From Desulfovibrio sp. (lineage in GTDB: Bacteria > Desulfobacterota > Desulfovibrionia > Desulfovibrionales > Desulfovibrionaceae): DNA of 50,142 nt. Position 1 is the first letter of the stretch; each line of letters starts with the position of its first letter. The stretch spans positions 1 to 50,142 of the forward strand of contig JAITSV010000041.1 in the NCBI GenBank assembly GCA_031287575.1, written 5' to 3'. The position numbers and the translations under genes were made by a program. This document shows positions 1 through 50,142 of the stretch, in pieces. The notes under the pieces are model-generated. The model saw only the letters and a list, made by a program, of their open reading frames with translations. It was not told the DNA's origin and made no database searches.

Positions 1-40
1 CGTAGAGGCCGTATCCGTCACAGCACGACACCTCCCATCC
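1..40. repeat. Edge of a dispersed repeat (partial A box)
   Basis: The first 40 bases resemble 13543-13583. Both begin CGTAGA(G/A)GCCGT and share TCC, TCA, GCAC and ACCTCCC at matching positions. At 13543 this sequence is the outer end of the repeat array at 11973-13553, so a related element probably continues to the left of the window. The following pyrimidine-rich stretch to position 75 holds no gene. Confidence 0.55.
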
Positions 41-124
41 CCCCTACCCACCCCCGCCCCCCACCCCTCTCTTCCCGTTCTTGTCAAATCACGCTATACA
101 TCCCAGCTTGGAGTACCACGCACC

Positions 125-907
125 ATGTCGAGACGCTGGGTAGAGGCCAATCTGGCCGAGTTCGCACGGGACGTCATGCGGGATTTCTGCATGGCGAGCG
201 TCGTGCTCGAGGGGCAGTTCCACCGCTTCGACGAGGCCGGTGCCGTATCCTTCCCCGTCATGCGCGACCTTCTGGGCGAAATGATGAACAAGGGGCTGCT
301 CTGGCGTCTGAAAGACACCGCGCACCACCTCTTCCGCAACGACCCGGCGCAAGACCCTGTGGCGCCCATGCTGGACTGGGCCGTGGGCTACGCCTTTCAC
401 GAATGCGTGAAGCTGAAGGAAGACGCCTACCAGCACCAGCACTACGCGCCGCAGTACCGGGCCCTGCGCGAGCAGGACATGGGGGAGGAACTGCGGGCCA
501 TCGTCGAGCCGCTCGCATCCATGCTGGCCCAGACGCGGGAAAGCATGGAGCGCGAAATCCGGCGCATCCGCTACATCCTTGGCCGCATCCGCAGGCTGAT
601 GTGCCTGTACTACGCCGCCCACGGCGGCAACAGGCTGCTGGCGCGGCTGCTGTTCGACCGCGACGAGCTTGTGCGCTCGGTGTTCGGCGAAGAGTACGGG
701 CCGCTGCTGCAAGGATTGTACGGCGACAAGCCGGAGCGCATGTTCATCCAGGCGGGGGAATCCCTGCTTGACGGCGGCAGGCCCGAAGACGCCCTGCGCG
801 CCGCGCACGCCGCCGTGGCCCTGGCGCCCGGCTGCCAGCGCGCGCACCGCCTTGTGGCCGAGGCGGAACAGCGTATCGACCAGACCCCCCGAAGGAGAGC
901 CATCTAG
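125..907 (+). CDS. Uncharacterised protein with TPR-like C-terminus
   Basis: A 260-residue soluble protein that I cannot assign to a family. It has no signal peptide or membrane segment. The middle (about residues 115-165) is charged and helical, rich in Arg and Glu, and could form a coiled coil. The last 50 residues contain a stretch (SLLDGGRPEDALRAAHAAVA) that reads like one tetratricopeptide repeat. The start follows a TTGGAG about ten bases upstream. The stop is two bases before the next gene, and that gene's ribosome site lies inside this coding end, so the two are probably co-transcribed and translationally coupled. The function is unknown; the linkage suggests a role tied to the downstream citrate-synthase-like enzyme. 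Confidence 0.75.
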   Translation: MSRRWVEANLAEFARDVMRDFCMASVVLEGQFHRFDEAGAVSFPVMRDLLGEMMNKGLLWRLKDTAHHLFRNDPAQDPVAPMLDWAVGYAFHECVKLKEDAYQHQHYAPQYRALREQDMGEELRAIVEPLASMLAQTRESMEREIRRIRYILGRIRRLMCLYYAAHGGNRLLARLLFDRDELVRSVFGEEYGPLLQGLYGDKPERMFIQAGESLLDGGRPEDALRAAHAAVALAPGCQRAHRLVAEAEQRIDQTPRRRAI

Positions 908-909
908 CC

Positions 910-2739
910 ATGAGCCTGCTGCATCTCAACCGCGCCTCCTCCCGCGTACGGCTGGAGAACCGCGACGACCCCGAACTGTACCGCGAGATCTTTCCCTATT
1001 CCAAGATCAGCCGCGTGGAGTTCGACGACATCTTCCTGATGCCGCGCCCGGCGGAACCGATGTTCATCACGGACACGACCTTCCGCGACGGCCAGCAGGC
1101 CCGCCCGCCCTATACGGTGAAGCAGATCGTGCACATCTACGACATGCTGCACCGCCTTGGCGGTCGCAGCGGGCTCATCCACGCCTCGGAGTTCTTCATG
1201 TACTCCGAGAAGGACCGCAAGGCCATCGAGGCCTGCCGGGCCAAGGGATACAAGTTCCCCCACGTCACCGGGTGGATCCGGGCCAACGTCAACGACCTGA
1301 AGATCGCGCGGGACATGGAGTTCGAGGAAGTGGGCCTCTTGACCAGCGTGTCGGACTACCACCTGTACCTCAAGCTGGGCCTGGACCGCGAAAAGGCCAT
1401 GGAAAACTACCTGCGCGTGGTGGAACAGGCGCTGGAATGGGGCATCACCCCGCGCTGCCACTTCGAGGACATCACCCGCGCCGACATCCACGGCTTCTGC
1501 CTGCCCTTCGCGCGCAAGCTGATGGACCTTTCGAAGCAGAGCGGCCAGCCGGTCAAGATCCGCATGTGCGACACCATGGGCTACGGCGTGCCCTACCCCG
1601 GCGCCACCCTGCCCCGCTCGGTGCCGCGCATCGTGCGCGCCCTGACCGACGAAGGCGGCGTGCCCGGCCAGTGGCTGGAATGGCACGGCCACAACGACTT
1701 CCACAAGGTGCTCATCAACGGGGCCACCGCGTGGCTGTATGGCTGTTCCGGCGTCAACTGCACCCTGCTGGGCTTTGGCGAGCGCACCGGCAACACCCCG
1801 CTGGAAGCGCTGGTGATCGAATACATCTCGCTGACCGGCGACGACGACGCCGCCGACACCCGGGTCATCAGCGAGATCGCCGAATACTTCGAGAAGGAAC
1901 TGGATTACCGCATTCCGGACAACTATCCGTTCGTGGGCAAGGACTTCAACGCCACCAGCGCGGGCATCCACGTGGACGGCCTGGCCAAGAACGAGGAAAT
2001 CTACAACATCTTCGACACGCGCAAGATCCTGAACCGGCCGGTGCCCATCATCATCACCGACAAGTCGGGCCGCGCGGGCGTCGCATACTGGATCAACCAG
2101 TACCTTGGCCTGGCCGAAGACCGGCACGTGTCCAAGAAGCACCCCGCCGTGGGCAAGATCTACACCAAGATCATGGACGCCTACGAAAAGGGCCGCAACA
2201 CGTCCTTCTCCAACAAGGAAATGAAGGCCCTGGTGCGGCGCTACATGCCCGAGCTGTTCGCCTCTGAATTCGACCAGATCAAGAAGCTGGCGGGCGAACT
2301 TTCGGCGCACCTGATCATCAAGCTGGCCCAGGAATGCCAGATCACCGGCCTTGGCGGCGAGGACAAGTACCCCTGCATGCGCGACTTCGTGCGCGAGTAC
2401 CCGTTCATCCAGTACCTGTACCTCACCGACAAGGAGGGCAAGCTGCTCTCCGCCGCCATCACCGACCCGGCGTACAAGTCGAAGTACGACCAGCTGCCGC
2501 TGGGCTTCGACTTCTCCAACCGCGCCTGGTTCATCCGCCCCATGCAGACCGGCGAACTGCACATCACCGACGTGTACCAGTCGCAGTTCACCAGCCAGCT
2601 CATCCTTACCGTGTCCACGGCGGTCACCGACGACAACGACGAGATCACCGGGGTCATCGGCGCGGACATCCAGATCGAACAGCTGCTCCGCCAGGCCGAG
2701 GCCATCGAGGACGTGGTGGACGGCGATTCCGACGACTAG
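910..2739 (+). CDS. HMGL-family acyltransferase, probable Re-citrate synthase, fused to a Cache-like domain
   Basis: A 609-residue protein. Residues 50-430 form a pyruvate-carboxyltransferase (HMGL-like) TIM barrel of the isopropylmalate/homocitrate synthase group. Visible motifs are DTTFRDGQQ at 55-63, HGHND at 259-263 (metal ligands) and GERTGN at 290-295. Desulfovibrio make citrate with Re stereochemistry using an enzyme of this family, and a homologue close to dsrAB is the usual candidate, so Re-citrate synthase (oxaloacetate plus acetyl-CoA) is the best guess; 2-isopropylmalate or homocitrate synthase are alternatives. Residues about 483-600 are an extra domain with Cache/PDC features: LYLTDKEGKL, then FDFSNRAWF at 533-541, then GVIGADIQI near the end. 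No transmembrane segment is present, so this sensor-like domain is cytosolic. A strong terminator follows. Confidence 0.85.
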   Translation: MSLLHLNRASSRVRLENRDDPELYREIFPYSKISRVEFDDIFLMPRPAEPMFITDTTFRDGQQARPPYTVKQIVHIYDMLHRLGGRSGLIHASEFFMYSEKDRKAIEACRAKGYKFPHVTGWIRANVNDLKIARDMEFEEVGLLTSVSDYHLYLKLGLDREKAMENYLRVVEQALEWGITPRCHFEDITRADIHGFCLPFARKLMDLSKQSGQPVKIRMCDTMGYGVPYPGATLPRSVPRIVRALTDEGGVPGQWLEWHGHNDFHKVLINGATAWLYGCSGVNCTLLGFGERTGNTPLEALVIEYISLTGDDDAADTRVISEIAEYFEKELDYRIPDNYPFVGKDFNATSAGIHVDGLAKNEEIYNIFDTRKILNRPVPIIITDKSGRAGVAYWINQYLGLAEDRHVSKKHPAVGKIYTKIMDAYEKGRNTSFSNKEMKALVRRYMPELFASEFDQIKKLAGELSAHLIIKLAQECQITGLGGEDKYPCMRDFVREYPFIQYLYLTDKEGKLLSAAITDPAYKSKYDQLPLGFDFSNRAWFIRPMQTGELHITDVYQSQFTSQLILTVSTAVTDDNDEITGVIGADIQIEQLLRQAEAIEDVVDGDSDD

Positions 2740-3297
2740 CGACCGATTGGCAAGGCCCGGGGGCGGCAACGCTTCCGGGCCTTTTTTGTTTGCGGCGCGC
2801 ACCTGCGCCTCCCGTCAGGAGCAGGGTCGGGAGCAGTGCGGGACAGGTCCGATGCCCTGGATTTAGCGGAGGGGGCATCCCCGCCGTGTCATGCCCAGGC
2901 AGGACTGCTGCGACGGCATGCGCCCACGCCCCATGGGGAGTGCCCCGCCGCACCTGTACGGACAAAACGGCATTGCGCCGTGCCCGCCACTGCCTGCTGC
3001 GTTGCGTGGCAGGCGGATGTGCAAGCAGTTGCGTACGCGGCGGTTTTCGGTAACAGTCCGGAAAACGCACGGCGCGTCGTGCCCACCGTGCTTGGCATGT
3101 CATGTCCCGTGGATTGTGTTGGGCACAGTGGTTGGGTGATTGCGTAAAACCTGCTGTGCCAGACCCGCTGCGCAGACCCGCTACGACCGCATGCCGTGCG
3201 TATCCGGAACGACCGTTTTCCGCTGCCGCCCGATTGCGTCATGATTCGCTCATGGCCGCCGTACTCGCCGTATCCGGCGCAACCCGACGGAGCCTTA
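2740..3297. other. Intergenic region, no gene seen
   Basis: Apart from the terminator at its left end, this 558-base stretch shows only short open frames that overlap each other on both strands and lack ribosome sites. I see no RNA gene or clear repeat. It must hold the promoter of the downstream rlpA gene, but no convincing -35/-10 pair was found. Confidence 0.5.
2753..2787 (+). terminator. Rho-independent terminator after the citrate-synthase-like gene
   Basis: Stem AGGCCCGG (2753-2760) pairs with CCGGGCCT (2775-2782) and is followed by a run of Ts to 2787. It starts 14 bases after the stop codon. Confidence 0.85.
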
Positions 3298-4104
3298 ATG
3301 CCGCACCTTCGCCCCAGCCAGACCTGTTCCTCACCGTCCCTCCCCGTTCTGCCTGTCCTCTCCATCGTACCCATCGTGCCCATCGTGCTGTTGTTGCTCG
3401 CCGCATTGCTGGTGGCGGGCTGCGGCTCCGGCCCGCGTCGCATTTCCGCGCCGCCGTCGGACCAGTCCGTGAAGTACCCCAAGGGTGAACCTCAGGGGCC
3501 GCGCGCCAAGCCGTATACGGTGCTGGGCAAGACCTACCATCCGCTGCTTTCGGCGCACGGGTTTTCGGAAGAGGGCGTGGCCTCGTGGTACGGCAAGGAT
3601 TTTCACGGCCGCAAGACCGCCAACGGCGAAATCTACGACATGTACGGGCTGACCGCCGCGCACAAGCTGCTGCCGTTCAACACCGTGGTCAAGGTGACCA
3701 ACCTGCAGAACGGCCGGTCCACCACCGTGCGCGTCAACGACCGGGGTCCCTTCGTGGGCGACCGGATCATCGACCTGACCAATACCGCCGCCAACCAGAT
3801 CGGCATGCTGGGCCCCGGCACCGCGCGAGTGCGCGTGGAATCCGTGGGCGACGTGCCCGGCCTGCAGGACGGCGACATGACCGGTCGCTTCTATGTGCAG
3901 GTGGGTGCCTTCTCCAACAAGGACAACGCCAGCCGCCTGGTGACCCGCCTGCAAGGCCAGGGCTGGAACGCCCGCATGTACTGGGCCGACATGGTCCGGT
4001 TCTGGCGCGTCCAGGTGGGTCCGTGGAGCACCCTGAGCGAGGCCGAGCGCATGCGTGAGAAGTTAAAGGGTGATTTTGCGGTCAACTTTGTGGTCGCGGA
4101 TTAG
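3298..4104 (+). CDS. rlpA: RlpA-family lytic transglycosylase lipoprotein with SPOR domain
   Basis: A 268-residue lipoprotein. The N-terminal hydrophobic segment ends in the lipobox LVAGC, giving lipidated Cys42. A double-psi beta-barrel RlpA domain follows (about 94-185) with GVASWYGKDFHGRKTANGE, AAHKLLPFNT and VNDRGPF, which contain the Asp and His needed for catalysis. The last 70 residues (from GRFYVQVGAFSNKDNA) are a SPOR domain that binds denuded peptidoglycan at the septum. RlpA enzymes cleave naked glycan strands in cell separation. The start at 3298 has GGAG five bases upstream; an in-frame ATG at 3196 would bury the signal peptide and is less likely. The signal peptide itself contains a small 9-base repetition (IVPIVPIV). 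A second RlpA protein lies at 10070-10723. Confidence 0.9.
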   Translation: MPHLRPSQTCSSPSLPVLPVLSIVPIVPIVLLLLAALLVAGCGSGPRRISAPPSDQSVKYPKGEPQGPRAKPYTVLGKTYHPLLSAHGFSEEGVASWYGKDFHGRKTANGEIYDMYGLTAAHKLLPFNTVVKVTNLQNGRSTTVRVNDRGPFVGDRIIDLTNTAANQIGMLGPGTARVRVESVGDVPGLQDGDMTGRFYVQVGAFSNKDNASRLVTRLQGQGWNARMYWADMVRFWRVQVGPWSTLSEAERMREKLKGDFAVNFVVAD

Positions 4105-4350
4105 CGCACTCCGTCTTTTCGTCCTCCGGCATCGTCAGATTTCGCCTTTTGCTCCGGTCACGTACGAGAAGAGTACGCTCCCTTCGCAAAAGACTCATCT
4201 TCCTTGCCGGAGAACGAAAATCCTGTCGTGCGCAAATGCCATCGGCACCGGGGTAGCTGCCTGATCTGTGCGTGGCCCTCGTGCTTCGCCAATCCGATGT
4301 CCGCACCTCCCCCCGTTTCCTTTCGGACCTGCTCACGGTAAGGATGCGCC

Positions 4351-6135
4351 ATGAACCTTCTGCTGGTGAACCTGACCCGCTTCGGCGACCTGCTGCAAAC
4401 GCAGCCGGTGGTGCATGGCCTGCGTGCGCAGGGGCACCGGGTGGGGTTGGTGTGTCTGGAGAATTTCGCCGGGGCGGCGGCGCTGTTGGAGGGTGTGGAC
4501 CACGTGGCCGCCCTGCCGGGCTCGGCGTTGCTGGCGGGCGTGCAGCCCGGCGGCGACTGGCGGGCCTGCACGGCGGGGTTGATGACCTGGGCCGAGCGGC
4601 TGCGCGGGGCCTATGCCCATGATGCGGTGCTGAACCTCACGGCCACGCTGGGCGGGCGCCTGCTGGGGCGGCTGCTGGCTGGCAACGGGAGTGACGGGAG
4701 CGACAAGGGGACCGGGGGCGACTTGCGCGGCTTCGGGCTGGACCCGTTCGGCTTCGGGGTCAACGCCGACCCGTGGTCGGCCTTCCTGCAAGCCTCAACC
4801 CGGCAGCGCGGATGCAGTCCGTTCAACCTCGTAGACCTGTTCCGCATGGCGGCGGGCGTGGGCGATGTGGACCCGGTGTACCGGTTGCGCGCGCCCACTC
4901 AGGACGCCCTTGCCGAGGCCGGGGCGCGACTGGCCCAGGCCGCGCCGACGAACCATGCCGGATACGTGGCCATGCAGCTTGGCGCCAGCGAAGAGCGACG
5001 CCGCTGGCCCGTGGCCCACTTCGCGGCGCTGGCCGCCCGGCTGTGGCGCGAACTGCGTCTGGTGCCGGTGCTGCTGGGCGCGGGAGGCGAGCGCAAGCTG
5101 GGCGAGCGGCTGCGCGCGGCGCTGGCGGAAGACGCCGGAAGTACCGGGGCTGGCGGAGTTGGCGGGGCCTGGGCAACCGGGCCGGTGCCCTGCATCGACC
5201 TGATCGGCGCCACCAGCCTGCCACAACTGGCCGCCACCCTGCGCCACATGCGCATGCTGGTCACCAACGACACCGGCACCATGCATCTGGCCGCCGGACT
5301 GGACGTGCCGGTGCTGGCCATCTTTCTGGCCACGGCCCAGCCGTGGGACACCGGCCCCTACCGCCAGGACTGCTGCTGCCTCGAACCCGCGCTGGACTGC
5401 CACCCCTGCCCGTTCGGCGCACCCTGCCCGCACGGCGAACGCTGCCGCCGGGTCATTTCCGCCGACACCGCGTTCGGTTTGGCCCATACCCATCTGACCA
5501 CCGGCCAGTGGCCGCAGCCGGATGCCACATCGGGCGCCACCTCGGGCGCAGCACCGGACTCCCCGCGCGAGGCGCGGGTATGGCGCACCCAGCGCGAGGC
5601 GGATGCGGAGCGCGTGACCGGGGATTCCCCGGACCTCGTCATGCCCGGACGCGGGTTCATGGACCTTGCCTCGCTGTCCGGCCACGAGGCGGAAGACCGC
5701 ACCCGTTGGATACGCCTGCAACGCCATTTCCATCGTCAGTTTCTTGACCTGCCCCGGATGCAACCCGCCGATCCTGCGGCTGCCCGGCCTGCCCGGTCCA
5801 TTCTTCCTCCGCACGGCCCCTGCGTGCTTTCCCAGGCCCTGCGCGCCCGCGCCGCCGACGAACTGCGCCAGGCCGACGCCCTGCTGCACCTCATGGGCGA
5901 ACAGGGCGGCCTGCTCAGGGTGCGGCCCTCGGACATGGCCAAGTCGCGCTTCCTCGGTACCGTCAGCCGCGTGCAGGCCCTGTGGGACAACAGCACGCTG
6001 TTCAACGTGCTGGGACACCTGTGGCTGTGCGAATCGCAGGGGGCGGGCGGCTCGCTGGATTCCGTGCTGGCCCTGGCGGCGGCCTACCGCGGGCTGGTGC
6101 GGGTCTGGCTGGACCATCTTTCCCCGTCGTCCTGA
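4351..6135 (+). CDS. Glycosyltransferase family 9 (heptosyltransferase-like)
   Basis: A 594-residue protein. Its first 400 residues match the ADP-heptose:LPS heptosyltransferase fold: N-terminal LLVNLTRFGDLLQTQPVV, then YVAMQLGASEERRRWP opening the second Rossmann domain, and LVTNDTGTMHLAAGLDVP as the donor-binding loop. A Cys-rich run (DCCCLEPALDCHPCPFG) follows the donor site, as in several GT9 proteins of this lineage. About 190 further residues at the C-terminus, after a low-complexity linker, are not part of the usual family and I do not recognise them. It has no signal peptide and should act at the cytosolic membrane face. The two downstream helical proteins raise the possibility that the acceptor is a flagellar protein rather than LPS core. 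Confidence 0.85.
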   Translation: MNLLLVNLTRFGDLLQTQPVVHGLRAQGHRVGLVCLENFAGAAALLEGVDHVAALPGSALLAGVQPGGDWRACTAGLMTWAERLRGAYAHDAVLNLTATLGGRLLGRLLAGNGSDGSDKGTGGDLRGFGLDPFGFGVNADPWSAFLQASTRQRGCSPFNLVDLFRMAAGVGDVDPVYRLRAPTQDALAEAGARLAQAAPTNHAGYVAMQLGASEERRRWPVAHFAALAARLWRELRLVPVLLGAGGERKLGERLRAALAEDAGSTGAGGVGGAWATGPVPCIDLIGATSLPQLAATLRHMRMLVTNDTGTMHLAAGLDVPVLAIFLATAQPWDTGPYRQDCCCLEPALDCHPCPFGAPCPHGERCRRVISADTAFGLAHTHLTTGQWPQPDATSGATSGAAPDSPREARVWRTQREADAERVTGDSPDLVMPGRGFMDLASLSGHEAEDRTRWIRLQRHFHRQFLDLPRMQPADPAAARPARSILPPHGPCVLSQALRARAADELRQADALLHLMGEQGGLLRVRPSDMAKSRFLGTVSRVQALWDNSTLFNVLGHLWLCESQGAGGSLDSVLALAAAYRGLVRVWLDHLSPSS

Positions 6136-6172
6136 GTTTCCCTTTCCGGTTGCCGCGTGGGGCGGTGCCAGC

Positions 6173-6193
6173 GCGTGCCCCGACGGGGCACGC
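6173..6193 (+). terminator. Hairpin after the GT9 gene
   Basis: Stem GCGTGCCCC (6173-6181) pairs with GGGGCACGC (6185-6193). No T-tract follows, so termination may be weak or the hairpin may serve mRNA stability. Confidence 0.35.
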
Positions 6194-6277
6194 CGCCTGT
6201 GTCATGGTCCGTTTCTTGCTTCACCGCAGGCGGACGTGACAAATTTTCCCGGTGCCGGGATGCAGGAGGGAGACCGC

Positions 6278-6883
6278 ATGATCGTTATCGATGGCCGCCA
6301 GGCCGATATCAAGCTGGAAAACTTCGCGAATCTCGAAGAAATCCTCGTCAAGGTGATGGAGGGCAGCTACCTCGAGAACCGCGTGGTGACCGACGTGCTC
6401 GTCAACGACGAGGCGTTTTCGGAAATCTACCCCCACCAGGCAGAGGACATCGAGCAGCGCGACATCCGCTCCGTCGAGATCCGCAGCATGCCCGTGGGCG
6501 AAATGGCCGTGAACATCACCCGCGAACTGTACAAGGTGGTGCAGGTGATGACCGACGGCGCCCGCCAGGTGGCCGGGCTGTTCCGCCAGGCCGACGACGC
6601 CGAGGCGCTGGACATGTTCCAGGACCTGCTGGAAGTGACCCGCGACTTCATGGGCATGATCGGCGTGCTGCGCAACGAATTCTCGTTGCGTACCACCAAG
6701 GATTTCAGCGACAGCGTGGAACGTTTTTCCGACCAGCTGGGCGAAATGACCGAAGTGCTCGAAAACGAGGACTGGATCCTGCTGGCCGACCTGCTGGAAT
6801 ACGAATTCCTGCCTGCCTGCGAAAACTGGAAGAAGGTCATCCAGGCCCTGCGCGAGGACATCCGGCAGGCCAGCAAGGGGTAG
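6278..6883 (+). CDS. Uncharacterised acidic helical protein
   Basis: A 201-residue acidic, soluble protein with no recognised domain. After a short N-terminal strand segment (MIVIDGRQADI) it is predicted by eye to be almost all alpha-helix, with regular heptad-like spacing of hydrophobics from about residue 70 (VEIRSMPVGEMAVNITREL). The start is set by AGGAGGG at 6264-6270, seven bases before ATG 6278; an in-frame ATG at 6260 overlaps that ribosome site and is rejected. The next gene begins five bases after the stop, so the two form an operon. Helical pairs like this can be export chaperones, but nothing in the sequence proves it. Confidence 0.75.
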   Translation: MIVIDGRQADIKLENFANLEEILVKVMEGSYLENRVVTDVLVNDEAFSEIYPHQAEDIEQRDIRSVEIRSMPVGEMAVNITRELYKVVQVMTDGARQVAGLFRQADDAEALDMFQDLLEVTRDFMGMIGVLRNEFSLRTTKDFSDSVERFSDQLGEMTEVLENEDWILLADLLEYEFLPACENWKKVIQALREDIRQASKG

Positions 6884-6888
6884 CAACC

Positions 6889-7239
6889 ATGGCCGACAGC
6901 CTTTCCCTGCTCGACATGGCCCTGCAACTGGGCGAGCGCGAACTGGGTGCCCTTGCCGCCGGTGACGTGGATGCCGCCGACTCCGCCTCGCGCGAGCGGG
7001 CGGAACTGGTGGAGATGGCCTGGAGCCGCCGCGACCCGGCGGCACTGAGCGATCTGCGCGCCAAACTGCTGCGCCTGCAGTGCCTGCAAGGCCGCCTGAC
7101 CGAAGAGGCCCGGAGGCTGCACGACAACATCCGCAACCAGTTGCAGCAGACCCGCCGCGAGTCGCAGCGCCTTTCCGGCTACCGCCAGGCCACGCGCTCC
7201 ACGCCGTTGACCCTCAGCCTGGGGCGCGGGCAGGTGTAA
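6889..7239 (+). CDS. Small helical protein, possibly FlgN/FliT-like
   Basis: A 116-residue, fully helical protein. The N-terminal half has regularly spaced Leu residues (LLDMALQLGERELGALAAG). The second half is Arg- and Gln-rich (QGRLTEEARRLHDNIRNQLQ). Size, helicity and charge pattern resemble FlgN- or FliT-type flagellar export chaperones. This is an inference from shape only. AAGGGG at the end of the preceding gene serves as ribosome site, eight bases from the ATG. A long hairpin ends the transcript. Confidence 0.65.
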   Translation: MADSLSLLDMALQLGERELGALAAGDVDAADSASRERAELVEMAWSRRDPAALSDLRAKLLRLQCLQGRLTEEARRLHDNIRNQLQQTRRESQRLSGYRQATRSTPLTLSLGRGQV

Positions 7240-7275
7240 CGGCTGTCGACAACGGCACCGGATACGCAATGAATC

Positions 7276-7310
7276 GGGGGCCGGATGCATCATGCATCCG
7301 GCCCCCGTTT
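7276..7310 (+). terminator. Terminator hairpin
   Basis: GGGGGCCGGATG (7276-7287) pairs with CATCCGGCCCCC, with a seven-base loop, followed by GTTTGCCGTCTTGTT. The stem is very stable; the T-tract is interrupted. Confidence 0.65.
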
Positions 7311-7337
7311 GCCGTCTTGTTGGCGCCGCTCCTGTTG

Positions 7338-7491
7338 CCGGGGCCGCTCACTGCCGTCCTTGTTCTTGGCTGCTCACGGATCTTACGGACAGGGCCGCGC
7401 CCTGCCATCCTTATTTTCGGCGGCTCGCGGCCGGGGCCGCTCGTGGTTTCCCCTACTTCCGGCTGCCTGCGGACCCTCCGGACAGGGCCGC
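7338..7491. repeat. Two 61-base imperfect direct repeats
   Basis: Copies at 7338-7398 and 7431-7491 both begin CCGGGGCCGCTC and end GGACAGGGCCGC, with similar interiors (CCTT..TTC.GGCTGC). The second copy overlaps the 3' end of the cyclic-di-GMP gene, which stops at 7453, so the last dozen codons of that gene are made of repeat sequence. Confidence 0.6.
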
Positions 7492-9657
7492 TCGCATCCA
7501 GTCCGCGAACCCGCCAGCGGGCAGGGGCTTGCTGTAGTAGTAGCCCTGCACCTCGCGGCAGCCATGGGCGCGCAGGAAATCGAGCTGGTCGTCGGTTTCC
7601 ACCCCTTCGGCCACCACGTTCAGCGACAGGTTGCGCCCCATGGTGACGATGGTGGAAACGATGGTGGCGTCGCCTTCGTCGCCGGGCACGTCGCGCACGA
7701 ACGACCGGTCGATCTTGATGGTGTCGATGGGGAAATTCTTCAGGTAGTACAGCGAGGAATGCCCGGTGCCGAAGTCGTCGATGGCGATGGAGATGCCCTG
7801 CTCCGCCAGCCGTTCCAGAATGGCCACCGAGGTGGGCAGGTCGCGCATCATGGTGGTTTCGGTGATTTCCAGTTCCAGTTGCGAAGGCGGCAGGCCCGAT
7901 TCGGCCAGGGCCGCCTGCACCCGGTCCAGCAGGTCCGGCTGGAACTGCCGGGCCGAGATGTTCACGGCGATGCGCAGCGGGCCAAGCTCGTCGGTCCAAC
8001 GGCGGGTCTGGATGCACGCGTCGCGCAGCACCCGTTCGCCCAGCGCCACCACGAGGCCGGTGTCTTCGGCCACGGGAATGAATTCAAGAGGCGGCACGAT
8101 GGTCCCGTCGGGCCGGGCCCAGCGCACCAGGGCCTCCATGCCGGTGACCTGCCCGGTCATGATGTCCACGCGCGGCTGGTAGAACACCACGAACTCGTCG
8201 TTCTCCAGCCCCTTGCGGATGCTCTTCTCGATGGCCAGGCGCCGGGTCACGTCGTCGTTCATGGCCTGTGTGAAGCGGCGGAAACGCGCGCCGCCCTGCT
8301 CCTTGGCGCGGTACATGGCGATTTCCGCGTTCTTCAGCAGGGTGGCCGGGTCGCGTCCGTCGTCGGGCGAAACGCTGATGCCGATGGACGGCATCACGTA
8401 CAGTTCGTGATCGGCGGCGTTGAAAGGCCGGGTGAACGCTTCCTGGATGCGTGTCGATTCGGTCTCTGCCACCTCTCCGTCACCCTCGCCCATGTCGGCC
8501 CGGGACAGCGGCAGCAGCATCACGAATTCGTCGCCGCCAAGGCGCGCCACCATGTCGCGCCGGGGGGCCATGCCCACCAGGCGCCCCGCCACGGCACGCA
8601 GCAGTTCGTCGCCCACGGCATGGCCCAGGCTGTCGTTGACGGTCTTGAAATTGTCCATGTCCAGGTACAGCACCGCCAGCCGGGCATCCGGCCCGCCCGC
8701 GAGGGCGTGGGCCTCCATGCGCTGGCGCAGCCCCATGCGGTTGGGCAGTCCGGTCAGCTCGTCGTGGGTGGCCTGGTGGACGATCTGCGCTTCCTTGCGC
8801 TTCAGCTCGCTGACGTCGAGGAAGGTGCCCACCTCGCCCGCGCGCTGGCCGGTGCGGTCGCGAAAATAGCTCTTGTACAGCACCAGCACCCGATCCTCGC
8901 CCGAGGCGTCGCGCAGGTCGATCATGCACGAGTAGCCCGCGCCGTCATCGTCCCCGGCATCCAGCCGCCGCCCGGATTCCTCGACGCGGCAGGCCAGTTC
9001 CTGCGGCAGTATCTCGTGCACCGAGCGGCCCACGATGTCTTCGGGGGCACGCCCGATCAGACGGCTGAAGGCGCGGTTGCAGCCGATGTAGGTGCCTTCC
9101 AGCGTCTTGTAGAACACCGGGTTGGGCATGCCCTCCACCAGGGCCTCGAGGAACTGGTTTTTCTCTTGCAGCAGGGCCTGGTATTCCACCAGGCGCTCGT
9201 TGGTCTCGCGCAGCTCGCGGGTACGTTCCTGCACCTCCTGCTCGAGGTGCTCGCGGTAGCGCTTGCGTTCCTCCAGCAGGCGGGCGCGCTCCAGCGCCTT
9301 GTTCACGGCGTGCTCCAGCACGCGCATGTCGGTGACCGGCTTGGTCACGTAGTCCCACGCACCGTGGCGCAGCGCCTCCACCGCCTCTTCCAGCACGCCC
9401 ACCCCCGACACCACGATGACGGGCACCTCGGGGGCGTCCTCGCGCAGGCGTTCCAGCACTTCCATGCCGCCCATGACGGGCATGCGCAGGTCCACCAGCA
9501 CGAGGTCGGGCGCGCTTTCGGTGAACGCCTCGAGTCCGCGGCGGCCGTTTTCCGCCTCGATCACGTCAAAGCCGCTGTCCTCGAGATAGGCGACCAGATT
9601 CGAGCGGACGTTGACGTCGTCGTCGATGGTCAGAATGCGGGGGGGCCGATGGAGCAT
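7453..9657 (-). CDS. Response regulator with PAS, GGDEF and EAL domains
   Basis: A 734-residue cytosolic signalling protein. A receiver domain (1-120) has acidic residues D12-D14, phospho-acceptor D56 in LVDLRMP, and K in YVTKP. A coiled coil (RYREHLEQEVQERTRELRE) leads to a PAS domain (about 165-285). The GGDEF motif is intact at 374-378, so diguanylate cyclase activity is plausible. The allosteric I-site position reads PRRD rather than RxxD. The EAL domain keeps E508-A-L, NISARQF, ETTMM, DDFGTGHSSL and EGVET, so phosphodiesterase activity is also plausible. It therefore makes or breaks down cyclic-di-GMP in response to a partner kinase, none of which lies nearby. The start at 9657 begins just ahead of the receiver domain; it has no strong ribosome site. 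Confidence 0.92.
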   Translation of the reverse strand: MLHRPPRILTIDDDVNVRSNLVAYLEDSGFDVIEAENGRRGLEAFTESAPDLVLVDLRMPVMGGMEVLERLREDAPEVPVIVVSGVGVLEEAVEALRHGAWDYVTKPVTDMRVLEHAVNKALERARLLEERKRYREHLEQEVQERTRELRETNERLVEYQALLQEKNQFLEALVEGMPNPVFYKTLEGTYIGCNRAFSRLIGRAPEDIVGRSVHEILPQELACRVEESGRRLDAGDDDGAGYSCMIDLRDASGEDRVLVLYKSYFRDRTGQRAGEVGTFLDVSELKRKEAQIVHQATHDELTGLPNRMGLRQRMEAHALAGGPDARLAVLYLDMDNFKTVNDSLGHAVGDELLRAVAGRLVGMAPRRDMVARLGGDEFVMLLPLSRADMGEGDGEVAETESTRIQEAFTRPFNAADHELYVMPSIGISVSPDDGRDPATLLKNAEIAMYRAKEQGGARFRRFTQAMNDDVTRRLAIEKSIRKGLENDEFVVFYQPRVDIMTGQVTGMEALVRWARPDGTIVPPLEFIPVAEDTGLVVALGERVLRDACIQTRRWTDELGPLRIAVNISARQFQPDLLDRVQAALAESGLPPSQLELEITETTMMRDLPTSVAILERLAEQGISIAIDDFGTGHSSLYYLKNFPIDTIKIDRSFVRDVPGDEGDATIVSTIVTMGRNLSLNVVAEGVETDDQLDFLRAHGCREVQGYYYSKPLPAGGFADWMRAALSGGSAGSRK

Positions 9658-10069
9658 GGGACGGCTGTTTCCTGTGGCTTGCGCTGATGGGGTTGGCGAT
9701 ATGTTGCATTCCAGATTGCCAAGCAGCGGGGAAATTATCCACAAAAAAAATGTCCGCATCACGTCGGGTAGTGACGGCCCGATGGTGATGCGCTCTTGCG
9801 GCACACGGGGAGGCGCATGGCCGAAGCCTGCGACCGCTTGCGGATACGCGAAGCGGGAGGAGGGCGGCAGTCGGCATTGCCGCCCGGCTCGTGCATGCAG
9901 GGGGCATGCGATCATGCCCGCTGGCGCGGGGCGGAAAAGGTGCCGGAACGTGTGGCAGGGCGGCCCTTTTCGGGCCGCCGGGCGGTACGGGCGCGCCGGA
10001 AGAATGCCCTCACGTCGATGCGAGCGGGCTGCCGGACAGCGGGGGACGGCGGGGGACGGCGGGGGACGG
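9658..10069. other. Intergenic region with hairpin and 10-base tandem repeat
   Basis: No gene is seen. It holds the upstream region of the GGDEF-EAL gene (an A8 run at 9743-9750 is the only AT-rich patch), a GCGGCCC/GGGCCGC hairpin at 9959-9979, and three tandem copies of GGGGGACGG(C/T) at 10041-10070 that run into the stop codon of the next minus-strand gene. Confidence 0.5.
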
Positions 10070-10723
10070 TCAGTCTCGGGCGCGGTCGGCCACGATGTCG
10101 ATGTCGGCGTGGCGCTGCATCAGGTGGCGGCGCAGGGCGCGTGCGTCGTCGAAGTCGCGGAAGGGGCCCACGCAGACCATCCAGCGCTTGCGGCCGTTTT
10201 CCGTGCGCGCGCGGACGCGCGCGGCCGCTTCGCCTTCGCGTTCGAGCCTGCGGACCAGCCGTTCGGCTTCGGCCTTGCTGGCGTACGACCTGATGCGGAC
10301 GAAATAGGCGCTGTCGGGGTCCAGGGGACGGCCCTTGGCGTCACCCAGCACCTCGATGCGCACGGCGGCGCTGCCGGGCTTGACGATGCCCAGCTGCTTC
10401 GCGGCGGAGTAGGAGACGTCGATGTCGCGGTTGCCGCGATAGGGGCCCCGGTCATTCACCGTGACCAGCACGGAACGACCATTGGAAAGGTTGGTCACGC
10501 GGACCACCGTGCCGAGGGGCAGGGTCTTGTGCGCGGCCGTCAGGGCGTTCATGTCGTAGCTTTCGCCGCTGGCGGTCTTCTTGCCGTGCAGGTCGTCGCT
10601 GTACCACGAGGCGCGGCCGCGCTTGGCGGGTGCCTCGCTGGCCGCCGCGGGCAGCGGCGCGGGAAGCAGCGCACAGAGCATCAGGATGGTCGTCAGGTAT
10701 CGTAGGGGGTGGCGTCGGGTCAT
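10070..10723 (-). CDS. RlpA-like double-psi beta-barrel protein with SPOR-like C-terminus
   Basis: A 217-residue periplasmic protein. It has a Sec signal peptide with hydrophobic core LTTILMLCALL and probable cleavage after AAA or ASE, and no lipobox Cys, unlike the paralogue at 3298. The RlpA barrel shows GRASWYSDDLHGKKTASGE, AAHKTLPLGT and VNDRGPY, with the catalytic Asp and His in place. The C-terminal segment (AYFVRIRSYASKAEAERL to the end) looks like a SPOR domain. The start at 10723 is fixed by AGGAGG six bases upstream. It is likely a peptidoglycan-active enzyme in division or daughter-cell separation. Confidence 0.87.
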   Translation of the reverse strand: MTRRHPLRYLTTILMLCALLPAPLPAAASEAPAKRGRASWYSDDLHGKKTASGESYDMNALTAAHKTLPLGTVVRVTNLSNGRSVLVTVNDRGPYRGNRDIDVSYSAAKQLGIVKPGSAAVRIEVLGDAKGRPLDPDSAYFVRIRSYASKAEAERLVRRLEREGEAAARVRARTENGRKRWMVCVGPFRDFDDARALRRHLMQRHADIDIVADRARD

Positions 10724-11068
10724 GGGCCTCCTGTGGTTGCGTGCCACGGAAGGTCGTGGCGGGTCGTGTCCTGCCCGGCGCAAGGACACGGCTCTGGGGC
10801 AACTTTCGGTATGTCCCGTCGTGCAACGGGCTGCCGGGCAAACCTTGGGGGTGGCACCTCGACAGTACCGTGTTTTTCCCGTATATCGCCGCACGTGTCA
10901 ACGTGCCGCAATCCCGGCATGTTACGAGGCGATACTACGGCAACATGCTGTTACGCCACAGTACGTGGGCACAGTGTTGCAGCATTATTTTTTTCGCCCT
11001 TCCCGCGACGAGCCCCGCGCATCGTGCGCCCGCGCCGCCGCGCCTTTTCCTGCACGCGGGAGTCGTTC
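10724..11068. other. Divergent promoter region between rlpA-like and EamA genes
   Basis: The two genes point away from each other. An inverted repeat GCACGT-GTCA-ACGTGC lies at 10891-10906 and could be a regulator site. A TTGACA reads on the minus strand within the same element. A run of Ts at 10985-10992 precedes the EamA gene. No coding sequence is supported. Confidence 0.4.
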
Positions 11069-11947
11069 ATGTTGCTGTATGCCAAGCTGATGCTGGCCAC
11101 CGTGTTCTGGGGCGGCACCTTTGTTGCCGGGCGCATCGCCGCCGCCCACGCCGGTCCCTTTTCCGCAGCCTTTCTGCGCTTTGCCATAGCCACCGGACTG
11201 CTGTTCTGGCACGTGCGCCGCCGCGAGGGCGCGCTGCCGCGCCTGACATCGCCGGGCATGCACGGCTGGGCCGGGGTGCTGCTGCTGGGCGCAACCGGTG
11301 TATTCGCCTACAACGCCCTGTTCTTCACCGGGCTTGCCACCGTGCCCGCCAGCCGGGCGGCGGTGATCGTCACCAACAATCCCATCGCCATCGCCGTGGG
11401 CGCCGCGCTGTTCCTGGGCGAGCCGCTGTCGCGCCGCAAGCTGGCGGGCATCCTGCTGTCCGTGAGCGGCGCGGTCATCGCCATCACCCGGGGCAACCCG
11501 CTGACGCTGTTCTCATCGGCCCTGTCGTGGGGTGACGTGGCGCTGCTGGGCTGTCTGGCCAGTTGGGCCGCGTATTCGCTGCTGGGCAAGGTGGTCATGC
11601 GCGCGCTGTCGCCGCTGGCGGCGGTGACCTGGTCGTGCGCGGTGGGCGCGGTGATGCTGCTGCCCTTCGCCCTGAACGAGGGGCTGTGGACGGCACTGCC
11701 GGAGTATCCTGCCGCCCTGTGGGTCTCTGCGGCGTACCTTGGCGTGTTCGGCACCGTGCTGGGGTTCACCTGGTTCTACGAGGCGGTGAAGGAGATAGGC
11801 GCCGGGCGGGCCGGAGTGTTCATCAACTTCGTGCCCCTGACGGCCATCGTGTGTGCCTGGGCCATGCTGGGCGAGGCGCTGCCCGTGTCGCTGCTGCTGG
11901 GGGCCGCGCTGGTGACGTGCGGGGTGTTCATTACGAACAGGGCGTAG
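11069..11947 (+). CDS. EamA/DMT-superfamily transporter
   Basis: A 292-residue inner-membrane protein with about ten transmembrane helices arranged as two EamA repeats. The first repeat opens LLYAKLMLATVFWGGTF and the second at about residue 155 (WGDVALLGCLASWAAYSLLGK). Such proteins export metabolites or amino acids; the substrate cannot be read from sequence. The start at 11069 has GGGAG seven bases upstream; longer readings extend into non-coding DNA. The C-terminus runs straight into the repeat array. Confidence 0.9.
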   Translation: MLLYAKLMLATVFWGGTFVAGRIAAAHAGPFSAAFLRFAIATGLLFWHVRRREGALPRLTSPGMHGWAGVLLLGATGVFAYNALFFTGLATVPASRAAVIVTNNPIAIAVGAALFLGEPLSRRKLAGILLSVSGAVIAITRGNPLTLFSSALSWGDVALLGCLASWAAYSLLGKVVMRALSPLAAVTWSCAVGAVMLLPFALNEGLWTALPEYPAALWVSAAYLGVFGTVLGFTWFYEAVKEIGAGRAGVFINFVPLTAIVCAWAMLGEALPVSLLLGAALVTCGVFITNRA

Positions 11948-11972
11948 CTGGTGGACTATCGCGTTTGCGGAC

Positions 11973-12121
11973 GCGGCCTCTACGTAGACATGCCAGCCCC
12001 TTTGATGCCTCTCGATTTCGTTATGTCTCCGACAGGTGGAGAGCCAGTGCCCTGTTGGGTGCGGCCTCTACGAAGACACGCCAGTCCTCTTGATGCCTGT
12101 CGATTTCGTTATGTCTCCGAC
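11973..12121 (+). repeat. A boxes 1 and 2 (61-base direct repeats)
   Basis: Copies at 11973-12033 and 12061-12121 start GCGGCCTCTACG and end CGATTTCGTTATGTCTCCGAC minus a base or two. They differ at only a few positions. Reverse-complement copies close the array at 13403-13553. Confidence 0.85.
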
Positions 12122-12190
12122 GGACAGGGGGCCGCTAAGCGGCGGCCCCCTGTACCCCCGCGCTCCGGGGGCCCTGCCCCCTGGCCCCCC
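12122..12190. repeat. GC-rich palindromic block, left copy
   Basis: It contains the hairpin GGGGGCCGC / GCGGCCCCC (12127-12150) and a further CCGGGGG/CCCCCTGG segment. Its reverse complement resembles 13330-13376 (GCGGGGGTGCAGGGGG and flanks). Confidence 0.65.
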
Positions 12191-12200
12191 GACGTATCTC

Positions 12201-12455
12201 GCACCGCATTCCTTTCGCCGCCAGCTTCCCTTCGGCGCTGAGCGCCTCCGGGCGATCTGGCGACGGGAATGCGATGTGCGCGAAGCTCCCGTCGCTTTTG
12301 TGATGCATGGGTGCCTTTACCCCCACACATCATGCACCGCGTTCTTTCCGTCGGCAGCTACCCTCGGCCAAAGCGCCTTCGGGTGATCTGCCGACGGGAA
12401 CGCGAATGTGCGCAAATCTCTCGTCGCTACGGCGTGGCGAGGGTGCCTTTCCCCT
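12201..12455 (+). repeat. B boxes 1 and 2 (about 133-base direct repeats)
   Basis: Copies begin at 12201 and 12334 with GCACCGC(A/G)TTC. Each contains a CAGCT(T/A)CCCT segment, GCGCCT(C/T)CGGG.GATCTG, GACGGGAA(T/C)GCGA and a GGTGCCTT near the end. Related blocks recur in reverse orientation inside the 234-base units to the right. Confidence 0.75.
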
Positions 12456-12670
12456 CGGTTCGCCTGCGGCGCGCATCCGCGACTCCGGAGCTTCCCCTCG
12501 CAAAGCCTCGACGGCGATCTCCGGCTGCGGACGCGTATCGCCGCACCAAGGTTACGTTTGAAGTCGCCCGGTCGCGGGGAATACAACAGACAAAGAGGTC
12601 CGCTGTTCGAGCCAGCACAACAGGCCGAACATTGGAAACAGTGCGCTATTATTGTCCAACGGAAACATCT

Positions 12671-13323
12671 CGTGCGTAGAAGCGTGTGACGCCGGGCCTT
12701 GGCGGCGGCACATGCGTCGCGACGGAGGCGTGGGCAAAACGCCCAAGCGGGATGGAGGTAGCGAGAGCTTCGTGCGTATTGGCGTCACCGGCGGCAGATC
12801 GCCCGGAGGCGTCTTGCGCCGAAGGGAAGCTGGCCAGCACGGGAATGCGGTGCAGGATACGCCCCGCGCCCAAGGCATTCCCATGCTGCTCAAAGGAAAG
12901 GTGTCGTGCGTAGAAGCGTGTGACGCCGAGCCTTGGCGGCGGCACATGCGTCGCAACGGGGGTGTGGGCAAGGCACCCGTGCGTTATTGAGGTAATGGGA
13001 GCTTCGTGCGTATTGGCGTCACCGGCGGCAGATCGCCCGGAGGCGTCTTGCGCCGAAGGGAAGCTGGCCAGCACGGGAATGCGATGCAGGATACGCCCCG
13101 CGCCCAAGGCATTCCCATGCTGCTCAAAGGAAAGGTGTCGCGCGTAGAAGCGTATGACGCCGGGCCTTGGCGGCGGCACATGCGTCGCAACGGGGGTGTG
13201 GGCAAGGCGCCCAAGCGGGATGGAGGTAGCGAGAGCTTCGTGCACATCGCATTCCGCCGGGCAGATCACCCGGAGGCGCCTGGCGCCGAAGGGAAGCTGC
13301 CCGGCACGGGAATGCGGTGCAGG
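12671..13323 (-). repeat. 234-base tandem repeats, three copies, each containing a reversed B box
   Basis: Units start at 12671, 12905 and 13139 with CG(T/C)GCGTAGAAGCGT; the spacing is exactly 234 bases both times. The third copy breaks off near 13323 where the GC-rich block begins. The first two are nearly identical over GCGTCACCGGCGGCAGATCG and the next 100 bases. Because 234 is a multiple of three, a frame stays open through all copies on both strands. Confidence 0.85.
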
Positions 13324-13400
13324 ACAACTCGGGGTTCCAAGGGGCGGAGCCCCTGGAACGCGGGGGTGCAGGGGGTGTTCGTTACAACACCCCCCGCCCG
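13324..13400. repeat. GC-rich palindromic block, right copy
   Basis: It holds TTCCAAGGGGC..GCCCCTGGAA as a hairpin (about 13334-13360), then a G-rich run and a GGGGGTGTTCGTTACAACACCCCC hairpin (13373-13396). The first part mirrors 12150-12185. Confidence 0.65.
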
Positions 13401-13402
13401 CC

Positions 13403-13553
13403 GGAGGCATAACGAAATCGAAGGTGGTCAAAAGGGCAGGACTGTCTTCGTGGAGGCCGCACCTAGCAGCGCGCGACACCTCTTTTGCCTCCCGCCGGAG
13501 GCATAACGAAATCGGAGGCAATCAAAAGGGCTGGCGTGTCTTCGTAGAAGCCG
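13403..13553 (-). repeat. A boxes 3 and 4 (reverse orientation)
   Basis: Copies at 13403-13460 and 13497-13553 carry GGAGGCATAACGAAATCG and end TCTTCGT(G/A)GA(G/A)GCCG, the reverse complement of A boxes 1 and 2. Confidence 0.85.
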
Positions 13554-13606
13554 TGTCCATCAGGGCACTACCTCCCCTCTCCTCTCCCACGCACCCCGCC
13601 GCCAGG

Positions 13607-14299
13607 CTACAACAAACACACATCCTCGCCGCAGCACCGCTTCAGGAACGCCGTGTACGCCCCCAGTATGCGCCGCTCTCCCGCCGCGCGTTCCGGCGTC
13701 AGCGGCGGACACGGATGTTCCGCCGCCAGCCGCCGCAATGCATCCCGCTTGGGCAGCGCCCGCATGCCCTCGCCCAGCACCGCGCCATCCACGGCGGCGA
13801 CAAGCAGGGCGTCGCGCGTATCGGTCACGGCCACCAGCGGCGCGGGGCCGCCGGGAAACAGCCGGGCCGCCGCCACGCTTTCGCGGGCGTAGGTGCCCGG
13901 CGCGCCGGGGCAGAACAGCACGATGCACAGCGGCGTGCCGTCATCGTCGCGCAGGGTCAGGTCCACCACGCGACAGCCTTCGTCGGGGTCATCCGAAGGG
14001 GCGGGGGCGGCAGGATCGGCAGGATCGGCGAGATCGGCGAGATCGGCGGGGCGGTCGGCACCTTCGAAACTCCGAGGAGCTTCGGGGGTTGGCGGCACCA
14101 GAGGCGACGAGGCATTCGCAGAAGCAGGCGGCACGTCGAATCGCACCCGCACGCGCGGCTCCACCAGCCCGCGCGGGTGGCCCAGTTCCTCCACCAGCAG
14201 CCGCGCCAGCGCCTGCCGCAAATCCTCGTAGGTGGTGTGGTCCACGTCCTGCCCGGTCAGGTAGTCGCGCAGGGTGGCCCCAAGACTGACTTCGTGCAT
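13607..14299 (-). CDS. HsdR N-terminal-domain-like protein, catalytic pair apparently lost
   Basis: A 230-residue protein that resembles the type I restriction R-subunit N-terminal domain (PD-(D/E)XK fold): TYEDLRQALARLLVEELGHP with the conserved early Glu in LVEPRV, then VVDLTLRDDDGTPLCIV. Where active members have E-x-K after this strand, here the sequence reads L-F-C-P, so nuclease activity is unlikely. A linker at about residues 84-108 includes a 9-base tandem repeat (ADLADLADPADPA). No methylase or specificity gene is near, so it is not a restriction system. The start at 14299 has GGAGGG five bases upstream. It lies 131 bases beyond the small gene upstream, probably in the same transcript. 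Confidence 0.7.
   Translation of the reverse strand: MHEVSLGATLRDYLTGQDVDHTTYEDLRQALARLLVEELGHPRGLVEPRVRVRFDVPPASANASSPLVPPTPEAPRSFEGADRPADLADLADPADPAAPAPSDDPDEGCRVVDLTLRDDDGTPLCIVLFCPGAPGTYARESVAAARLFPGGPAPLVAVTDTRDALLVAAVDGAVLGEGMRALPKRDALRRLAAEHPCPPLTPERAAGERRILGAYTAFLKRCCGEDVCLL
14014..14049. repeat. 9-base tandem repeat, four copies, in coding linker
   Basis: Four units GATCGGC(A/G)(G/A) lie in frame in the linker of the HsdR-N-like gene, encoding Ala-Asp-Leu/Pro steps. Confidence 0.8.
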
Positions 14300-14430
14300 G
14301 CGGCCCTCCGGCAATACCTCCCCCGTTCACGGGCGGACTTGCTCCGGAATTCACGAGCACCGCCCTCGCGGAATCCGGGCGGCCTTCGTCACCAGGTTTC
14401 CGGCGAATGCCCTTGGGCAAACAACCTGCG

Positions 14431-14688
14431 TCAGTTCGCCTTCAGCAGGGCTCGCGCCACGGATTCGTCGTACAGCTTCAGGGGGTCGGCATCGCGCCCC
14501 ATGTCGCGGTACACCCCCGCGGCATGACGGATGATTTCCAGCGGCACCCACTCGTGGCGTTCCCACACTTCGGGCCGGTCGGCACGCCACAGGCGAAATT
14601 CCACGCTGCCGGCGTTGGAACGCACGTAGACGCGGGTGCGTTTGTCATTGGGATCGGGGTAATAGTAAAGGCCAAGATCGTCCTGCAT
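14431..14688 (-). CDS. Small uncharacterised protein
   Basis: An 85-residue soluble protein starting MQDDLGLYYYPDPNDKRTRV. The sequence alternates short strands (VYVRSNAGSVEFRLWR) with a C-terminal helix (ESVARALLKAN), which suggests a small alpha/beta fold. I do not recognise the family. AGGAG lies seven bases before the ATG, so the start is well supported. It is transcribed away from dsrA; its neighbour downstream is the HsdR-N-like gene. Confidence 0.75.
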   Translation of the reverse strand: MQDDLGLYYYPDPNDKRTRVYVRSNAGSVEFRLWRADRPEVWERHEWVPLEIIRHAAGVYRDMGRDADPLKLYDESVARALLKAN

Positions 14689-15220
14689 GGGCACTCCTGA
14701 ACACACGGGCTGCGAATGGCGCCCGCCGCCGTGGCCGGGTGCGGGCATACGGTCAATGCCCTATCCCGCCGATGCACGCAAGCTGTTGTCATTCCCCGGA
14801 TGGTGGGCTACAAGCAAGGAAGTGTCGCCCGCCCCTTGTACGGCGGCACCAGGATGTCCGACGGGGAGACTGCCATGCCCCGTCCCCGCGTGAAAGCGCG
14901 GCGGGCACCGGAACGATTCGGGACGCACGGCGCCACCGACACGCCGCCGCCTGCATCGTTTCGGCAATCCCGACAAGGCCTTGCCTGCGCCCTGCCCCGT
15001 GGCGGGGCGGTGCGGCGGCCCGCGTCGGGGCTTGACAACGCGCCGGAATCCTTTTAGGAATGACGTTACTTTGTCCAAAAAATCACGAGTTTTCCGGGTG
15101 CAAGGGCCGCGCCGACCGATGCCCTTACCTCCGGAAGACGCCGTCCTGTTGCGCCCCAGGGGCGATGGGCGTGTCTGTTGAGAGTCCAGAACTTCAACAA
15201 ACCAATGTGGAGGTAAGGCA
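14689..15220. other. Upstream region of dsrA
   Basis: 532 bases without a supported gene. The right third holds the dsr promoter and an untranslated leader of roughly 150 bases. The left part contains promoter sequence for the minus-strand small gene, but no clear -10 was found. Several GC-rich inverted segments occur near 14880-14915. Confidence 0.5.
15032..15060 (+). promoter_or_regulatory. Putative sigma-70 promoter of dsrABD
   Basis: TTGACA at 15032-15037, a 17-base spacer, then TAGGAA at 15055-15060. The -35 is a perfect consensus; the -10 is poor. Transcription would start near 15067. Confidence 0.5.
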
Positions 15221-16534
15221 ATGGCGAAACATGCAACCCCCAAGTTGGACCAGCTCGAATCCGGGCCCTGGCCCAGCTTCGTGTCCGACATCAAGCAGGA
15301 AGCTGCTTACCGGGCTGCCAACCCCAAGGGTCTGGACTACCAGATCCCGGTGGACTGCCCCGAAGACCTGCTTGGCGTGCTCGAGCTGTCCTACAACGAG
15401 GGTGAAACCCACTGGAAGCACGGCGGCATCGTGGGCGTGTTCGGTTACGGCGGCGGCGTCATCGGCCGTTACTGTGACCAGCCCGAACAGTTCCCCGGCG
15501 TGGCGCACTTCCACACCGTGCGCGTGAACCAGCCCGCGGCGAAGTACTACCACACCGACTACCTGCGCCAGCTCTGCGACCTGTGGGACCTGCGCGGCTC
15601 CGGCCTGACCAACATGCACGGCTCCACCGGCGACATCGTGCTGCTTGGCACCCAGACCCCGCAGCTTGAAGAACTGTTCTTCGAACTGACCCACAAGATG
15701 AACACCGACCTTGGCGGCTCGGGCTCCAACCTGCGTACGCCCGAATCCTGCCTTGGCATGTCGCGCTGCGAATACGCCTGCTACGACACGCAGGCCTGCT
15801 GCTACGCGCTGACCATGGAATACCAGGACGAACTGCACCGCCCGGCGTTCCCCTACAAGTTCAAGTTCAAGTTCGACGGCTGCCCCAACGGCTGCGTCGC
15901 CTCCATCGCCCGCTCCGACTTCTCGGTCATCGGTACCTGGAAGGACGACATCAAGATCGACCAGGCCGCCGTCAAGGCCTACGTCGGTGGCGAACTGAAG
16001 CCCAACGCCGGCGCCCACTCGGGCCGCGACTGGGGCAAGTTCGACATCGTGGCCGAAGTGGTGGAACGCTGCCCCTCCAAGTGCATCTCCTGGAACGGCT
16101 CCGCCCTGTCCATCAAGACCAGCGAGTGCGTGCGCTGCATGCACTGCATCAACACCATGCCCCGCGCCCTGCGCATCGGTGACGAACGCGGCGCGTCCAT
16201 CCTGGTCGGCGCCAAGGCGCCCGTCCTCGACGGCGCCCAGATGGGTTCGCTGCTGGTTCCCTTCGTGGACGCCAGCGAGCCGTTCGACGAAATCAAGGGT
16301 GTCGTCGAAAAGATCTGGGACTGGTGGATGGAAGAAGGCAAGAACCGCGAGCGTCTGGGCGAGACCATCAAGCGCCTCAGCTTCCAGAAGCTGCTCGAGG
16401 TGACCGAGATCGACCCCGTGGCGCAACACGTGAAGGAGCCCCGCTCCAACCCGTACATCTTCTTCAAGGAAGAAGAAGTGCCCGGCGGCTGGGATCGCGA
16501 CATCACGGAATACCGCAAGAGACACCAGAGATAA
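15221..16534 (+). CDS. dsrA: Dissimilatory sulfite reductase alpha subunit
   Basis: A 437-residue cytosolic subunit of the alpha2beta2 enzyme that reduces sulfite in anaerobic respiration, the last stage of sulfate reduction. The siroheme-[4Fe-4S] ligands are visible as C177-x5-C183 and C221-x3-C225. An inserted ferredoxin domain has C284, C288, C303, C306 and C309 for a second cluster. Length and motif spacing match full-length DsrA. GGAGG lies about seven bases before ATG 15221. It is followed by dsrB after 18 bases. Codon use is strongly biased to C-ending codons, as expected for a highly expressed gene. Confidence 0.98.
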   Translation: MAKHATPKLDQLESGPWPSFVSDIKQEAAYRAANPKGLDYQIPVDCPEDLLGVLELSYNEGETHWKHGGIVGVFGYGGGVIGRYCDQPEQFPGVAHFHTVRVNQPAAKYYHTDYLRQLCDLWDLRGSGLTNMHGSTGDIVLLGTQTPQLEELFFELTHKMNTDLGGSGSNLRTPESCLGMSRCEYACYDTQACCYALTMEYQDELHRPAFPYKFKFKFDGCPNGCVASIARSDFSVIGTWKDDIKIDQAAVKAYVGGELKPNAGAHSGRDWGKFDIVAEVVERCPSKCISWNGSALSIKTSECVRCMHCINTMPRALRIGDERGASILVGAKAPVLDGAQMGSLLVPFVDASEPFDEIKGVVEKIWDWWMEEGKNRERLGETIKRLSFQKLLEVTEIDPVAQHVKEPRSNPYIFFKEEEVPGGWDRDITEYRKRHQR

Positions 16535-16552
16535 GAAGAGGGGTAGCACATC

Positions 16553-17698
16553 ATGGCATTCATCTCTTCCGGGTACAATCCCGAAAAGCCGATGGAAAAC
16601 CGTATCACGGACATCGGCCCCCGCAAGCACGACTCCTTCTTCCCCCCGTTCATCGCCAAGAACTTCGGGAAGTGGCTGTACCATGAAATCCTGGAACCCG
16701 GCGTGCTCATGCACGTCGCCGAATCCGGCGACAAGGTGTACACCGTGCGCATCGGTGCCGCGCGCCTGATGTCGATCACCCACATCCGCGAGATGTGCGA
16801 CATCGCCGACAAGCACTGCGGCGGCTTCCTGCGCTTCACCACCCGCAACAACGTCGAGTTCATGGTCGACACCGAAGCGGGCCTGAAGGCGCTGAAGGAA
16901 GACCTGTCCTCGCGCAAGTTCGCCGGCGGCTCCAACAAGTTCCCCATCGGCGGCACCGGCGCCGGTGTGTCCAACATCGTGCACACCCAGGGCTGGGTGC
17001 ACTGCCACACCCCCGCCACCGACGCTTCCGGCCCGGTCAAGGCGATCATGGATGAAGTCTTCACCGACTTCCAGTCCATGCGTCTGCCCGCCCCGGTCCG
17101 CATCTCGCTGGCCTGCTGCATCAACATGTGCGGCGCGGTGCACTGCTCCGACATCGGCGTGGTGGGCATCCACCGCAAGCCCCCGATGATCGACCACGAA
17201 TGGACCGACCAGCTGTGCGAAATCCCGCTGGCCGTTTCCGCCTGCCCCACCGCCGCCGTGCGTCCCACCAAGGTGGAAGTCGGCGAAAAGAAGCTGAACT
17301 CCATCGCCATCAAGAACGACCGCTGCATGTACTGCGGTAACTGCTACACCATGTGCCCCGCCCTGCCCATCTCCGATGGCGAAGGCGACGGCTGCGTGAT
17401 CATGGTGGGCGGCAAGGTTTCCAACCGCATCTCCATGCCCAAGTTCTCGAAGGTCGTCGTGGCCTACATCCCGAACGAAATGCCGCGCTGGCCCTCGCTG
17501 ACCGCGAAGATCAAGCACATCATCGAGGTGTACGCCGCCAACGCGAACAAGTACGAACGTCTGGGCGAATGGGCCGAGCGCATCGGCTGGGAAAGCTTCT
17601 TCAAGCTGACCGGCCTCGAGTTCACCCACCACCTCATCGACGACTTCCGCGATCCGGCCTACTACACCTGGCGTCAGAGCACCCAGTTCAAGTTCTAA
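16553..17698 (+). CDS. dsrB: Dissimilatory sulfite reductase beta subunit
   Basis: A 381-residue partner of DsrA. The functional siroheme-[4Fe-4S] ligands are C151 (VHCHTPATD), C188-C189 and C193 (CCINMC). The ferredoxin insertion carries C258-x2-C261-x2-C264-x3-C268. The beta subunit hosts the catalytically active siroheme in known DsrAB structures. The start follows GAGGGGTAGCACATC, an adequate ribosome site. It is co-transcribed with dsrA and dsrD. Confidence 0.98.
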
Positions 17699-17761
17699 GC
17701 CGGACGGCAACCACATTCCGGGGGCGGGTTTGCCGTCCCCGGATAACCAAAGGGGCTATCC

Positions 17762-17995
17762 ATGGAAGAAGCCAAGAACAAGGTCGTGGAATTCCTGCAG
17801 TCCAAGGCCGGCTCGAAGAGCAAGTTCTACTTCAACGACTTTCTCGACCTGTTCCCCGACAAGGGCCCGCGCGACGTGAAGAAGATCCTCACCGCGCTGG
17901 TGAACGCCGAAGTTCTGGAATACTGGTCCTCCGGCAGCACCACCATGTACGGCCTCAAGGGCGCCGGCAAGCAGGCCGGGGCCGAGGGCGAATAG
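17762..17995 (+). CDS. dsrD: DsrD, activator of sulfite reductase
   Basis: A 77-residue winged-helix protein (VVEFLQSKAGSKSKFYFNDF, then DVKKILTALVNAEVLEYW, with the wing around SSGSTTMYGLKG). DsrD is known in sulfate reducers as an activator of DsrAB rather than a DNA-binding regulator. It starts 63 bases after dsrB with AAAGGGGC upstream. The C-terminal tail is short and Gly-rich. Confidence 0.97.
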   Translation: MEEAKNKVVEFLQSKAGSKSKFYFNDFLDLFPDKGPRDVKKILTALVNAEVLEYWSSGSTTMYGLKGAGKQAGAEGE

Positions 17996-18031
17996 TAGTT
18001 CTCCACGCCGGGGAACTGTTTTTCCGAAAAG

Positions 18032-18065
18032 GCGTATGGACTGCAAGGTTCATACGCTCTTTTCG
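18032..18065 (+). terminator. Terminator after dsrD
   Basis: GCGTATG (18032-18038) pairs with CATACGC (18051-18057), followed by TCTTTTCG. The seven-base stem with a 12-base loop is modest, so some read-through into cbiA is likely. Confidence 0.6.
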
Positions 18066-18146
18066 CATGCACGCCCGCCATGCGCGCCGCGCGCGGCAGC
18101 CACTTTCGTCACCCGCCACCCTGGCCGGGCCCTTCGGCATCATTGC

Positions 18147-19760
18147 ATGAACCTTCCGCGCATCGTCATCGCCGGGCTTTCCGGCGGCTCCGGCAAGACG
18201 CTGGTATCGCTCGGCGTGGTACGCGCCCTTGCGCGCTCCGGCCTTGCGGTAAAGCCCTGCAAGAAGGGCCCGGACTACATCGACGCCTGGTGGCTGGCCC
18301 TGGCCGCCGGGCACCCCGCCACCAACCTGGACCCCTACTTTCTCGATGCGCCCATGCTGCGCTCACTGTTCTGGACGCAGTGCGGGCTGGCGGGCGATGG
18401 CGCCAGGACCGACGCCGCGCCCGGCCCGTCATGGGGCGAACAGCCCGGCCTGCCTGGCCCGTCCGTTCCCTATGACCTCGCCGTCATCGAAGGCAACCGG
18501 GGGCTGTTCGACGGGCGCGACCTGTCCGGCAGCAGCTCCACGGCGGAACTTGCGCGCATCCTCGGGGCGCCGGTGGTTGTGGTGATGGACTGCACCAAGA
18601 TGACCCGCACGGCGGCGGCCATCGTGTCCGGCCTGCGCCACTTCGAGCAGGGCGTGCACATCGCCGGGGTAATCCTGAACCGAACGGCGGGGCCGCGCCA
18701 CCGCGGCGTGCTGCGCGAAACCATCGAGCATTACACCGACGTGCCGGTGTTGGGCATACTGCCCAAGATTGCCGACAATCCCATCCCCGAACGGCACATG
18801 GGCCTCGTTTCCGGCATGGAGCACGAGGCATGCGTGGCCGGGCTGGACCGGGTGGCGGACATCATGGCCGAACACGTGGACCTGCACCGGCTGCGCCAGG
18901 TGGCCTGTGCCGCACCCCCACCGCAGGGTCCGGTGGCCAACCTGTGGTCGCTGCTGCCCGGTGCGGCGCATGCCGCGCCGGAAGGCCCAACCCCGGCCAA
19001 CGCCGATCAGGGCACCGACGTTCCCCATGCGGCGCCCCCCCTCCGCCCGCGCATCGGCTATGTGCACGATGCGGCCCTGTGGTTCTACTACCATGAAAAC
19101 CTGCTGGCCCTGCGCCATGCCGGGGCGGAACTGGTACGCCTTTCGCTGCTCGACGACGCGGAGTGGCCGCAACTGGACGGCCTGTACCTTGGCGGCGGCT
19201 TTCCGGAAACCCTGGCCGCCCCGCTGTCCGCCAACCGGCCGGCCTTGGATCGGCTGCGCGCCCTTTCCGAATCGGGCCTGCCCATCTACGCCGAATGCGG
19301 CGGGTTCATGGTGCTCGGTCGGTCCATCGTCATGGACGGCATCGAGCACCCCATGGCGGACATCTTTCCGGTGCGCACCGTGTTCCACCCAAAGCCCCAG
19401 GGTCTCGGCTACGTGGACGCCGCCGCCGTGCTCGAAAACCCCTTCCATCCTGTAGGCGCCACCTTTCGCGGGCACGAATTCCACTATTCGCGCTGCGTGC
19501 CCTGCGACGCCCCATCCGGGACATCCGGGGCATCCGGGGCATCCGAGGCATCCGGGGGCGCTCCCTCCGTACCCAGCGCCCTGCGGCTCACGGCCCAGTC
19601 CGGCCATGTCACCGGCATGGGCGATGGCCGCGACGGCCTGCTGCTCCGCAATACCCTGGCCGCCTACACTCACATCTTCGCGCCCGCCGTGCCCCACTGG
19701 GCACCCGCCATGGTCCGGGCGGCGCGCGAACACCGGATGGCGCGCGCCTCCAAGGCATGA
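18147..19760 (+). CDS. cbiA: Cobyrinate a,c-diamide synthase family amidase (probable siroheme amidase)
   Basis: A 537-residue two-domain amidotransferase. The N-terminal ATP-binding domain has the P-loop GLSGGSGKT at 10-18 and EGNRGLFDG. The C-terminal glutaminase domain has the nucleophile C384 in YAECGGFMV and the downstream GHEFHYS. CbiA uses glutamine and ATP to amidate acetate side chains of corrin precursors. Its conserved position after dsrABD suggests that it amidates siroheme to siroamide, the form found in Desulfovibrio sulfite reductase (compare DsrN). Either role is possible, since these bacteria also make cobalamin. It starts at 18147, 150 bases after dsrD and beyond a terminator; no strong ribosome site is visible. 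A five-copy 9-base repeat inserts Gly-Ala-Ser residues before the end. Confidence 0.9.
   Translation: MNLPRIVIAGLSGGSGKTLVSLGVVRALARSGLAVKPCKKGPDYIDAWWLALAAGHPATNLDPYFLDAPMLRSLFWTQCGLAGDGARTDAAPGPSWGEQPGLPGPSVPYDLAVIEGNRGLFDGRDLSGSSSTAELARILGAPVVVVMDCTKMTRTAAAIVSGLRHFEQGVHIAGVILNRTAGPRHRGVLRETIEHYTDVPVLGILPKIADNPIPERHMGLVSGMEHEACVAGLDRVADIMAEHVDLHRLRQVACAAPPPQGPVANLWSLLPGAAHAAPEGPTPANADQGTDVPHAAPPLRPRIGYVHDAALWFYYHENLLALRHAGAELVRLSLLDDAEWPQLDGLYLGGGFPETLAAPLSANRPALDRLRALSESGLPIYAECGGFMVLGRSIVMDGIEHPMADIFPVRTVFHPKPQGLGYVDAAAVLENPFHPVGATFRGHEFHYSRCVPCDAPSGTSGASGASEASGGAPSVPSALRLTAQSGHVTGMGDGRDGLLLRNTLAAYTHIFAPAVPHWAPAMVRAAREHRMARASKA
19513..19557. repeat. 9-base tandem repeat, five copies, in cbiA
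   Basis: Five copies of CATCCGGGG (with A at the last or seventh base in two) encode SGTSGASGASEASGG between the GHEFHYS motif and the C-terminal helix. The insertion is in frame. Confidence 0.85.
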
Positions 19761-20096
19761 CGCCTGCCTCCTGACCTCCTCCGGCCTGTCTGCGTGCCCC
19801 CGACAACGCCGCCCCGCCCGCTTCCGCCTGCTGGCTGCGCAGCGCATGCGAAAATGCTTGCGTTGCGCGGCGGCCGGGTTTATTCATCTGCATATCATTA
19901 GCAACGTAATAATATACACGGCAATCATATCCTGCCGCACGGACCATGCACCGCGTACGCCGCGTGTATCGTGCCCGACGTGCCCGCCCCAGTCCGCTGT
20001 TACGCGGCAGTTGCTCCCCCTTGCTTCGGCACCCGCCGATCCTCCGCTTCCTCCTACCCGCAACACGGCGCGCCAGCGCGCCCTCAGGAACCGCAC
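19761..20096. other. Intergenic region with AT-rich patch
   Basis: No gene is seen. An AT-rich patch at 19878-19930 (CATATCATTAG, TAATAATATACAC, AATCATATC) stands out from the GC-rich surroundings and probably carries the promoter, and perhaps an operator, of the downstream outer-membrane gene. No confident -35/-10 pair. Confidence 0.45.
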
Positions 20097-20996
20097 ATGA
20101 TCCGCATTCTCCCGCACCGCGCCCACCGTGGCGCCCACCTCGTACAATCCGCCGCCCTGCTGCTGTGCGCCGCCCTGCTGCTGGGCCTTGCCGCCCATGC
20201 CCATGCCGAAGACAAGGATTTCACCGCCACCGTCACGGGCCGCACCGTGGGCGAGGCGGACATGGACGACGGCGGCTCGGTGGCCGTTACCGAAGCCGGG
20301 GCCAGCCTGCGCTACCGCTGGTTCGGCATCGACTACCTGAACCGCCGCTACGACTGGTCCGACACCGCCAGCCTGCCCTTCGGCAACGGTTCCGATCCGT
20401 GGGAACAGTTGCACATGCTCCGCCTGCGCGCCGACATGTCCGAACAGTTGGGCTTCGGCGGTCTTGGCTGGTTCGCCGGGGCGGGCCTGACCGCCGGATG
20501 GGAAGAGGAAATGGACGACGCCTGGGGCATTTCCGGCTCGGCCGGGCTTACCTGGGCCGTGGGCGGCGTGCGCCTGCGCGGCGGGGTTGCGGCGTCGCTC
20601 CATCCCGTGGGCACGCGCCTGCTGCCCGTGGCCGCCGCAGACTGGGGCAACCAGCACGACCTGGGCTTTTCGGCCACGGTGGGCATTCCGGAAACCATGC
20701 TGCGCTACCGCTCCTCCGACATGTTTTCCTTCCGCGCGGGTGGCCGGATGGAAGGCGACACCTACCGCCTGGCCGACGACAGCCCCGTCGAGCGCGAAGG
20801 CTACATGAAGACCTCGTCCCTGACGCTGGGCGGCTATATCGACATCACCCCGCTCGACGACCTTACCCTGACCGTGGGCGCGGAATACCTGACCCGCCGG
20901 GAAATGCGCGTCTACAATTCCGACGGCGACGAACGGGACACCTACGACCTGGACGACGCCCCCGCCCTGTTCCTGCGTCTGCGCTACGGCTTCTAG
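20097..20996 (+). CDS. Outer-membrane beta-barrel protein, function unknown
   Basis: A 299-residue exported protein. The long signal peptide has hydrophobic core SAALLLCAALLLGLAA and probable cleavage after AHA. The rest is made of alternating strands with Gly and aromatic residues (GLGWFAGAGLTAGWEEE, GVRLRGGVAASLHP) and ends in the sequence RLRYGF with a terminal Phe, the signature for insertion by the Bam complex. I do not recognise a more precise family. AGGAA lies seven bases before ATG 20097. A strong hairpin follows the gene. Confidence 0.75.
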   Translation: MIRILPHRAHRGAHLVQSAALLLCAALLLGLAAHAHAEDKDFTATVTGRTVGEADMDDGGSVAVTEAGASLRYRWFGIDYLNRRYDWSDTASLPFGNGSDPWEQLHMLRLRADMSEQLGFGGLGWFAGAGLTAGWEEEMDDAWGISGSAGLTWAVGGVRLRGGVAASLHPVGTRLLPVAAADWGNQHDLGFSATVGIPETMLRYRSSDMFSFRAGGRMEGDTYRLADDSPVEREGYMKTSSLTLGGYIDITPLDDLTLTVGAEYLTRREMRVYNSDGDERDTYDLDDAPALFLRLRYGF

Positions 20997-21074
20997 CGCG
21001 ATGTCGCGCCCTGCCCGCGCCACTTCCCCTCGATCCATGTGAAGGACGCGGCACCAACGGCGACGTGCACCCCT

Positions 21075-21110
21075 GGCGGCCCCGCGAGATTGACAGCGCG
21101 CGGGGCCGCC
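21075..21110 (+). terminator. Hairpin after the beta-barrel gene
   Basis: GGCGGCCCCGCG (21075-21086) pairs perfectly with CGCGGGGCCGCC (21099-21110). No T-tract follows. Confidence 0.5.
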
Positions 21111-21155
21111 GCATAGGCAAAGAGGATCATCCGAACATTCCGCAACGGGAGCGCC

Positions 21156-21623
21156 ATGCCCAAAACCCCCGTCTACCCCCATGACGCCCCTCTGCCCGGC
21201 GTGCGCACCTCGCACCGGCTGCCCTGGCTGCTCACCGAACTGAACCGGGCCTGGCGGATGCGCCTGGACCAACGGCTGAAGCCGCTGGGCCTTTCCCTGG
21301 CCACCGGCGGCGTGTTGTGGTCGCTGGCGGTGCGCGGCTCACTGACGCAAATCCAGTTGGCCCGGCACATCGGCATCGAAGGGTCGTCCCTTGTCCGTCA
21401 GGTGGACAAGTTGGAGGCGGAAGGGCTCGTCCGGCGCATCCAGAACCCGCAGGACCGCCGCGCCAACCTGCTGGAACTGACGGAAGCCGGGGCGCCGCTG
21501 GCCCAGCGCGTCATTGCCGAGGGCGTTGCCGTGCGCGACGAACTGTACGACGGCATTCCCGACGCCGACCTGGACACCACCATGCGCACCCTGCACCTGC
21601 TGCGCACGCGGCTGCCGGACTGA
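21156..21623 (+). CDS. MarR-family transcriptional regulator
   Basis: A 155-residue winged-helix regulator: dimerisation helix LPWLLTELNRAWRMRLDQRL, recognition region LTQIQLARHIGIEGSSLVRQ, and wing VRRIQNPQDRRANLLELTE with the usual DxR pair. MarR proteins respond to small ligands such as phenolic or oxidant compounds. GGGAG lies about seven bases before the ATG. The transporter 184 bases downstream, on the same strand, is the likely target. Confidence 0.92.
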   Translation: MPKTPVYPHDAPLPGVRTSHRLPWLLTELNRAWRMRLDQRLKPLGLSLATGGVLWSLAVRGSLTQIQLARHIGIEGSSLVRQVDKLEAEGLVRRIQNPQDRRANLLELTEAGAPLAQRVIAEGVAVRDELYDGIPDADLDTTMRTLHLLRTRLPD

Positions 21624-21807
21624 CAGCACGGCGTGCCCGCCACGCACCGTCCGCCATGCCCGTTCTGGCGCGCCAGCCAGCCCCCCTCCCCCCACTCCGT
21701 CCTGCACGGCCTGGACTGAACCCGCATTGGCCCGGCCTGGGTTGTTCAACCAGACCCACCGTGCTACGCAGGGGAGACCAGCGCGACCAGTTCGAGGCCA
21801 CTCCGTC

Positions 21808-23397
21808 ATGTCCACCGCTTCCCCCGCTCCCGGCGATCCTTCGCCGCGCCCGTTGCCCCCCGCGCGCACGGCCCCGACCGCGCTCGACGCACTGGCGCGT
21901 TCACCCCGCCACGTCATCGCCCTGGCCTGCGTGGCTGCGGGTGCCCTGTTGGCTCTCTATCCCCCGGCGGCCCTGCCGCCGCAGGCCGCCCGGCCCGTGG
22001 GACTGGCCGTGGGTGCCATCGGCCTGTGGGTTACCGCCGCCATTCCCGAATACCTCACGGCCCTGCTGTTCTTCCTGCTGGCCATCCTGCTGCGCGCGGC
22101 CCCCGCGGCCACGGTATTCTCCGGATTCCATTCGGCCACCTTCTGGCTGGTCTTCGGCGGGCTGTGCCTGGGGGTTGCCATGCAGCACACCGGCCTTGGC
22201 GCGCGCATGGCCCGAGGACTGCTGGCGCGCACGGGGACAGGCTACACCGCGCTGGTCCGCGGGCTGGTGGCCGTGGGCGTGCTGCTGTCGTTCGTCATGC
22301 CCTCGTCCATGGGGCGCATCGCCCTGCTCATGCCCTTGGCGGTGTCCCTTGCCGGGGCTGCCGGCCACGGACCGGGCAGCGCGCAGCGCACCGGCATCGT
22401 GCTGGCCGCCCTGTTCGGGGCGCTGCAACCGGCCTTCGCCATCCTGCCCGCCAACGTCCCCAACATGATCCTTGCGGGCAGCGCGGAAAACCTGTTCGGG
22501 CACACCCTTACCTACGGGCGCTACCTGCTGCTGCACTTTCCGGTGCTGGGCCTGCTGAAGGCCGTGGCCATCGCGACCGTGGTGCTGCGGCTGTACCCGG
22601 CACCCGCCGCCGGAGATGCGGACGACATGGCGGTGGGGGCGGCGGATGGAGATATGACGCACAACTCCCGGGCACCCATGCCCGGAATGCCCAGCGCTGC
22701 GTCACCCGCCACCGGTGCCGTCCTCCTGGCGACTGCGCCCAGTCCGGCAACCGAGGCCAGTCCGGCAACCGCGATCAGCCAGGCGGAACGGCGGCTGATG
22801 GTGGTGCTGGCCGTGGCCGTGGGGTTGTGGGCCACCGACGCGCTGCACCACGTCTCACCCGCATGGGTCAGCCTGGGGGCTGCGGTGCTCTGCCTGTGGC
22901 CGCCGATGGGCCTTACCGGCAGACAGGCCATCAGCAGGGACATGAGCATGGCGCCGCTGCTGTTCGTGGCGGGCATCATGGGGCTGGGCGCGATGGTGGC
23001 GGCATCGGGCGCGGGCCACCTGCTGGTGCGTACCCTGCTGGACGCACTGCCCCTGGTTCCAGGAGAATCCGCCCGCAATTTCACCGTGCTCACGGTGTAC
23101 GCCATGGTCACCGGGCTGCTCACCACCCTGCCGGGCATCCCCGCCGTGCTCACTCCGCTGGCGGGCGATCTGGCCGCCGCCTCCGGCTTCAGTCTGGAGG
23201 CCGTGCTGATGACCCAGATCGTGGCCATATCGGCCATGTTCCTGCCCTACCAGTCGCCGCCGCTGGTGGTGGCCATGCAACTGGGCGGCGTTCCCTCCGG
23301 CCACACGACCCGCACCTGCCTGCTGCTGGCCGCCATCAACATCCTGGTGCTGCTGCCGCTGGACTACCTGTGGTGGCGCCTGCTTGGCATGTTCTGA
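21808..23397 (+). CDS. SLC13/DASS-type anion transporter
   Basis: A 529-residue inner-membrane carrier with about eleven hydrophobic segments in two halves. The first repeat includes LTALLFFLLAILLRAAP, VLLSFVMPSSMGRIALLMP and ILPANVPNMILAG, the last being the SNT-type substrate/sodium loop. The second includes TTLPGIPAVLTPL and FLPYQSPPLVVAMQLGG. Members carry dicarboxylates, citrate or sulfate with sodium; the substrate here cannot be decided. A central cytosolic linker of about 60 residues (SPATEASPATAIS) has tandem-repeat character. The start at 21808 is the first in-frame ATG giving a short N-terminus; no strong ribosome site is seen. Confidence 0.85.
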   Translation: MSTASPAPGDPSPRPLPPARTAPTALDALARSPRHVIALACVAAGALLALYPPAALPPQAARPVGLAVGAIGLWVTAAIPEYLTALLFFLLAILLRAAPAATVFSGFHSATFWLVFGGLCLGVAMQHTGLGARMARGLLARTGTGYTALVRGLVAVGVLLSFVMPSSMGRIALLMPLAVSLAGAAGHGPGSAQRTGIVLAALFGALQPAFAILPANVPNMILAGSAENLFGHTLTYGRYLLLHFPVLGLLKAVAIATVVLRLYPAPAAGDADDMAVGAADGDMTHNSRAPMPGMPSAASPATGAVLLATAPSPATEASPATAISQAERRLMVVLAVAVGLWATDALHHVSPAWVSLGAAVLCLWPPMGLTGRQAISRDMSMAPLLFVAGIMGLGAMVAASGAGHLLVRTLLDALPLVPGESARNFTVLTVYAMVTGLLTTLPGIPAVLTPLAGDLAAASGFSLEAVLMTQIVAISAMFLPYQSPPLVVAMQLGGVPSGHTTRTCLLLAAINILVLLPLDYLWWRLLGMF

Positions 23398-23489
23398 ATG
23401 GCTGGGCATGTTCTGAACGCCCTCCTCGACACCTGAACGCACGGGCCGATCCGGCAGGTACGCCGCCGCCCACGCCCGGTCTGCCCCCT

Positions 23490-23538
23490 GCCCCCGAAAA
23501 AACACCGACGCCGCCCCCCAGCCGGGGAGCGGCGTCGA
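23490..23538 (-). terminator. Terminator of the HIT-IHF operon
   Basis: Read on the minus strand, CGACGCCGC pairs with GCGGCGTCG and is followed by GTGTTTTTTC (the A run at 23497-23502 on the plus strand). It lies 43 bases downstream of the IHF-like stop and may also stop read-through from the opposite side. Confidence 0.8.
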
Positions 23539-23580
23539 AAACCCTTGCGGCCTGTGGCCGGGCAGGTGCGCGCTGGCGCG

Positions 23581-23874
23581 CTATTCGTCGTTCAGTTCGG
23601 CGCGGAACTTGCGCGACAAACGGAACACCACGACCTTGCGCGGGGGCAGGGTGATGGTTTCGTCGGTCTGCGGGTTGCGCCCCTTGCGGGCCTTCTTGTC
23701 ATAGGCCTCGAACTTGCCGAATCCGCTTATGAGCAGGGCATGATCCTTCTTGATCGCCTGCTTCATGATGCCGAGAAGCGACTCGACAACGCCTTTCACT
23801 TCGGCGCGGTTCCTGTCGGTCTTTTCGTAGATGGCATCGACGATTTCCGCCTTGGTCAGGGTCTTGCCGCTCAT
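23581..23874 (-). CDS. ihfA: Integration host factor alpha-like DNA-bending protein
   Basis: A 97-residue HU/IHF-family protein: LTKAEIVDAIYEKT, the dimer core LISGFGKFEAYDKKARKGRNPQT with the DNA-bending arm around RNPQT, and VVFRLSRKFRAELN. The arm and the K-R-GRNP pattern fit IHF-alpha better than HU. GGAGGACAGT precedes the start. It is the second gene of an operon with HIT (26-base gap) and has its own terminator. Confidence 0.9.
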   Translation of the reverse strand: MSGKTLTKAEIVDAIYEKTDRNRAEVKGVVESLLGIMKQAIKKDHALLISGFGKFEAYDKKARKGRNPQTDETITLPPRKVVVFRLSRKFRAELNDE

Positions 23875-23900
23875 ACTGTCCTCCGGGCCGGTGCTTCCGG

Positions 23901-24320
23901 CTACTCCATGCGTTCCCTGATGGCCTTCGCGAGCGCCTGCATCTCGTCAATGCTGCCGTACTGCCCCTGCGCCCACAGTTCGTGGCCGTCGCCGGGAAAA
24001 CGGGGCACCAGATGCCAATGGACGTGGAACACCACCTGTCCCGCCGTCGCGAAGTTGTTTTGGAATATGTTCAGCCCTTCCGCTCCGGTGGCCTCCATGA
24101 CGGCACGACCAACGCGCTGCTGGGCGGCGATGATGTGTTCGCCGAGCCGCGCGGGCATGTCGAGCACCGTGCGGTGATGTTCCTTGGGAACGATCAGCGC
24201 ATGGCCCCGGTTGACGGGTCCGATGTCCAGAAAGGAAAGCACGTGGTCGTCGGCATAGATTTGCGCGCAGGGAATTTCGCCACGCACTATTCTGCAGAAA
24301 ATGCAATCGGACTGGGACAT
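23901..24320 (-). CDS. HIT-family nucleotide hydrolase
   Basis: A 139-residue protein of the Hint/HIT branch. CIFCRIVRGEIPC near the N-terminus supplies the zinc-type Cys pair, and HVHWHLVPR (about residues 99-107) is the histidine triad. Such enzymes hydrolyse adenosine phosphoramidates or dinucleotides. GGAGAAT lies just ahead of the start. The promoter and a palindrome lie upstream at 24398-24443. Confidence 0.93.
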   Translation of the reverse strand: MSQSDCIFCRIVRGEIPCAQIYADDHVLSFLDIGPVNRGHALIVPKEHHRTVLDMPARLGEHIIAAQQRVGRAVMEATGAEGLNIFQNNFATAGQVVFHVHWHLVPRFPGDGHELWAQGQYGSIDEMQALAKAIRERME

Positions 24321-24397
24321 GGATTCTCCGTCACATGGAACACTTTGAAATCATTCAGCCGCGCGTACCGACGCGCAGCGGCGGGCATGTAACTAGT

Positions 24398-24426
24398 TAT
24401 ATACACAGTCAAAGACGCAACCGCAA
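24398..24426 (-). promoter_or_regulatory. Putative promoter of the HIT-IHF operon
   Basis: On the minus strand TTGCGG (24426-24421), a 17-base spacer and TATATA (24403-24398). The leader to the HIT start is about 70 bases. Confidence 0.5.
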
Positions 24427-24431
24427 GTAAA

Positions 24432-24443
24432 ATCTTGCAAGAT
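24432..24443. promoter_or_regulatory. 12-base perfect palindrome upstream of the promoter
   Basis: ATCTTGCAAGAT sits five bases upstream of the -35 element and could be an operator or activator site. Confidence 0.35.
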
Positions 24444-24703
24444 TATGCCGGGTTGCCACGCCTTGCGGCACAAGGGCTTCCGTGCCATCGTCCCCGCTTG
24501 GGGGGCCTGCGGATACCGCTCCAACCCCCTTTCGGGAAAGGGGCCATGGCGCGCCCTGCCCTTCTCGCCCGTGTTCCCTGCCCCCGAAGGGGGGCGGCCG
24601 AACGGTGAAACCGGGCATGCCAAGGCCTGACACGGGGCCGAACGTACGCCCCGAAACCATCAACTTGGCTACGATAGTAACACATCAGCAACACAAGGCA
24701 ATC

Positions 24704-25975
24704 ATGTCGGCGTTGATTTTTCCGGCCCCCGAGCCACTTTGCGGCGGTCGCGGACCCACCCGCTCCACGCCAGGCAGGCCCGACAGGCCAGACAAACCAG
24801 GCAGGCCAGACGGTCCGGATGGCCAGGAGCATGGGGACCGCGCGACCTGCTCGCCTGCCGTCATCCCACGCAATCGTCCACGTATACTACCGGTTTTCCT
24901 GCCCTTTGCCGGGTGTCCCACCCGCTGCGTGTTCTGCGCGCAGGACGTGCAGACCGGCCAGCGCGGCGGGGCCCACGGCGTTGCCCATGCCTTGGCCCAG
25001 GCCGAAGCGCGGTTGGAGCAGGAAGCACGCCGACAACAGGAAACGCCGATGGCGGGCGACGAGGCGGGACCGGACCATCCCCCCGCCCCGGACACCGGAC
25101 GCGGCGCGCCCGCCCGTGAAGATTCCCCGCCGCCGCTGGAAATCGCCTTTTACGGCGGCACGTTCACCCTGCTGCCCGAAGCGGAGCGCGCGGCCTGCCT
25201 GGAACTTGCCGCCCGCTGGCGGCAACGCGGGGTGGTCTGCCGGGTGCGCTGTTCCACCCGCCCCGACGCCGTGACCGAGCGTGGCCTGGCGGCATTGCGC
25301 GCGTCGGGCATGGATTGCGTGGAACTGGGGGTGCAGAGCTTCGACGACGCGGCTCTGGCCGCCGCCAGCCGTGGCTACGCAGGGTCTGTGGCCCGCGCCG
25401 CCTGCGCCATGGTGGCCGACGCCGGGCTGGAACTGGGGGTACAACTGATGCCCGGCATGCCGGGGGTGACCCCGGAAGTGTTCCGCGCCGACGTGCGCAC
25501 CGCCCTGCTGCCCGATGCCGACGGGGCAGCCCCGCTGACCGCCTTCCTGCGCTTCTACCCCTGCCTCGTGCTGCGCGGCACGCCACTGGCGGAACGCTGG
25601 CGGACCGGGGACTATTCTCCGTGGCCGCTGGACACCACCGTGGACGCCCTGGCCGAGGGCCTGCTGGCCGCGTGGGCGCGCGGGGTGGCCGTGGTGCGCA
25701 TGGGCCTTTCGCCGGAAGACGGACTGGACGACGCGGTGCTGGCCGGGCCGATACATCCCGCGCTGGGCCAGCTGGCCAAGGCCGAGGCCCTGCGCCGCCA
25801 CGTGGCCGCGCATCTGGCCCGCCTGCCGGGTCCGCCCGCGCGCCTGGGAGTGCCGCGCCGCCTGCGCGGCCTGCTGTGGGGCCACGCCAACGGGCTGGTG
25901 GACGCCTACGCGGCCATGGGCATCACCCGCGCCATGGTCCACTGGCGCGACGACGACAGCTTCACCCTGGAATGA
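24704..25975 (+). CDS. Radical SAM protein, Elp3-like, function unknown
   Basis: A 423-residue protein. The radical SAM cluster motif is C71-x3-C75-x2-C78 (AGCPTRCVFCAQ). It is followed by IAFYGGTFTLL, VELGVQSFDDAAL and LMPGMPGVTPEVF, which resemble the Elp3/HemN-like group. The C-terminal part (MGLSPEDGLDDAVLAGPIHPALGQL) matches a clade of uncharacterised proteins related to coproporphyrinogen dehydrogenase, without a known reaction. A 30-residue low-complexity insertion lies between the cluster motif and the barrel core (residues 100-140). The start at 24704 follows AAGG; the upstream in-frame extension is poor coding sequence. Confidence 0.8.
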   Translation: MSALIFPAPEPLCGGRGPTRSTPGRPDRPDKPGRPDGPDGQEHGDRATCSPAVIPRNRPRILPVFLPFAGCPTRCVFCAQDVQTGQRGGAHGVAHALAQAEARLEQEARRQQETPMAGDEAGPDHPPAPDTGRGAPAREDSPPPLEIAFYGGTFTLLPEAERAACLELAARWRQRGVVCRVRCSTRPDAVTERGLAALRASGMDCVELGVQSFDDAALAAASRGYAGSVARAACAMVADAGLELGVQLMPGMPGVTPEVFRADVRTALLPDADGAAPLTAFLRFYPCLVLRGTPLAERWRTGDYSPWPLDTTVDALAEGLLAAWARGVAVVRMGLSPEDGLDDAVLAGPIHPALGQLAKAEALRRHVAAHLARLPGPPARLGVPRRLRGLLWGHANGLVDAYAAMGITRAMVHWRDDDSFTLE

Positions 25976-26014
25976 CGGCGGCGGCCGCCCGCACTCCGGG
26001 ACGACCGCCGCCGC
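25976..26014. terminator. Hairpin between convergent genes
   Basis: CGGCGGCGG (25976-25984) pairs with CCGCCGCCG (26005-26013). It separates the radical SAM gene from ung. No T-tract on either side, so it is a weak candidate. Confidence 0.35.
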
Positions 26015-26036
26015 AAAACCATCTTGTCCCCACCGT

Positions 26037-27170
26037 TCACCAGCGGATGGGAACCTCCCCCCGTGCCGTCAGCCAGGCATTGACCCGCGAAAAGTGGGCG
26101 CACCCGAAGAACCCGCGCGAGGCCGACAGCGGCGAGGGATGCGCCGCCGTCAGCACCAGATGCTCCGGGTTGGTCACCAGGGCCGCGAAACCGTGCGCGG
26201 GCCTGCCCCAGAACAGAAAGGCGCACGGCTGCGAACGCGCGCCCAGCGCGGCCACGATGCCCCGCGTGACGGCCTCCCAGCCGAGGCCCGCATGGCTGTT
26301 GGGCTGCCCGTCCTCCACGGTGAGCACCGTGTTCAGCAGCAACACGCCCTGCGCGGCCCAGCGACACAAGTTGCCGGAAGGGGGGGCGGAAATGGGAGGG
26401 GCGCTGCTGAACGGCGCCAGCAGCGGTGCGTCTGCGGACGTGCCGCCAGCCGGACTGGAGGACGTGCCGGATTTTCCCGTCTGTGCTGGGAAGCCCGGTT
26501 GACCGGATTCCGCGCCGCAATCGGCGACCACTTCCTTGAAGATGTTGCGCAACGAGCGCGGCAGGGGCACCCCGTCGGGTACGGAAAAGGCCAGGCCGTG
26601 GGCCTGGCCCGGCCCGTGGTACGGGTCCTGCCCCAGAATGACCACCCGCACCGCGTCCCACGGGGTGGCGCGCAAGGCCCGGAACACGTCGGAGCGGGCG
26701 GGGTAGATGGTGCGTCCCCGCGCGCGCAACGCCTCGACCGTGGCCAGCACTTCCAGATGTTTTCGGGCGGCCAGTTCCGCCACGTGGTCCGGCCAGCCGG
26801 TACCCGTCAGCGGGTCCGGACCGGCCAGCACGGCGGGATCGGGCCCAGCCAACTCGGCGGTATTGGACCCAGCCAATCTGGCGGCATCTGAAATGACAGG
26901 CGCACGGGGCGGTGCGGAACGTGCGGATGCGCCGGGCGCGCGGCCCGGAACTCCACCAGACACCTTGCCCGGCGTAACGGCCCCCTCAACCTTGCGGGGC
27001 CTGCCGCGCCGCCGGAGAGTTGCCTGCGGCTGGTCGACCAGCACGGGCGAGGCCGCCACATCGGGCGATGGCGCGGCACTGGCCGCAGCCGCCCGCGTTT
27101 CCGCCACGCCCCCCGGCCCTTCCCCCGGTACGCGCGCCGGGCCGTCCACCAATATCCTGCGCCGGGCCAT
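26037..27170 (-). CDS. ung: Uracil-DNA glycosylase with AT-hook-like N-terminal extension
   Basis: A 377-residue family 1 enzyme that removes uracil from DNA. The core (from about residue 125) has the water-activating loop GQDPYHGPGQAHGLAFSVP, the WAAQGVLLLNTVLTVEDG strand and the DNA-intercalating loop HPSPLSASRGFFG. Two parts are unusual. The first 125 residues are an Ala/Pro-rich extension with RRRGRPRK at 53-60, an AT-hook consensus. An extra 35-40 low-complexity residues sit between VVADCG and NLCRWAAQG. Both are Pro/Ala/Ser-rich and look disordered. The ATG abuts the stop codon of the aminotransferase gene, so translation is probably coupled; there is no ribosome site of its own. A shorter internal start would give a standard enzyme and cannot be excluded. 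Confidence 0.88.
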   Translation of the reverse strand: MARRRILVDGPARVPGEGPGGVAETRAAAASAAPSPDVAASPVLVDQPQATLRRRGRPRKVEGAVTPGKVSGGVPGRAPGASARSAPPRAPVISDAARLAGSNTAELAGPDPAVLAGPDPLTGTGWPDHVAELAARKHLEVLATVEALRARGRTIYPARSDVFRALRATPWDAVRVVILGQDPYHGPGQAHGLAFSVPDGVPLPRSLRNIFKEVVADCGAESGQPGFPAQTGKSGTSSSPAGGTSADAPLLAPFSSAPPISAPPSGNLCRWAAQGVLLLNTVLTVEDGQPNSHAGLGWEAVTRGIVAALGARSQPCAFLFWGRPAHGFAALVTNPEHLVLTAAHPSPLSASRGFFGCAHFSRVNAWLTARGEVPIRW

Positions 27171-28373
27171 CTACAGGGCCGTCACCCAGCGCTGGATGCG
27201 GTCGAAGGCCTCGGTCAGTTCCGTCTCGTCCATGCCGAAGGACAACCGCAGGTGACGTTCGCCCGTGGGACCGAACGAGCCGCCGGGCACGGTGATCACC
27301 CGCGCCTCTTCCAGCATGCGCCGGGCCACGGCCATGGAGTCGGCGCCGCTGAAGGTGTAGCGGGCCATGGCGTAAAACGCGCCGCGCGGCGGCACGTAGG
27401 TGAAGTGCGGGGCCAGCGCGTCCAGCCTGCGGCAGGTCAGGTCGCGCCGGGCGGTCAGGGCCGCGCGCATGGCGTCCACGCAATCCTGCGGACCGGTCAG
27501 CGCGGCAAGGGCCGCGTGCTGCGACACGGTGGGCGCGCATACCGCCGTGGCGTCGTGCACCTTCAGCAGTTCCGCCATCCACGCGGCGTCGGCGGCCACG
27601 TAGCCCACGCGCCACCCGGTCAGGGCGTACTTCTTGGAAAAGGAATTCACGGTGATCACGTGGCGGCGCAGCTCCGGCTGGCCTACGGGAAAAAAACGCG
27701 GCGTGCCGGGGGCTTGTCCGTACACCATGTAATCGTAGGTATCGTCCACGATGAGCACCAGGTCGCGCTCCAGCGCAAGGTCGCACAGGGCGCGCACGTC
27801 GGCGTCGTCGTACACCCCGCCGGTGGGATTGCCGGGGCTGCACACGATGATGGCCCGGGTGCGCGGGGTGACGGCGGCGCGCACCGCGTCCACGTCCAGC
27901 CCCCAGTCCGCCGCGCGCAGCGGCACGTGCACGGGCACGCCTTCGGCCATCAGCACCTGCTCGGCGTGCGAGGCGTAGCCCGGCGAGGGGATGATCACCT
28001 CGTCGCCGCGCTCCACCACGGTGAGCATGATCATCACCAGCGCTTCCATGGCCCCCACGGTGACGCCGATTTCCGTCTCCGGGTCGAAGCGCGCGCCCTT
28101 GCGGGCCAGGATGTCCGCCGCGATGGCCTCGCGCAGGGCGGGCATGCCGGGTTGCAGGCTGTAGCGCCCCGCAGTGGGGTCGTCGCGCAGGGCGCGGCAG
28201 ACGGCCTCCACGATGTGGTCCGGCGTGCGGAACGAGGGCACGCCCTGCCCCAGCGACACGCAGCCACCCACCTTGGCGGCCAGCATGGGCATGAGCTTGG
28301 TGGCGGAGATACGGATGTTGCGCACGCGCTCGGCGACGCGCAGGGGAGATTCCGAAGGGGCAATGTCGGACAT
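27171..28373 (-). CDS. PLP-dependent class I/II aminotransferase
   Basis: A 400-residue fold-type I enzyme. Motifs are SLGQGVPSFRTPDHI near the N-terminus, CSPGNPTGGVYDDADV, the aspartate of VDDTYDYMVYG, and the Schiff-base lysine in NSFSKKYALTGWRVGYV. The C-terminal Arg that binds substrate carboxylate is in HLRLSFGMDE. This is the aspartate/aromatic type; the substrate is not readable. CGGAG precedes the start at 28373. It overlaps operonically with ung and lies downstream of the glycerophosphodiesterase and amino-acid transporter genes, which fits use of imported amino acids. Confidence 0.88.
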   Translation of the reverse strand: MSDIAPSESPLRVAERVRNIRISATKLMPMLAAKVGGCVSLGQGVPSFRTPDHIVEAVCRALRDDPTAGRYSLQPGMPALREAIAADILARKGARFDPETEIGVTVGAMEALVMIMLTVVERGDEVIIPSPGYASHAEQVLMAEGVPVHVPLRAADWGLDVDAVRAAVTPRTRAIIVCSPGNPTGGVYDDADVRALCDLALERDLVLIVDDTYDYMVYGQAPGTPRFFPVGQPELRRHVITVNSFSKKYALTGWRVGYVAADAAWMAELLKVHDATAVCAPTVSQHAALAALTGPQDCVDAMRAALTARRDLTCRRLDALAPHFTYVPPRGAFYAMARYTFSGADSMAVARRMLEEARVITVPGGSFGPTGERHLRLSFGMDETELTEAFDRIQRWVTAL

Positions 28374-28533
28374 GGTTCGGCTCCGGTGAATGACAGAAAG
28401 GGCGGAGGTAGCGAAATGGCCGCGCGGGTGGGCAAGTTCCGCTCTGCGCGCGGGCACCCGATGGCACGGTGCGTCGGCCAGCCTTGGGCTATACCCGCCC
28501 GCGCCGCGCTCCGCAACGCGCTGGGGTGGAGCG

Positions 28534-29373
28534 CTACGGATGCAGCGGCACGAACCCGGCGGCGCGGGCGTCCTGCGGATTGTCGGTGACGAAGCCGCTC
28601 GCGCCCCACTCCGTCAACCGGCGCATGCGCTCCGGCTCGTTGACGGTATACGGGGTCACCGCGATACCCGCCCCGCGCGCGGCCGCCACCAGTTGTGGCG
28701 TCAGCCGTCTGTGGCCGGGGTGCCAGGCGTCGGCCCCCAACGCGCGGGCCGTGGCCACCGGGTCGCCGGTCCAGGCGTGCGGGGTCAGGAAGCCCACGGG
28801 CACGTGCGGGGCGCCGCGCTTGCTTTCCGCCACGTAGCCGTGGTTGAACGAAGAAACGACCACCATTTCCTCCATGCCCTGCGCCCGCACCACGTCCAGG
28901 GTACGCGCCACGATGGTGCGCGCCAGCCCGGCGGGCATGGCGGCGGCCACGTCCTTGATCTCGATATTCACCCACAGCCCCAGTTCGCGCGACCGGGCCA
29001 GCGCCCCGGCCAGCGTGGGAATGGGCTGCCCCCTGAACGCTCCGTCGCGGCCCGCGTCTTTCCGGCCGCACATCCGGCGCGGAAAGATGCCCGCATCCAG
29101 TTCGCGCAGTTCCGCCAGGGTGAACCGCCACGGCAGCGCGGGCGGGTCGGCCCGGAACGCGGCGCGGCTGGCGGCGTCGGTGGTGCGCAGCAGGGCCAGG
29201 TCGTGCAGCAGCACGGGCACCCCGTCGCGGGTAAGCACCACGTCCAGTTCCCAGCCGTCGGCGCGGTGCGCGTGGGCCAGTTCCAGCGAAGCCAGGGTAT
29301 TTTCGGGGGCAAGGGACCGGCAGCCGCGATGGCCCCAGACCACGGGACGGTCGTTGTGCAGGGAAAGACACAC
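28534..29373 (-). CDS. Glycerophosphodiester phosphodiesterase
   Basis: A 279-residue GDPD-family enzyme releasing glycerol-3-phosphate from glycerophosphodiesters. It shows HRGCRSLAPENTLASLELA and ELDVVLTRDGVPVLLHD near the N-terminus, supplying the two catalytic histidines and the metal-binding Glu-Asp, and NIEIKD later. No signal peptide, so it works in the cytosol. I chose the GTG at 29373 because GGAG lies eight bases upstream; a start further up at 29412 lacks this. It is 113 bases downstream of aapP and could share its transcript. Confidence 0.85.
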   Translation of the reverse strand: MCLSLHNDRPVVWGHRGCRSLAPENTLASLELAHAHRADGWELDVVLTRDGVPVLLHDLALLRTTDAASRAAFRADPPALPWRFTLAELRELDAGIFPRRMCGRKDAGRDGAFRGQPIPTLAGALARSRELGLWVNIEIKDVAAAMPAGLARTIVARTLDVVRAQGMEEMVVVSSFNHGYVAESKRGAPHVPVGFLTPHAWTGDPVATARALGADAWHPGHRRLTPQLVAAARGAGIAVTPYTVNEPERMRRLTEWGASGFVTDNPQDARAAGFVPLHP

Positions 29374-29486
29374 GGGAAGGACTCCATGGCGCGGCGCGCC
29401 GCGCGGGCGCACCCGCCCCCCGAACGGGGGAAATGGCGGATGACGGGGGATGGCGGGCGCAAGCGCCAGGCCGCGTCAGGCACGCC

Positions 29487-30323
29487 CTAGTGGTTCAGTA
29501 TCTGGTCCAGAAAGGCGCGGCAGCGTTCCTCGCGCGGGGCGGTGAAGAACTCTTGCGCGGGCGCGTATTCCACGATCTGGCCCTTGTCCATGAAGATCAT
29601 GGTGTCGGCCACCTCACGCGCGAAGCCCATTTCATGGGTCACGCAGATCATGGTCATGCCCTGCTCGGCCAGTTCGCGCATGACGTCCAGCACTTCCTTG
29701 ATCATTTCCGGGTCCAGCGCGCTGGTGGGCTCGTCGAACAGCATCACCTTGGGCTGCATGGCCAGGGCGCGGGCAATGGCCACGCGCTGCTGCTGCCCGC
29801 CGGAAAGCTGCCCCGGAAACTTGGCAGCCTGCTCGCCGATGCCCACCCGCGAAAGGTAGGCGCGGGCGAGTTCCTCGGCCTGCCCGCGAGGCATCCCGCG
29901 CACGTGCACCGGCCCGGCGACGACGTTTTCCAGGATGGTCATGTGCGGAAACAGGTTGAACTGCTGGAACACCATGCCCACCTCGCGCCGGATGCGCTCG
30001 ATGTGCCGGATGTCGTCGGTCAGTTGCGTGCCGTCCACGGTGATGGTGCCTTCCTGGTGCTCCTCCAGCCGGTTGATGGTCCGGATGAGCGTGGACTTGC
30101 CGGAACCGGACGGACCGCAGACCACCACCTTTTCCCGCCGCCGCACCTGCAGGGTGATGTCCTTGAGCACGTGGAACTGGCCGTACCACTTGTTCAGGCC
30201 CCGGATGTCGATGATCACGTCCCTGTCCCCCGCCGCGGAGGGAGCGGAAGGAACGGAGGTATCGGAGGAGGCGGTGGAACCTGTGGTAGCGGCGGCTGAC
30301 GGTGCGTTTTCGCTGGCGTGCAT
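29487..30323 (-). CDS. aapP: General L-amino-acid ABC transporter ATP-binding protein
   Basis: A 278-residue ATPase of the polar amino-acid importer class. It has Walker [10 protein letters not shown], the Q-loop [10 protein letters not shown], signature LSGGQQQR, Walker [13 protein letters not shown] and the switch His in VTHEM. An extra 34 residues of Ala/Ser/Pro precede the usual start; AGGGG is six bases ahead of the ATG. It is the last gene of aapJQMP, nine bases after aapM, and energises uptake of a wide range of L-amino acids. Confidence 0.93.
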
Positions 30324-30332
30324 GGTGATCCC

Positions 30333-31421
30333 CTATTTTCCGGCAGAGGGAATTCTGCGTTCCAGGTACCGGCTGCAACCGGAAAGTCCGTAGCACAGCA
30401 CCCAGTACCAGAAGGCGATGAAGGTATAGGCCTCGGCCAGGCGGCCGAACCATTTGGGGTTGGACGTGGTGGCGAAGGCCACTTGCAGCAGGTCGACCAG
30501 CCCCACGATGCCGACAAGGGACGTATCCTTCAATATCCCGATGAAATTGTTAACCATGGGCGGAATGACGATGCGCAGCGCCTGCGGCAGGATGACCACC
30601 CGCATCTTGGTCCAGTAGCCCATGCCCAAAGCGTCGGCGGCCTCGTACTGCCCGCGCGACAGGCCCTGCAACCCGCCCCGGATGTTTTCCGCCAGGTAGG
30701 CGGAAAAGAACATGGTGATGCCCGCCATGGCCCGCAGCACCTTGTCCAGGTCCAGGTCCGACGGCAGGAACAGTGGCAGCACCACCGAGGCCATGAACAG
30801 GATGGTGATCAGCGGCACGCCCCGGACCAGTTCGATGTAGGCCACGCAAAAGGGCCTGGCGACGGGCATGTCCGAGGTGCGGCCCAGCGCCAGCAGCACG
30901 CTGACCGGAAAGGCCGCCACCATGGCCACCACCGACAGCAGCAGGGTCAGCATCAGGCCGCCCCAGTAGTGGGTGCCCACCTCCGGCAGGCCGGTGATGC
31001 CGCCGCCCCGGATGCAGGCAAAGACCAGCACCGGCGTGGTCAGCCACAGCGCGCGCAGCCAGCCCGCGCCGCGCAGCCGCCGCACGCAGGTCAGCCCGGC
31101 CACGGCCAGCACCGCGCACAGCGCCAGCAGCGGCCGCCAGCGCTCTTCCGCCGGGTAGATGCCGGTCATGAACACCGGCCACATCTCGCGGATGAAGCCC
31201 CACGCCGCGCCGGTATGCCGCTTGGCCACGGCCGGGTCCAGGGTGATGGTGGCGTTGGTCACGGCCCAGTTCCAGAACGGGGCCGCCGCCTTCGCGATCA
31301 GGAACGCGGTGGCCGCGCTGAGCAGCGCGTTGTACCACGGGCACAGCAGGTTGCGGCGCACCCAGCCCAACACGCCCACGCTCGTGGCCGGGGGAAGGCG
31401 GTCCGGAATGTCCACGGCCAT
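30333..31421 (-). CDS. aapM: General L-amino-acid ABC transporter permease AapM
   Basis: A 362-residue inner-membrane permease with about eight hydrophobic segments. The EAA loop (EAADALGMGYWTKMRVVILPQALR) and the typical GLSRGQYEAADALG and ELVRGVPLITILF segments mark the HisM/AapM class. Its long N-terminal part before the conserved domain is characteristic of AapM. The start is four bases downstream of the aapQ stop, with GAGAGG spanning that junction, so translation is coupled. Confidence 0.92.
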   Translation of the reverse strand: MAVDIPDRLPPATSVGVLGWVRRNLLCPWYNALLSAATAFLIAKAAAPFWNWAVTNATITLDPAVAKRHTGAAWGFIREMWPVFMTGIYPAEERWRPLLALCAVLAVAGLTCVRRLRGAGWLRALWLTTPVLVFACIRGGGITGLPEVGTHYWGGLMLTLLLSVVAMVAAFPVSVLLALGRTSDMPVARPFCVAYIELVRGVPLITILFMASVVLPLFLPSDLDLDKVLRAMAGITMFFSAYLAENIRGGLQGLSRGQYEAADALGMGYWTKMRVVILPQALRIVIPPMVNNFIGILKDTSLVGIVGLVDLLQVAFATTSNPKWFGRLAEAYTFIAFWYWVLCYGLSGCSRYLERRIPSAGK

Positions 31422-31425
31422 GGCC

Positions 31426-32802
31426 CTACCTCTCCACCAGCGCGATGCGCGCGTTGTAGACGTTCATGCAGAACGAGATGCACAGCGAAATGCACAGGAA
31501 CACGCCCATCCAGATGCCGACGATCTCCACCGCCTGGCCCGACTGGTTGAGGATGGTGCCGCCCACGCTGACGAAGTCGGGGTAGCCGATGCCCACGGCC
31601 AGCGAACTGTTCTTGACCACGGCCAAGTATTCGCTGGTCAGGGGCGGCACGATCACCCGCATGGCCTGCGGCAGGATGACGACGCGCATCACCTGGCGTT
31701 CGTTCATGGCCAGCGCCCGCGCGGCCTCGCGCTGCCCGCGCGACACCGATTCGATGCCCGCGCGGATGATCTCGGCGTTGAAGGCCGATATGTACACGGT
31801 CAGCCCCACCACCAGGGCGGTGAATTCCGGGGTGAGCCCGGTGCCGCCCTTGTAGTTGAAGCCTTGCAGCACCGGAAAATCCAGCGAGAACGGCGTGCCC
31901 CCCGCCAGCCAGGCCAGCGCGGGCAGGCCCAGAAGCAGCAACGCGCCCGGCAGGGCCCGCCGACCGGGTCGGCCCGTTTCCTCCCACATGCGGCGGGAGC
32001 GGCGCAGCACCACCCACACCCCGCACAGGGCGGCGGCCACGGCCCCGCAAAAAAGCCACGCGCCTTCCCGAGGCACCAGCGCGGGCAGGAACAGGCCCCG
32101 GTTGTTCAGCACCAGCCAGCCGCCCAGGTCGATGGACTGGGCAACCCCCGGCAGACCGCGCAGCACGATGAAATACCAGAAGAACAGTTGCAGCAGCACC
32201 GGCAGGTTGCGGTTCAGTTCCACGTACCAGCGGCACAGGGTGCCCAGCAGCCAGTTGGGCGAAAGGCGCCCCAGGGCCACCAGCAGGCCGAGCACCGTGG
32301 ACCCCGCGCACCCCAGCGCCGCCACCTTGAAGGTGTTGGCAAGCCCCGTGGCCAGCGCCACAAGATAGCTGGACGATTCCGAGTAGCGGACGATCTCCAC
32401 GCTGTGGCGGAAAGCATACAGGACCAGCAGCGGCAGCCCCACGCTAAGCGCCAGGCAGGCGGCCAGACCCTTGCCGGGCAGGGGGCCGCCCCGCCCCGGC
32501 GCCAGCCGCCGGGCCACCAGGCGCGACAGCAGCAGGCCCGCCGCCAGGCTGAGCAAAAAATACAGAAAGCCGCCCTGCGGCAGCGGCAGGCCGGTCACCT
32601 CGCCGATGCGGAAGCCTGCCTCGGAACGCAGGAACCCGAAGCCGGAGCCGATGCCCCGCGTGCGCAGGTTTTCCAGCGTGTTGCGGTACATGCTGGCCGC
32701 CAGCCACAGGAACCCGCCCAGCATGGCCGCCTGGAAGGCCCAGGCCCGCCCCGTGGGGCTGCGCCAGAAGGGAACGCGCGGCGGCGCGGAATGCTCGTTC
32801 AT
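31426..32802 (-). CDS. aapQ: General L-amino-acid ABC transporter permease AapQ
   Basis: A 458-residue inner-membrane permease. The EAA loop reads AALAMNERQVMRVVILPQAMR, and ELNRNLPVLLQLFFWYF and FTALVVGLTVYISAF are usual for AapQ. Length exceeds the common 400 or so because of an extended N-terminus (from FWRSPTGRAWAF) and periplasmic part. It pairs with AapM in the membrane. Ribosome site is weak. Two hairpins lie in the gap to aapJ. Confidence 0.92.
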   Translation of the reverse strand: MNEHSAPPRVPFWRSPTGRAWAFQAAMLGGFLWLAASMYRNTLENLRTRGIGSGFGFLRSEAGFRIGEVTGLPLPQGGFLYFLLSLAAGLLLSRLVARRLAPGRGGPLPGKGLAACLALSVGLPLLVLYAFRHSVEIVRYSESSSYLVALATGLANTFKVAALGCAGSTVLGLLVALGRLSPNWLLGTLCRWYVELNRNLPVLLQLFFWYFIVLRGLPGVAQSIDLGGWLVLNNRGLFLPALVPREGAWLFCGAVAAALCGVWVVLRRSRRMWEETGRPGRRALPGALLLLGLPALAWLAGGTPFSLDFPVLQGFNYKGGTGLTPEFTALVVGLTVYISAFNAEIIRAGIESVSRGQREAARALAMNERQVMRVVILPQAMRVIVPPLTSEYLAVVKNSSLAVGIGYPDFVSVGGTILNQSGQAVEIVGIWMGVFLCISLCISFCMNVYNARIALVER

Positions 32803-32827
32803 GCCGAAACCCCAGGGAAGGAAATGC

Positions 32828-32892
32828 GGGGCCGCGACCGTGCGCCGCGGCCCCGTGGCGAATCCCCTTCGGGAACATCCTGTTCCCGAAGG
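32828..32892 (-). promoter_or_regulatory. Two hairpins between aapJ and aapQ
   Basis: GGGGCCGCG/CGCGGCCCC (32828-32836 with 32846-32854) and CCTTCGGGAACA/TGTTCCCGAAGG (32866-32877 with 32881-32892), no T-tract. They probably protect the aapJ message from 3' decay or lower transcription into the permease genes. Confidence 0.55.
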
Positions 32893-32944
32893 AGCTCCAA
32901 GACGTGAAACAAGATCGTGAAACAGGGACGTGAACCGCCCGGGC

Positions 32945-33955
32945 CTACCGGAACGGCGGGGCGTAGATCAGGCCGCCCTTGGTCCATTGTTCGTTGTACC
33001 CGCGCGGCAGGTTGACCGGGGTGCCGGGGCCCAGGTTGCGACCGAATATCTGGCCGTAGTTGCCCACCAGCTTCAGCACGCGCACCGGCGCGCCCGCATC
33101 CAGGCCCAGGTCCTGCCACAGGGTGCCGGTCTTGCCCAGCATGCGCTGGATTTCCGGGTCGGGGCTTTCGGCGAACAGCTTGTCCGCGTTCTCCGCCGTG
33201 ACGCCGTATTCCTCGGCGGCCATGGTCAGCCACACGGTCCAGCGCACGATGTCGCCCCACTGGTTGTCGCCGTGGCGCACCACGGGCCCCAAGGGCTCTT
33301 TGGAAATGAGTTCGGGCAGGATGACGTGCTCTTCCGGATTCTTCATCAGCGAACGCTGGGCGGCAAGACCCGACACGTCGGTGGTGTGCACGTCGCAGCG
33401 GCCCGCGTCGTAGGCGGCGCGCACGTCGGGCTGCTTGTCGAACACCACCGGGGTGTAGTTCATGCCGTTGCGGCGGAAGTAGTCGGCCACGTTCAGTTCG
33501 GTGGTGGAGCCGGTCTGCAGGCAGACGGTGGCCCCGTCGAGCTGCCTGGCGCTGGTGATGCCGCTGGACTTGCGCACCATCAGCCCCTGTCCGTCGTACA
33601 GGGTGATGTTGGTGAAATCGAGGCCCATGTTCGCGTCACGGCTCATGGTGTACGTGGTGGTGCGCGAGAGCAGGTCGATTTCGCCCGATTGCAGGGCGGG
33701 CAGGCGCTCCTTGGAGGTAAGCGGGGTGTACTTGACCTCCGGTACGTTGATGGCGGCGGCCACGGCGCGGCAGAAGTCCACGTCGAAGCCGATGCGCTGA
33801 CCGTTCGCGTCCAGCGCGGAGAAGCCGGGATTCTCGATGTGCGTGCCGCACTTGAGGAACCCGTTCTTGCGGACGTCCTGCAACGTACCCGCCTGGGCGA
33901 GCGACGACAGGGCCAAGATACCTGCGGCGGCAAGCGTGATGAACACGGAACGCAT
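32945..33955 (-). CDS. aapJ: General L-amino-acid-binding periplasmic protein
   Basis: A 336-residue solute-binding protein. The signal peptide core is VFITLAAAGILALSSL with probable cleavage after AQA. GTLQDVRKNGFLKCGTHIE begins the mature domain, and FDVDFCRAVAAAIN, LLSRTTTYTMSRDA and GLDFTNITLYDGQG are the class signatures of AapJ. The start at 33955 has GAGG eight bases upstream; longer readings have no signal peptide at the N-terminus. It delivers amino acids to AapQM and is the first gene of the operon. Confidence 0.94.
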   Translation of the reverse strand: MRSVFITLAAAGILALSSLAQAGTLQDVRKNGFLKCGTHIENPGFSALDANGQRIGFDVDFCRAVAAAINVPEVKYTPLTSKERLPALQSGEIDLLSRTTTYTMSRDANMGLDFTNITLYDGQGLMVRKSSGITSARQLDGATVCLQTGSTTELNVADYFRRNGMNYTPVVFDKQPDVRAAYDAGRCDVHTTDVSGLAAQRSLMKNPEEHVILPELISKEPLGPVVRHGDNQWGDIVRWTVWLTMAAEEYGVTAENADKLFAESPDPEIQRMLGKTGTLWQDLGLDAGAPVRVLKLVGNYGQIFGRNLGPGTPVNLPRGYNEQWTKGGLIYAPPFR

Positions 33956-34079
33956 GGCATGCACCTCGTCTTCCCGGAGACATCGCGGCGCAACCCCGCG
34001 GGAGGTTCGGAGACGGCGGCATCTGGCCGCCGCGTTGCGCCGGAACAACATGGGTCGTCCTCGCCGGCGTGCTGTCGGC

Positions 34080-34107
34080 AAGGCGGACGGAACCAACCGT
34101 CCGCCTT
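34080..34107 (-). promoter_or_regulatory. Leader hairpin upstream of aapJ
   Basis: AAGGCGGACGG (34080-34090) pairs with CCGTCCGCCTT (34097-34107), loop of six. It would form in the 5' leader of the aapJ message. No T-tract, so an attenuator role is only a possibility. Confidence 0.45.
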
Positions 34108-34255
34108 CCTTGTGAACGGGATTCGGTTTCATTTGCATTACGGTATTGTCAAATGACGCGCAACTGGTTTAACCCAGATCGCACCGGGTTTGTCGGCTCC
34201 GCCGATGCCGGGTAGAAGACACCACTTGCCGGAAAGGCCGTCGGGCAGGCCGGAT

Positions 34256-34291
34256 GCGTCACCAGACGCGTAACCAGACACGTCACCGGAT
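34256..34291. promoter_or_regulatory. Three 12-base direct repeats, possible operator
   Basis: GCGTCACCAGAC, GCGTAACCAGAC and ACGTCACCGGAT follow each other with no gap at 34256-34291, about 65 bases upstream of the gntR start. They are iteron-like; an operator for the GntR protein is an inference. Confidence 0.45.
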
Positions 34292-34354
34292 GTGCCAATG
34301 ACCCAACCGGCCCAGTTGGACCGTCCGCGCCAACCCACGCAGGAATCATAGGGG

Positions 34355-35059
34355 ATGGAGAAGGAACATTTCTATCAGGCCGTACGCCAGGGCGTGCTGG
34401 AACGCATCCGTTCCGGCGCGTTGCGTCCGGGCGGAAAGCTGCCCTCGGAGCGTGAACTGTGCGAGGCCTTTTCGCTCAACCGCAACACCGTGCGGCACGC
34501 CCTGCTGCTGCTCCAGAAGGAAGGCGAGATATTCCGGCTGGAACGCAGGGGCTGGTACGTCAGCGCCCGGCGTCTGGTGTACGACCCGGCACGCCATGTG
34601 AACTTCGCGCGGCTGGCGGCGGCGCAAGGGCTTGCGGCACACTGGACCACCACGGACAACGGCGTGGTGGCCACCGATCCCGCACTGCACGGTGAAGGCT
34701 TTGCCCCCGGCACCCTGGTATACGAGATGGAGAACGACTTCTTTCTGGGCGGCCAAAAGGTGGCATACGTGGTGTCGCACCTGCACGCGGCCCGGCTGGA
34801 AGACATCGTGCCCAGGACAGCGTCGCGGGCGCTGACCCAGGTGGTGCAGGAAGACTACGGCATCGTGCTGGTGCAACGGAACCTGCTGATCCGTCCGGTG
34901 CTGCTGCACCGACAGGTCACGGACATCCTGGGCATCTCGCTGGGGTCGCCGGGGCTGTACATCCGCCGGGTGAAGACGGACGAGGCGGGCGCGGTGCTGT
35001 CCGTGGAGCAGGAATACTGGCGCTACGACGCCATAGAACTGCGGGTGGATGTGGAGTAG
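34355..35059 (+). CDS. GntR/HutC-family transcriptional regulator with UTRA domain
   Basis: A 234-residue regulator. The N-terminal winged helix has RIRSGALRPGGKLPSERELC and FSLNRNTVRHALLLLQKEG, the GntR signature. The C-terminal UTRA ligand domain ends in SPGLYIRRVKTDEAGAVLSV and EYWRYDAIEL. HutC-type members sense amino-acid or histidine-pathway metabolites, sugars or phosphonates. It is divergent from aapJQMP, so it most likely represses that operon and itself. AGGA lies about ten bases upstream. Confidence 0.9.
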   Translation: MEKEHFYQAVRQGVLERIRSGALRPGGKLPSERELCEAFSLNRNTVRHALLLLQKEGEIFRLERRGWYVSARRLVYDPARHVNFARLAAAQGLAAHWTTTDNGVVATDPALHGEGFAPGTLVYEMENDFFLGGQKVAYVVSHLHAARLEDIVPRTASRALTQVVQEDYGIVLVQRNLLIRPVLLHRQVTDILGISLGSPGLYIRRVKTDEAGAVLSVEQEYWRYDAIELRVDVE

Positions 35060-35124
35060 ACTGTCCCATACGGCCCAAACGGCCAGCCACATCCTCCTTT
35101 CTCCGCTTTCCGTGACGAGGCGCC

Positions 35125-35832
35125 ATGAAATTCACCTGCACCATCGAACATCTGCCCGGTTCGCGCCCGCTGGAAACGCCGCCCCGGCCGCCGCGCCATG
35201 TGGCCGGGCACAGGGCGGGGTACGACACCGGATTCGGCATGGACGCCGCGCCGGACGCTGACGACCTCAACCACGGTGGCGACTATGGCCAGCGCCCGGT
35301 GCCCGCGTCCGGCCTGCCCCTGCCGGTGCGTGACCGCATCGTGCTGGATGCGGTCCCCGGCGAGGTGCCGTGGCACATCGCCCTGAAGTTCCTGGGCTAT
35401 CTGCTGTACCGGGAATGGGAGCCGCGCGTGGAGGAAAGCGTGGGCTGGCACTACAAGCCGGACCTGGTCTCGCTGGACGCGGCGGGAAACATCCGGCTGT
35501 GGCTGGACTGCGGGAACATCGCGGCGCGCAAGACCGACCGGGTGACGGCCAAGCTGGGCGAGGACACGCCCTTCCGCATCCTGCGCCGGACGGAGAAGGA
35601 CGCCCGGCAACTGGCGGCCACGCTGGCGGGCAAGGTGCGCCACCCGCAGCGGGTGCGGCTGATCGCGTTCGACGCGGGATTCGTGGACGCCATCGCGGCG
35701 GGGCTGGACAGCACCAACCGCATCAAGGCCCTGCGGGGGGCCGACCGGCTGGACCTGACCTTCGAGACGCGACAGGACCGGGTGGAACTGCACAGCCGGT
35801 TGCATGTGCTGGGGTTGGAAAAGCAGCCGTAG
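35125..35832 (+). CDS. Uncharacterised protein, possibly YaeQ-like
   Basis: A 235-residue soluble protein. The C-terminal 150 residues (HYKPDLVSLDAAGNIRLWLDCGN, then RVTAKLGEDTPFRILRRTEKDA) resemble the YaeQ fold, a PD-(D/E)XK relative, in having a P-D pair followed by a strand with acidic residue and a basic helix. The match is weak and the usual catalytic Lys is not clear. The first 70 residues are Pro/Gly-rich and probably disordered. It starts 65 bases after gntR with GACGAGG upstream. Confidence 0.6.
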   Translation: MKFTCTIEHLPGSRPLETPPRPPRHVAGHRAGYDTGFGMDAAPDADDLNHGGDYGQRPVPASGLPLPVRDRIVLDAVPGEVPWHIALKFLGYLLYREWEPRVEESVGWHYKPDLVSLDAAGNIRLWLDCGNIAARKTDRVTAKLGEDTPFRILRRTEKDARQLAATLAGKVRHPQRVRLIAFDAGFVDAIAAGLDSTNRIKALRGADRLDLTFETRQDRVELHSRLHVLGLEKQP

Positions 35833-36403
35833 CGTCCTGCTCCCGCTGCTCAGCAGATCCTCCCGATCCGCCATCGGCGCACCTTCCGAAATAAAAGCAT
35901 GATTTCCAGGATATTACAATCTTTCAACACAACACCTTGCGCTTCACACGCTTGCCGCGTAACGCACTGGACAATACAACACTTTACCTATGCAAAATTT
36001 GAAATTCTTGAAATAATAATATTTATAAAATCGCATCGGCAAACATTCTATGTGCTCTTTCCGATAGCATAGAAGCAACATCAAGCGGAAATATCATATG
36101 CGTGCATATTCCAATATGCACGCATATTTTCTTAAAATATTTTCAGCAAAATATCTTTGCGCACATACTATATACATCATGAAAAAAAGTGCAATTATTT
36201 CACCAGTACAAAGGTTTTAAATACAAGCACATACAGTTGACACCTTACATGAAACAACGCCATAGATACACGCGTTTGCACTCACTTACATGGCACCTGT
36301 GCCATTCCGATCAGGAACAGCACCCACATCGATAATCGCCTTGCAATGAATGCTGCCCATCTCTGCGGCCTGATGGGGCAGCCTCACGACAAAGGGAGGA
36401 TTC
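35833..36403. other. AT-rich intergenic region
   Basis: 571 bases, strikingly AT-rich from about 35890 to 36300 compared with the rest of the window. It holds a 32-base palindrome and many A/T runs (AAATAATAATATTTATAAAA near 36012). No gene or RNA family is recognised. It probably carries the promoters of the lipoprotein genes that follow. Confidence 0.7.
36096..36127. terminator. Near-perfect 32-base palindrome
   Basis: ATATGCGTGCATATT (36096-36110), loop CC, then AATATGCACGCATAT (36113-36127), followed by TTTCTTAAAA. It could be a terminator with AT-rich stem, or a protein binding site. It lies 264 bases after the preceding gene. Confidence 0.5.
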
Positions 36404-36979
36404 ATGCGCAGATATCTGGGCCTTCTCGCCGTACTCTTTGCGCTCACCCTGAACGGGTGCTCGTGGCACAGCATGGGAGATAAGAAAGTCTCCTTTGAAC
36501 CGGAGTACGCCAGCGCCCCCCTGGACAGGGACAAGGCACTGTACATCGCGGTCACCCCCCCGTTCCCGACAGATGCCCAGGCAACACCAGACTTCATATC
36601 CCTGCAATTCAGCAAATACATTCGCCCTGCCGTGCGATCCTGCATACCCGGAGGTCTGTCCTCGAATGCGGACGAGGCCATGCAGACAACAAAAACGCAA
36701 GGCGGCGACTACCTTGTGGCACTGAACGTGTCCCGCTGGAAAGCGCAAAGCATTTCAAACCCTGCACACGAAGTATCCATGGATGTCACTGTGTTCGATG
36801 CCCGCACAGGAGAAACTCTCAACAAAGCCAGAATCGAAGCGACATGCTATGCCATGCTGATGGGTCTGGAATTCTCACCACGGGAATGCGTTCGGCCACA
36901 AATCGACGCATGGGCACAGCAAACCTTTGGAACAGACAGCACATCAACTCCCCAACAGGACCGGGGAACATTCAACTAG
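36404..36979 (+). CDS. Lipoprotein, DUF4823-like
   Basis: A 191-residue lipoprotein. The signal peptide ends with lipobox LNGC, giving lipidated Cys19. The mature part (ALYIAVTPPFPT, then GGDYLVALNVSRWKAQS, MDVTVFDARTGETLNKARIE) fits the DUF4823 pattern of putative lipoproteins in which a strand-rich domain ends in a D-x-x-T/S-G-E motif. The function is unknown. AAAGGGAGG lies seven bases upstream of the ATG. It has a lower GC content and more A-ending codons than its neighbours, and it pairs with a divergent paralogue downstream. Confidence 0.75.
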   Translation: MRRYLGLLAVLFALTLNGCSWHSMGDKKVSFEPEYASAPLDRDKALYIAVTPPFPTDAQATPDFISLQFSKYIRPAVRSCIPGGLSSNADEAMQTTKTQGGDYLVALNVSRWKAQSISNPAHEVSMDVTVFDARTGETLNKARIEATCYAMLMGLEFSPRECVRPQIDAWAQQTFGTDSTSTPQQDRGTFN

Positions 36980-37003
36980 ATGGGGACATACGGGAGAGAC
37001 ACC

Positions 37004-37555
37004 ATGAAACGCCTGTGCCTTGCAATGCTCATCATGATGAGCATGATCCTCTGTGCCTGCTCCATGCGCGTAGGCCATACCTCCTACCAGGTAATTCCCC
37101 TCAAGGATGCCCAGCAGTTGGATGGCGGCAAAAGCCTGTACGTCGCCATGCCTGCCGACTTCCAGCAGGATGGCTCCACACAGAAGGACTCCGGCCTGAA
37201 GACGCAGCAGGCCTTGCTGAAGGCCATGGAAGCACTGCCCGGCAAGAAGGTGCCCGCAGATACGCCCCAAGACGTGCCCGCTGCCCTGGCGACATCCAGC
37301 CAATCCGAATGCGCGCTGCTCGTTGAAGTGCGCATCGTGGATTGGAGTGACCCTCCCGCGAGCTTCCAACTGCACTCCGACAGGGGAGAAGTGATGCTGT
37401 CTGTCTACGAGGTGGGAACGGGCACTCTTTTGCGCTCCGACAGTCTCACCTGCAACGGTTCGCCAACAACCATCAACATGGTCGGAGCCTATAACCCGGC
37501 TTACTGCCTGAAGCCCGCCTTTGCCGAATGGAGCGCGAAAGCGTTCAGCAAGTAA
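37004..37555 (+). CDS. Lipoprotein, paralogue of the preceding DUF4823-like protein
   Basis: A 183-residue lipoprotein with lipobox LCAC. SLYVAMPADFQQDGS, ECALLVEVRIVDWSDP and VMLSVYEVGTGTLLRSDSLTC align in outline with the upstream protein (IAVTPPF, LVALNVSRW, VTVFDARTGETL), so the two are diverged duplicates. I chose the ATG at 37004 because GGGAGAG lies six bases ahead; an in-frame start at 36980 adds nothing useful. It is in an operon with the preceding gene, 24 bases apart. Function unknown; location would be the periplasmic face of a membrane. Confidence 0.72.
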   Translation: MKRLCLAMLIMMSMILCACSMRVGHTSYQVIPLKDAQQLDGGKSLYVAMPADFQQDGSTQKDSGLKTQQALLKAMEALPGKKVPADTPQDVPAALATSSQSECALLVEVRIVDWSDPPASFQLHSDRGEVMLSVYEVGTGTLLRSDSLTCNGSPTTINMVGAYNPAYCLKPAFAEWSAKAFSK

Positions 37556-37665
37556 GGGACGAGTGCGGTGCCTTGCCCTGAAAACAGAACAAGGTACCGC
37601 GCGAACTCCCGGCACTGCCCCTCTCTGCATGACCCGAGAGGACTTCCCGCCTTTCCGCAACGCAC

Positions 37666-37699
37666 GCGGCGCCTGCGCGCAACAGCACGCAGGCGCCGC
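37666..37699. terminator. Hairpin between convergent lipoprotein and glcD genes
   Basis: GCGGCGCCTGCG (37666-37677) pairs with CGCAGGCGCCGC (37688-37699). It sits between convergent genes and has no clear T-tract. Confidence 0.5.
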
Positions 37700-37740
37700 C
37701 TTGCGCTCATACCCTCGCCCTCTCGGGCACTCTCTTGCTT

Positions 37741-39153
37741 CTACCCGAACACCTTGCCGGGATTCATGATGCCCCTGGGGTCGAACACCTGGCGAATGCC
37801 CCGCTGCAACCGGATGGAGGCGGGGGAGAGTTCCAGGGGCAGCAGGTGCTTCTTGGCCTCGCCGATGCCGTGCTCGCCGGAGATGGTGCCGCCCAGTTCC
37901 AGCACCTTGCCCACCAGCGCCACGATGCCCTGCTCCACCACGTCGCGGGTGTCGCGGGTGGGGGCGGTGACGTTGAGGTGGATGTTGCCGTCGCCCGCAT
38001 GGCCGAAGGCGAAGATCTCCATGCCGTAGCGCTGTTCGAATTCCGGCAACGCGGCCACCAGTTCGGCTATGGCCCCAAGGGGCACGGCCACGTCCTCGGA
38101 CATGTACAGGGCGGCGTAGTCGTGGATGCGCAGCGACACCTGGCGGCGCGCGCCCCACACGCGGGCGCGGGTTTCCTCGTCGGCTGCGGGCAGCACGTGG
38201 GTGGCGCCCTGCTGGCGGCAGATGGCGGCCACCATATCCAACTCGGGCACGATCTGCTCGCGGGGGCCGTCCAACTCGATGATCAGCAGCGAGGGCTTGT
38301 CGCCGGGCACGGGGATGGGCAGCAGTTCGCCCAACAGGCGGATGCAGCGGTGGTCCAGGAATTCGATGGCCGAGGGCAGGTGCCCGCCCCCCAGCACGGC
38401 GGCCACGCCGCGCATGGCGGCGGCCATGTCCGGGAAGGCCACGGCCATGCTCACGGTGGCGGGCGGCAGGGGCACCAGCTTCAGGGTAAGGGCGGTGATG
38501 ACGCCCAGCGTGCCCTCCGACCCGCACAGCAGGTGGGCCATGTCGTAGCCCACCACGCCCTTGCGGGTGCGCACCCCGGCGCGCAGCAGTTCGCCGTCGG
38601 GCAGCACGGCCTCCACGCCCAGCACGTAGTCGCGGGTGACGCCGTACTTGACGCAGGCGGGGCCGCCCGCGTTGGTGGCCACGTTGCCGCCGATGGTGGA
38701 ACGGTCCATGCCCGCCGGGTCGGGCGGATAGTACAGACCGTGTTCGGCGGCGGCGTCGCGCACGCGCTGGGAGATGACGCCCGCCTCCACTTCGGCCACC
38801 AGGTTGCGGGGGTCGATGGCGCGGATGCGGTTCATGCGCTCCAGCGACAACACCACCCCGCCGCGTACGGCAAGGCAGCCGCCCGCAAGGCCGGTGCCGC
38901 CGCCGCGCGGAATGACCGGAATGGCATGCGCGCTGGCGCAACGCAGCAGCGCCTGCACCTGTTCCACGGTTTCCGGCAGCACCACCATATCGGGGGCGGC
39001 GCGCAGTTCCGAGGCATCGCGGTCGTAAGGTTCACCGGGGGCGTGCAGCACGGCGGCTTCGCCCACGGCGGCCACGATGGCGGCGCGATGGGCGTCGGTG
39101 AGCACGAAGCGGGGGGAGGAATCGGAGGTCGGAGGCAGGTTGCGATCAGACAT
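37741..39153 (-). CDS. glcD: GlcD-type FAD-linked oxidase
   Basis: A 470-residue flavoprotein. The FAD-binding PCMH domain shows PRGGGTGLAGG, NLVAEVEAGV and TIGGNVATNAGGPACVKYGVTRDYV. The C-terminal FAD-oxidase domain shows FGHAGDGNIHLN and GGTISGEHGIG. Such enzymes oxidise D-lactate, glycolate or 2-hydroxyglutarate. No GlcE or GlcF iron-sulfur partner is next to it, so a separate electron carrier is needed. Lactate is a classic substrate of these bacteria, so a D-lactate role is reasonable. It lies 93 bases downstream of the amino-acid permease gene. Confidence 0.88.
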   Translation of the reverse strand: MSDRNLPPTSDSSPRFVLTDAHRAAIVAAVGEAAVLHAPGEPYDRDASELRAAPDMVVLPETVEQVQALLRCASAHAIPVIPRGGGTGLAGGCLAVRGGVVLSLERMNRIRAIDPRNLVAEVEAGVISQRVRDAAAEHGLYYPPDPAGMDRSTIGGNVATNAGGPACVKYGVTRDYVLGVEAVLPDGELLRAGVRTRKGVVGYDMAHLLCGSEGTLGVITALTLKLVPLPPATVSMAVAFPDMAAAMRGVAAVLGGGHLPSAIEFLDHRCIRLLGELLPIPVPGDKPSLLIIELDGPREQIVPELDMVAAICRQQGATHVLPAADEETRARVWGARRQVSLRIHDYAALYMSEDVAVPLGAIAELVAALPEFEQRYGMEIFAFGHAGDGNIHLNVTAPTRDTRDVVEQGIVALVGKVLELGGTISGEHGIGEAKKHLLPLELSPASIRLQRGIRQVFDPRGIMNPGKVFG

Positions 39154-39246
39154 GTCGGCACGCTGGTCCGACCACGCGGCAGGTGGCGTGCGCCGCCGGG
39201 TTCCGTCACCGGGCGGGGCCGGGGAGGAAAACCGGCTCGCGGCGCG

Positions 39247-39921
39247 CTACTGGCGCGGGCGGCCGAACCCGGGAATGTGGAAGCGCTCCTCCAGTTTGTG
39301 GAGCAGCCACGAAGCCACGGTGACAAGGAACAGGTAGTACGCGCCCACCACCAGGAACACCTCTGTGAACCGGAAGGTGCGGGACGCGAGCACCTTGGCC
39401 TCGCCCGTGAGCTCGATGCACGTGATCACGTAGGCGAGGGACGAATACTTGATGAGATAGACCACCTCGTTGCCGCAGCCGGGCAGCGCGCGCCGCACGG
39501 CCTGGGGCACCACGATGGAGATGAGCGTCTGCATGGTGCTGAAGCCCAGCGCCTGGGCTGCGCTGAGCTGGCCCTGGCGGATGGAGAGCAACGCGCCGCG
39601 CACGTATTCCGAGTTGTAGGCCGCGCTGCACAGGATGAAGCCCAGCACGGACGCCGCATACGGTTCGAGGTAGATGCCGATGTTGGGCAGGCCGAAATAG
39701 AGGATGAACAACTGCACCAGCAGCGGCACCCCCCGGAAAAGTGCGGTGTAGGCGTTGGCGACGCGCTGCATCCACGGCTTGCCGAACACCCGCACGACCC
39801 CGATGATCACCCCGAACAGCAGGCCGAACACGGCGGAGGGCACGATGAGCTTCACGCTCATCCACAGCCCGGCGTTCAGCGAGGGGAACACCCGGTCGAC
39901 GAGGAAATCGACGTCGAACAC
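39247..39921 (-). CDS. Amino-acid ABC transporter permease
   Basis: A 224-residue HisM-type permease. ALFRGVPLLVQLFILYFG and AAYNSEYVRGALLSIRQGQL precede the EAA loop AAQALGFSTMQTLISIVVPQA. About five transmembrane helices. I chose the GTG at 39921, which overlaps the ATPase stop codon as TAGTG; GAGGAG lies eight bases upstream inside the ATPase gene. This overlap indicates translational coupling. It is the last transporter gene of the second amino-acid operon. Confidence 0.88.
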   Translation of the reverse strand: MFDVDFLVDRVFPSLNAGLWMSVKLIVPSAVFGLLFGVIIGVVRVFGKPWMQRVANAYTALFRGVPLLVQLFILYFGLPNIGIYLEPYAASVLGFILCSAAYNSEYVRGALLSIRQGQLSAAQALGFSTMQTLISIVVPQAVRRALPGCGNEVVYLIKYSSLAYVITCIELTGEAKVLASRTFRFTEVFLVVGAYYLFLVTVASWLLHKLEERFHIPGFGRPRQ

Positions 39922-40706
39922 TAGCTGCACTCCTCGCACAGGTCGGTCAGGCGGCTGCAGAAGTCGGCGGTGCGGGTGCCGGAACCGGGGGCCAGCAACT
40001 CCGCCGGGGACCCGCGCTCGATGATGCTGCCCCGTTCCATGAACAGGATTTCGTGGGCCAGGGCACGGGTGAAGTCCATCTGGTGCGAGGCCATGACCAT
40101 GGTCATGCCGCCGCGCGCCAGGTCACGGATGACCGCCAGCACTTCGCCCACCAGTTCGGGGTCGAGGGCGGAGGTGGGTTCGTCCAGCAGCATGACCTTG
40201 GGGTCCATGGCCAGGGCGCGGGCAATGGCCACGCGCTGCTTCTGGCCGCCGGAAAGCTGGGCCGGGTACAGGGTGGCGCGGTTGGCCAGGCCCACCCGTT
40301 CCAGTTCGGCCATGGCCCGTTCGGCGGCGGCCTTGCGGCTCATGCCGCGCACCTTGCGCAGGGCGATGGACACGTTGCTCAGCGCGTCCAGATGGTCGAA
40401 CAGGTTGAAATCCTGAAAGATCATCCCCACCTGCTGGCGAAAGGCGTACAACTCGGACTTGCGCGCGGCGTCCACCACCCGCCCTTCCAGGCGGATGTGC
40501 CCCTCGTCCGGCGGGATGAGGTAGTTGATACACTGCAAGAGCGTGCTCTTGCCCGCGCCGGAAGGCCCGATGAGCACCTTCAGCTCGCCCTTGTCCACGT
40601 CCATGGAAATGTCGGACAGGATGCGCTTGCCGCCAAGGGTCTTGCCGATGTTCTCGAGGCGCAGGATGGGGGTGCCGGACGTGATGACGCTTTCGGGCGT
40701 GGCCAT
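39921..40706 (-). CDS. Amino-acid ABC transporter ATP-binding protein
   Basis: A 261-residue ATPase of the GlnQ class: Walker A IGPSGAGKST, Q-loop FQDFNLFDHL, signature LSGGQKQR, Walker [13 protein letters not shown] and the His of MASHQM. AAGGAT lies ahead of the ATG. It is ten bases after the stop of the first permease gene. Confidence 0.92.
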   Translation of the reverse strand: MATPESVITSGTPILRLENIGKTLGGKRILSDISMDVDKGELKVLIGPSGAGKSTLLQCINYLIPPDEGHIRLEGRVVDAARKSELYAFRQQVGMIFQDFNLFDHLDALSNVSIALRKVRGMSRKAAAERAMAELERVGLANRATLYPAQLSGGQKQRVAIARALAMDPKVMLLDEPTSALDPELVGEVLAVIRDLARGGMTMVMASHQMDFTRALAHEILFMERGSIIERGSPAELLAPGSGTRTADFCSRLTDLCEECS

Positions 40707-40716
40707 GGGGATATCC

Positions 40717-41397
40717 TTATAACGGTCCGTGGCTGGCGTAGCCCGGAATGTGCAACTTGTGTTCGAGACGGCGCAGCACCTTGAGCCCGATCAGGGTGAT
40801 GACGAAGTAGAGCGCGCCCGCCGTCATGTACAGCGGCAGGTGCTCGTAGGTGCGCGAGGCCACGAAGTGGGTGCGGGCCATGATCTCGGGCGTGCCGAGC
40901 ACGAAGGCCAGCGCGGAATCCTTGAGCAGGATGGAATATTCGTTGGACCAGCCGGGAATGGACAGGCGCAGGGCCTGCGGCAGGACGATGGAGCGGATGG
41001 CGGTGCCGTCGCTCATGCCCAGGGCGCGGGCGGCGCGCAGCTGGCCCTGCGGCAGGGCCAGGATGGCCCCGCGAAATATCTGCGACTGGTAGGCGGCGCT
41101 GGTCATGCCCAGCACCAGGCACGAGGCGGTGAAGGCGGACAGGTTCAGCCCGATGAGCTGGAACAGCCCGAAATAGAACAGCAGCAGCAGCACCAGAATG
41201 GGCATGCCCCGGAAGAACCAGACGTAGAACCCCACGGCAAGCCGCACGGGCCACGCGCCGTAGGCCTGGGCCACGGACATGGGCACGCCGAGCACAAGCC
41301 CAAGCGCCATGGCCCCGAACACGGTGCCCACGGTGACGAGGCTGCCTTCCAGAATGTACGGCAGGGCCTCTATGATGGTGGTAATGCTTTCAAGCAT
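40717..41397 (-). CDS. Amino-acid ABC transporter permease
   Basis: A 226-residue HisM-type permease with about five transmembrane segments: FYVWFFRGMPILVLLLLFYFG, TSAAYQSQIFRGAILALPQGQL and EAA loop AARALGMSDGTAIRSIVLPQA. The start at 41397 follows no good ribosome site; an in-frame reading further up would add a 23-residue basic tail and is disfavoured. It probably forms a heterodimer with the permease at 39247. A terminator lies between it and the binding-protein gene upstream. Confidence 0.88.
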   Translation of the reverse strand: MLESITTIIEALPYILEGSLVTVGTVFGAMALGLVLGVPMSVAQAYGAWPVRLAVGFYVWFFRGMPILVLLLLFYFGLFQLIGLNLSAFTASCLVLGMTSAAYQSQIFRGAILALPQGQLRAARALGMSDGTAIRSIVLPQALRLSIPGWSNEYSILLKDSALAFVLGTPEIMARTHFVASRTYEHLPLYMTAGALYFVITLIGLKVLRRLEHKLHIPGYASHGPL

Positions 41398-41464
41398 GGA
41401 CGCGGGCCGGGCGGCCCCCCCTTTTTTTGCTGTGGCGCGCCGGGGCGCAACGGGTTGCATACCC

Positions 41465-41510
41465 AAAAAAGGTCCGGAAGGCGACAGGATATTTCCCGCG
41501 CCTTCCGGAC
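41465..41510 (-). terminator. Terminator between binding-protein and permease genes
   Basis: On the minus strand GTCCGGAAGGCG (41510-41499) pairs with CGCCTTCCGGAC (41483-41472), then CTTTTTTGG (41471-41463). It is a good intrinsic terminator inside an operon, so the binding protein should be made in excess of the membrane parts. Confidence 0.8.
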
Positions 41511-41580
41511 GGACATGCCCAGGCTGGCCGTGGCCGCGACCGGTGCCGGACGCGGCACCGCCCGGCAGCCCTCGACCGGA

Positions 41581-42330
41581 TTACTTCTTGGCCAGGTGCT
41601 TCTGCTTCAGCTGTTCCCAATAGGGATCGGCCATGAGCAGCTTGTAGCCGTCGTTGATCAGCTTCAGCAGTTCGGCGTCTTCCTTGCGGGTGGCCACGCC
41701 GAAGTCCTCGGAGTCGCCGTACACGCCCACGACCTGGACGGCCTTGCCCTTGGAAGCGGCGTCGTCGGCGGGCAGGTTGTCCATGGTGGCGGCGTCGATG
41801 CGGCCGTTCAGCACGTCCTCGATGGCCAGCGGGGCGGAATCGTAGAAGCGCAGGTCATAGCCGTAGCCCTTGGCTTCCTTGTCCTTCTGCAGGGCTTCGG
41901 CCTCGGAGGTGCCACGCTGCACGCCCAGCTTCACCTTGCCCTTCAGGATCTGGTCGGCGGTGAGGGTGGACCCCTTCTTGGCGATGAAGACCTGCTTCAC
42001 GTTCCAGTAGGGGTTGGAAAAATTGACCTTCTCGCGGCGTTCTTCGGTGATGGACATGCCGGAGCAGACCATGTCGATCTTCTTGGCCAGCAGGTTGGGG
42101 ATGATGCCGTCCCAGTCCATGGGCTGGTGGGTGACCTTGAAGCCCATCTTCTTGGCGATCCAGTCCATGGAATCCACGTCGAAGCCGGCGGGCTTGCCGC
42201 TCTTGTCCACGTAGGCGAAGGGGGGATAGTTGGCGTCGATGCCGTTGATGTAGGTCTTTTCGGCAAAGGCCACTCCGCCAAGCGCCAGGACCAGGGCCAG
42301 GGCCGCCACAAGGGTGGTCATTCTGAACAT
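41581..42330 (-). CDS. Amino-acid ABC transporter substrate-binding protein
   Basis: A 249-residue periplasmic protein. Signal peptide MTTLVAALALVLALGG with cleavage after AFA. The mature domain has YINGIDANYPPFAYVDKSG, GFDVDSMDWIAKKMG and VCSGMSITEERREKVNFSNP, the glutamine/polar amino-acid-binding signature with the usual ligand-binding Arg. The exact ligand is not readable. GAGAGGAAG lies nine bases before the ATG. It is the first gene of the operon; the terminator downstream separates it from the permease. Confidence 0.9.
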   Translation of the reverse strand: MFRMTTLVAALALVLALGGVAFAEKTYINGIDANYPPFAYVDKSGKPAGFDVDSMDWIAKKMGFKVTHQPMDWDGIIPNLLAKKIDMVCSGMSITEERREKVNFSNPYWNVKQVFIAKKGSTLTADQILKGKVKLGVQRGTSEAEALQKDKEAKGYGYDLRFYDSAPLAIEDVLNGRIDAATMDNLPADDAASKGKAVQVVGVYGDSEDFGVATRKEDAELLKLINDGYKLLMADPYWEQLKQKHLAKK

Positions 42331-42646
42331 GCTTGTGCTTCCTCTCGTTCGTTGAACCGTTGCTTCACCACGCCCGCGCGCGGGGCCCGTCCCCGCCACG
42401 CATACCCGGCCACGCATACCCGGCCATGCATACCGCCATGCGAACATGCCGGAAAAGCTAAATTTCTTCATTTCGCTACCAGAAACGGAGTACCCGCGCA
42501 AGCGCCCCCCGCGTGATTTTGACAATTGCGTCGTCACTTGCCTTGCCGCGAGGGGCAAAGTCTGCCAAACTCCCACCCAATGCCCAGCCGCACCCGGACC
42601 TCGCCGTCCGGCGCGGGCGGCGCCATCACCCCAAACGAGGTCGGAC
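42331..42646. other. Divergent intergenic region with 14-base tandem repeats
   Basis: 316 bases between the minus-strand binding-protein gene and the plus-strand flavoredoxin. It holds GCCACGCATACCCG twice (42395-42422) with a degenerate third copy to 42434. A TTGACA on the plus strand at 42519-42524 could be a flavoredoxin -35, but the -10 is poor. No gene is seen. Confidence 0.5.
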
Positions 42647-43219
42647 ATGAAGAAATCCCTGGGTGCGCGCACCCTTGCCTATCCCACTCCGCTCTTTCTC
42701 GTGGGTACCTACGACCGCGACTCCCGCCCCAACATCATGGCGGCGGCCTGGGCGGGCATCTGCTGCTCGCAGCCGCCGAGCATCGCCGTTTCGCTGCGCA
42801 AGGCCACCTATACCTACCGGTCCATCACCGAGCGCGGGGCCTTCACCATCTCCATCCCCTCGCGTGCCTACGTGCGCCATGCGGACTACGCGGGCATCTA
42901 TTCCGGCGAGAACGAGGACAAGTTCGCCTCGCTGGGACTCACCCCGGTACCGGGCGAACACGTGGACGCCCCCTACGTGGGCGAATTTCCCATGGCCATC
43001 GAGCTGAAGCTGATCCATCAGATAGAAATAGGGCTGCATACGCAGTTCATCGGCGAGATCATGGACGTGAAGGTGGACGAATCCTGCCTGCGCGATGACG
43101 GCCTGCCCGACATCAACAAGGTGGACCCGGTGGTGTTCGCGCCGGTTTCGCGCGAATACTATGCCGTGGGCGAATTCCTGGCCAAGGCGTTCTCGGCGGG
43201 CAAGGGCCTGCGTTCCTGA
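42647..43219 (+). CDS. flr: Flavoredoxin (flavin reductase-like FMN protein)
   Basis: A 190-residue FMN-binding split-barrel protein. The N-terminus MKKSLGARTLAYPTP, the AAAWAGICCSQPPSIAVSLRKATYTY segment and IGLHTQFIGEIMDVK correspond well to Desulfovibrio flavoredoxin, which is 190 residues long and acts in electron transfer to thiosulfate/sulfite reduction in D. gigas. I base this on motif recall, not on an alignment. CGAGG lies seven bases before ATG 42647; an upstream in-frame extension is poor coding sequence. A strong terminator follows. Confidence 0.85.
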   Translation: MKKSLGARTLAYPTPLFLVGTYDRDSRPNIMAAAWAGICCSQPPSIAVSLRKATYTYRSITERGAFTISIPSRAYVRHADYAGIYSGENEDKFASLGLTPVPGEHVDAPYVGEFPMAIELKLIHQIEIGLHTQFIGEIMDVKVDESCLRDDGLPDINKVDPVVFAPVSREYYAVGEFLAKAFSAGKGLRS

Positions 43220-43236
43220 GCACCGGGCAACAACGC

Positions 43237-43277
43237 ACCGCGCGGTGCCGCACCGGTTGCGGTACCGCGCGGTTTTC
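43237..43277 (+). terminator. Rho-independent terminator after flavoredoxin
   Basis: A 16-base stem: ACCGCGCGGTGCCGCA (43237-43252) with TGCGGTACCGCGCGGT (43258-43273), one G-U pair, then TTTTCC. Confidence 0.85.
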
Positions 43278-43355
43278 CTTTATAGAAACACTTTGTCACA
43301 GAACTTCCGTGCGCCGCACGGACCACGGAACGACGTCCAGAACAAACCGGCCCGG

Positions 43356-43405
43356 CCCGGATGCCACCCGGATGCCCCACCCGGATGCCCCACCGGATAC
43401 CCATG
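43356..43405 (+). repeat. Tandem 13-base repeat at the wbaP start
   Basis: Four units, CCCGGATGCCA, CCCGGATGCCCCA twice, and CCGGATACCCATG, run into the start codon. Three of them carry an ATG (43361, 43372, 43385), two in frame with the gene and one out of frame. Confidence 0.85.
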
Positions 43406-44815
43406 ACACTCTGCTCGGTCCAGGCCGCGCCCTGGCGTACCACCCTGCTGCTGGTGCTGGCGGATACCGCCGTCATCATCTGCGTCACCCTGGCGGCAAC
43501 CCTGCTGCGCGACCTTGCGGGCAGCGGCATCCAGTGGGGATTCTATCCGCGGTTGCTGCCCTTCCTGCTGTTGCTGCCGCTGTTCAACGCGGTGCTCGGG
43601 CTGTACGCGGGCATCACGCTGCCCCCCCCGCAGGAACTGAAAAAACTCACCCTTGGCGCCTCCATGGCGTTCTTGTGCGCCGGTTCGTTCATCTTCTTCG
43701 CCAAGGGGGGTGAACGCTACTCGCGCGTGGCCTTCCTGCTGGCCTGGCTGGGATGCACCGTGGCCTTGCCGCTGTGCCGCCACTGGCTGCGCAGCTGTCT
43801 TGCCGCCCACGCCTGGTGGGGAACACCGGCCGTGATCCTGGGCGGCGGAGCCGCCGCCGAGGAAGTGGTGCGCACCCTGCGCGAGCGTCCCCTGCTGGGC
43901 CTGCGGCCCGTGGCCTGCGTGCCGCCGGATGGCGGCCCGGCCCCATACGCGGAAGAGTGCAGCCTTGGCTGCTGCCCCAGCGACGAGGACGCCGTACGCC
44001 TGTACCCCCGCGCCTACGCCCTGCTGCTGCTCGACAGCTTCGCCGACAACGAGGCGCGCCACCGCATCGTCGAGGCCACGGCGCAGTTCCGCAACGTATT
44101 GATCATGCCCCCTTTTTCCACGGGCGGGGCGCGACTGTGGGTCAGCGCCATGGACATCGGCGGCCTGCTGGGCCTGCTGGTGCGCCAGAACCTGCTGGAC
44201 GCCAACCGGGTGCGCCTGAAGCGGGCCATAGATCTGCTGCTCACGCTGGGCACCGCCGTACTGGTCCTGCCGCTGATCCTGGCCATTGCCGCCTGGGTCC
44301 GCATGGACAGCCCCGGTGCCCCTCTTTTCACCCAGAGGCGCATCGGCCAGAATGGCCGCGAGATACACATCCTGAAGTTCCGCACCATGGTCCAGGACGC
44401 CGAATGCGTGCTGCGCGACTGTCTGGCCGCAGACCCTGAGCTGCACGCCGAATGGGAACGCGACCAGAAACTGAAGTGCGATCCCCGGGTGACCCGGGCC
44501 GGAGCCTTCCTGCGCAAGACCAGCCTGGACGAGTTACCCCAGTTGTGGAACGTGCTGCGGGGCGAGATGAGCCTTGTGGGACCGCGCCCCATCGTGCAGG
44601 ACGAAGTGGCCAAGTACGGCGAGGTGTTCAACCTGTACACGCGCGTCAAGCCGGGCATCACCGGACTGTGGCAGGTTTCCGGCCGCAACGACGTAAGCTA
44701 CCCGCAGCGGGTGGAAATGGACCGCTACTACATCTGTAACTGGTCGGTGTGGTTCGACATCTGGATTCTGGCCAAGACCGTGCCCGTGGTGTTGCAGCGC
44801 AACGGGGCCTATTAG
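43403..44815 (+). CDS. wbaP: WbaP-type undecaprenyl-phosphate sugar phosphotransferase
   Basis: A membrane polyprenol sugar-phosphate transferase of about 470 residues that starts a polysaccharide on undecaprenyl phosphate. The N-terminal half has four or five membrane helices (TTLLLVLADTAVIICVTLAA; LLPFLLLLPLFNAVLGL) and a CoA-binding-like fold (AVILGGGAAAEEVVR). The catalytic C-terminal domain has KRAIDLLLTLGTAVL, HILKFRTMV, SLDELPQLWNVLRGEMSLVGPRP and GITGLWQVSGR. The full-length form fits WbaP (galactose-1-phosphate) better than the short PglC class; sugar is not proven. Start is uncertain: 43403 is preferred, but in-frame ATGs at 43361 and 43385 lie in the tandem repeat and none has a ribosome site. 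Confidence 0.88.
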   Translation: MTLCSVQAAPWRTTLLLVLADTAVIICVTLAATLLRDLAGSGIQWGFYPRLLPFLLLLPLFNAVLGLYAGITLPPPQELKKLTLGASMAFLCAGSFIFFAKGGERYSRVAFLLAWLGCTVALPLCRHWLRSCLAAHAWWGTPAVILGGGAAAEEVVRTLRERPLLGLRPVACVPPDGGPAPYAEECSLGCCPSDEDAVRLYPRAYALLLLDSFADNEARHRIVEATAQFRNVLIMPPFSTGGARLWVSAMDIGGLLGLLVRQNLLDANRVRLKRAIDLLLTLGTAVLVLPLILAIAAWVRMDSPGAPLFTQRRIGQNGREIHILKFRTMVQDAECVLRDCLAADPELHAEWERDQKLKCDPRVTRAGAFLRKTSLDELPQLWNVLRGEMSLVGPRPIVQDEVAKYGEVFNLYTRVKPGITGLWQVSGRNDVSYPQRVEMDRYYICNWSVWFDIWILAKTVPVVLQRNGAY

Positions 44816-44847
44816 GCCGCCACCCCTCCTTTGCGCGCTTGAAACAT

Positions 44848-44901
44848 GCCGCACACGCAGGAAGGCCGGGAGCATGCTCCCGGCCTTCCTGCGTGTGCGG
44901 C
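44848..44901. terminator. Perfect 54-base palindrome between convergent genes
   Basis: Two 27-base arms, GCCGCACACGCAGGAAGGCC.. and its exact reverse complement, meet with no spacer (centre GCATGC). It lies 32 bases after wbaP and 36 bases before the end of the minus-strand glycosyltransferase gene. It probably works as a terminator for both, though T-runs are absent. Confidence 0.75.
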
Positions 44902-44937
44902 AACGCGTCCGCCGCGCGCGGACATGCGGGCAATCCG

Positions 44938-46074
44938 TCAGCGTCCCGAAGCCGGTGCCATGCCCGGCCCCGCCATGTCCCGCAGGGCTTCTTCCACCAC
45001 CGCGCCGAACTCCGTCCGGAACCGTTCCTCGCCAAAGTTCCGGGCATGCGCGGCAATGCGCAGCGGGTCGAACCGCTGTTCCTCGCGCTCGAAGCGATCC
45101 AACGCGGCCACCAGCGCATCCACGTCCTGCGTGCCGAAGAACAGCCCCGTCCCGCCGTCCACCACCGTCTCCAGCGCGCCGCCCCGCCCATAGGCGATGA
45201 CCGGTCGCCCGGAGGCCATGGCCTCCACCGGCACCATGCCGAAATCCTCCTCGCCGGGGAACAGCAACGCGCGGCTCTGGGCATACATGGCGCGCACGGC
45301 GGCGTCGTCCAGTCGGCCCACGAAGCGTACCGTGGGTCCGGCCACGGCCTCCAGCGCGCTGCGCATCTCGCCTTCGCCCGCCACGATCAGCGGGCGGCCC
45401 GTGGCGGTGCAGGCGCGCACGGCAAGGTCCACCCGCTTGTAGCCCACGAGTTGGCCAAGACACAGATAGGGCGCCCCTTCCGCGGGCCGGGTAAGTTCGG
45501 CTGGCGCAAAGGCGCCCACGTCCACGGGAGGGGTTACGACGACCGCGTCGCGCCGCCAGTGCTTGCGGATGCGCGCCGCCACCGTGCGCGAATTGGCCAC
45601 GCAGCGGTCCACCCGCATGGCCGAAACGGCGTCCCACATGCGCAGGTAATGGAACCACGGACGCATCATGCCCCGCGTGAACCAGCCCGCCTCTTCCAGG
45701 TAGTCCTGATAAAAATCCCACAGGTAGCGCATGGGGCTGTGGCAATAGCAGACGTGGGGGGTATCCGCGCGGGTCAGAACCCCCTTGGCCGGGCCCGATT
45801 CGCTGGAAATGACCAGGTCGTAGCCACGCAGGTCCAGCTGCTCCAGTGCCAGCGGCATGAGCGGCAGGTATTTCTTGTAATGGCGCACCGCGCCGGGCAG
45901 GCGCCCGATGAACGTGGTGCGGATGTCGTGGGCCAGCAATTCGCGCGAAAGGCGGGTGCGGTCCACCACGTGGGTGAACACGTCAGCCCGCGGGTACATG
46001 CGGCACAGCGCCTCGACCACCTTTTCGCCGCCGCGCATGCCCACGAGCCAGTAATGTACGATGGCTACCTTCAT
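44938..46074 (-). CDS. Family 4 glycosyltransferase
   Basis: A 378-residue GT-B enzyme. The N-terminal acceptor domain begins KVAIVHYWLVGMRGGEKVVE with its Gly-rich loop. Domain two has RPLIVAGEGEM, VRFVGRLDDAAVRAMYAQSR and the signature GEEDFGMVPVEAMASGRPVIA with the donor-binding Glu pair. It probably adds a sugar to the polysaccharide begun by the neighbouring WbaP. The start at 46074 has GGAGG seven bases upstream; the open frame continues far upstream only because of the high GC content. Confidence 0.9.
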   Translation of the reverse strand: MKVAIVHYWLVGMRGGEKVVEALCRMYPRADVFTHVVDRTRLSRELLAHDIRTTFIGRLPGAVRHYKKYLPLMPLALEQLDLRGYDLVISSESGPAKGVLTRADTPHVCYCHSPMRYLWDFYQDYLEEAGWFTRGMMRPWFHYLRMWDAVSAMRVDRCVANSRTVAARIRKHWRRDAVVVTPPVDVGAFAPAELTRPAEGAPYLCLGQLVGYKRVDLAVRACTATGRPLIVAGEGEMRSALEAVAGPTVRFVGRLDDAAVRAMYAQSRALLFPGEEDFGMVPVEAMASGRPVIAYGRGGALETVVDGGTGLFFGTQDVDALVAALDRFEREEQRFDPLRIAAHARNFGEERFRTEFGAVVEEALRDMAGPGMAPASGR

Positions 46075-46212
46075 TCCGCCTCCGGCCACGTGCCGCCATT
46101 GCCTGAATGTTCCATGACCATGGCCTTGTAGCGCGCCCGGCCGGGGGGCGTCCAGCGCGGGCTGACGCCCGTGACCGCGCCACGGGCCACTCCCCCCGCC
46201 CGCGCGCCATGC

Positions 46213-46244
46213 AAAACGCCCCGCCGGGGGCACCGGCGGGGCGT
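46213..46244 (-). terminator. Terminator of sulP
   Basis: On the minus strand ACGCCCCGCCGG pairs with CCGGCGGGGCGT, then TTTTGC. It lies 34 bases after the sulP stop. Confidence 0.75.
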
Positions 46245-46277
46245 CGTCATGCATCCTCCCGGCCGTTCCGGCGAGGG

Positions 46278-47990
46278 CTATTTCTTCATCGTGGGGGCCA
46301 TCCCGTGCTTGTCGGCCAGCAGGCGCACGGCGTGCTCGATGGCCCGGTCCACGTTCTCGAACACGTTCTCGCGGCCTATCATGTCCAGGGTGCCGAAGCG
46401 CTCCATCATGTTGCGGGCGGCGGGCCGCACGCCGGACAGCAGCAGCACGGTGCCCCGGCGGCGGCAGGTGCGGTAGAACGCCTCCAGCGCGTTGGCCCCG
46501 GTGGAATCCACCGTGGTGGCCTTGCGCATGCGCAGGATGAACACCTCCGGCTGCTTCTGCAACGCCTGCGACACGCTCTGGAAGCGGTCCGCCACGCCGA
46601 AGAAGAACGGCCCGTCGATCTCGTACACCTGCACCCCGTCGGGCACGGTCAGTTCCGCCGTTTCGCGGCCCTGGATCACCGGCTTGTCGTCGATGGCGCA
46701 GGAGCAGATGGCGGTCACCTCGCTCATGCGGCGCATGAACAGCAGCGAGGCCAGCATCACCCCCACGTACACCGCCACGGTCAGGTCGATGACCACGGTC
46801 AGCACGAAGGTCAGGCACATCACCGTAATGTCGGACTTGGGCGCGCGCAGCAGGCGCAGGAACTTGTGCAGTTCGCTCATGTCCCACGAAACCATGATCA
46901 GCACGGCGGCCAGGCTGGCCAGCGGGATGAACGAGGCCAGCGGCGCCAGGAACAGTACGAAGGCCACCAGCACCGCCGCGTGCACCATGCCCGCCACCGG
47001 GGTCTGCCCGCCGGAGCGGATGTTGGTGACCGTGCGCGCGATGGCCCCGGTGGCCGGAATGCCCCCGAACAGCACCGACGCGATGTTGGCCGCGCCCTGG
47101 GCGGTCAGCTCGACGTTGGAATTGTGCTTGTCGCCGGTCATGCCGTCGGCCACCACGCACGAAAGCAGCGATTCGATGCCCGCCAGCAGGGCGATGGTCA
47201 TGGCGTCGGGCAACAGTTCACGCACGCGGGCAAAGGTGAACGTGGGCCAGACGAAGCTGGGCAGTTCACGCGGAATGCCGCCGAACCGGCTGCCGATGGT
47301 CTCCACCTGCAACCCCAGCGCCCACACCGCAAGGGAGGCCACCGCCACCCCCACCACGGGCGCGGGAATGCGCGGGATGAATCGCCGCGTGGCCAGGATG
47401 CACGCCAGCGCCAACCCGGCCACGCACAGCGTGGTCGGGCTGATGGTGCCCAGGTGTTCTGCGTAAGCCATCCACTTGTCGAAGAATTCCGGCGGCACCG
47501 CATCCATCTGCAACCCGAAGAAATCCTTCATCTGCGACGAGAAGATCAGCACGGCGATGCCCGCCGTGAACCCGGTGGTGACCGGATAGGGAATGTACTT
47601 GATCAGCACGCCGATGCGGCACAGGCCGAAGATGAGCAGCATGGCCCCGGCCAGCAGCGTGGTGATGACCAGCCCATCGTACCCGTGCCGGTAGATGACG
47701 TTGTAGATGATGACCACGAAGGCGCCGGTGGGCCCGCCGATCTGGTAGCGGCTGCCGCCCAGCAGCGAGATGAGGAACCCGGCCACGATGGCGGTGAACA
47801 GCCCCCGTTCCGGCGTGGTGCCCGAGGCGATGGCGAAGGCCATGGCCAGCGGCAGGGCCACCACGCCCACGGTAAGGCCCGCCAGCAGGTCGCGGATGAA
47901 TTTCTGCGTCGAATATCCGGCGCGCAGTTCGGTGATGGTGCGCGGCAGAAAGGATGTCGCGTCGTCGCCCATGTTGTCTGTACCAGCCAT
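46278..47990 (-). CDS. sulP: SulP-family sulfate permease
   Basis: A 570-residue inner-membrane anion transporter with ten or more hydrophobic segments: LLAGLTVGVVALPLAMAFAI, FLISLLGGSRYQIGGPTGAF (the anion-binding helix of the family) and NIASVLFGGIPATGAIARTVTN. A STAS domain ends the protein, with PDGVQVYEIDGPFFFGVADRF and MRKATTVDSTGANALEAFYR. SulP proteins import sulfate, bicarbonate or related anions; in a sulfate reducer, sulfate is most likely. GGGAGCGG lies ahead of the start at 47990. No operon partner is next to it. Confidence 0.92.
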   Translation of the reverse strand: MAGTDNMGDDATSFLPRTITELRAGYSTQKFIRDLLAGLTVGVVALPLAMAFAIASGTTPERGLFTAIVAGFLISLLGGSRYQIGGPTGAFVVIIYNVIYRHGYDGLVITTLLAGAMLLIFGLCRIGVLIKYIPYPVTTGFTAGIAVLIFSSQMKDFFGLQMDAVPPEFFDKWMAYAEHLGTISPTTLCVAGLALACILATRRFIPRIPAPVVGVAVASLAVWALGLQVETIGSRFGGIPRELPSFVWPTFTFARVRELLPDAMTIALLAGIESLLSCVVADGMTGDKHNSNVELTAQGAANIASVLFGGIPATGAIARTVTNIRSGGQTPVAGMVHAAVLVAFVLFLAPLASFIPLASLAAVLIMVSWDMSELHKFLRLLRAPKSDITVMCLTFVLTVVIDLTVAVYVGVMLASLLFMRRMSEVTAICSCAIDDKPVIQGRETAELTVPDGVQVYEIDGPFFFGVADRFQSVSQALQKQPEVFILRMRKATTVDSTGANALEAFYRTCRRRGTVLLLSGVRPAARNMMERFGTLDMIGRENVFENVDRAIEHAVRLLADKHGMAPTMKK

Positions 47991-48748
47991 TGCCGCTCCC
48001 TTGCTTGCGCGCGCCGGGGTGGTGCATGCGCCCCAGGCACCGGTGGCGCCGTCATTCACGGACCGGATGCGGCAGCCCACCGCGCCCGGCCCCGATCAAG
48101 AGTGCGCCACGCCCCGATTGACGCGCGTACTCACTCGCAAAAACCGCCTACGTTCCGCCGGACATGCCGCACGATGCCTTGCCCCGACGGGACCGCAGGT
48201 CAGCGGGGGGTGCGCGCCGCGAACTGCGGCAATGCTGCCGTTTTCAGCAGTAAGTAAAACACGCACCCCAAAGCCCGGTCCATTACTCCCGGTGCGCGAC
48301 GTTGGCAAGTGGACAGTTATATTTTTTTATTTCAATGTGTTGCTGTGTGTTATATAAGACTGCGCGTTTACATGACGCACACCAACGCACCGCTGACGGC
48401 ATGGGGCGGAGACCGGTGCCCCCATTTTTGCCCGGAGTGGCCTGACGGACAGGGCGCGCATGGGGGACGGCCCGAGCGCACGGGCGCCCGAGCGTGCCTA
48501 CGCGCGAGGATTCCGGCGCATTCGCGAGCAGGCAGGCAACGCGGAACGGCAGGACCACGCCATGCTCGCCACGCAGGCCACAACAAGAGAACCGCCCGCG
48601 GACCATCGGCCCACGGGCGGTTCTCTTGCAAATGGTTACGCCGAAGACTGCGCCCCCCCGCAAACAAGCCATCCCACGCCGCCCGCCGCCGGGCGGACGG
48701 TCTATGGCCGTGGGGCCGAGGGGCGTCGGGGGGGGGGCCCTTGCGCTG
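47991..48748. other. Intergenic region, no gene seen
   Basis: 758 bases. The clear elements are an AT-rich patch at 48318-48360 (TTATATTTTTTTATTT, TTATATAAGAC), which may carry a promoter for sulP on the minus strand, and the hairpin at 48585-48627. Open frames here run across both strands with no ribosome site. Confidence 0.5.
48585..48627 (-). terminator. Hairpin downstream of the AraC-family gene
   Basis: AAGAGAACCGCCCG (48585-48598) pairs with CGGGCGGTTCTCTT (48614-48627). Followed on the minus strand by GTTGTGG. It lies about 120 bases after the gene end. Confidence 0.6.
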
Positions 48749-50119
48749 CTACAGCGACCGCACCGCCACGCAAATACCCACGTCCCATGGACCTTCGGGC
48801 GGGCTGCCCAGCATGTCGTGGTACAACTCGTAGCCGGGGCGGTCGTCGCACTGCCAGCCGCTGGCGGGCAGCCACTGGGTGTACATGTCGTTCCAGGCCC
48901 GGAAGAATCCGTCGCAGGGAATCATGCTGCGGTATTCCGCGTACAGCCCGCCGGGCAGGGTCTGCACGCTGATGCCCGCCTCGGCCAGTTCCAGTGCGTC
49001 CACCTCCGGCCCGATGGCGATGCAGGCGTCATAGCGGCAGTTTTCCGGCGGGGTCACCTCCGGGTTGTCCCAGCTCACGCCGAATCCCGGCACGCCGGGC
49101 CGCAACAGGCCGCGCTGCCCGGCCCAAGCCATCAGGCGGCCCCACACCGGGCCTATGGTTTCGCTCGCATAGGGACCGATGTGCCGCAGATAGGCCACGC
49201 GGTAGGCGGTCCTTTCGGTAACTTCCACATTCATGGCGTCGCTCCTTGTGCTGTCCGGGTCCAGCCGGACGTGTGGCGGACCGCCCGCAAACCACGGCAT
49301 GTCGCCGTGCGGGGATACCACGTCCGGCAAGGCCGGGGTACCGGATGGTTCCGGATGCAGCGCCCCGGGACCGGTCGCCCCGTCGCGCCCGGCTGCCTCG
49401 TCGCGCCCGGCTGCCTCGTTGCGCCCGGCTGCCTCGTTGCGCATGGACGGTTGGTACACCGGACCGCCGGACGGGGCGTTTCGTGCCTTGCCATTCCCGG
49501 CGTGCGCGCGAAAGGGGTCTGCCAACAGGCAGTGCGCCCCCTCCCGGTCCGCGCCGGTCTGGTAGTGGCGGCGGCGCCGGTATTCACTGGGCGTCATGTC
49601 GAAACGTTCGCGAAAGGCGCGGGCGAAATTCTGCGACGAGGAAAACCCGCAGTGCATGGCCACGTCGGTCACGCTCAAGGCCGGGGCAAAGGCCAGCAGG
49701 TTCGCCGCGCGATCCATGCGCAGGCGGCGGATGAACCCGTGCAGCGTCTCGCCCACCAGCCCGGCGAAGATGCGGTGGAAATGAAAGCGTGAAAAGGGCG
49801 CGGCCCCGGCCAGTTCGTCCAGGGTGAAATCGCGCGCGGGGTCCGCCGCGATGTAGTCGATGACCCGGTTGATGCGCGCCTCGTAGCGGCGCAGGGTGTC
49901 TTCGCGCAGGGGCAGGCATTCCGGGCGGGGCAGGCCGAAGGCGGTATCCGTGCCGGGCGGGGCGTGGTCCGTGAATACTCCCGTGGACGGCGGCGCGGAT
50001 GCGCCCTGCCCGGCAATGTCCACACCAAAGGGACCAGCAGAAAGTCCGGCGGAGGGGGCGATTCCGGCTGTGGCCTCGGGGATGCTTTCAGGGGATGTGT
50101 CGAGCGGGGAGCGCGTCAT
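48749..50119 (-). CDS. AraC-family regulator with GyrI-like effector domain
   Basis: A 456-residue regulator. An N-terminal low-complexity region of about 70 residues precedes the AraC helix-turn-helix pair: RINRVIDYIAADPARDFTL, AAPFSRFHFHRIF, and SVTDVAMHCGFSSSQNFARAF with FDMTPSEYR. A second linker follows. It has an 18-base tandem repeat (NEAAGR three times). The C-terminal 155 residues (YRVAYLRHIGPYASETIGPVW to VGICVAVRSL) are a GyrI-like small-molecule-binding domain, as in Rob/SoxS-type multidrug regulators. It therefore probably senses a toxic small compound. The ATG at 50119 is the last possible start in the window; the upstream region is outside. Confidence 0.88.
   Translation of the reverse strand: MTRSPLDTSPESIPEATAGIAPSAGLSAGPFGVDIAGQGASAPPSTGVFTDHAPPGTDTAFGLPRPECLPLREDTLRRYEARINRVIDYIAADPARDFTLDELAGAAPFSRFHFHRIFAGLVGETLHGFIRRLRMDRAANLLAFAPALSVTDVAMHCGFSSSQNFARAFRERFDMTPSEYRRRRHYQTGADREGAHCLLADPFRAHAGNGKARNAPSGGPVYQPSMRNEAAGRNEAAGRDEAAGRDGATGPGALHPEPSGTPALPDVVSPHGDMPWFAGGPPHVRLDPDSTRSDAMNVEVTERTAYRVAYLRHIGPYASETIGPVWGRLMAWAGQRGLLRPGVPGFGVSWDNPEVTPPENCRYDACIAIGPEVDALELAEAGISVQTLPGGLYAEYRSMIPCDGFFRAWNDMYTQWLPASGWQCDDRPGYELYHDMLGSPPEGPWDVGICVAVRSL
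49381..49434. repeat. 18-base tandem repeat, three copies plus a partial, in the AraC-type gene
   Basis: CGT(C/T)GCGCCCGGCTGCCT is repeated at 49381, 49399 and 49417, with a partial copy at 49435. It encodes the (N/D)EAAGR linker between the DNA-binding and effector domains. Confidence 0.85.
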
Positions 50120-50142
50120 GGAAATCTCGGGTGGGGGGGTAG

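Follow-up and report, generated by a model that had tools for sequence, protein, structure and literature searches.

Relation to described citrate synthases and Cache domains

Re-citrate synthases have been divided into a Syntrophus/Clostridium kluyveri type and a separate Clostridioides/Thermoanaerobacter type, and the word 'domain' is absent from the available part of that report (PMC12016533). Cache domains are described, in the available parts of two reports, as sensors of signal transduction that lie mostly outside the cell (PMC4822843, PMC10104139). The first of these, in the part at hand, treats the Cache families as principally extracellular, with the exception of Diacid_rec and YkuI_C, and, besides a cut-off SMP_2 domain, as extracellular signal-transduction modules (PMC4822843); the accessible part of the second places the amine subtype only in signal-transduction proteins or as stand-alone domains and calls its one intracellular case rare (PMC10104139). 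The literature searched, as judged by titles, contained no report of a Cache on a citrate synthase or isopropylmalate synthase and no related report on a cytosolic or C-terminal Cache. A search of the same literature by locus name for DVU0398, presumably the corresponding gene of Desulfovibrio vulgaris, yielded no paper. We are aware of no further enzyme of this family with a Cache as its proposed allosteric domain, and of no mention of a Cache in the papers on the Syntrophus aciditrophicus or C. kluyveri enzymes.

Here we describe a gene that joins an enzyme of this kind to a Cache, located in a 50,142-nucleotide stretch of Desulfovibrio sp. DNA (the window, meaning the whole stretch that was analysed). 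Its features are as follows:

125 to 907, plus strand: upstream neighbour, 260 aa, with a weak TPR-like tail (Pfam TPR matches under the cut-offs only)
910 to 2739, plus strand: fused protein gene, Re-citrate-synthase-type enzyme with C-terminal Cache (open frame, Pfam, full-length relatives)
1066 to 1821, plus strand: HMGL-like catalytic barrel, residues 53-304 (Pfam, alignment A2)
1822 to 2247, plus strand: subdomain after the barrel, roughly residues 305-446 (in A2, H354 and Y365 never vary)
2248 to 2331, plus strand: linker, residues 447-474 (alignment, conservation)
2332 to 2697, plus strand: Cache domain, residues 475-596 (PF02743, PF22673 and PDB profile matches)
2521 to 2529, plus strand: candidate pocket residues R538 and W540, corresponding to PctA R126 and W128 (each in 72 of 72 representatives)
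2575 to 2583, plus strand: Y556, corresponding to PctA Y144 (67 of 72), and S558 (72 of 72; conservation, PDB alignment)
2665 to 2667, plus strand: D586, corresponding to PctA D173 (72 of 72 representatives)

The fused protein is probably of the same enzyme kind as the Re-citrate synthases of S. aciditrophicus (SYN_02536) and C. kluyveri. A relative from Syntrophus sp. (L153) carries the same fusion, with 629 aa and a computed mass of 71.5 kDa. The purified S. aciditrophicus enzyme reportedly has a tagged subunit of 73 kDa and accepts only acetyl-CoA and oxaloacetate as substrates. Because the two masses are close, the characterised S. aciditrophicus enzyme very probably already bears the Cache. 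With the 2-isopropylmalate and citramalate synthases that contain the LeuA domain PF08502, the fused protein has the HMGL barrel and a C-terminal, presumably regulatory domain in common, but it lacks PF08502 and has a Cache in its stead. It shares with PctA-type dCache_1 receptors the equivalents of R126, W128, Y129 (as F), Y144 and D173, whereas its Cache is single, cytosolic and attached to an enzyme, with an unconserved Y121 equivalent. Like YkuI_C and the C-terminal Caches of chemoreceptors, its Cache is both cytosolic and C-terminal, but the partner is a metabolic enzyme instead of a signalling protein.

Domain layout and proposed working

The frame at 910-2739 is open and encodes 609 aa. 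HMGL-like (PF00682) matched residues 53-304 (1.7e-30, 106.8 bits against a Pfam cut-off of 29), dCache_1 (PF02743) residues 475-596 (1e-14, 55.1 bits against 45) and MCP-like_PDC_1 (PF22673) residues 499-592 (43.5 bits against 27). Two profiles over their curated cut-offs thus place the C-terminal part in the Cache superfamily, as the initial annotation had suggested. Only positions 57-159 of the 240 in the dCache_1 profile were matched, and the protein therefore holds a single Cache module and not a double one. LeuA_dimer (PF08502) gave no Pfam match in the fused protein, so that a LeuA-type regulatory domain, the alternative named beforehand as fatal to the idea of a sensor, is ruled out for the C-terminal part. 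Pfam likewise revealed no signalling output domain in the fused protein. The usual extracytoplasmic setting of a Cache between membrane helices, which is not a strict requirement, is not found here: the protein has no membrane segment, its top 19-residue Kyte-Doolittle mean of 0.92 being well under the level of a membrane helix, and the description of a soluble protein with a cytosolic Cache holds. Conservation of residues 431-490 is below that of both flanking domains, and natural relatives without a Cache end near the close of the post-barrel subdomain. The linker at 447-474 probably corresponds to the long helix, here inferred, with which the Cache module opens.

We posit, with a probability of roughly 0.6, that the fused protein is an allosteric Re-citrate synthase whose cytosolic single Cache binds a small, probably amino-bearing carboxylate and thereby changes enzyme activity. 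The catalytic core, of the isopropylmalate/homocitrate synthase kind, would convert acetyl-CoA and oxaloacetate into citrate, the reaction that opens the oxidative branch to 2-oxoglutarate and glutamate. The Cache, with its pocket intact, would take the place of the LeuA allosteric domain of some cousins; R538 would face the carboxylate and D586 the amino group of the ligand, and binding would alter activity as a form of end-product feedback, e.g. by glutamate. Allostery through the Cache is likely on this evidence, and a metabolite of the cell, perhaps an amino acid, probably switches the enzyme up or down through it. An amino acid is a plausible ligand; glutamate is a guess. A Cache fixed on a central metabolic enzyme across much of a phylum would be a case of this sensor module put to work in direct allostery, and would offer a handle on the control of Re-citrate synthase, likely the step of entry into glutamate in many sulfate reducers and syntrophs.

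Candidate ligand pocket

Conservation was scored on 157 sequences (158 less L036), reduced to 72 representatives under 80% identity. Within the Cache part, Q501, R538, W540, G548, S558 and D586 are invariant in all 72, F541 is kept in 71 (Y in one) and Y556 in 67. A profile of the Cache (A3) was built from 31 of 80 named relatives, the window protein and three chemoreceptor Caches, and its HMMER alignment with PctA equates R538, W540, F541, Y556 and D586 with R126, W128, Y129, Y144 and D173, the PctA numbers being counted from the residues named in papers. At these five positions of the dCache_1AA motif the 72 representatives hold R in 72, W in 72, an aromatic residue in 72, Y in 67 and D in 72, and the positions rank 6, 1, 4, 15 and 8 among 111 Cache positions (permutation p 2e-5). 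The motif's Y121 has no conserved counterpart here (E in 20, Y in 14 and T in 12 of 72; rank 96 of 111), and adding it weakens the permutation p to 0.003; the strict amino-acid motif thus fails, and we do not class the domain as a dCache_1AA member. The residues of the dCache_1PU purine motif (McpH F167 and D169) are replaced by T567 and S569, at places located through the PctA alignment and the PctA-McpH correspondence given in the available part of PMC11245519. The own genome has 21 dCache_1 matches, and four of them, including the fused protein and a cytosolic chemoreceptor Cache, show the whole R-x-W-[FY], Y, D pattern. These results bear out the earlier remark on ligand-binding hallmarks insofar as the predicted pocket is conserved. 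Conservation of W and F can be structural, and some of the invariance may be due to constraints of folding.

As for the ligand, the PDB entries matched by A3 were the chemoreceptor 4xmq, KinD, PctA, PctC and the cytosolic YkuI protein. KinD, whose ligand is pyruvate, was the second-best of these and shares the Y-x-S-x-x-T-G stretch and the arginine with the fused protein. The Cache might accordingly sense a keto acid or another carboxylate of the substrate side (pyruvate, oxaloacetate, 2-oxoglutarate or citrate) instead of an amino acid, which we regard as a possible but clearly less probable reading, since the invariant D586 faces an alanine of KinD in the alignment. The available text of two papers describes the same aspartate as key in amino-acid and amine receptors (PMC10104139, PMC11245519): D173 is named there as a key residue of the amino-acid motif and Y129 as structural (PMC10104139), and the D173 position as strictly conserved in the amino-acid and amine motifs (PMC11245519). 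R126 of PctA binds the carboxyl group of the ligand, according to the part of PMC10104139 at hand.

Spread of the fusion and relatives without a Cache

Matches to the fused protein were found in 108 of 199 genomes of the class sample (at 1e-60) and in 197 of 395 genomes of the phylum sample (at 1e-40). Each of the phylum matches listed (150 of the 197) extends at least to residue 594. Among named relatives, the best 80 of 590, a selection tilted to close kin, have 571-651 aa and are each matched at least as far as residue 588; Syntrophus, Syntrophorhabdus, Thermodesulfatator and Desulfarculales are represented among them. The fusion is thus old and spread through the phylum. The survey first suggested for Desulfovibrionaceae did find it there, but it reaches beyond that family and is not special to it.

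A Cache attached by chance or by an annotation slip was rejected, as all 80 of these best relatives (of 590) reach through it. In-frame stops had been flagged in some relatives and were considered as a recoding signal; this was dismissed, since in each of the four loci inspected (L073, L077, L078 and L079) a single open frame spans the Cache to its end, and the flagged stops there seem to lie just where the aligned segment finishes. A search of viral contigs for a relative of the fused protein found none. Plasmids (215 records) held only distant relatives, all below 60% identity, the top two being Deinococcus proteins; the only one scanned (L193) contains HMGL-like alone.

Of the other 47 matching phylum genomes, the 15 with the weakest E-values were searched again. 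Three had the full length with Cache, three had C-terminal fragments with Cache, three had N-terminal pieces at a contig end, and one (L207) lacked its start and ended near residue 461. In the remaining five (L198, L200, L202, L204 and L205) the frame is complete, stops near residue 450 and includes no Cache. PF00285, the Si-citrate synthase family, was found in none of the six genomes with Cache-less relatives, three of which reach 90% completeness or more with contamination of 5% or less, and the bare enzyme thus seems to serve alone. Five complete Cache-less relatives in PF00285-free genomes suggest that the Cache is dispensable for catalysis; that they manage without it also weighs against the allosteric reading. 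Two of these genomes fall within the 79-genome sample (G245 and G263) and have no match to the enzyme Cache anywhere at 1e-12.

These relatives bear on the idea that the Cache is a passive assembly module without a ligand, a substitute for the LeuA dimerisation domain in keeping the dimer or tetramer assembled. It does occupy the place that LeuA_dimer has in two cousins, its mean conservation score is below that of the enzyme part (0.56 vs 0.68), and Cache modules often pair via their long first helix. We nevertheless hold this to be unlikely: complete enzymes exist without any Cache, the charged or polar residues R538, S558 and D586 are each kept in 72 of 72 representatives, and only three of the own genome's 20 other dCache_1 matches have the whole motif.

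A tree of the enzyme part (86 rows) separates L204, L205 and a Deinococcus relative from the fused set (fork 92/82, drawn open), but groups L198 and the pair L200/L202 with the fused proteins, at a weakly supported fork (86/53). This fits, if not firmly, a single gain of the Cache with later losses. A different case is L036, from a genome of the same order (G093), which has 42-47% identity and a C-terminal part without a Cache match, with gaps at the R, W and D positions of the pocket. Its place in the tree is a long-branch placement and is not relied on. G093 also carries a Si-citrate synthase, and the decay of the Cache in this one case fits a relaxed need for regulation. L036 still adjoins a homologue of the window's upstream gene.

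Identity of the enzyme

The fused protein is very probably the Re-type citrate synthase of the cell. Its barrel retains R59, D60, E186, H259, H261 and N295, invariant in the 68 sequences of alignment A2, which we take to have the catalytic and metal roles of their counterparts in isopropylmalate synthase; an HMGL-like barrel with these residues intact is what a Re-citrate synthase calls for. Si-citrate synthase (PF00285) gave no match in the own genome. The same order, presumably Desulfovibrionales, was sampled with 150 genomes irrespective of completeness: the fused gene is present in 85 (E <= 1e-60, including a few fragments) and PF00285 in 63; 81 have the fused gene only, 59 PF00285 only, four both (G023, G038, G042 and G093) and six neither. 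This near-exclusion (Fisher p 1e-29, on related and hence not independent genomes) changes little when three weak partial PF00285 matches are removed (four, 81, 56 and nine with both, fused gene only, PF00285 only and neither). With 81 of 85 carriers free of PF00285, the fused enzyme appears as the stand-in for the missing Si-citrate synthase, and the initial annotation was right to call it citrate-synthase-type. Beyond the order, PF00285 is absent from four of the five genomes behind named fused loci; the fifth, a Syntrophus genome, has a weak partial match (61 bits, profile positions 166-349, in a 615-residue frame) and no whole citrate synthase.

A product other than citrate, namely homocitrate or isopropylmalate, is very improbable. 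The best NCBIfam models for the enzyme part were indeed NifV and archaeal LeuA, but NifV reached 138.5 bits against a cut-off of 462.9, and every model matched, all of the homocitrate, isopropylmalate or citramalate synthase kind or aldolases, stayed far under its cut-off. The own genome has five HMGL-like matches over the cut-off including the fused protein; the other four are separate paralogues, two of which (L003 and L005) match LeuA_dimer. Exclusion with PF00285 also argues against these products, as do the adjoining dehydrogenases, which score as isocitrate type. One point in their favour comes from locus L161, where the aconitase-type subunits score as homoaconitase/isopropylmalate dehydratase.

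Gene neighbourhood

Neighbours were clustered from the open frames of 127 loci (L037-L063, L066-L085 and L086-L165), which include a few genomes twice and have flanks of unequal length. In 28 of the 127 loci the fused gene is followed, in the same orientation, by a member of the isocitrate/isopropylmalate dehydrogenase family, within about 220 bases in 22 and about 1.8 kb away in six, where two aconitase-type frames stand in between. Frames of the aconitase family follow it in the same orientation in 25 of the 127. Scanned examples match PF00180 (L106) and PF00330 (L089). Four dehydrogenases scanned (L101, L143, L161 and L130) passed NF005425 in all four cases and TIGR00183 in two, both being models of NADP-isocitrate dehydrogenase, and scored far lower with the isopropylmalate and homoisocitrate models. 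In Desulfovibrio, the aconitase-like partner scores over the cut-off of PRK11413 'hydratase'. In L161, both subunits are recognised solely by models of the homoaconitase/isopropylmalate-dehydratase family and thus, alone, do not point to citrate over its analogues. Taken from these gene assignments, the pathway beside the fused gene is likely citrate to isocitrate to 2-oxoglutarate. In the window itself, the fused gene has no such aconitase or isocitrate dehydrogenase neighbour.

The upstream gene (125-907, plus strand) has its stop 2 bases ahead of the ATG of the fused gene, in line with the coupling noted before. A homologue adjoins the fused gene in several genera, in part of the order only, and none was found in 20 phylum loci with flanks of about 2.5 kb per side. 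A needed partner is therefore unlikely, and this candidate was rejected.

Some further neighbours were recorded. An RlpA-type protein (DPBB and SPOR) is encoded directly downstream of the fused gene (3238-4104, plus strand), and an RlpA-like gene follows the citrate synthase in 19 of 127 loci, judged by clustering and reading of one member. By reading, a second RlpA-like frame lies at 10070-10894 (minus strand) and a response regulator with PAS, GGDEF and EAL at 7453-9915 (minus strand). Reading also places genes for aspartyl- and histidyl-tRNA synthetase upstream of the citrate synthase, in the same orientation, in many loci (L083 and L145 among them; clusters of 49 and 32 loci). The aconitase-like genes beside the citrate synthase in L101 (7098-9488) and L104 (5834-8236) score above 1150 bits with PRK11413 and low with AcnA and AcnB; they may be the working aconitase of these Desulfovibrio cells.

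Origin of the Cache

A profile of the enzyme Cache, built from the 72 representatives, was run on the own genome. Its top relative was the C-terminal Cache of the chemoreceptor L006 (same as L187; 85.8 bits), which stands behind the signalling domain and is therefore cytosolic; the remaining Cache proteins there reach 34.9 bits at most. The earlier statement that Caches are usually extracytoplasmic thus needs a qualification: the Cache is cytosolic here, as stated, but cytosolic Caches also occur on chemoreceptors of the own and related genomes. A3 gave 42 matches at 1e-12 in 79 phylum genomes. Four of these are clearly non-enzyme, namely the own-genome chemoreceptor, L246, L247 and L248, each with a C-terminal Cache, and the other 38 are taken to be the enzyme, by place or frame length, or else fragments. 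Some of the chemoreceptor Caches (L064, L065 and L247) also match the intracellular Cache family YkuI_C. That the Cache ties the citrate synthase to the chemotaxis machinery as a moonlighting function is scarcely credible, since the fused protein has no signalling output domain, even if the closest Cache relatives found sit on chemoreceptors.

As to how an allosteric citrate synthase of this kind would have arisen, we tentatively suggest, as a possibility that we think doubtful, that early in the phylum an amino-acid sensor of chemoreceptor type was recruited, its source being a lineage of cytosolic Caches that also supplied chemoreceptors, giving feedback by glutamate or a close amino acid on the sole citrate synthase. 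If this were true, it would be a case of a Cache outside signal transduction.

Six chemoreceptors (L006/L187, L064, L065, L246, L247 and L248) carry their Cache at the C-terminus after the signalling domain, and hence in the cytosol; L247 has no clear membrane segment, by reading. An R-x-W-F, Y-x-S, D pattern is common to these chemoreceptor Caches and the citrate synthase Cache.
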